Source of the DNA: Pseudomonadota bacterium
GTDB lineage: Bacteria; Desulfobacterota; BSN033; G020346125
Direction of reading: 5' to 3'
Length of the DNA: 5,858 nt
Assembly: GCA_030673585.1 (NCBI GenBank)
Contig: DAOVIU010000097.1
Location: forward strand, 1-5,858
The translations under genes were made by a program, and so were the position numbers. Shown here in pieces: positions 1 to 5,858 of the stretch; the stretch's first letter is position 1, and every line of letters begins with the position of its first letter. Under the pieces are notes generated by a model. It saw only the letters and a program-made list of their open reading frames with translations, did not search any database and was not told where the DNA came from.

Positions 1-602
1 CCCTTCAAATCGCCAGAAATCCGGAACTGCTCGCCCTTGCCCGAGAAAGCGGCTGCATCTCCCTTTTCATCGGTTTCGAGTCCCTCAATCAGGAGAACCT
101 GGACGGGGCGAGAAAGACCTTTATGGACACGAACGAGCTGGTCGACCTCATAAACCGAATTCAAGACCACGGGATAGGGATTCAGGGCGCCTTCATCTTT
201 GGGTTCGACCACGATGAGAGGGAAGTGTTTAAGAGGACCGTCGATTTCGTCCACGAAACTCATATCGAGCTTCCGACTTTCTCCGTCCTCACGCCCTTTC
301 CCGGGACCCCTCTGAGGAAAAGACTTGAGGAGGAGGGGCGGATCTTCGATAACCATTGGCCTCACTACGATATGAGTCATGTGGTCTTCAAGCCCAAGCT
401 GATGAGCCCCAGGGAGCTCCAGGAGGGATACCTGTGGGCTCAGAAGTATTGCTGTTCTCCTCGCTCCATTTTGGGAAGGCTCCTTCGGGGTCCCCGGAAC
501 CACCTCTTCCACTTCTTGATGAGCAATTTCGTCCTGAGGGGGGCTCAGATGGAGATCGTCAACAGGCTCAGGGATCGCCAGTTCCATATGGAAGCATCAT
601 GA
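1..602 (+). CDS. B12-type radical SAM protein, C-terminal part (5' end outside window)
   Basis: The reading frame is open from base 3 to the TGA at 600-602, giving 199 residues with no N-terminus; the in-frame ATG at 123 is internal, because family-like sequence continues upstream of it. Visible in fragment numbering: SLFIGFESL at 20-28, typical of the later strands of a radical SAM barrel; a GAFIFGFDHD strand/turn at 62-71; LTPFPGTPL at 96-104; and a tail with W119, HYDMSHVVFKP (121-131) and MSPREL (134-139). That tail is characteristic of the large family of cobalamin-binding radical SAM proteins that includes BchE-like and hopanoid-modifying enzymes. The expected N-terminal B12 domain and CxxxCxxC motif would lie upstream and are not seen. 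These enzymes are cytosolic and typically carry out methylations, cyclisations or other radical C-C chemistry. The substrate is unknown; the fatty-acid-type genes downstream suggest a lipid or polyketide. It overlaps the next gene by four bases (ATGA). Confidence 0.88.
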   Translation, partial: LQIARNPELLALARESGCISLFIGFESLNQENLDGARKTFMDTNELVDLINRIQDHGIGIQGAFIFGFDHDEREVFKRTVDFVHETHIELPTFSVLTPFPGTPLRKRLEEEGRIFDNHWPHYDMSHVVFKPKLMSPRELQEGYLWAQKYCCSPRSILGRLLRGPRNHLFHFLMSNFVLRGAQMEIVNRLRDRQFHMEAS

Positions 603-1999
603 GAATTCTCTTGCTATCGGTAAACAGGGAGAGGATGCCCTACCCGGTCTTTCCCCTGGGATTGGCCTATATCGCCGCCGTACTCAAGGAGGAGGGACAC
701 CACTTGAGAATCCTGGACCTCTGCTTCTGCGAGGACCTGGAGGAAGAGCTGAGAAACCAGGTATCGCGGTGGAGACCTGACCTCATTGGGCTTTCGCTGC
801 GAAACCTGGATAATTTGACCTATCCAACTTCCCTCTCCTACCTTCCGGAGGCGGAGGAGGTGGTCGCCCTTTGCAGGAGATATTCGGGGGCTCCGGTGGT
901 AATCGGGGGCTCCGGCTTCTCCCTGGCCCCAAGGAAACTCCTGAGGGTCCTGGACGTCGATTTTGGGGTAGTGGGGGAGGGGGAGAATCCAATCCTTTCC
1001 CTGGTTCGTTGCCTGGAAAGGGGAACCCCGGTGGAGGGAATCCCCGGGCTGATCACGCGAGAGAGCCCGGCGGGAGCGGTTCCGGCCATCGATCGGGTCA
1101 AGTCATTCGGGTTTCCGTATCGGGATCTCATGGACAACGAACGATATCTGCGTCACGGGGGAATGGGGAACATCCAGACCAAAAGAGGATGCCCCTTCGG
1201 GTGCATTTACTGTACCTATCCGCTGTTGGAGGGATCCTCCGTTCGGATGAGAGCGAAGGAGGAGGTCCTCCAAGAGCTCCGGGGCTTGAGGGAACATCAC
1301 GGCGTCGATTACGTTTACTTCGTGGATGATATCTTCAACTTTCCACCCGACTATGCCCTCGAGCTCTGTCGGTCCATGGCGGACCAGGGGATCAGGGTGA
1401 AATGGAGCGCCTTTGTCAACCCGGGTTACGTGGATGAGGAGCTGATGGAGGCCATGAAAGAATCAGGCTGTACGGGAGTCGAATTCGGCACCGATTCGGG
1501 GTCTCCCGCCATGTTGAGACGACTCGGGAAATCCTTTTCGGTGGAGGATATCTCGCGGGCTTCCGAGATATGCAGGGGGGTCGATCTCCCCTTTGCCCAC
1601 TACCTCCTTCTCGGTGGGCCGGGGGAGGACGAGAAGACCCTGGAGGAGACCGCCTCCTTAATGGACCACCTCGAGCCAACGGCCGTCATCGTCATGGTGG
1701 GAATTCGCATCTATCCCGGCACGGAGTTAGAGGGGATATCCCTCTCCCAGGGGATTATTGCTCCCGATACCAACCTCGTGAATCCCCATTTCTACGTCTC
1801 CCCTCGATTGGGGGATGAAATCCTCTCTTGGGTCTCCCAGCGGGCCTTGGAGAGGAAAGGGTGGATTGTGCCGGGATTGGAGATTAACATTTCCCAGAAC
1901 CTGATGGACCAGATCCGGCGGTTTCGCATCAGGGGCCCCCTGTGGAATTTGGTGGCCAGAATGAAAAGGCCGAGGGTGAGACCGCTCTCCGGGGAGTGA
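599..1999 (+). CDS. B12-binding/radical SAM protein, lipid-biosynthesis type
   Basis: Complete protein of 466 residues. Residues 1 to about 145 look like a cobalamin-binding Rossmann domain: hydrophobic first strand (MRILLLSV), [11 protein letters not shown] at 19-29, GGSGFS at 103-108 and VVGEGE at 124-129. The classical DxHxxG cobalamin ligand motif is not evident, as in many relatives. The radical SAM domain follows, with CPFGCIYC (C198, C202, C205) for the 4Fe-4S cluster and SAM, YFVDDIF at 240-246, GVEFGTDSG at 293-301 and a late IYPGTEL at 371-377. The frame is open back to 356, but ATG 599 is preferred: it gives the family N-terminus, overlaps the upstream stop as ATGA, and has GGAAG four bases upstream. 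I place it with B12/radical SAM proteins found beside ketosynthase genes, as in clusters proposed for ladderane lipids. The reaction is not known; a radical step on an acyl chain is inference. Confidence 0.88.
1991..1996 (+). promoter_or_regulatory. Shine-Dalgarno of the FabG-like gene
   Basis: GGGGAG lies seven bases before the ATG at 2004, inside the last codons of the upstream radical SAM gene and immediately before its TGA (1997-1999). It is the best ribosome-binding site in the window. It fixes the start of the reductase, and its position suggests that ribosomes ending the upstream gene can feed initiation here. Confidence 0.6.
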
Positions 2000-2003
2000 T
2001 TTC

Positions 2004-2744
2004 ATGGAGTTCGATGGCCGAATAGCAATAGTGACCGGTGGCTCGAAGGGGATAGGGAAGGCCATCAGCTTGGCCTTCTGCGAGAGGGGAGCTCACGTAG
2101 TCTCCAATTACGCCTCAGATCAACGGGCGGCGCAGGAGCTATCCAAGGAGGCCGAATCCCTGCGGGGCAAGCTCATTCCGCACCAAGCGGATGTAACCGA
2201 TCACGAGCAGACCGGCGCCATGATGGAGGATGTCGCGAACCGTTATGGCGGGATCGACATCCTGGTCAACAACGTGGGAATGATGAGGGATAACCTCTTG
2301 ATGCTGATGTCCGATGAGGACTGGGATCGAGTACTGAGGACGAATCTGACCAGCATCTTCTACTGCTGCCGAGCCGCCCTGCGGAAGATGATCCCTCAGA
2401 GGAGGGGAAAGATCGTTAACATCGCATCGGTCAGCGGCATCCTGGGCACGGCTGGTCAGGCCAACTACGCCGCCTCCAAAGGGGGCTTGATAAGCTTCAC
2501 CAAATCCCTGGCCAGGGAATTGGGACAATTCAATATTCAGGTCAATGCGGTGGCTCCGGGGCTCATCGAAACCGACTGGCTGGCGAAGGTTCCAAGGGAG
2601 AAGGTAGAGGCCATCATCAAGCAGACCGCCTTGGGGCGAATGGGTCGGCCCGAGGAGGTTGCCCACGCCGTGCTTTTTTTGGCCTCGGAGGGATCTGCTT
2701 ACATCACCGGCCAGACCATAGTCGTGGATGGGGGAATTGTCTAA
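2004..2744 (+). CDS. fabG: FabG-like 3-oxoacyl-[ACP] reductase (SDR family)
   Basis: A 246-residue classical short-chain dehydrogenase/reductase, the usual FabG length. It has the nucleotide-binding TGGSKGIG (11-18), NNVG (89-92) in place of the commoner NNAG, N114, S142 and the YAASK motif with Y155 and K159, so the Asn-Ser-Tyr-Lys tetrad is intact. [11 protein letters not shown] and the C-terminal [11 protein letters not shown] closely match the FabG subgroup. FabG reduces 3-oxoacyl-ACP to (R)-3-hydroxyacyl-ACP in the cytosol, normally with NADPH, in each elongation round of type II fatty-acid or polyketide synthesis. The setting before a ketosynthase pair argues for a pathway-specific copy rather than the housekeeping one, which normally sits with fabD and acpP. 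The start is four bases after the upstream stop, and the 3' end overlaps the ketosynthase gene by 17 bases. A related SDR acting on another substrate cannot be excluded. Confidence 0.92.
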
Positions 2745-3966
2745 TCAGAACACCAAAAGGGTTGTGATCACCGGGTTGGGAGCGTTTACCGCCATCGGGA
2801 GAAACGTCCTTCAATTCCGCAGCTCCCTCGAGGAGGGCAGGGGAGGCATCGGCGAGGTAACCCTGTTCGATGTCTCCAAGTACCCGTCCAAGATTGCCGC
2901 TCAGATCAGGGATTATGATCCCTCGGACTATTTCGACCGCATCGAGCTGAGAAGGCTCTCCCGAACAGACCAATTCGCCCTCATCGCCTCAACGGAGGCC
3001 ATCAAAGACGCCGGAATCGAGGGTAATGGCAAGCCGCGCCGGGGGACCGGGGTGTACCTCGGGGCAGGGGCAGGTGGAATGTTTTCCGCCGAGCAGTACC
3101 ACCGTCAGCTCCTCCTTAAAGGGAGGGGAAAACCTCGCCCTTCGCTTCTCCTTCCCTTCCTCCCCAGCTATTCCACTGATGCCGTATCGAGACGGTTTTG
3201 CCTCTGCGGACCGAAGGGGACCATCACCACGGCTTGCAGTTCTTCCGCCACATCAATAGGGTACAGCGCCGACCTGATCAGGAGGGGATATGCCGAGGTT
3301 ATGATCTGTGGGGGAAGCGATGCCATGAGCGAATTGACCTTCGGGGGCTTCAATTCGCTCCGGGTGGTCGATCCTGATCCCTGCAAGCCCTTCGACGCGA
3401 GAAGGACGGGAATGACCTTGGGAGAGGGTGCGGGGATTTTGGTGCTGGAGGAGTTGAACCGGGCCCTAGCGAGGGGGGCAACTATCTATGCGGAATTCCT
3501 GGGATATTCAACGCTGGGAGAGGCCTACCATATGACCGCCCCGGAGGAATCCGGGACGGAGCAATCCAGGACTATGAGGGAGGCCATGAGGGCAGCCCAC
3601 ATTGCCCCCGGTGAGGTGGACTACATCAACGCCCATGGAACTGGAACACCCATAAACGACAAGGTGGAAACGCTGGCCATTAAGGATGCGTTGGGGGAAC
3701 GGGCCTATTCCGTGCCCGTCAGCTCCATCAAGTCCATGGTGGGCCATTGCCTGGGATCCGCGGGGGCCATCGAGGCGGTGGCGTCGGCCCTCTCCGTTAT
3801 CCATGGCTTTATCCCCCCCACGGCTAACTATCGCGAAAGGGATAAGGGATGCGACTTGGACTATGTCCCCGGAGGGGCGAGAAGGCAACGGGTGGGAACC
3901 GTTCTGTCCAACTCCTTTGCCTTCGGGGGAAATTGTACCACCATCGTGCTGAGAAGGTATGGATGA
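2728..3966 (+). CDS. FabF-like 3-oxoacyl-[ACP] synthase, catalytically intact (KS-alpha)
   Basis: A 412-residue beta-ketoacyl-ACP synthase of KAS II/FabF type and length. The thiolase-fold N-terminus is [14 protein letters not shown] (11-24). Catalytic residues are all present: C170 in TTACSSSA, H303 in [12 protein letters not shown]335 and H340 in [15 protein letters not shown], and the C-terminal SNSFAFGGN loop (394-402). It would condense an acyl chain held on C170 with malonyl-ACP, with decarboxylation, in the cytosol. ATG 2728 gives the normal family N-terminus but has no convincing Shine-Dalgarno and lies inside fabG, so initiation probably depends on upstream translation; TTG 2737 in the same frame has GGGGGA too close to serve. 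It overlaps the next ketosynthase-like gene by eight bases, the usual arrangement of KS-alpha/KS-beta pairs. I give no symbol, since it is likely a pathway-specific paralogue and not the housekeeping fabF. Confidence 0.92.
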
Positions 3967-5167
3967 TGGAATCCTCATAACGGGCATCGGAGTGGTGAGC
4001 TCCATCGGGATTGGAAAGGACCAATTCCGCAGTGGGCTACGGGCAGGTGCGGATGGCATTTCCGAGATCAGCGAGTTCGACACCTCTCCCTTTAAGCCAA
4101 AGAAGGGTGGCGTGATCAAGGGTTTCAATGCCAGGGAATTCATCCCAATTCCCAGGATCAGGAGGCTGGACAGGGCCAGTCAGTTGGCCATTGCGGCGGC
4201 AAAGCTGGCCTTAGAAGATGCTAAATTCACCATTACCAGCTCCAATTGCTGCGAAATCGGTATCATCCTGGGTTCGGGTTTCTGTGGCCTTGCTAATTCG
4301 GAGGCCTTCCATAGGGGACAGGTATTGGGGGGATTTCTGGAGATGAATCCCATGCTCTTTCCCAATACCGTTCCCAATGCAGCCACCGGGAATGTCTCCA
4401 TAGAGCTGGGGATCAAGGGGGTCAATTCAACGGTTGTCCAATCCTATTGTACGGCCGAGGCCGCCATGATTATGGCCTGCGACCTGTTGGCAGATGGGAG
4501 GGCAGAGGCCATACTGACGGGCGGCGTGGATGAACTGAGCGAAATCCTTTTCAGGTCCTACTCTGCCCTCAACCTCTTATCCTTTGATCATGGGGAAAGG
4601 GAAATGAGCCGCCCCTATGATTTGAAGCGCAACGGGATCATTCTCGGGGAGGGGGCGGCCATCCTCGTGCTGGAAAGAGAGCGACACGCCCTTTCCAGAA
4701 GTGCAAAATCCTATGGCCGGGTCTTGGGCTATTCCATTGTGGGTGGGTCCGATGTCGATTCCTCATGGAGGGATATGGGAAGGGCTATCCATTTGGCCAT
4801 GGAAAGTATGCACGGGGAGAGGAGGATCGACTATATTTCCGGGGCGGGGAATTCGTCGAAAAGGGTGGACGAAATGGAGGCAAGGGCGATTGGAGGGGCT
4901 TTTCCGTCGGATTATCGCACGCTTCCCGTGAGCTCCATCAAGTCCATGGTTGGGGAGTCCATCGCCTCGGGCGGGATGAGAATGGCGGCAAATGCCATCA
5001 TAATGGAGGAGGGCTTTATACCCCCCACCATTCACTATGAAACCCCCGATCCCCGGTGCAACCTCAATTACGTGGTAAATAGGCCCATTGAAAAGCACGT
5101 GAAAACCATCCTCCATAATGGTATCTCGCCGGATGGAACCTATGCTTCCATCCTCTTGGGTAGATAG
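3959..5167 (+). CDS. Ketosynthase-like protein lacking the catalytic triad (chain-length-factor/KS-beta-like)
   Basis: A 402-residue protein with the FabF fold throughout (ILITGIGVVSSIG at 5-17, GGVDELSE at 188-195, GEGAAILVLE at 230-239, [10 protein letters not shown] at 323-332). Against the upstream ketosynthase a constant seven-residue offset holds from the nucleophile region to the second His without gaps. It puts Y163 at the catalytic Cys, A296 at the first His and E333 at the second His; only K328 is kept. The C-terminal SFAFGGN loop is replaced by GISPDGT (388-394). A cysteine, C164, sits one residue after the nucleophile position. Loss of these residues is typical of chain-length factors, which heterodimerise with an active ketosynthase and shape its product pocket. 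The frame is intact over full length with no decay, so it is not a pseudogene. ATG 3959 is the only reasonable start; GAGAAGG ends one base before it, too close for a normal site, so coupled re-initiation is likely. Confidence 0.88.
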   Translation: MDDGILITGIGVVSSIGIGKDQFRSGLRAGADGISEISEFDTSPFKPKKGGVIKGFNAREFIPIPRIRRLDRASQLAIAAAKLALEDAKFTITSSNCCEIGIILGSGFCGLANSEAFHRGQVLGGFLEMNPMLFPNTVPNAATGNVSIELGIKGVNSTVVQSYCTAEAAMIMACDLLADGRAEAILTGGVDELSEILFRSYSALNLLSFDHGEREMSRPYDLKRNGIILGEGAAILVLERERHALSRSAKSYGRVLGYSIVGGSDVDSSWRDMGRAIHLAMESMHGERRIDYISGAGNSSKRVDEMEARAIGGAFPSDYRTLPVSSIKSMVGESIASGGMRMAANAIIMEEGFIPPTIHYETPDPRCNLNYVVNRPIEKHVKTILHNGISPDGTYASILLGR

Positions 5168-5643
5168 TGGAAGACCTCTTTTCTCCTACTAACCACCTGC
5201 TGATCTTTACCGTCCTCCATTTCACCTGCGGGCGGACGGTCTCCATGGTATATGCCGTTCTCAATCATCTCCCCTTCCTCTACTATATTCCCCTGGCGTT
5301 GGGCTATGATTATGTACAGATACCCCTTTACGGGTATCTCCTGCAACGGTTCTCCGAGAAATTTCCCTTTCGGTGGGCACGGAAACAGGCGGACCGGATG
5401 CAGGGGCGCATGCAGGAGAAACGCTTGCTTCGATGGATTTCGTCCATGGGGGACCTGGGAATAATCCTCATCTCCGCCCTCCCCATTAAGGGCTTTGGCA
5501 TCCATTCGGGATCGGTTTTTTGCTTTCTCATCGGGAAGAGGCGTTGGGAGGGGACATTGCTCCTCATGACCGGCTCCGTATTGGGCATACTGATCGTCTT
5601 CGGATTAACCACCGGTGCCCTTCAAATCATTTCCATCTTTTGA
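5167..5643 (+). CDS. Small integral membrane protein, resembles the small multi-drug export family
   Basis: 158 residues from a GTG start that shares its G with the stop codon of the previous gene (TAGTG). An in-frame TAG at 5161 leaves no upstream alternative except ATA 5164. Hydrophobic segments are at about 26-46, 96-122 and 129-157, with a shorter one at 47-60. Between them is a basic, amphipathic stretch (61-90) rich in Arg, Lys and Gln that is probably cytoplasmic. The region GDLGIILISALPIKGFG (95-111) followed by a glycine-rich helix resembles the 'putative small multi-drug export' family (Sm_multidrug_ex, COG2426-like); this is recognised by eye only. The family has no firmly established substrate despite its name. 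Being last in a lipid/polyketide-type operon, it could help export or membrane insertion of the product, which is inference. No signal peptide or known catalytic motif is seen. Confidence 0.75.
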   Translation: MEDLFSPTNHLLIFTVLHFTCGRTVSMVYAVLNHLPFLYYIPLALGYDYVQIPLYGYLLQRFSEKFPFRWARKQADRMQGRMQEKRLLRWISSMGDLGIILISALPIKGFGIHSGSVFCFLIGKRRWEGTLLLMTGSVLGILIVFGLTTGALQIISIF

Positions 5644-5734
5644 AAGCGTGACCTAAGAAGGTTCGATAGGCTTCTGGGGATGCAATTTTCTTTGGATGGA
5701 TTAGGAACTCCTCTCTCAGGCCAACCATGAAAAC
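5644..5734. other. Intergenic gap between convergent genes
   Basis: 91 bases between the stop of the membrane-protein gene (TGA 5641-5643) and the stop of the opposing frame (5735-5737). A rho-independent terminator would be expected here, but I find no strong GC hairpin followed by a T-run on either strand. The best pairing is TGGATGG (5693-5699) with CCAACCA (5721-5727), which has one mismatch, a 21-base loop and no T-tract. Termination may be factor-dependent or lie elsewhere. Confidence 0.4.
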
Positions 5735-5858
5735 CTAGCGATGTTTTCCCTCTGCTTCCAGTTCTCCCTCCTCCGCATACAGTTCCTGCCCGTGGGCATC
5801 GACGATTGTCCCGTACTCCTGGGCATACCGATCGATGTGGGGGGCTAAATCGGTAAAG
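5735..5858 (-). CDS. C-terminal 40 codons of an unrecognised convergent gene (5' end outside window)
   Basis: On the complementary strand a frame is open from the window edge (first full codon at 5857-5855) to a TAG at 5737-5735, giving 40 residues. The translation begins FTDLAPHIDRYAQEYG and ends GELEAEGKHR. It looks like a real protein end: a mixed helical segment (DLAPHIDRYAQEYG), a short strand-like TIVDAHGQELY, then a charged, acidic hydrophilic tail. No stop or odd composition interrupts it. I do not recognise the family and assign no function. It converges on the six-gene operon, so it marks the operon's downstream boundary. The main doubt is length: forty open codons can arise by chance in moderately GC-rich DNA, and I rely on the plausible protein-like composition. 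Confidence 0.5.
   Translation of the reverse strand, partial: FTDLAPHIDRYAQEYGTIVDAHGQELYAEEGELEAEGKHR

Follow-up and report, generated by a model that had tools for sequence, protein, structure and literature searches.

KS-beta, the protein encoded at positions 3959..5167 on the + strand of the window (the whole stretch of 5,858 nucleotides analysed here), is most probably a non-catalytic, chain length factor (CLF)-like heterodimer partner of KS-alpha, the ketosynthase (KS) encoded directly upstream, in a ladderane-type radical-SAM lipid cluster. We base this conclusion on the observed residues, fold, operon, family and co-inheritance of the alpha and beta proteins. The two proteins most probably represent a widespread but scarcely studied family of such pairs, distributed among anaerobes and related to enzymes associated with ladderane lipids.

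Organization of the window and of related loci

The window contains six genes on the + strand, the ends of which overlap or nearly touch (ORF listing). The KS-beta gene (ORF with ATG start, 402 amino acids) encodes a full-length ketosynthase fold without the catalytic triad, while the KS-alpha gene (2728..3966, + strand, 412 amino acids; ORF and NCBIfam profiles) encodes a protein with an intact triad (Cys170-His303-Lys335-His340). KS-alpha scored 424.5 bits against NF005589, above the cut-off of 387, and 432.8 bits against TIGR03150, below the cut-off of 493.75; its gene overlaps that of KS-beta by 8 bases and the preceding gene by 17 bases. The latter (2004..2744, + strand) encodes a FabG-like 3-oxoacyl-ACP reductase (SDR; TIGR01830, 299.2 bits, cut-off 297.75) and follows the gene for a B12-binding radical SAM protein of the ladderane-associated family TIGR04072 (rSAM_ladder_B12; 599..1999, + strand; 394.8 bits, cut-off 360). 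The first gene (3..602, + strand) is cut by the edge of the window and encodes the C-terminal part of a radical SAM protein that is BchE/HpnJ-like by similarity; it reached no NCBIfam cut-off and overlaps the following gene by 4 bases. Finally, the start of a gene for a small membrane protein (5167..5643, + strand; PF06695, 45 bits, cut-off 30.7) shares one base with the KS-beta stop, and a PF06695 protein is also encoded downstream of KS-beta1, the class to which KS-beta belongs, in 16 related loci. The nearest database relatives of the window are mostly deltaproteobacterial.

The window and the Geobacter loci L071, L074 and L075 have the same gene order (radical SAM - SDR - KS-alpha - KS-beta), which recurs with one extra ORF in L078, a locus of the Geobacter type. 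In L087, where KS-alpha is 87-88% identical to that of the window, the upstream genes encode a thioesterase, further B12 radical SAM proteins and, as judged by eye, a FabD-like protein; in L083, Pfam profiles confirmed genes for a FabD-like protein (PF00698) and an ACP (PF00550). L001 has FabZ downstream and, farther away on the opposite strand, a phytoene-desaturase-like gene. Matches to TIGR04072 at E 1e-60 were present in 30 of 38 related genomes (26 over the cut-off) and absent from all 14 control genomes.

KS-beta retains the ketosynthase fold and lacks the catalytic triad

KS-beta and KS-alpha are 33% identical (BLASTP, E 1e-63). In this alignment, C170, H303, K335 and H340 of KS-alpha face Y163, A296, K328 and E333 of KS-beta, and the FAFGGN loop of KS-alpha aligns with ISPDGT (5123..5140, + strand), just as the initial annotation had read them. 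The same annotation described a gapless offset of seven residues; the offset is indeed 7 at each site, but the BLASTP alignment contains 23 gap positions. Three gaps (5, 11 and 6 residues) compensate one another in the stretch from the nucleophile to the first His, and a gap of one residue lies past the second His. Both the alignment and the homologues place Tyr163 at the nucleophile position followed by Cys164 at n+1 (codons 4445..4450, + strand), Ala296 at the position of the first catalytic His (4844..4846, + strand), and the retained Lys328 through to Glu333 at the position of the second catalytic His (4940..4957, + strand).

These substitutions are shared by the KS-beta1 homologues, for which we considered the best 120 of 2816 matches below E 1e-3, one of them identical to the protein of the window. 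The nucleophile position is occupied by Tyr in 22, Ser in two and His in two of the 26 close homologues listed, and by Phe in 92, Leu in one and Tyr in one of the 94 listed at approximately 60%. Across the 120 listed homologues, Cys164 and Lys328 are kept in every protein; the first His is replaced by Ala, Val or Thr, and the second by Glu in 118 and by Asp in two. Moreover, the dN/dS ratio of KS-beta against L001 is approximately 0.19; for comparison, it is 0.15 for part of KS-alpha against L087. That a full-length protein is conserved despite loss of the triad counts in favour of a non-catalytic partner. A decaying pseudogene or a sequencing error, as the entirely missing triad might suggest, is scarcely credible and was rejected: the loss is common to all 120 listed homologues, the frame is intact and the dN/dS ratio is as given above.

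KS-beta passes both Pfam domains of the KS fold (PF00109, 117.7 bits; PF02801, 51.9 bits; gathering score 20.8). It shares this fold and its full length with FabF; it lacks, however, the Cys-His-His triad of FabF/KAS II and scores below the corresponding cut-offs (TIGR03150, 281.7 versus 493.75 bits; NF005589, 263.3 versus 387 bits). With a CLF, it has in common the loss of the nucleophilic Cys and a gene that adjoins, with the 8-base overlap, that of an active KS. Loss of the nucleophile alone would also be compatible with a protein that chiefly decarboxylates malonyl-ACP to provide a starter, as KSQ does, and the Gln of CLFs has been linked to starter decarboxylation in a passage of the type II polyketide literature (PMC6638757); we consider such a function very improbable, because the two His described in part of Rattray et al. 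as indispensable for decarboxylation (PMC2649909) are Ala and Glu here.

Tyr163 is favoured over Cys164 at the nucleophile position

The invariant Cys164 raises the alternative that this residue, rather than Tyr163, occupies the nucleophile position. Pairwise scores leave this alternative standing, since they barely separate the two registers: forcing Cys164 onto the nucleophile costs a median of -3, and among the 46 of 100 rows in which the nucleophile motif matched a simple pattern, the Cys164 register had an equal-best score in 10 and the Tyr163 register in 41. By contrast, spacing opposes it. The region around the nucleophile aligns without gaps: in MAFFT columns, the nucleophile lies 9 residues after the conserved Gly154 column and 25 before the Gly188 column in every one of the 100 active KS and 195 betas compared, although 120 of these betas, the listed homologues, represent a single class. 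Counted independently of columns, the first Gly-Gly past the nucleophile lies at 25 in 91 of 100 active proteins (at 26 in three, none in six) and in 184 of 195 betas (none in 11). The structural alignment likewise opposes a nucleophilic Cys164. For this, we used a KS-beta model built with 119 sequences including alphas (pLDDT 95.0) and not an earlier model built with 32 close homologues (pLDDT 64.8). All 401 model residues, 2-402, pair in VIA with residues 2-409 of Bacillus subtilis FabF (4ls6); provided that the residues pair in order, the offset is 0 at the outset and can only increase, so that Cys164 cannot meet FabF Cys163 (position numbered from I108). The nucleophile motifs of most other beta classes, given below, point the same way. 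We therefore favour Tyr163 at the nucleophile position.

The same data bear on the possibility that KS-beta has a catalytic activity of its own, with Cys164, Lys328 and Glu333 forming an alternative active site, e.g. for acyl transfer in the priming or recruitment of an unusual starter. Such an enzyme would agree with the invariance of Cys164 and Lys328 and the acidic residue 333 in the 120 listed homologues, with the only slightly worse scores of the Cys164 register, and with the Phe-Cys motif that L049, L051 and L058, betas of the Omnitrophota type from a different class, also carry. Moreover, KS-beta1 is encoded directly behind an acyl-CoA dehydrogenase gene in 11 loci, and Rattray et al. 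suggested, in a part of their paper, a recruitment function for non-FASII products for the Kuenenia paralogues (PMC2649909). We nevertheless regard it as distinctly unlikely, given that the 9/25 spacing fits Tyr163 in all betas, that the VIA pairing, if sequential, bars Cys164 from the position of FabF Cys163, that both catalytic His are lost, and that most other beta classes, which mostly have Glu, Gly, Val or Tyr at the nucleophile position, continue with Ser, Thr or Ala at n+1.

KS-beta belongs to one group of betas, placed apart from actinobacterial CLFs in the tree

A scan of a genome collection gave 260 confirmed stretches, the best 78 of which were kept as loci. By the nucleophile motif, their betas fall into the classes Phe/Tyr-Cys (beta1, that of the window), Lys-Glu (beta2), Ser-Thr-Gly-Tyr/Phe, Ser-Thr-Gly-Glu (planctomycetes) and others; the beta1 class among the loci (24 rows) also includes Geobacter, L024 and three Omnitrophota-type rows.

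We built a quick tree of 101 rows (175 KS thinned by hand to 95, four PDB chains and the two proteins of the window) and a careful tree of 66 rows, from which 35 of the 101, including eight long-branched ones, had been dropped. In the quick tree, 41 betas, long-branched ones included, form one group (SH-aLRT 99). In the careful tree, 28 betas including chain C of the PDB entry 9s5h form one group (bootstrap 100, SH-aLRT 99-100), and their paired alphas, 9s5h chain B among them, make up a separate group (95/88); as drawn, with a root for drawing only, these are sisters (91/91). The beta group spans deltaproteobacteria, Nitrospirota, Omnitrophota and Planctomycetota, and the protein of the window falls inside it. 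The main splits of the alpha subtree recur in the beta subtree, suggesting that a single ancient duplication was followed by co-inheritance.

Actinobacterial KS and CLFs stand apart in the careful tree. It is unlikely that KS-beta is a member of the actinobacterial-type CLF lineage without the usual Gln: the CLFs lie beyond the actinobacterial KS while the betas are sisters of their own alphas, and the Gln characteristic of actinobacterial CLFs occupies the nucleophile position in none of the 120 listed KS-beta1 homologues, the protein of the window having Tyr. The proposal that this branch is distinct from CLFs agrees with the tree, but an AU test did not reject a single clade of betas and actinobacterial CLFs (p 0.059).

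KS-alpha and KS-beta genes occur together

We examined 76 non-actinobacterial betas in the 78 loci and the window. For 38 of them, an active KS gene is located no more than 400 nt away; for 15 more the distance is up to 3 kb, and for six such a gene is present only farther off in the same locus. In the fetched stretches around the remainder, no KS-alpha was found for eight betas without a nearby contig end and for nine near a contig end. For KS-beta1, KS-alpha is within 400 nt in 11 of 25 cases and no full KS-alpha is there in 14. One of these 14, L001, has a cut-off KS-alpha fragment upstream of KS-beta1 that is too short to count.

By similarity, the gene directly upstream of KS-beta1 encodes an acyl-CoA dehydrogenase in 11 of the 14 (L002-L006, L008-L012 and L016), that of L004 being also assigned by family; in L007 and L092, such a gene lies farther upstream. 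Where an acyl-CoA dehydrogenase gene precedes KS-beta1, the matching KS-alpha is located elsewhere. The unlinked KS-alpha stands with SDR and radical SAM genes in three of 12 stretches (L079, with an insert, L083 and L086); in L090, SDR is approximately 7 kb and the TIGR04072 gene approximately 8 kb away, and in eight of the 12 stretches, several of them short on one side, we detected neither an SDR nor a radical SAM relative.

Among 23 related genomes of one class, which were partly found via KS-beta1 and whose completeness is not stated, 14 of 15 with KS-beta1 (13 of the 14 on another contig) and two of eight without it have a matching KS-alpha (Fisher p 0.0017), defined as approximately 58% identity or more with fragments allowed, a limit chosen after the scores were known. 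In one of these two, G029, the contig breaks off at KS-alpha, and any KS-beta encoded downstream would be missed. In G007, KS-beta1 is present and a KS-alpha of the type in the window was not found in the genome.

Finally, alpha and beta trees mirror each other. For 51 pairs chosen by hand, with long-branched, Geobacter, L024 and Streptomyces pairs excluded, r was 0.93, a value reached in none of 5000 permutations. The signal was weaker in two small groups of five pairs each (417 and 69 of 5000 permutations), and in the unlinked group, with housekeeping FabF controlled for, the partial r was 0.45 (99 of 5000 permutations, eight genomes).

Residues at chain-length positions differ between beta classes

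Chain length is described as set by residues F109, T112 and F116 of the actinorhodin CLF in a portion of an earlier report (PMC4383371). Their counterparts in KS-beta are Leu111, Ser114 and His118, which lie, together with Phe108 at the position of FabF I108, in the segment Phe108 to His118 (4280..4312, + strand). In the 120 listed KS-beta1 proteins, Leu111 and His118 are present in all and Ser114 in 99%. The residues differ from class to class: they are mostly Ser, Val and Phe in the 19 beta2 proteins, and Ile, Ile and Asp in five planctomycete betas. In the Ser-Thr-Gly class they are variable.

Phe108 is present in 120 of 120 listed KS-beta1 proteins, and the corresponding residue is Ala in 18 of 18 KS-alpha of the type in the window. 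In cerulenin-resistant B. subtilis FabF I108F, the Phe is described, in the relevant passage, as intruding into the acyl pocket (PMC3996569). Based on these residues, the dead subunit may have a closed pocket and the live subunit an open tunnel shaped by the beta protein.

Relation to known systems

The divergent kind of ketosynthase to which KS-beta belongs is already known, partly since 2009. In the sections of Rattray et al. 2009 that concern them (PMC2649909), divergent FabF paralogues were described in Kuenenia and Geobacter, with synteny with deltaproteobacteria; Kuste3606, Kuste2805 and a Geobacter protein were tabulated with losses of this kind, without being termed partners there; recruitment of unusual moieties or non-FASII products was proposed; and no ladderanes were found in Desulfotalea, which has a similar cluster. 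Similarly, kuste3606 is listed as a non-canonical FabF in one part of another study (PMC4790861).

Chain C of 9s5h is the third-best PDB sequence match of KS-beta. At the eight positions tabulated by Rattray et al., it has Val, Asn, Tyr, Gly, Lys, Glu, Gln and Arg and equals Kuste3606 at all eight, which suggests that it is that protein or a near twin. Chain B has an intact triad and is close to a planctomycete KS-alpha (675 bits), and 9s5i also contains an ACP close to the one adjoining that KS-alpha (124 bits); we know the contents of both entries from sequence matches. 9s5h was not among the best 50 structural matches in Foldseek or VIA, and a planctomycete FabZ gave no match to 9s5h among the 21 sequences listed. 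KS-beta shows the residue pattern of Kuste3606/9s5h chain C, i.e. Cys and both His are gone, Lys328 is kept and the residue at the second His position is acidic (Glu333), and the proteins fall in the same group of the tree; chain C is deposited alongside an active KS as the KS-beta gene adjoins that of KS-alpha. In planctomycete relatives, FabZ and radical SAM genes lie beside the pair, and in L053 a phytoene-desaturase-like gene follows it directly. The Kuste3606 type differs from KS-beta1 in having Val (Glu in five planctomycete loci) and Asn instead of Tyr/Phe-Cys and Ala, and planctomycete loci are 36-40% identical to the KS-beta1 query. The Geobacter proteins (L071, L074, L075, L078; NP_951518 in Rattray et al. 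2009) share the Phe/Tyr-Cys motif; unlike KS-beta, they have an eroded C-terminal part, with Lys328/Glu333 replaced by Gly/Arg in L071 and L078.

Partners of other pathways are less similar. The actinorhodin CLF (1tqy_B), unlike KS-beta, has Gln at the nucleophile position, stands apart in the tree (subject to the AU test above) and acts in an aromatic polyketide pathway. According to the part of the work that describes it, ApeC of aryl polyene synthesis is, like KS-beta, a KS partner within a FAS-like cluster (PMC8358021); the Acinetobacter baumannii protein has a single thiolase domain as opposed to the full-length protein of the window (PMC8358021). AntE is presented, in the excerpt that concerns it, as an atypical type II PKS partner of degenerate appearance (PMC6638757). 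Altogether, the homologues, the tree, the gene pairing and the 9s5h/9s5i sequences fit the suggestion in the initial annotation of a distinct, putative branch of inactive ketosynthase partners. Among the titles listed in our search of openly accessible published papers, we found no description of pairing across phyla or of a Tyr/Phe-Cys branch, no paper on 9s5h/9s5i or a Kuenenia KS heterodimer, and no reading of these clusters in terms of chain length factors.

Discussion

We infer that KS-alpha and KS-beta would form a heterodimer with one active subunit. KS-alpha would perform decarboxylative Claisen condensation on ACP-bound chains; KS-beta would complete the dimer and, without a nucleophile, could not hold an acyl chain. 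Rather, in a manner resembling a chain length factor, it may act from across the dimer interface to gate or shape the tunnel in which KS-alpha accommodates the acyl chain. Together with the FabG-like SDR and the B12 radical SAM enzymes, the two proteins would produce a specialised lipid in an uncultured bacterium, and, judging from related loci, FabZ, ACP and a FabD-like acyltransferase would also take part.

Several observations count against KS-beta as a partner of KS-alpha, i.e. the betas without a nearby KS-alpha, the acyl-CoA dehydrogenase neighbours, the weaker mirror signal once FabF is controlled for, the unlinked KS-alpha without SDR or radical SAM genes, the variable chain-length positions of the Ser-Thr-Gly class, and G007. 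Moreover, a purely passive role of KS-beta leaves the invariant Cys164 unexplained. As a long shot, Cys164, Lys328 and Glu333 of KS-beta1 might form a second, non-Claisen acyl-handling site, such that one half of the heterodimer would take up an unusual starter and the other half would extend it; if so, a KS-beta encoded next to an acyl-CoA dehydrogenase would feed a CoA-derived starter into the lipid line.

A non-catalytic partner of KS-alpha would bear on how lipids are built by ladderane-type clusters, which have been called in numerous phyla not known to produce ladderanes, as stated in a section of an earlier survey (PMC9902471). The pair in the window originates outside anammox bacteria. 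The comparisons suggest that the "odd FabF" genes in ladderane-type clusters may constitute a single family of alpha/beta ketosynthase pairs that share their history, several classes of which may have class-specific tunnel residues. If they are one family, the list of divergent paralogues becomes a set of testable two-subunit enzymes.

Genes accompanying KS-beta1

Behind KS-beta1, the partner class with a Phe/Tyr-Cys nucleophile motif, lies a gene for a membrane protein of the PF06695-like 'small multi-drug export' type, both in the window (5167-5643) and in 16 related loci (L001-L012, L014, L016, L025 and L092). A PF06695-like gene was also looked for after KS-beta in L013, L015 and the loci of the Geobacter type, and was not found there. 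This protein may have a part in lipid movement.

In L002, L004, L006, L009 and L092, a second pair lies downstream of KS-beta1, consisting of a KS-alpha (~50% identity) and a KS-beta2 of the Lys-Glu type, and is preceded by genes for FabZ and methyltransferases. A LolA-like protein is also encoded in this region in all of these loci except L006; its closest family in a scan of L004 is the flexirubin LolA2, with a score below the cut-off of that family. The L004 region moreover encodes a predicted 860-aa protein. The second-pair region is similar to clusters of the aryl-polyene or flexirubin type.

Divergent and unlinked beta subunits

The Geobacter-type KS-beta proteins of L071, L078, L074 and L075 align over only part of their length, reminiscent of the half-size aryl polyene partner ApeC; in L071 and L078, Gly and Arg replace Lys328 and Glu333 (window numbering). 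Separately, one Nitrospirota beta (L032:9989-11209) has Gln at the nucleophile position, as is common to actinobacterial chain length factors.

KS-alpha50 is likewise encoded apart from KS-beta2 in three genomes (L013/L027, L014/L031 and L021/L033). Thus, beta subunits have become separated from their alphas more than once.
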